Shown: positions 1 through 11,607 of the stretch, in pieces
Numbering within the stretch: position 1 is the stretch's first letter
Layout: each line of letters opens with the position of its first letter
Source of the DNA: Chloroflexota bacterium
Lineage (GTDB): Bacteria; Chloroflexota; Limnocylindria; Limnocylindrales; CSP1-4
Length of the DNA stretch: 11,607 bases
Direction of reading: 5' to 3'
Assembly (NCBI GenBank): GCA_021786915.1
Contig: JAJYMP010000184.1
Span: 1 to 11,607, forward strand
The notes under the pieces: model-generated
The model's database searches: none
The model's input: the letters and a program-made list of their open reading frames with translations, nothing else
Told to the model about the DNA's origin: nothing
Made by a program: the position numbers and the translations under genes

Positions 1-954
1 CGAGGGCGGCAGGGCGAGGTTGTAGGCGCGCGCGAGGCGGGTGATCGAGTCGAGCAGGATCACGACGTCCCGCCCGGTCTCCACCTGGCGCTTGGCGATC
101 TCGAGCGCCATCTCCGCAACGTGCGTGTGGTTCTCGGTGGGCTCGTCGAAGGTGGAGCTGATGACCTCGCCGTGGACCGAGCGCCGCATGTCCGTGACCT
201 CCTCGGGCCGCTCGCCGATGAGGGCCACCATCAGGAGGATGTCGGGGTAGTTGGCGGTGATGCCGTTCGCGATGGCCTTGAGCAGCATCGTCTTGCCGGC
301 CTTGGGCGGCGACACGATCAGCGCGCGCTGGCCCTTGCCGAGCGGGTTGACGAGGTTGACGAGCCGCTGCGAGAGGTTCTTCGGGTCGGACTCGAGGTTG
401 ATCAGCTCGATCGGGTGGATCGGCGTCAGGTCGTTGAAGAACGGCCGACGGCGGGCGGTCTCGGTGTCGACGCCGTTCACGGTGTCGACGCGGATCAGGC
501 CCCAGTACTTCTCGCCCTCGCGCGGCGCGCGGACGGCGCCGACGACGCGGTCGCCCACGCGCAGGCCGAAGCGGCGGACCTGGCTCGAGCTGACGTAGAC
601 GTCCTCTGCGCTGGGCAGCAGGCCGTGGCGGCGCATGAAGCCGTAGCCCTCGTCGACGACATCGAGGATGCCGAAAGCGAAGTCCAGGCCGGCCCGCTCG
701 GTCTGCGCCTGGAGGATCGCGTCGACGAGGTCCTCCCGGCGGTCGGCGCGGGTGTCGATCTCCAGGCTCTTGCCGACGTCGCGCAGCTCCTTGACCGACA
801 TCTCGCTGAGGTCGCGGATGTCGAGGTCGTTCCGCTCGCGCGCGGCTTCGAGCTCTGCGACTTCGTCCTGCTCGGTGACCGGCAGGCGGTTCGTCTGGGA
901 GCGGCGGCGCGAGCGGCGGTTGCGGCTCGGGCGCTGGTCGGGGCCGTTCGGCAT
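1..954 (-). CDS. rho: Transcription termination factor Rho (C-terminus cut by window edge)
   Basis: This is an ATP-driven hexameric RNA helicase that ends transcription at Rho-dependent sites in the cytoplasm. The reading frame covers 318 residues from ATG at 954 to the window edge; the family usually has about 420 or more, so the C-terminal motor part is missing here. A short basic Arg/Asn/Ser-rich tail (residues 1-20) comes first. A SAP-like Rho N-domain follows (about 45-85, with SVKELRD), then the cold-shock-like RNA-binding domain (about 88-165, with GYGFMR and DVYVSSSQVRRFGLR). The ATPase core has a P-loop SPPKAGKT with Lys221, then IGERPEEVTDM and LLDSITRLARAYN. A GAGGA ribosome binding site lies 11 bases before the ATG. 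A strong promoter lies about 125 bases upstream, so the gene appears to be transcribed separately from pyrG. Identification is certain from the motifs. Confidence 0.97.
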   Translation of the reverse strand, partial: MPNGPDQRPSRNRRSRRRSQTNRLPVTEQDEVAELEAARERNDLDIRDLSEMSVKELRDVGKSLEIDTRADRREDLVDAILQAQTERAGLDFAFGILDVVDEGYGFMRRHGLLPSAEDVYVSSSQVRRFGLRVGDRVVGAVRAPREGEKYWGLIRVDTVNGVDTETARRRPFFNDLTPIHPIELINLESDPKNLSQRLVNLVNPLGKGQRALIVSPPKAGKTMLLKAIANGITANYPDILLMVALIGERPEEVTDMRRSVHGEVISSTFDEPTENHTHVAEMALEIAKRQVETGRDVVILLDSITRLARAYNLALPPS

Positions 955-1078
955 GGAGGGGGATGTCCTCGGGGTGAGTGCGACTCGGGTCAGAACCGGT
1001 CGGGATTTGGGCGCGCCACGGGCCGTGCTTCGCGCGGAATCACTCGTACGTCGCGCGCGACCGGTGGGGGTGCCCCGG

Positions 1079-1108
1079 ATCATATGGGACCATGCCGCGC
1101 CCCGTCAA
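1079..1108 (-). promoter_or_regulatory. Sigma70-type promoter of rho
   Basis: On the minus strand, TTGACG (1108-1103) and TATGAT (1084-1079) are separated by 18 bases. Each hexamer is 5 of 6 to consensus, which is notable in such GC-rich DNA. The predicted start near 1072 gives a leader of about 118 bases before the rho ATG. The leader contains the 12-base palindrome GTCGCGCGCGAC (1050-1061) and a C-rich stretch. Rho is autoregulated through its leader in several bacteria, but autoregulation here is only an inference. Confidence 0.75.
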
Positions 1109-1110
1109 CG

Positions 1111-1144
1111 TTTCGGTTTCGGCGTGCGGTTTCGGCGCGTTCGG
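1111..1144. repeat. Short TTTCGG iterations just upstream of the rho promoter
   Basis: On the plus strand TTTCGG occurs at 1111-1116, 1117-1122 and 1130-1135, followed by TTCGG at 1140-1144. On the rho coding strand these read as CCGAAA steps ending two bases before the -35 hexamer. The placement would suit an activator site or an upstream promoter element. No protein can be named. Confidence 0.4.
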
Positions 1145-1537
1145 TTCGCCCCCGCTCGGCCCGCAGCCAGCTTCGCTCGTACCGCCGCCCTGCGGCGGTC
1201 ATCCAACAGGCGACAACGCCCCCGTGCACGGGCCGGGGACGCGGTCCGCTCCTACCGACGCCCGGAGGCGATAGGAGCGATTCCTTCGAGATAGGCGCCG
1301 CGGAGCGGCGATACGAGCGTCGCCGCGGGCGGAAGCAGCACGGCCGGGACGGTGCCCCACCGCCGGGACGCGGCCGGCGGCAGATCGACGAGGGGCAGAT
1401 CGACAAGCCCCGGCTCGTGCGCGTCAAACTCCATGCGCGGCACTGTGGCGTGTCGCGGCCGTTTGCGCACCTGAGGCGAACGCCGCATTGCCACCGGCTC
1501 AGGCTGACACGGCAGCTGCGGGCCGTCGCAAGCCCGA
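1145..1537. other. Intergenic stretch between repeat copy 1 and the rho promoter, with two hairpins
   Basis: No convincing gene is seen here. Two inverted repeats stand out. One is ACCGCCGC/GCGGCGGT with a 3-base loop (1181-1199). The other is an 11-bp stem, CGCTCCTATCG with CGGTAGGAGCG on the minus strand (1279-1247), which includes one T-G wobble. Neither is followed by a T-run on the minus strand, so neither is a standard intrinsic terminator. A 60-codon minus-strand frame (1434-1252) with a tandem 15-base duplication (LVDLP twice) is open, but it has no ribosome binding site and mixed third positions. This is where murA- or glpX-like genes sit in some relatives; I could not recognise any remnant of them. 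Confidence 0.5.
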
Positions 1538-1751
1538 GCCTGGTGACCCATTCCTGAGGTCGCCCGCCGGCTGCCGCGCGGGACCCCCGCCGCGCGCCGG
1601 CGGCTGAGTCGTGCTGGGGTCGCCGCGCGCGGCGGCGTGCGCGGACGCCGGCCAGAACCGGGGGCCCGCGGCTTGGCCCGTGCGCGCGGGGGGCGCTCCT
1701 GACCCCGACGCGACTCAAGCAGCGAGGGACCAGCGGATCGGAACACTGGCC
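1538..1751 (-). repeat. Dispersed 214-bp inverted-repeat element, copy 1
   Basis: Read on the minus strand, the left end is GGCCAGTGTTCCGATCC (1751-1735). The right end, read inward on the plus strand, is GCCTGGTGACCCATTCC (1538-1554). The two ends match at 12 of 17 positions as terminal inverted repeats. An inner inverted repeat pairs GAGTCGCGTCGGGGTC with GACCCCAGCACGACTC. Copy 2 has the same length and orientation, and copy 3 is inverted. The left end begins immediately after the transaldolase C-terminal remnant, whose frame then reads into the element without a stop. A further hairpin, GCCGCCGGC/GCCGGCGGG, lies near the right end. No protein is assigned. The element could be MITE-like or a structured RNA element. 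Confidence 0.85.
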
Positions 1752-1984
1752 GTCCCTCCGCCGCAGCCCGGGCGGCCGCCCAGTCGTTGCGGAAGCGCTC
1801 GATGCCAAGGTCTGTCAGCGGGTGGTGGACCATCTGCTGGAGCACCTTGAACGGCAGCGTGGCGACGTGGGCGCCGGCAAGCGCAGCCTCGGTCACGTGG
1901 CGCGGGTTTGATGTCGTCGAGGCGGCCGACGAAGGGCGACAGGAGCGACGCGCCCGTCTTGGCGGCGAGCGGCCCCTGGTTGGC
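1748..1984 (-). pseudogene. tal: Transaldolase (fructose-6-phosphate aldolase-like) remnant
   Basis: Two family blocks are present in different frames. The first (1984 to about 1899) reads [20 protein letters not shown] followed by RLDDI, which is the lysine-barrel strand and following loop of the small TalC/Fsa-type transaldolases. The second, starting near 1900, reads [20 protein letters not shown] followed by [13 protein letters not shown] and [13 protein letters not shown], the C-terminal end of the same family. In intact members about 30 residues separate RLDDI from the PRHVTEA block; here they are fused out of frame. The N-terminal half or more, including the region expected between pyrG and ANQ, is absent: pyrG stops only about 60 bases upstream. 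The 3' end runs into repeat copy 1 without a stop codon. Position between pyrG and rho matches the ancestral gene order, so this is the decayed resident gene. An assembly deletion is a less likely alternative. Confidence 0.88.
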
Positions 1985-2043
1985 GGGGCGCCGGCGGGTG
2001 GCGACGGCCCCGGGGCGGGCCTCGCCAGGGCGCCGGAGTTGCG

Positions 2044-3782
<1,739 letters not shown>

Positions 3783-3841
3783 GCCTGTGCGGGTTGCGAT
3801 TGGGGTTCGGCGGGCCGCGCCACCCTCGCAAGGCCATTGCC

Positions 3842-4055
3842 GGCCAGTGTCCCGTTCCTGAGGTCGCCCCCTGGTTGCCGCCCGGGACCCTCGCCGCGCG
3901 CCGGCGGCTGAGTCGTGCCGGGGTCGCCACGCGCCGCGGCGTGCGCGGGCGCCGACCCGAACGGGCGGTCCGCGGCGCGGCCCGTGCGCGCGGGGGGCGC
4001 TCCTGACCCCGACGCGACTCAACCGGCGAGGGGTCGGCGGATCGGGACGCTAGGG
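3842..4055 (-). repeat. Dispersed 214-bp inverted-repeat element, copy 2
   Basis: The right end, read inward on the plus strand, is GGCCAGTGTCCCGTTCC (3842-3858). It matches the left end of copy 1 at 15 of 17 positions, which shows that the two ends are versions of one terminal inverted repeat. The left end, read on the minus strand, is CCCTAGCGTCCCGATCC (4055-4039). The inner pair is GAGTCGCGTCGGGGTC and GACCCCGGCACGACTC; relative to copy 1 one mismatch has become a C-G pair. The left end includes the last Pro codon and the TAG stop of the hydrolase gene. The right end lies about 60 bases upstream of the pyrG -35 hexamer. Confidence 0.87.
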
Positions 4056-5609
4056 GGCGAACGTGGGCGAGGGGTCCTTGCAGACCGTGCCCTGGGCGGG
4101 CGTGGTCAGCTTGGTGAGGTATGCCCCCGCCGCGCCGCTGAGGCACGGGTTGTTCAGCATCGAGCCGCCGGTCGTGTGGCCGAGGCCGTCGCGCATCAGC
4201 ACGACCCCAGTGCCGAGCGCATCGGCGAGGGGCTGGGCCATGAAGGGCGGCGTGGCGGGGTCGTACCTCGACGCGATGACCAGGATCGGCGGCAGGCCGG
4301 CGGGCGGGGCGCCGACCTTGACCGGGCTCGCCTCGACGGGCCAGGAGAGACAGCCGTAGGCATCCGCGAGCACGACGTAAGCCGCAAACTCCGGCGCGGC
4401 CGCCCGGGTCTTCGCGAACGCCGTCTCGATGGCGCCGGGCGTGGGCAGGTGGGCCGCGTCCAGGCACGATGTCGCCAGGTAGGACCCCAGGTCCACTTGC
4501 TCGTAGTAGTAGTTCGCGACGGCCAGCAGGGTCTCGCCGTTTCCTCGCTGCGCGTCGGCCAGGGCCTGCATGAGGGGCTGCGGGTCGTCCGCGTACAGGA
4601 AGGTGATGACGCCGGTCACCGCCTCGCCGCGACCCAGCTTGCCCGTCCCGGCCGCGATTGGCTGGCGGTCAAGGCGCGCCATGAGTTCCGCGTAGGCCTT
4701 GGCCGGCTTGCCGCCGTTGTGGAAGGGGCAGGCCTTGGCCGAGGCGCACAGGGCCATCACGTGGTCGAAGGCGGTCTCGAAGCCGCGCGCCTGGCCATCG
4801 TCGCGACCCTGGAGGTCGAGCGTCGGATCCACAGGCCCGTCGAGGATCGCGGCGCGCAGCCGGGTCGGGAACATCGTCGCGTAGAGGTAGCCCAGGTACG
4901 TGCCGTAGGACCAGCCGTAGTAGCTGATCGTCGTCTCGCCCATCGCGGCGCGGATCGCGTCCATGTCCCGGGCCGTGTTCGCCTCGGAGAGGTACGGCAG
5001 GAGGTCGCCGCTCGCCGCTTGGCACTGGGTGGCGACCTCGCCGAAGACGGTGGCGTAGGCAGCGATGGCCGCCTCCGTCGCCGGGTCCGGGTCGAGAGCC
5101 TCCGCCTTTGCGATCGTCACCTGGTCGGGACACGTCAGGCCGCGACTCAGCCCGACGCCGCGCGGATCCCAGCTGACCAGGTCGAAACGGTCGGCGATGT
5201 CGGGCGGCAGGAGGCCGTCTGCGCGCGACAGCATCTCAACCCCCGAGCCGCCGGGGCCGCCCGGATTGAGGAACAGCGTGCCGACGCGCTGCGACGGGCT
5301 GCGGACTCTGTGCCGGACGACTGCCAGCGTGATCGTCCCCGCGTTCGGGTGGTCGTAGTCGAGGGGCACCGTGACCGTCGTGGATTCGTTGGGGCCCAGG
5401 GTCCAGGTGAGCCCGCCGGTCGTGAGCGACGGGCCCGGTGCGCCCTGCGCGGCGGGCGTGCCTGTGGGCGCAGGGCTGGGCTGCGGCGTGCCGGTCGGGG
5501 CGGACCACGGGGCCGGCGAGGGCGACGGGGACGGCGAGGGGGCAGGAGCGCCGCAGCCGGCAATGCCGATGGCGATCGCCAGGATCGCGGTCGAGACGTG
5601 GCGGCTCAT
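4050..5609 (-). CDS. Lipoprotein alpha/beta hydrolase, tripeptidyl aminopeptidase-like (TAP/S33 type)
   Basis: The product (519 residues) is probably an exported, lipid-anchored peptidase or esterase. Residues 4-19 form a signal peptide ending in the lipobox IAGC (Cys19). A Pro/Ser/Thr-rich linker (about 21-58) follows, as in surface lipoproteins. The fold shows the oxyanion segment NPGGPGGSG (115-123), the nucleophile elbow GWSYGT with Ser234, an acid at Asp450 (ASRYDPATPP) and His478 (GLGHTTG). The C-terminal end with PCLSGAAGAYL is the TAP-like domain. The ATG at 5609 has GGAGGG eight bases upstream. Homologues release tripeptides or cleave small esters outside the cell; the substrate here is unknown. 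The stop codon is supplied by repeat copy 2, so a short tail may have been lost. A 90-base gap carrying two palindromes separates it from the permease upstream. Confidence 0.9.
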   Translation of the reverse strand: MSRHVSTAILAIAIGIAGCGAPAPSPSPSPSPAPWSAPTGTPQPSPAPTGTPAAQGAPGPSLTTGGLTWTLGPNESTTVTVPLDYDHPNAGTITLAVVRHRVRSPSQRVGTLFLNPGGPGGSGVEMLSRADGLLPPDIADRFDLVSWDPRGVGLSRGLTCPDQVTIAKAEALDPDPATEAAIAAYATVFGEVATQCQAASGDLLPYLSEANTARDMDAIRAAMGETTISYYGWSYGTYLGYLYATMFPTRLRAAILDGPVDPTLDLQGRDDGQARGFETAFDHVMALCASAKACPFHNGGKPAKAYAELMARLDRQPIAAGTGKLGRGEAVTGVITFLYADDPQPLMQALADAQRGNGETLLAVANYYYEQVDLGSYLATSCLDAAHLPTPGAIETAFAKTRAAAPEFAAYVVLADAYGCLSWPVEASPVKVGAPPAGLPPILVIASRYDPATPPFMAQPLADALGTGVVLMRDGLGHTTGGSMLNNPCLSGAAGAYLTKLTTPAQGTVCKDPSPTFAP

Positions 5610-5623
5610 GCGGCGGTGGACCC

Positions 5624-5651
5624 TCCGCCGGGAGCGTACGCTCCCGGCGGA
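5624..5651. promoter_or_regulatory. 28-bp perfect palindrome at the hydrolase ribosome binding site
   Basis: The arms are TCCGCCGGGAGCGT and its exact complement, 14 bases each with no spacer. On the minus strand the last three bases (GGA) are the first half of the GGAGGG ribosome binding site (5626-5621) of the hydrolase gene. It could be an operator for a dimeric regulator, or an RNA hairpin that hides the ribosome binding site. No T-run follows, so a simple intrinsic terminator is unlikely. Confidence 0.7.
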
Positions 5652-5673
5652 CCCGGCGGCAATGGACGCGCTC

Positions 5674-5688
5674 GCAGGCCTGGCCTGC
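5674..5688. repeat. Short inverted repeat between permease and hydrolase genes
   Basis: GCAGGCC and GGCCTGC flank a single central base. It lies 11 bases after the permease stop codon on the minus strand. It may stabilise the 3' end of the permease message. No T-run follows, so it is not a clear terminator. Confidence 0.4.
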
Positions 5689-5699
5689 CGGGCCGGGTC

Positions 5700-6551
5700 C
5701 TACCCCGCCATCCCCAGGCGATTGCGGACGGAGGCTGGCACCATCGCCGCCCGCCGCGTGACCGCCACGCCGAGCACGATGATCCCGCCGCCCACCGCCT
5801 GCGCCGGCCCGACCGGCTCCCCGAGCAACGCCGCGCCGAGCAGGACGGCACCCGCCGGCACCAGCAGCTGCATCGCCGAGGTGCGCGTGGGGCCGACGAG
5901 GCGCACGGCGTTGAACACCAGGACGTTGGCGATCCCGGCCGCGAGAACGCCCGCGTAGAGGATCCCGGCGACAGCCGTGAGCGGGACGGATGCCGGTGGG
6001 GTCGTGACAACATCCCACACCCCGAACGGGAGGAGGAACAGGAATCCGCCGAGAACAGTCCACGTGGTCGCGGTCAGCGGGTCCACGTGGCGCAGCACCC
6101 GCGTGCCCAGCACCGTGTACACCGCCCAAAGCAGTGCCGCCGTCAGCGTCAGCCAGTCGCCGGCGAGCGACTGGTCGAGCCCCAGCCCGGAGCCGGCCCC
6201 GATGACGACCGCCACGCCCGCGAAGGCCGTCAGCGCCCCGGCCAGCTTCGGAGGGCTGAGCCGGTCCAGCCCGACGGCGGCTGCCAGAAGCGCGACGGCC
6301 ACCGGCGACGCCGCGATGATCAGGGCGCTGTCACCGGCGGTGATCTGGGTGAGGCCCGTGGTCCACAGCACCTGGTAGGCGCCGAACCCGAGCATGCCCA
6401 GCGCGAGGAGCGGCAGCGTGAACCGCCCGGGTGAGCGGATCGGGCCGGAGCGCCAGCGCAGCAGCAGGAACAGCGTCACGGCCGCCACCCCGAAACGGGA
6501 GGTCGTGAACGTGAGCGGCCCGAGCACGGTGATCGCCGACTTGACGACCAC
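5700..6551 (-). CDS. EamA/DMT-family permease (start uncertain, probably upstream)
   Basis: This is an inner-membrane transporter of the drug/metabolite superfamily, with two EamA repeats (about residues 1-130 and 145-270) and about ten hydrophobic segments in total. Typical family segments include FGAYQVLWTTGL, AGDSALIIAASPVAVALLAA and PAGAVLLGAALLGEP. The substrate cannot be told from sequence. The coordinates use GTG at 6551, which cuts through the first membrane segment: the same frame upstream reads LVTVLIWAANFVVVKSAI, a classic first helix. That upstream frame stays open to 6750 but has no ATG, GTG or TTG codon. CTG at 6707, preceded by GGAAGG, or ATC at 6602, are the only faint alternatives. 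A terminator-like hairpin (6622-6656) lies in this interval. The true gene may extend to about 6605-6707, or may carry a 5' lesion. Confidence 0.85.
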   Translation of the reverse strand: MVVKSAITVLGPLTFTTSRFGVAAVTLFLLLRWRSGPIRSPGRFTLPLLALGMLGFGAYQVLWTTGLTQITAGDSALIIAASPVAVALLAAAVGLDRLSPPKLAGALTAFAGVAVVIGAGSGLGLDQSLAGDWLTLTAALLWAVYTVLGTRVLRHVDPLTATTWTVLGGFLFLLPFGVWDVVTTPPASVPLTAVAGILYAGVLAAGIANVLVFNAVRLVGPTRTSAMQLLVPAGAVLLGAALLGEPVGPAQAVGGGIIVLGVAVTRRAAMVPASVRNRLGMAG

Positions 6552-6617
6552 GAAGTTGGCCGCCCAGATGAGGACCGTGACGAGGACGCCGGCCTCGGCG
6601 ATCCGGCGCTCGCGCGC

Positions 6618-6656
6618 AGAAACGGCGACGCCCGCCGGTCTGGCGGGCGTCGCCGT
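6618..6656 (-). terminator. Strong hairpin with short T-run after the 51-residue gene
   Basis: Arms of 15 bases match perfectly (ACGGCGACGCCCGCC and its complement) around the 5-base loop AGACC. On the minus strand TTTCTG ends the structure. It lies about 48 bases after the stop of the 51-residue gene and just before the first membrane helix of the permease. The T-run is short, so it may be a partial terminator or attenuator. Confidence 0.6.
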
Positions 6657-6703
6657 GCGAAGCGTCGGCGATCCGGCGGCCCCCGCCGGTGATGAGCTGT
6701 CGA

Positions 6704-6859
6704 TCAGGCGCCTTCCTGCTCGAGCTCGAGCGCCTCCTCGTCGTCCTCCTCAGTGAGCTTGAGCCAGACGAACAGCCCGGCCAGCACGATGAGGGGGATG
6801 ATGATCATGGCGCCCAGGGTGATCCCAAGAGCGACGGCTACGGTCCGCAGCGCTTTCAT
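6704..6859 (-). CDS. Small single-pass membrane protein with acidic tail, 51 residues
   Basis: I do not recognise a family. The protein starts MKALRTVAVALGITLG, has one long hydrophobic stretch (about residues 5-33, including IIIPLIVLAGLFVWL), and ends in a highly acidic tail of Glu and Asp (residues 37-49). With Lys2 and Arg5 before the helix, the N-terminus probably stays inside, which would place the acidic tail outside; the orientation is inferred. The gene has an excellent ribosome binding site, GAGGAGG nine bases before the ATG. A good promoter lies about 40 bases upstream, and a strong hairpin lies downstream. These flanking signals argue for a real, separately transcribed gene. Confidence 0.82.
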   Translation of the reverse strand: MKALRTVAVALGITLGAMIIIPLIVLAGLFVWLKLTEEDDEEALELEQEGA

Positions 6860-6896
6860 GCGACGGGACCTCCTCTGCTACTGCGTGGTGGGCGAG

Positions 6897-6925
6897 ATTG
6901 TGCCGCCTGCCAGGCGACCTGTCAT
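6897..6925 (-). promoter_or_regulatory. Promoter of the 51-residue membrane protein
   Basis: ATGACA (6925-6920, 5 of 6 to consensus) and CACAAT (6902-6897, 4 of 6) are 17 bases apart on the minus strand. The -35 hexamer overlaps the TGA stop codon of the upstream 174-residue gene. The leader before the ATG at 6859 would be about 30 bases and contains GAGGAGG. Confidence 0.6.
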
Positions 6926-7446
6926 CCGCCGGAGGCGGGGGTTGCGGATCCGGCCCGCGCGCGGAGGGAGGGGCCGCGGGCGACGAGCCCTTCGACGTCC
7001 TCGGCTGTGAACTCGGCGAGGACGTGGTGCGCCGCGCCCTGACCCGACACCAGCAGCCGGACGACATACGCCCCGTCCTGCTCGAACAGGAAGACGTCGC
7101 GCGGCTTCTGCTCGTCCATCCACCGACCGATCACGCGGAGCGCGCGCTCGTGGAGGCCCGCCTGCGCGGTGCCGGGCGGGTCGCCGCTGCCACGGCGCTT
7201 GATGGCCTCCTCCATAAACTTGGCGATGTCCTCGTCGAGGTAGGTCAGGGTCTCCTTGACCACGGAGCCCACCGATTCCGACCACGCGCTGGAACCGCCC
7301 TGGCTGGTGACGAGACCCTGGACGACGTACCCGTCGGGCACCTCCAGCAGCAGGACGTCCCGCATGTTCCGTCGGTCGAGGAAGGCGCCGATCGAGCGGA
7401 AGACCTCCTCGAAGTCCTGGCGCGGGCTTCCCTCGTAGATCCGCAT
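6922..7446 (-). CDS. Uncharacterised protein with two tandem copies of one domain, 174 residues
   Basis: No family is recognised. The protein is soluble, with no signal peptide or membrane helix, and contains an internal duplication. Residues 12-50 (FRSIGAFLDRRNMRDVLLLE, then DGYVVQGLVTSQG) align with residues 98-137 (LRVIGRWMDEQKPRDVFLFE, then GAYVVRLLVSGQG). After each, a similar segment follows (LDEDIAKFM and TAEDVEGLV). The shared pattern is IGxxxDxxxxRDVxLxE, then YVVxxLVxxQG, suggesting helix-strand-strand units. I chose ATG at 7446 because AAGGAGG lies four bases upstream. A longer frame upstream has no comparable start. The gene is separately promoted and sits between psuG and the small membrane protein gene. 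The function is unknown; a sensing or binding module is only a guess. Confidence 0.85.
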   Translation of the reverse strand: MRIYEGSPRQDFEEVFRSIGAFLDRRNMRDVLLLEVPDGYVVQGLVTSQGGSSAWSESVGSVVKETLTYLDEDIAKFMEEAIKRRGSGDPPGTAQAGLHERALRVIGRWMDEQKPRDVFLFEQDGAYVVRLLVSGQGAAHHVLAEFTAEDVEGLVARGPSLRARAGSATPASGG

Positions 7447-7571
7447 CGAGCCTCCTTGCGGCGCGTCGCGCCCGTCCGAGCGGCGATGCCCTTGCGAACC
7501 GGTCCTCCGGTGTGAGCAGGCCGCGGTCCCTCGCCCGCCGCTCGCTCGCACGGAACAGGACGGTCGCGACG

Positions 7572-7600
7572 AGTGTAGTCATCGGCCCCGTCCCGAACAA
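7572..7600 (-). promoter_or_regulatory. Predicted promoter of the 174-residue protein gene
   Basis: TTGTTC (7600-7595) and TACACT (7577-7572) are 17 bases apart on the minus strand, at 3 of 6 and 4 of 6 to consensus. The start would be near 7565, giving a leader of about 118 bases before the ATG at 7446. Support is moderate. Confidence 0.4.
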
Positions 7601-7648
7601 GACGCTCCGGCGGTCTTCAGCCGGACCTCGACCGGGCCCGGAGCCAGG

Positions 7649-8581
7649 TCAGCGCGCGAGCGCCACCGCGAGCAGCCCGCCCACGCGGGCGTTGTCGACG
7701 ATGAGCGCGATGTTCGCCTTGACGCTGGCGCCGCCGGTGATCTCGGCAACCCGAGCGAGCAGCCACGGCGTCGTGGCCGGCCCGCGGATCCCGGCCGCGT
7801 CCGCGTCGGCGAGGGCGCGGGCGACGACCTCGCGCACGAACCCGTCCTCCAGCGCGTCCGCGGCGGGCACGGGGTTGCACACGACGATGCCGGCGTCGAG
7901 GCCGAGCGCCGCCTGCGCGTCGACCACCCGGGCGGCCGCGGCCACGTCCGCGATGGTCATCGGGGCCGGGATGCCGCTCCGTCGCGCCCAGAAGAACGGC
8001 ATCTCGTCCTGGCCCAGCACCAGCACCGGGACCCCGGCGGTCTCGAGGTACTCGAGGGTGCGCGGGACGTCGAGGATCGCCTTCGGGCCTGCGCAGACCA
8101 CCGCGACCGGCGTCCGGGCGAGCTCGCCGAGGTCGGCCGAGATGTCGAACGAGGGGTTCGGGCCGTCGAGCGCGCCGCGGTGCACCCCACCAATGCCACC
8201 GGTGCTGAAGACGCGGATCCCGGCTGCGTGCGCCGCGATCATCGTGGCCGACACGGTGGTTGCGGACCATCCGCCGGCGGCTGCGCCCTCTGCCAGGCTG
8301 TGGCGCGAGACCTTGCGCACACTGCCGGAAGGTGCGGACGCCAGGGCCTCGAGGTCGTCCTGGGCGAGGCCCACGAGCAGCCGGCCATCGCGCATGGCCA
8401 CGGTGGCGGGGACCGCGCCTGAGGCGCGAACGGCCTGCTCGGAGGCCGTCGCGACCTCCACGTTCTGCGGGTACGGCAGGCCGTGGCTGATGAGCGTGGA
8501 CTCGAGGGCGACGACGGGGCTGGCGTCACGGAGGGCGTCGGCAACCTCCGGGGCGATCACGAGGCGGTCGGGCTGCGGCAT
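7649..8581 (-). CDS. psuG: Pseudouridine-5'-phosphate glycosidase
   Basis: The enzyme splits pseudouridine 5'-phosphate into uracil and ribose 5-phosphate, the second step of pseudouridine breakdown, in the cytoplasm. Its 310 residues match the family length. Diagnostic blocks are VVALESTLISHGLPYPQN (Glu27), VRKVSRHSLA, GGWSATTVSATMIAA, FSTGGIGGVHRGA, SFDISADLGELARTPVAVVC, AGPKAILD (Lys167, the expected Schiff-base lysine), VVCNPVP and GGASVKANIALIVDNARVGG. The ATG at 8581 has no ribosome binding site, but TACCCT lies six bases upstream, suggesting a leaderless message. The pseudouridine kinase gene (psuK) that usually accompanies psuG is not in this window. The gene is divergent from the S9 peptidase. 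Confidence 0.95.
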   Translation of the reverse strand: MPQPDRLVIAPEVADALRDASPVVALESTLISHGLPYPQNVEVATASEQAVRASGAVPATVAMRDGRLLVGLAQDDLEALASAPSGSVRKVSRHSLAEGAAAGGWSATTVSATMIAAHAAGIRVFSTGGIGGVHRGALDGPNPSFDISADLGELARTPVAVVCAGPKAILDVPRTLEYLETAGVPVLVLGQDEMPFFWARRSGIPAPMTIADVAAAARVVDAQAALGLDAGIVVCNPVPAADALEDGFVREVVARALADADAAGIRGPATTPWLLARVAEITGGASVKANIALIVDNARVGGLLAVALAR

Positions 8582-8587
8582 GCGCCG

Positions 8588-8593
8588 AGGGTA
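8588..8593 (-). promoter_or_regulatory. -10-like element for a leaderless psuG transcript
   Basis: TACCCT on the minus strand fits the TANNNT pattern and ends six bases before the psuG ATG. No ribosome binding site is present. Transcription would start at or next to the ATG. No clear -35 hexamer is seen. Confidence 0.4.
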
Positions 8594-8742
8594 CCGGAGC
8601 CTCGCGCGCGCGGCCTCGCGGCGCCAGGGACCGAGGCCCCGCGGGAGAGCACCAGCCGACCCGTGCGTCGTCAAGCCCGTTCCTGCTCGGTCACGCCGAG
8701 CCCGCTCGACGAAACCGCTCCCCGCCGGGCTCGCCGCCCCGC

Positions 8743-8748
8743 TAGGCT
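8743..8748 (+). promoter_or_regulatory. -10-like element for a leaderless S9 peptidase transcript
   Basis: TAGGCT fits the TANNNT pattern and ends six bases before the ATG at 8755, the same spacing as for the divergent psuG. There is no Shine-Dalgarno sequence and no evident -35 hexamer. Confidence 0.4.
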
Positions 8749-8754
8749 CGCCGC

Positions 8755-10803
8755 ATGCCGCCCGACGCCACCCCCGCGCTCCGCCTGCCAACCCCCGACA
8801 TCCTCCGGGAGCAGGTGGTCCTCGAGGAGCACGACCTCGCCCGGGACGGGTCGTTCGCCGTGGTGACCCAGCGCAGCCTGGACGGCGACGACTACGTCTC
8901 GCACCTCTGGGTGGTGACCGTCCCGGATGGCGGTGAGCCGCGGCAGCTCACCGGGGGGCGGGTCAGGGACATGCGGCCCGCGCTGAGCCCGGACGGGACG
9001 CGCGTCGCGTTCACCCGCAAGGTGCCCGGCGAGGAGCGGACGCACCTGATCGTGGCGGGCACGGACGGGAGGACGCCCGAGTCCCAGCTCGGCCTCGGCG
9101 AGCTCGACCCGGGACAGCCCGTCTGGTCCAGCGACGGCGCCTGGATCGCGTTCGCGGCGGAGACCGGCGCCGAGCGCTTCATCGTGGGCGGACGCCCGGC
9201 GAAGGGCGAGCCGCGAGCGCGCGTGGTGGCGGTCCTCGACTACCGGGCGGACGAACTTGGCTACGTCGACCGGCGCCCGCAGCTGTTCGTCGTGGCCGCC
9301 GACGGCAGCAGGGCGCCGCGCCGCATCACCGGCATCCCCGGCGGCGTCTCCGGCATCCCGGCCTGGCGGCCGGACGGTCGTGCGCTCGCGTTCACGGCGG
9401 ACCCCCGGCCCGATGCCGACCGCCACCCCAGGACGTCGGTCTTCGAGGTTGAGTTCGCGGACGGCGATGGCGACGCCGAGGTGGCCGGCCAGCCCCGCGA
9501 GGTCCTCGCGCTGGCCGGCCCGGTTCGTGCGCCCGCCTACTCGCCCGACGGCCGCTTCGTCGCCGGCATCGGCGTCGATGATCCCGACTTCTTCGACGAC
9601 CTGCCGCCAACCCTGCACGCCGCGCCCGTCGACGGGTCGGCACGCCCGTGGCCGCTCGCGCCAGACCTCGACCGGCCCGTCGGCAACTGGGCCGATTCGG
9701 ACCTCACCGGATGGATGGTCGACCAGCGCCCGGGGCCCGTCTGGGCGGCGACGGACCACGTCGTCGCGCTCATCACGGATCGCGGGCGGACGCACCCCTG
9801 GCGCGTCCGCGTCGATCCACAGAGCGGCCGGCCCATGGGCGATCCCGAGCGGCTCGCCCGCCGTGACGCCATGGCGAACGCCCTGGCGGCGACCGCCGAC
9901 CAGACGGTGACCGTCATCGCCACGCTGGACGCCCGTCCGCCCGAGCTCTGCCTCGTCGCTCCGGACGGCGCGCTCCGCCCGCTGACGACGATGGGCGGCG
10001 ACTGGCTCGGCGGCGTCGCCTGGCCGGAGATGCGCGCCGTGGAGGCGCCGGGACCGGGCGGGCCGATCGAGACCTGGGTCGCCTCGCCCGCGGGTGCGGA
10101 GGGTCGGCTGCCGACGATCGTGGACGTGCACGGCGGTCCCCTCGGCGCGTGGTCGCCCGCGCCCAGCCTCGAGGTCGCCCTGCTGTGCGCGCGCGGCTAC
10201 CGGGTCGTGCTGCCCAACATCCGCGGCTCCGCCAGCTACGGGCGAGAGTGGATCGCGCCGCAGCTGGGCGATTGGGGCGGCGTCGATGCAGACGACGTCC
10301 ACGCGGCGCTCGACCACGTCGTCTCGCTCGGCCTGGCCGACCCGGTGCGTCTCGGCGCGCTCGGCCTTTCCTACGGCGGGTTCATGGTGAACTGGCTCGT
10401 GGGGACGACGGACCGGTTCCGGGCGGCGGTGTCGGAGAACGGCGTGACCAACCAGGTCAGCGCCTGGGCGGCGAGCGACACCGGCCCGGAGTACTGCCGC
10501 GCCGCCCGTCTGGGCGACCCCACCACGCCCGAGGGCGTCGAGAGGTTGTGGCGCCAATCGCCGCTGCGCAACGTCGCGGACGTCCGAACGCCGCTGCTGC
10601 TGCTCCAGTCCGAGTCGGACCGCCGCTGCCCGGCGTCGGACAACGAGCAGTTCTTCGTCGCCCTGCGCCAGCTGGGCCGGATGGTGGAGTACGTGCTCTA
10701 CCCGGAGGAGTACCACGTGGTGCAGGCCACGGGCCGCATCGACCGCCGCGTGGACCGGATGGAGCGCATGCTCGCCTGGTTCGACCGCTTCCTGCGGGCC
10801 TGA
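8755..10803 (+). CDS. S9 family serine peptidase (prolyl oligopeptidase / acylaminoacyl-peptidase type)
   Basis: This is a cytoplasmic peptidase of 682 residues with no signal peptide. Residues of about 30-420 form a beta-propeller made of TolB/WD40-like blades (MRPALSPDGTRVAFTRK, IPAWRPDGRALAF, PAYSPDGRFVAG), which in this family restricts access to short peptides. The C-terminal alpha/beta hydrolase domain contains VDVHGGPLGAW, NIRGSASYGREWI and the nucleophile elbow GLSYGGFM with Ser539. Asp622 (SESDRRCP) and His654 (EEYHVVQATG) complete the triad. It most resembles the S9C acylaminoacyl-peptidase group, but exact specificity cannot be told. ATG at 8755 is preferred because the -10-like TAGGCT lies just upstream. 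A 109-residue gene follows after about 37 bases, possibly with its own promoter. Confidence 0.93.
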   Translation: MPPDATPALRLPTPDILREQVVLEEHDLARDGSFAVVTQRSLDGDDYVSHLWVVTVPDGGEPRQLTGGRVRDMRPALSPDGTRVAFTRKVPGEERTHLIVAGTDGRTPESQLGLGELDPGQPVWSSDGAWIAFAAETGAERFIVGGRPAKGEPRARVVAVLDYRADELGYVDRRPQLFVVAADGSRAPRRITGIPGGVSGIPAWRPDGRALAFTADPRPDADRHPRTSVFEVEFADGDGDAEVAGQPREVLALAGPVRAPAYSPDGRFVAGIGVDDPDFFDDLPPTLHAAPVDGSARPWPLAPDLDRPVGNWADSDLTGWMVDQRPGPVWAATDHVVALITDRGRTHPWRVRVDPQSGRPMGDPERLARRDAMANALAATADQTVTVIATLDARPPELCLVAPDGALRPLTTMGGDWLGGVAWPEMRAVEAPGPGGPIETWVASPAGAEGRLPTIVDVHGGPLGAWSPAPSLEVALLCARGYRVVLPNIRGSASYGREWIAPQLGDWGGVDADDVHAALDHVVSLGLADPVRLGALGLSYGGFMVNWLVGTTDRFRAAVSENGVTNQVSAWAASDTGPEYCRAARLGDPTTPEGVERLWRQSPLRNVADVRTPLLLLQSESDRRCPASDNEQFFVALRQLGRMVEYVLYPEEYHVVQATGRIDRRVDRMERMLAWFDRFLRA

Positions 10804-10819
10804 CGTCGATCGGTCGACG
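10804..10819. repeat. Small palindromic hairpin after the S9 peptidase stop
   Basis: CGTCGA and TCGACG enclose the loop TCGG directly after the TGA stop. The stem is six base pairs with no T-run. It may protect the 3' end of the message or mark a weak terminator before the next gene. Confidence 0.35.
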
Positions 10820-10827
10820 GCGGGTGC

Positions 10828-10833
10828 GATGAT
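10828..10833 (+). promoter_or_regulatory. Extended -10 element before the 109-residue gene
   Basis: TGC followed by GATGAT (10825-10833) resembles an extended -10 promoter. It ends seven bases before the ATG at 10841, which would again give a leaderless or nearly leaderless message. It also overlaps two upstream in-frame ATG codons (10829 and 10832). Confidence 0.35.
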
Positions 10834-10840
10834 GCGCGCC

Positions 10841-11170
10841 ATGGAGGACGTGGTCGCCGAGTACTCGAGGGTCGGCACGCGCTCCGATTTCTGGCTGAAC
10901 CTCGGGGCGCTGCTGACCGACGAAGTCGTCATCGTCGAGGCGCAGGCAGCCGGGATGGACTGGCCGGACCTCGCCGACGGGCGCAGGCGCCTCGTGAACA
11001 CGCGGCGGGCGATCATCGGCGTGGCCCTCAGGCGGGGCTGGATCGGCACCCAGGAGTCGTGGCTGCTGATGGGCGCCGACCCGCAGGAGGTGCTGGCCGC
11101 GGCCCGGCCCTGGATCGAGCGCGAGCAGCGGCGGCAGCTCGGCGAGACGGAGTCGCCCGAGGGGCGCTGA
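10841..11170 (+). CDS. Hypothetical protein, 109 residues
   Basis: No family is recognised. The protein is soluble and mostly helical by composition, with no signal peptide or membrane segment. Recognisable stretches are MEDVVAEYSRVGTRSDFWLN, TDEVVIVEAQAAGMDWPDL, RRAIIGVALRRGWIGTQESW and a charged C-terminus rich in Glu and Arg. Third codon positions are strongly G/C, as in the neighbours, which supports coding. In-frame ATG codons at 10829 and 10832 would add four or three residues. I prefer 10841 because an extended -10-like element covers the earlier ones. It follows the S9 peptidase in the same direction with a short gap, so the two may be co-transcribed. Confidence 0.7.
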   Translation: MEDVVAEYSRVGTRSDFWLNLGALLTDEVVIVEAQAAGMDWPDLADGRRRLVNTRRAIIGVALRRGWIGTQESWLLMGADPQEVLAAARPWIEREQRRQLGETESPEGR

Positions 11171-11208
11171 CCTGTGTGGCGTGGCCCTTGCGCGGGCCGG
11201 GGGCCGGC

Positions 11209-11415
11209 TCACGGAAGTGGCGTCACCGAGTCCACGACGAAGCTTGCGCGGCAGGCGAGGACTGCCTCGAGCTCGGGCGCGTTCACGGGGCTTGTGGGCT
11301 TGAGCCCGAACGACGCGCGGAAGCAGGCGCGCGCCTCGGCGTCGCCGAAATGGCCGCGCACCTCGGCTCGACGGGCGACCGAGGGGACGACATGGAGTCC
11401 GGGCCAGCAGCGAGG
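11209..11415 (-). pseudogene. Coding remnant of unknown identity next to repeat copy 3
   Basis: The minus-strand frame from 11415 to the TGA at 11209 has protein-like composition and G/C at nearly every third codon position. Its C-terminal part reads VRGHFGDAEARACFRASFG, then APELEAVLACRASFVVDSV. There is no ATG, no ribosome binding site, and a stop lies directly upstream. The shifted frame just before it (SLRLQGQTVTSLLA) also shows strong G/C third positions, which suggests a frameshifted upstream portion. About 35 bases further upstream the terminal inverted repeat of copy 3 begins. I interpret it as the 3' end of a gene broken near the repeat. No family can be named. Confidence 0.5.
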
Positions 11416-11450
11416 TCACGGTCTGCCCCTGGAGCCTGAGCGACTCGGCG

Positions 11451-11607
11451 CCCTGGCGTCCCGATCCGCTGGTCCCTCGCTGACTGAGTCGCGTCGGGTT
11501 CAGGAGCGCCTCCCGCGCGCACGGGCCGCGCCGCGGGCCCCCGGCTCGGGTCGGCGCCCGCGCACGCCGCAGCGCGCGGCGACCCCAGCACGACTCGGCC
11601 GCCGGCG
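11451..11607 (+). repeat. Dispersed 214-bp inverted-repeat element, copy 3 (cut by window edge)
   Basis: The left end is CCCTGGCGTCCCGATCC (11451-11467), 16 of 17 identical to the left end of copy 2. The copy then follows the others through GAGTCGCGTCGGGTTC and GACCCCAGCACGACTC up to the window edge, so 157 bases are visible. It is in the opposite orientation to copies 1 and 2. It abuts a coding remnant on its left side. Confidence 0.82.

Follow-up and report, generated by a model that had tools for sequence, protein, structure and literature searches.

A Probable IS630-Type MITE of Chloroflexota That Is Often Located Exactly on Gene Stop Codons

Introduction

The described bacterial repeat that is nearest in kind to the one analyzed here is RUP of Streptococcus pneumoniae, which goes together with the insertion sequence (IS) IS630-Spn1; in the passages devoted to it in PMC2229807 and PMC3049150, RUP is small, intergenic, and gene-free, targets TA, and carries terminal repeats like those of an IS630 of the same genome, all of which it has in common with our repeat. 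According to the corresponding part of the review PMC2229807, similarity to IS ends was either not found or not looked for in the small repeats that it tabulates, RUP excepted. Duplication of a TA is known for IS630-type transposition (as stated in PMC2170065), and Tenzen and Ohtsubo 1991, cited in PMC2170065, name in their title a preference of IS630 for the TA in CTAG.

The DNA examined here, hereafter the window, is a stretch of 11,607 nucleotides from a Chloroflexota bacterium (contig JAJYMP010000184.1). A previous reading based on its letters alone (the sequence-only reading) had noticed three copies of an inverted-repeat element of about 214 bp, and had proposed either a MITE-like non-autonomous element or a large structured repeat of the REP/BIME type. 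We argue that the repeat is, in all likelihood, an IS630/Tc1/mariner-type MITE of about 204 bp between TA dinucleotides, probably moved into TA/CTAG by an IS630 transposase encoded elsewhere.

Results

Three Copies of the Repeat in the Window

Pfam searches identified in the window a partial Rho, a CTP synthase, a TAP-like hydrolase, an EamA transporter, an Indigoidine_A-like protein, and an S9 peptidase, along with the remnant of a transaldolase-type gene (called fsa; 21.5 bits, under the Pfam cut-off). Two of the nine window proteins scanned had no Pfam match and none of the nine contained a transposase domain, which bears out the earlier claim that the window lacks a transposase. Two complete copies of the repeat are present, and a third, inverted copy is cut by the window end, as previously proposed; the initial coordinates were right to within two bases, the true ends lying two bases further in. 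Comparison of the window with itself detected a direct repeat of 205 nt (1543-1747/3847-4051, 88% identity) and two pairs of inverted arms (3899-4058/11448-11607, 89% identity; 1595-1744/11458-11607, 91% identity). Ends were placed by comparison with copies in 59 further loci and counted from a CTAG-like tetranucleotide, which locates copy 1 at 1540-1749 (plus strand; profile match E 3e-53), copy 2 at 3844-4053 (plus strand; E 6e-54), and copy 3 at 11453-11607 (minus strand; E 1e-37 over model positions 57-210, with its right end at 11453). With IS630-type boundaries, copy 2 spans 3847-4050 and is followed by a right-hand TA at 4051-4052, and copy 1 would span 1543-1746, its TA-derived dinucleotides, now TG, lying at 1541-1542 and 1747-1748.

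The left terminal inverted repeat of copy 2 (3844-3858, plus strand) reads CCAGTGTCCCGTTCC, for which the family form is CTAG[CT]GTCCCGT[CT]CC; the right one (4038-4053) reads CTAGCGTCCCGATCCG on the minus strand and resembles the ends of two IS630 elements of a related genome (L067 and L069, see below). Both end sequences quoted in the sequence-only reading are real but had been wrongly labeled: GGCCAGTGTTCCGATCC corresponds to the minus-strand reading of the right end of copy 1, and GGCCAGTGTCCCGTTCC to the left end of copy 2, the actual left end of copy 1 being more diverged (CTGGTGACCCATTCC). The inner pair that it had described (GAGTCG..GGGGTC with GACCCC..CGACTC) was recovered on the plus strand of both complete copies, at 3910-3925 (GAGTCGTGCCGGGGTC) and 4005-4020 (GACCCCGACGCGACTC) in copy 2 and at 1606-1621 and 1701-1716 in copy 1; in copy 2, the start of GAGTC and the start of the last GACTC are 106 bp apart.

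Two window genes abut the repeat. As supported by its open reading frame (ORF), Pfam, and the end test described below, the TAP-like alpha/beta hydrolase gene (4050-5609, minus strand) ends with a TAG stop at 4050-4052 that is made by the right-hand CTAG of copy 2. The remnant of the transaldolase/fructose-6-phosphate aldolase gene fsa (1750-1984, minus strand) borders copy 1.

Copy Number and Distribution

A scan of genome contigs with the exact pattern returned two stretches, both in the metagenome-assembled genome (MAG) Chloroflexi bacterium SKS1.bin7 (G001); along its syntenic DNA, identity to the window is mostly 84-92%, and 79% in one piece of 76 bases. A second MAG of the same family, G077, is 96% identical to the window over 2-1123, 95% over 2017-3801, and 87% over 4039-11172. 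The repeat goes well beyond chance, with E-values down to 5e-77 in G001: at least 39 matches were found in this genome, 30 of them at E ≤ 5e-9 (best 40 of 241 candidates scored), and at least 34 in G077 at E ≤ 1e-8 (best 40 of 139 candidates scored). The many copies sharing the same ends that the MITE proposal had called for are thus represented by 30 strong matches in G001 and 34 in G077. Some of these matches are the two halves of one copy at contig ends, such as those on C97 and C56, which together form the G001 counterpart of window copy 2, and left flanks are common to L011 and L021 and to L100 and L117; because such contig-end halves are counted separately, the copy number is an inexact figure of about 30 per genome. 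We also observed that several contigs start or end inside MITE copies or a few bases from them (C56, C60, C72, C86, and C97 in G001; C16, C58, and C114 in G077). MAG contigs that end within copies indicate that the repeat disturbs metagenome assembly, which limits both assemblies.

Among 107 genomes of the family, of which the best seven candidates each were scored, G001 and G077 were the two that matched at E ≤ 1e-12. A search with a lax E-value, also scoring the best seven candidates per genome, gave matches in 59 of 101 genomes; outside G001 and G077 these were short stretches with a best E-value of 1e-7, which we judge to be chance matches. The repeat was unmatched in viral contigs, which were scanned with the exact pattern only, and in plasmids and phages.

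Fixed Ends and a Probable TA-Containing Target Word

Boundaries were examined on 30 complete copies (17 from G001, 11 from G077, and the two from the window). Mean pairwise identity was 0.69 over the first 20 bases and 0.74 over the last 20, and fell to 0.31-0.33 in the flanks, when 0.30 is expected for unrelated sequences of such composition; similarity therefore stops at the terminal repeats, as the MITE reading had anticipated. Of 44 left and 49 right ends, 21 and 27, respectively, have CTAG as their tetranucleotide, TA occupies the expected place at 58 of 93 ends, and both ends have it in 10 of the 30 complete copies; left and right variants of the tetranucleotide do not match copy by copy. 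The possibility that CTAG belongs to the element itself was considered and rejected: in the relative that lacks the element, each of the two window sites has a single CTAG or CTAC, as fits a target word. Duplication of the target, another feature expected from the sequence-only reading, fits the TA in CTAG but falls short of proof because many ends are decayed.

These boundaries also bear on the second proposal of that reading, a REP/BIME-type repeat, which would be mobilized by a RAYT (IS200/IS605-like) transposase. REP/BIME systems include a RAYT gene with flanking copies. The palindromic character of our repeat and the TAG-containing tetranucleotide at its ends would suit such an origin, but the unit is 210 bp long and has fixed ends on both sides, with terminal inverted repeats that resemble IS630 ends, whereas REP/BIME are palindromes of 20-40 bp in the description given in PMC3733652. 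We rejected this explanation, which appears extremely improbable.

Empty Sites in Relatives

Sites without the element were seen in relatives for window copies 1 and 2 and for some G001 copies, in line with the prediction made for a mobile element. At the place of copy 1, the element is absent from G001, in which the fsa stop, a TAG in CTAG, marks the position; this pair is not clean, as fsa is damaged in the window, which also has about 430 extra bases on the left side. Relative to the G001 gene, 89 internal bases and the 5′ part are missing from the window remnant. To the left of copy 1, window positions 1160-1332 are unmatched at the syntenic place of G001 and show 70-78% matches at three places of G077 (on C59, C81, and C8); this segment may represent another repeat family.

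At the site of copy 2, G001 has the element, divided between two contig ends, and G077 lacks it; the hydrolase stop of G077 lies in CTAC. Of the two relatives, the one more distant at Rho and CTP synthase hence has copy 2 and the closer one does not, which may reflect a local exchange of the hydrolase region (70% identical to G077 there) or a loss. Near the place matching copy 3, a G077 contig end carries a piece of MITE in the opposite orientation.

Six G001 sites were queried in G077. L007, L009, and L019 aligned through the joint, the L017 flanks were about 150 bases apart versus 136 in the joined query, and the remaining two sites gave no information (the L010 flanks lay 0.9 kb apart, and L011 matched with the right flank only). 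On closer examination, the alignments of L009 and L019 once more ran through the joint, and the match was confined to the left flank for L007 and to the right flank for L017, so that two to four G001 copies correspond to an empty site in G077. The G077 joint reads CTAG in the case of L009 and CTAA in that of L007; neither word occurs there in the case of L019 or L017. Including the two window sites, TA is visible at four of the six empty sites viewed (CTAG, CTAC, CTAG, and CTAA) and absent from view at L019 and L017. L007 and L009 are 99% identical and occupy different sites, which argues for recent movement. L003 is the only G001 locus compared whose flanks match G077 MITE loci, on both sides (L099 and L116).

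An IS630 with Matching Ends in the Same Genome

DDE_3 transposase matches were found three times in G001 and twice in G077. The transposase frames of L067 (G001, 372 aa) and L122 (G077, 364 aa) belong to IS630, as supported by NCBIfam NF033545 (274.5 and 266.3 bits, respectively, for a cut-off of 100) and also by Pfam. The L067 IS is 1143 bp long and has terminal inverted repeats in common with the MITE of the same genome: the right end of the MITE at L009 matches one L067 end at 21 of 25 bases and the other at 20. Its agreement is 20 of 25 with the L069 end but only 14 of 25 with the end of the L122 IS, an element with an open transposase frame; no comparable end pair was seen for the third G001 transposase (L068/L125). 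In two G077 MITE copies, L100 and L104, an L067 end replaces the usual left end (38/38 and 37/38 bases; E 4e-17 and 9e-15), and outside these two, the likeness between the MITE and the matching IS630 ends extends over no more than about 25-37 bases. With up to three mismatches, the IS-end pattern occurs at seven places in G001 and eight in G077, which include IS ends and MITE ends, and at none in either genome when read backwards as a control. Among these places are G077 contig ends that are 97.6% and 84% identical to the first 125-127 bases of the L067 IS.

At L122, the IS630 sits exactly inside a CTAG that forms, on one side, the stop of a gene with a glyoxalase domain (Pfam 41.8 bits) and, on the other, the right end of a MITE truncated at its left. 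The transposase frames of L067, L069, and L122 extend to the very end of the element, and the stop of the last two is the TAG of the flanking CTAG and is thus supplied by the target; L069 also looks frame-shifted further upstream.

The repeat is therefore a short element of 210 bp without a transposase gene, its ends are shared by multiple copies at unrelated sites, and relatives have empty sites; together with the autonomous IS630 with matching ends at L067, the copy number, fixed ends, and empty sites support the MITE-like alternative of the sequence-only reading. The likeness of the ends suggests that the MITE is probably mobilized by an ordinary IS630 transposase.

Copies Located on Stop Codons

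The position of copies relative to genes was assessed on 86 ends flanked by 300 bases or more, after one duplicate flank had been dropped, using a home-made coding score rather than gene calls. At 28 of these ends, the frame ending at the tetranucleotide is open for at least 80 codons and has a coding-like GC content by codon position; at 27 of the 28, the tetranucleotide supplies the in-frame stop codon of the coding-like ORF. Shifted-frame controls were coding-like at two and two ends. The 27 ends belong to 27 different loci of the 60 examined, among which L108 is the nested IS630 transposase itself and L022 the ortholog of window copy 2. The repeat is thus often exactly on gene stop codons. 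Over the loci studied, which were chosen around copies and include element ends, CTAG falls 4- to 14-fold short of the number predicted from base composition (60 vs. 305 in G001, 41 vs. 154 in G077, and 2 vs. 28 in the window), and the distinct CTAGs that end coding-like ORFs are 21 of 50, 10 of 23, and 1 of 2, respectively.

These observations are best explained by the following scenario. An IS630-family transposase encoded elsewhere in the genome would recognize the terminal repeats and excise the MITE, the foldback merely carrying the ends; the element would then insert at a TA, preferably within CTAG, with duplication of the TA. As the first base of the element is G and its last base is C, CTAG would become CTA|G...C|TAG upon insertion, with TAG rebuilt on both sides. 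When the target is a stop codon, TAG would be rebuilt at the same codon on the left, or on the right for a gene on the opposite strand, leaving the host protein unchanged. As CTAG is rare in this 73% GC sequence and is often a stop codon, many copies are expected at the 3′ ends of genes, where target choice and selection against damage would put them.

Does the Repeat Fold as a Selected RNA?

Placement at 27 of 86 ends on gene stops could alternatively denote a functional structured RNA, or a bidirectional 3′-end processing or termination element, selected at gene ends and owing its IS630-like ends to its origin only. The long foldback is in favor of this possibility, as is the retention of copy 2 at one site in both the window and G001. 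Copy 2 folds somewhat better than its shuffles (z -2.12, 4 of 200 as good), but copy 1 does not (z -0.90, 30 of 200 as good). The consensus fold has 54 pairs, six of which are changed on both sides, with a covariation term of -1.06 in -59.1 kcal/mol, and sliding the partners abolishes pairing. One of five covariation measures was reached by just 12 of 500 shuffles, but the other four were reached by 42, 74, 44, and 71, so that the covariation analysis, which the sequence-only reading had called for, gives weak support for a conserved, selected fold. Moreover, neither terminator-like nor promoter-like sites were found in 1400-4200, and no Rfam 15 match reached the gathering score in the window; the single subthreshold hit in 1500-4100 lies outside the repeat. 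Conservation of position is also scarce, L003 alone among the G001 loci compared having flanks that match a G077 MITE locus, and targeting of CTAG alone already predicts placement at 3′ ends. Given the weak covariation and a copy 1 fold no better than shuffles, we place the selected RNA second, as a rather improbable explanation, behind that of an IS630-type MITE.

An Inner Module with a Nearly Constant Spacing

Both inner arms carry GAGTC and GACTC. Measured from start to start, the distance between the outer words is 106 bp in 29 distinct MITE pairs and 105 or 107 bp in seven. Six further units with this spacing, and with GAGTC-N6-GACTC at both arms, lie outside the MITEs detected with the profile: five in G001 C62, in two arrays, and one in G077 C26. 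A similar unit with a spacing of 104 is found in G001 C45. Every other spacing between 40 and 250 occurs at most twice outside MITEs (48 pairs in total). The units of L039 (G001 C62, 1091-1378 and 3552-4091) and of L098 (G077 C26, 2056-2241) have no obvious IS630 ends.

Units outside MITEs may be decayed MITEs or an older module. It is conceivable, if unlikely, that the latter is true and that an independent repeat, GAGTC and GACTC 106 bp apart, was captured between IS630 ends; the recurrence of both spacing and arms outside the detected MITEs would then be accounted for. However, these units come from loci fetched for other reasons and do not amount to a genome-wide count, the five L039 units still weakly match the MITE profile (E 8e-4 to 2.6), and the C45 unit retains a right-end-like stretch, so that the units may be decayed or internally duplicated MITEs. 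A further step, which we regard as doubtful, would be that the core has a role of its own, for example as a protein or methylation site, and is spread by IS630 ends, often onto stop codons, harmlessly since the stop is rebuilt in both directions. GAGTC and GACTC are GANTC words, and words of this type are mentioned for the CIR repeats of Caulobacter in PMC2229807.

Discussion

The present analysis ties a small repeat to the IS that is likely to mobilize it in a Chloroflexi lineage, and offers a simple reason for the pile-up of copies at the 3′ ends of genes: CTAG is rare, it is often a stop codon, and the stop is rebuilt upon insertion. In a full-text literature search, in which most subscription journals were outside scope, no paper joining MITE, IS630, and Chloroflexi was found, and Chloroflexi with the full MITE term returned, within the same scope, only titles on other subjects.

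RUP differs from the MITE in sequence and in host phylum. At 107 bp, it is about half as long (PMC2229807; PMC3049150), and placement on a CTAG stop codon, as seen here, is absent from the descriptions of RUP in these two papers. MITEPsy1 of Pseudomonas syringae, as presented in PMC3189936, resembles the MITE in having CTAG or YTAA as a target and ends like those of an IS of the same genome, but is 100 nt long, makes a 4-nt duplication, and has ends like ISPsy2, which is listed as IS5-type. The BOX repeats of S. pneumoniae encode the 3′ stop codon of 36 annotated genes according to the section of PMC3049150 that deals with them, which recalls the MITE; however, their ends are compared there with ISSpn2 rather than with IS630, and the stop is part of the repeat instead of a target word. 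Correia/NEMIS and ERIC are likewise small foldback repeats with TA at their termini but differ in length, judging from their description in PMC2229807, on which this comparison is based. What the repeat works like and what it is are in agreement: it is an IS630-derived MITE of the RUP/IS630-Spn1 type, a known kind of element, in which the landing on stop codons and an inner 106-bp module also present outside detected MITEs are the less usual traits.
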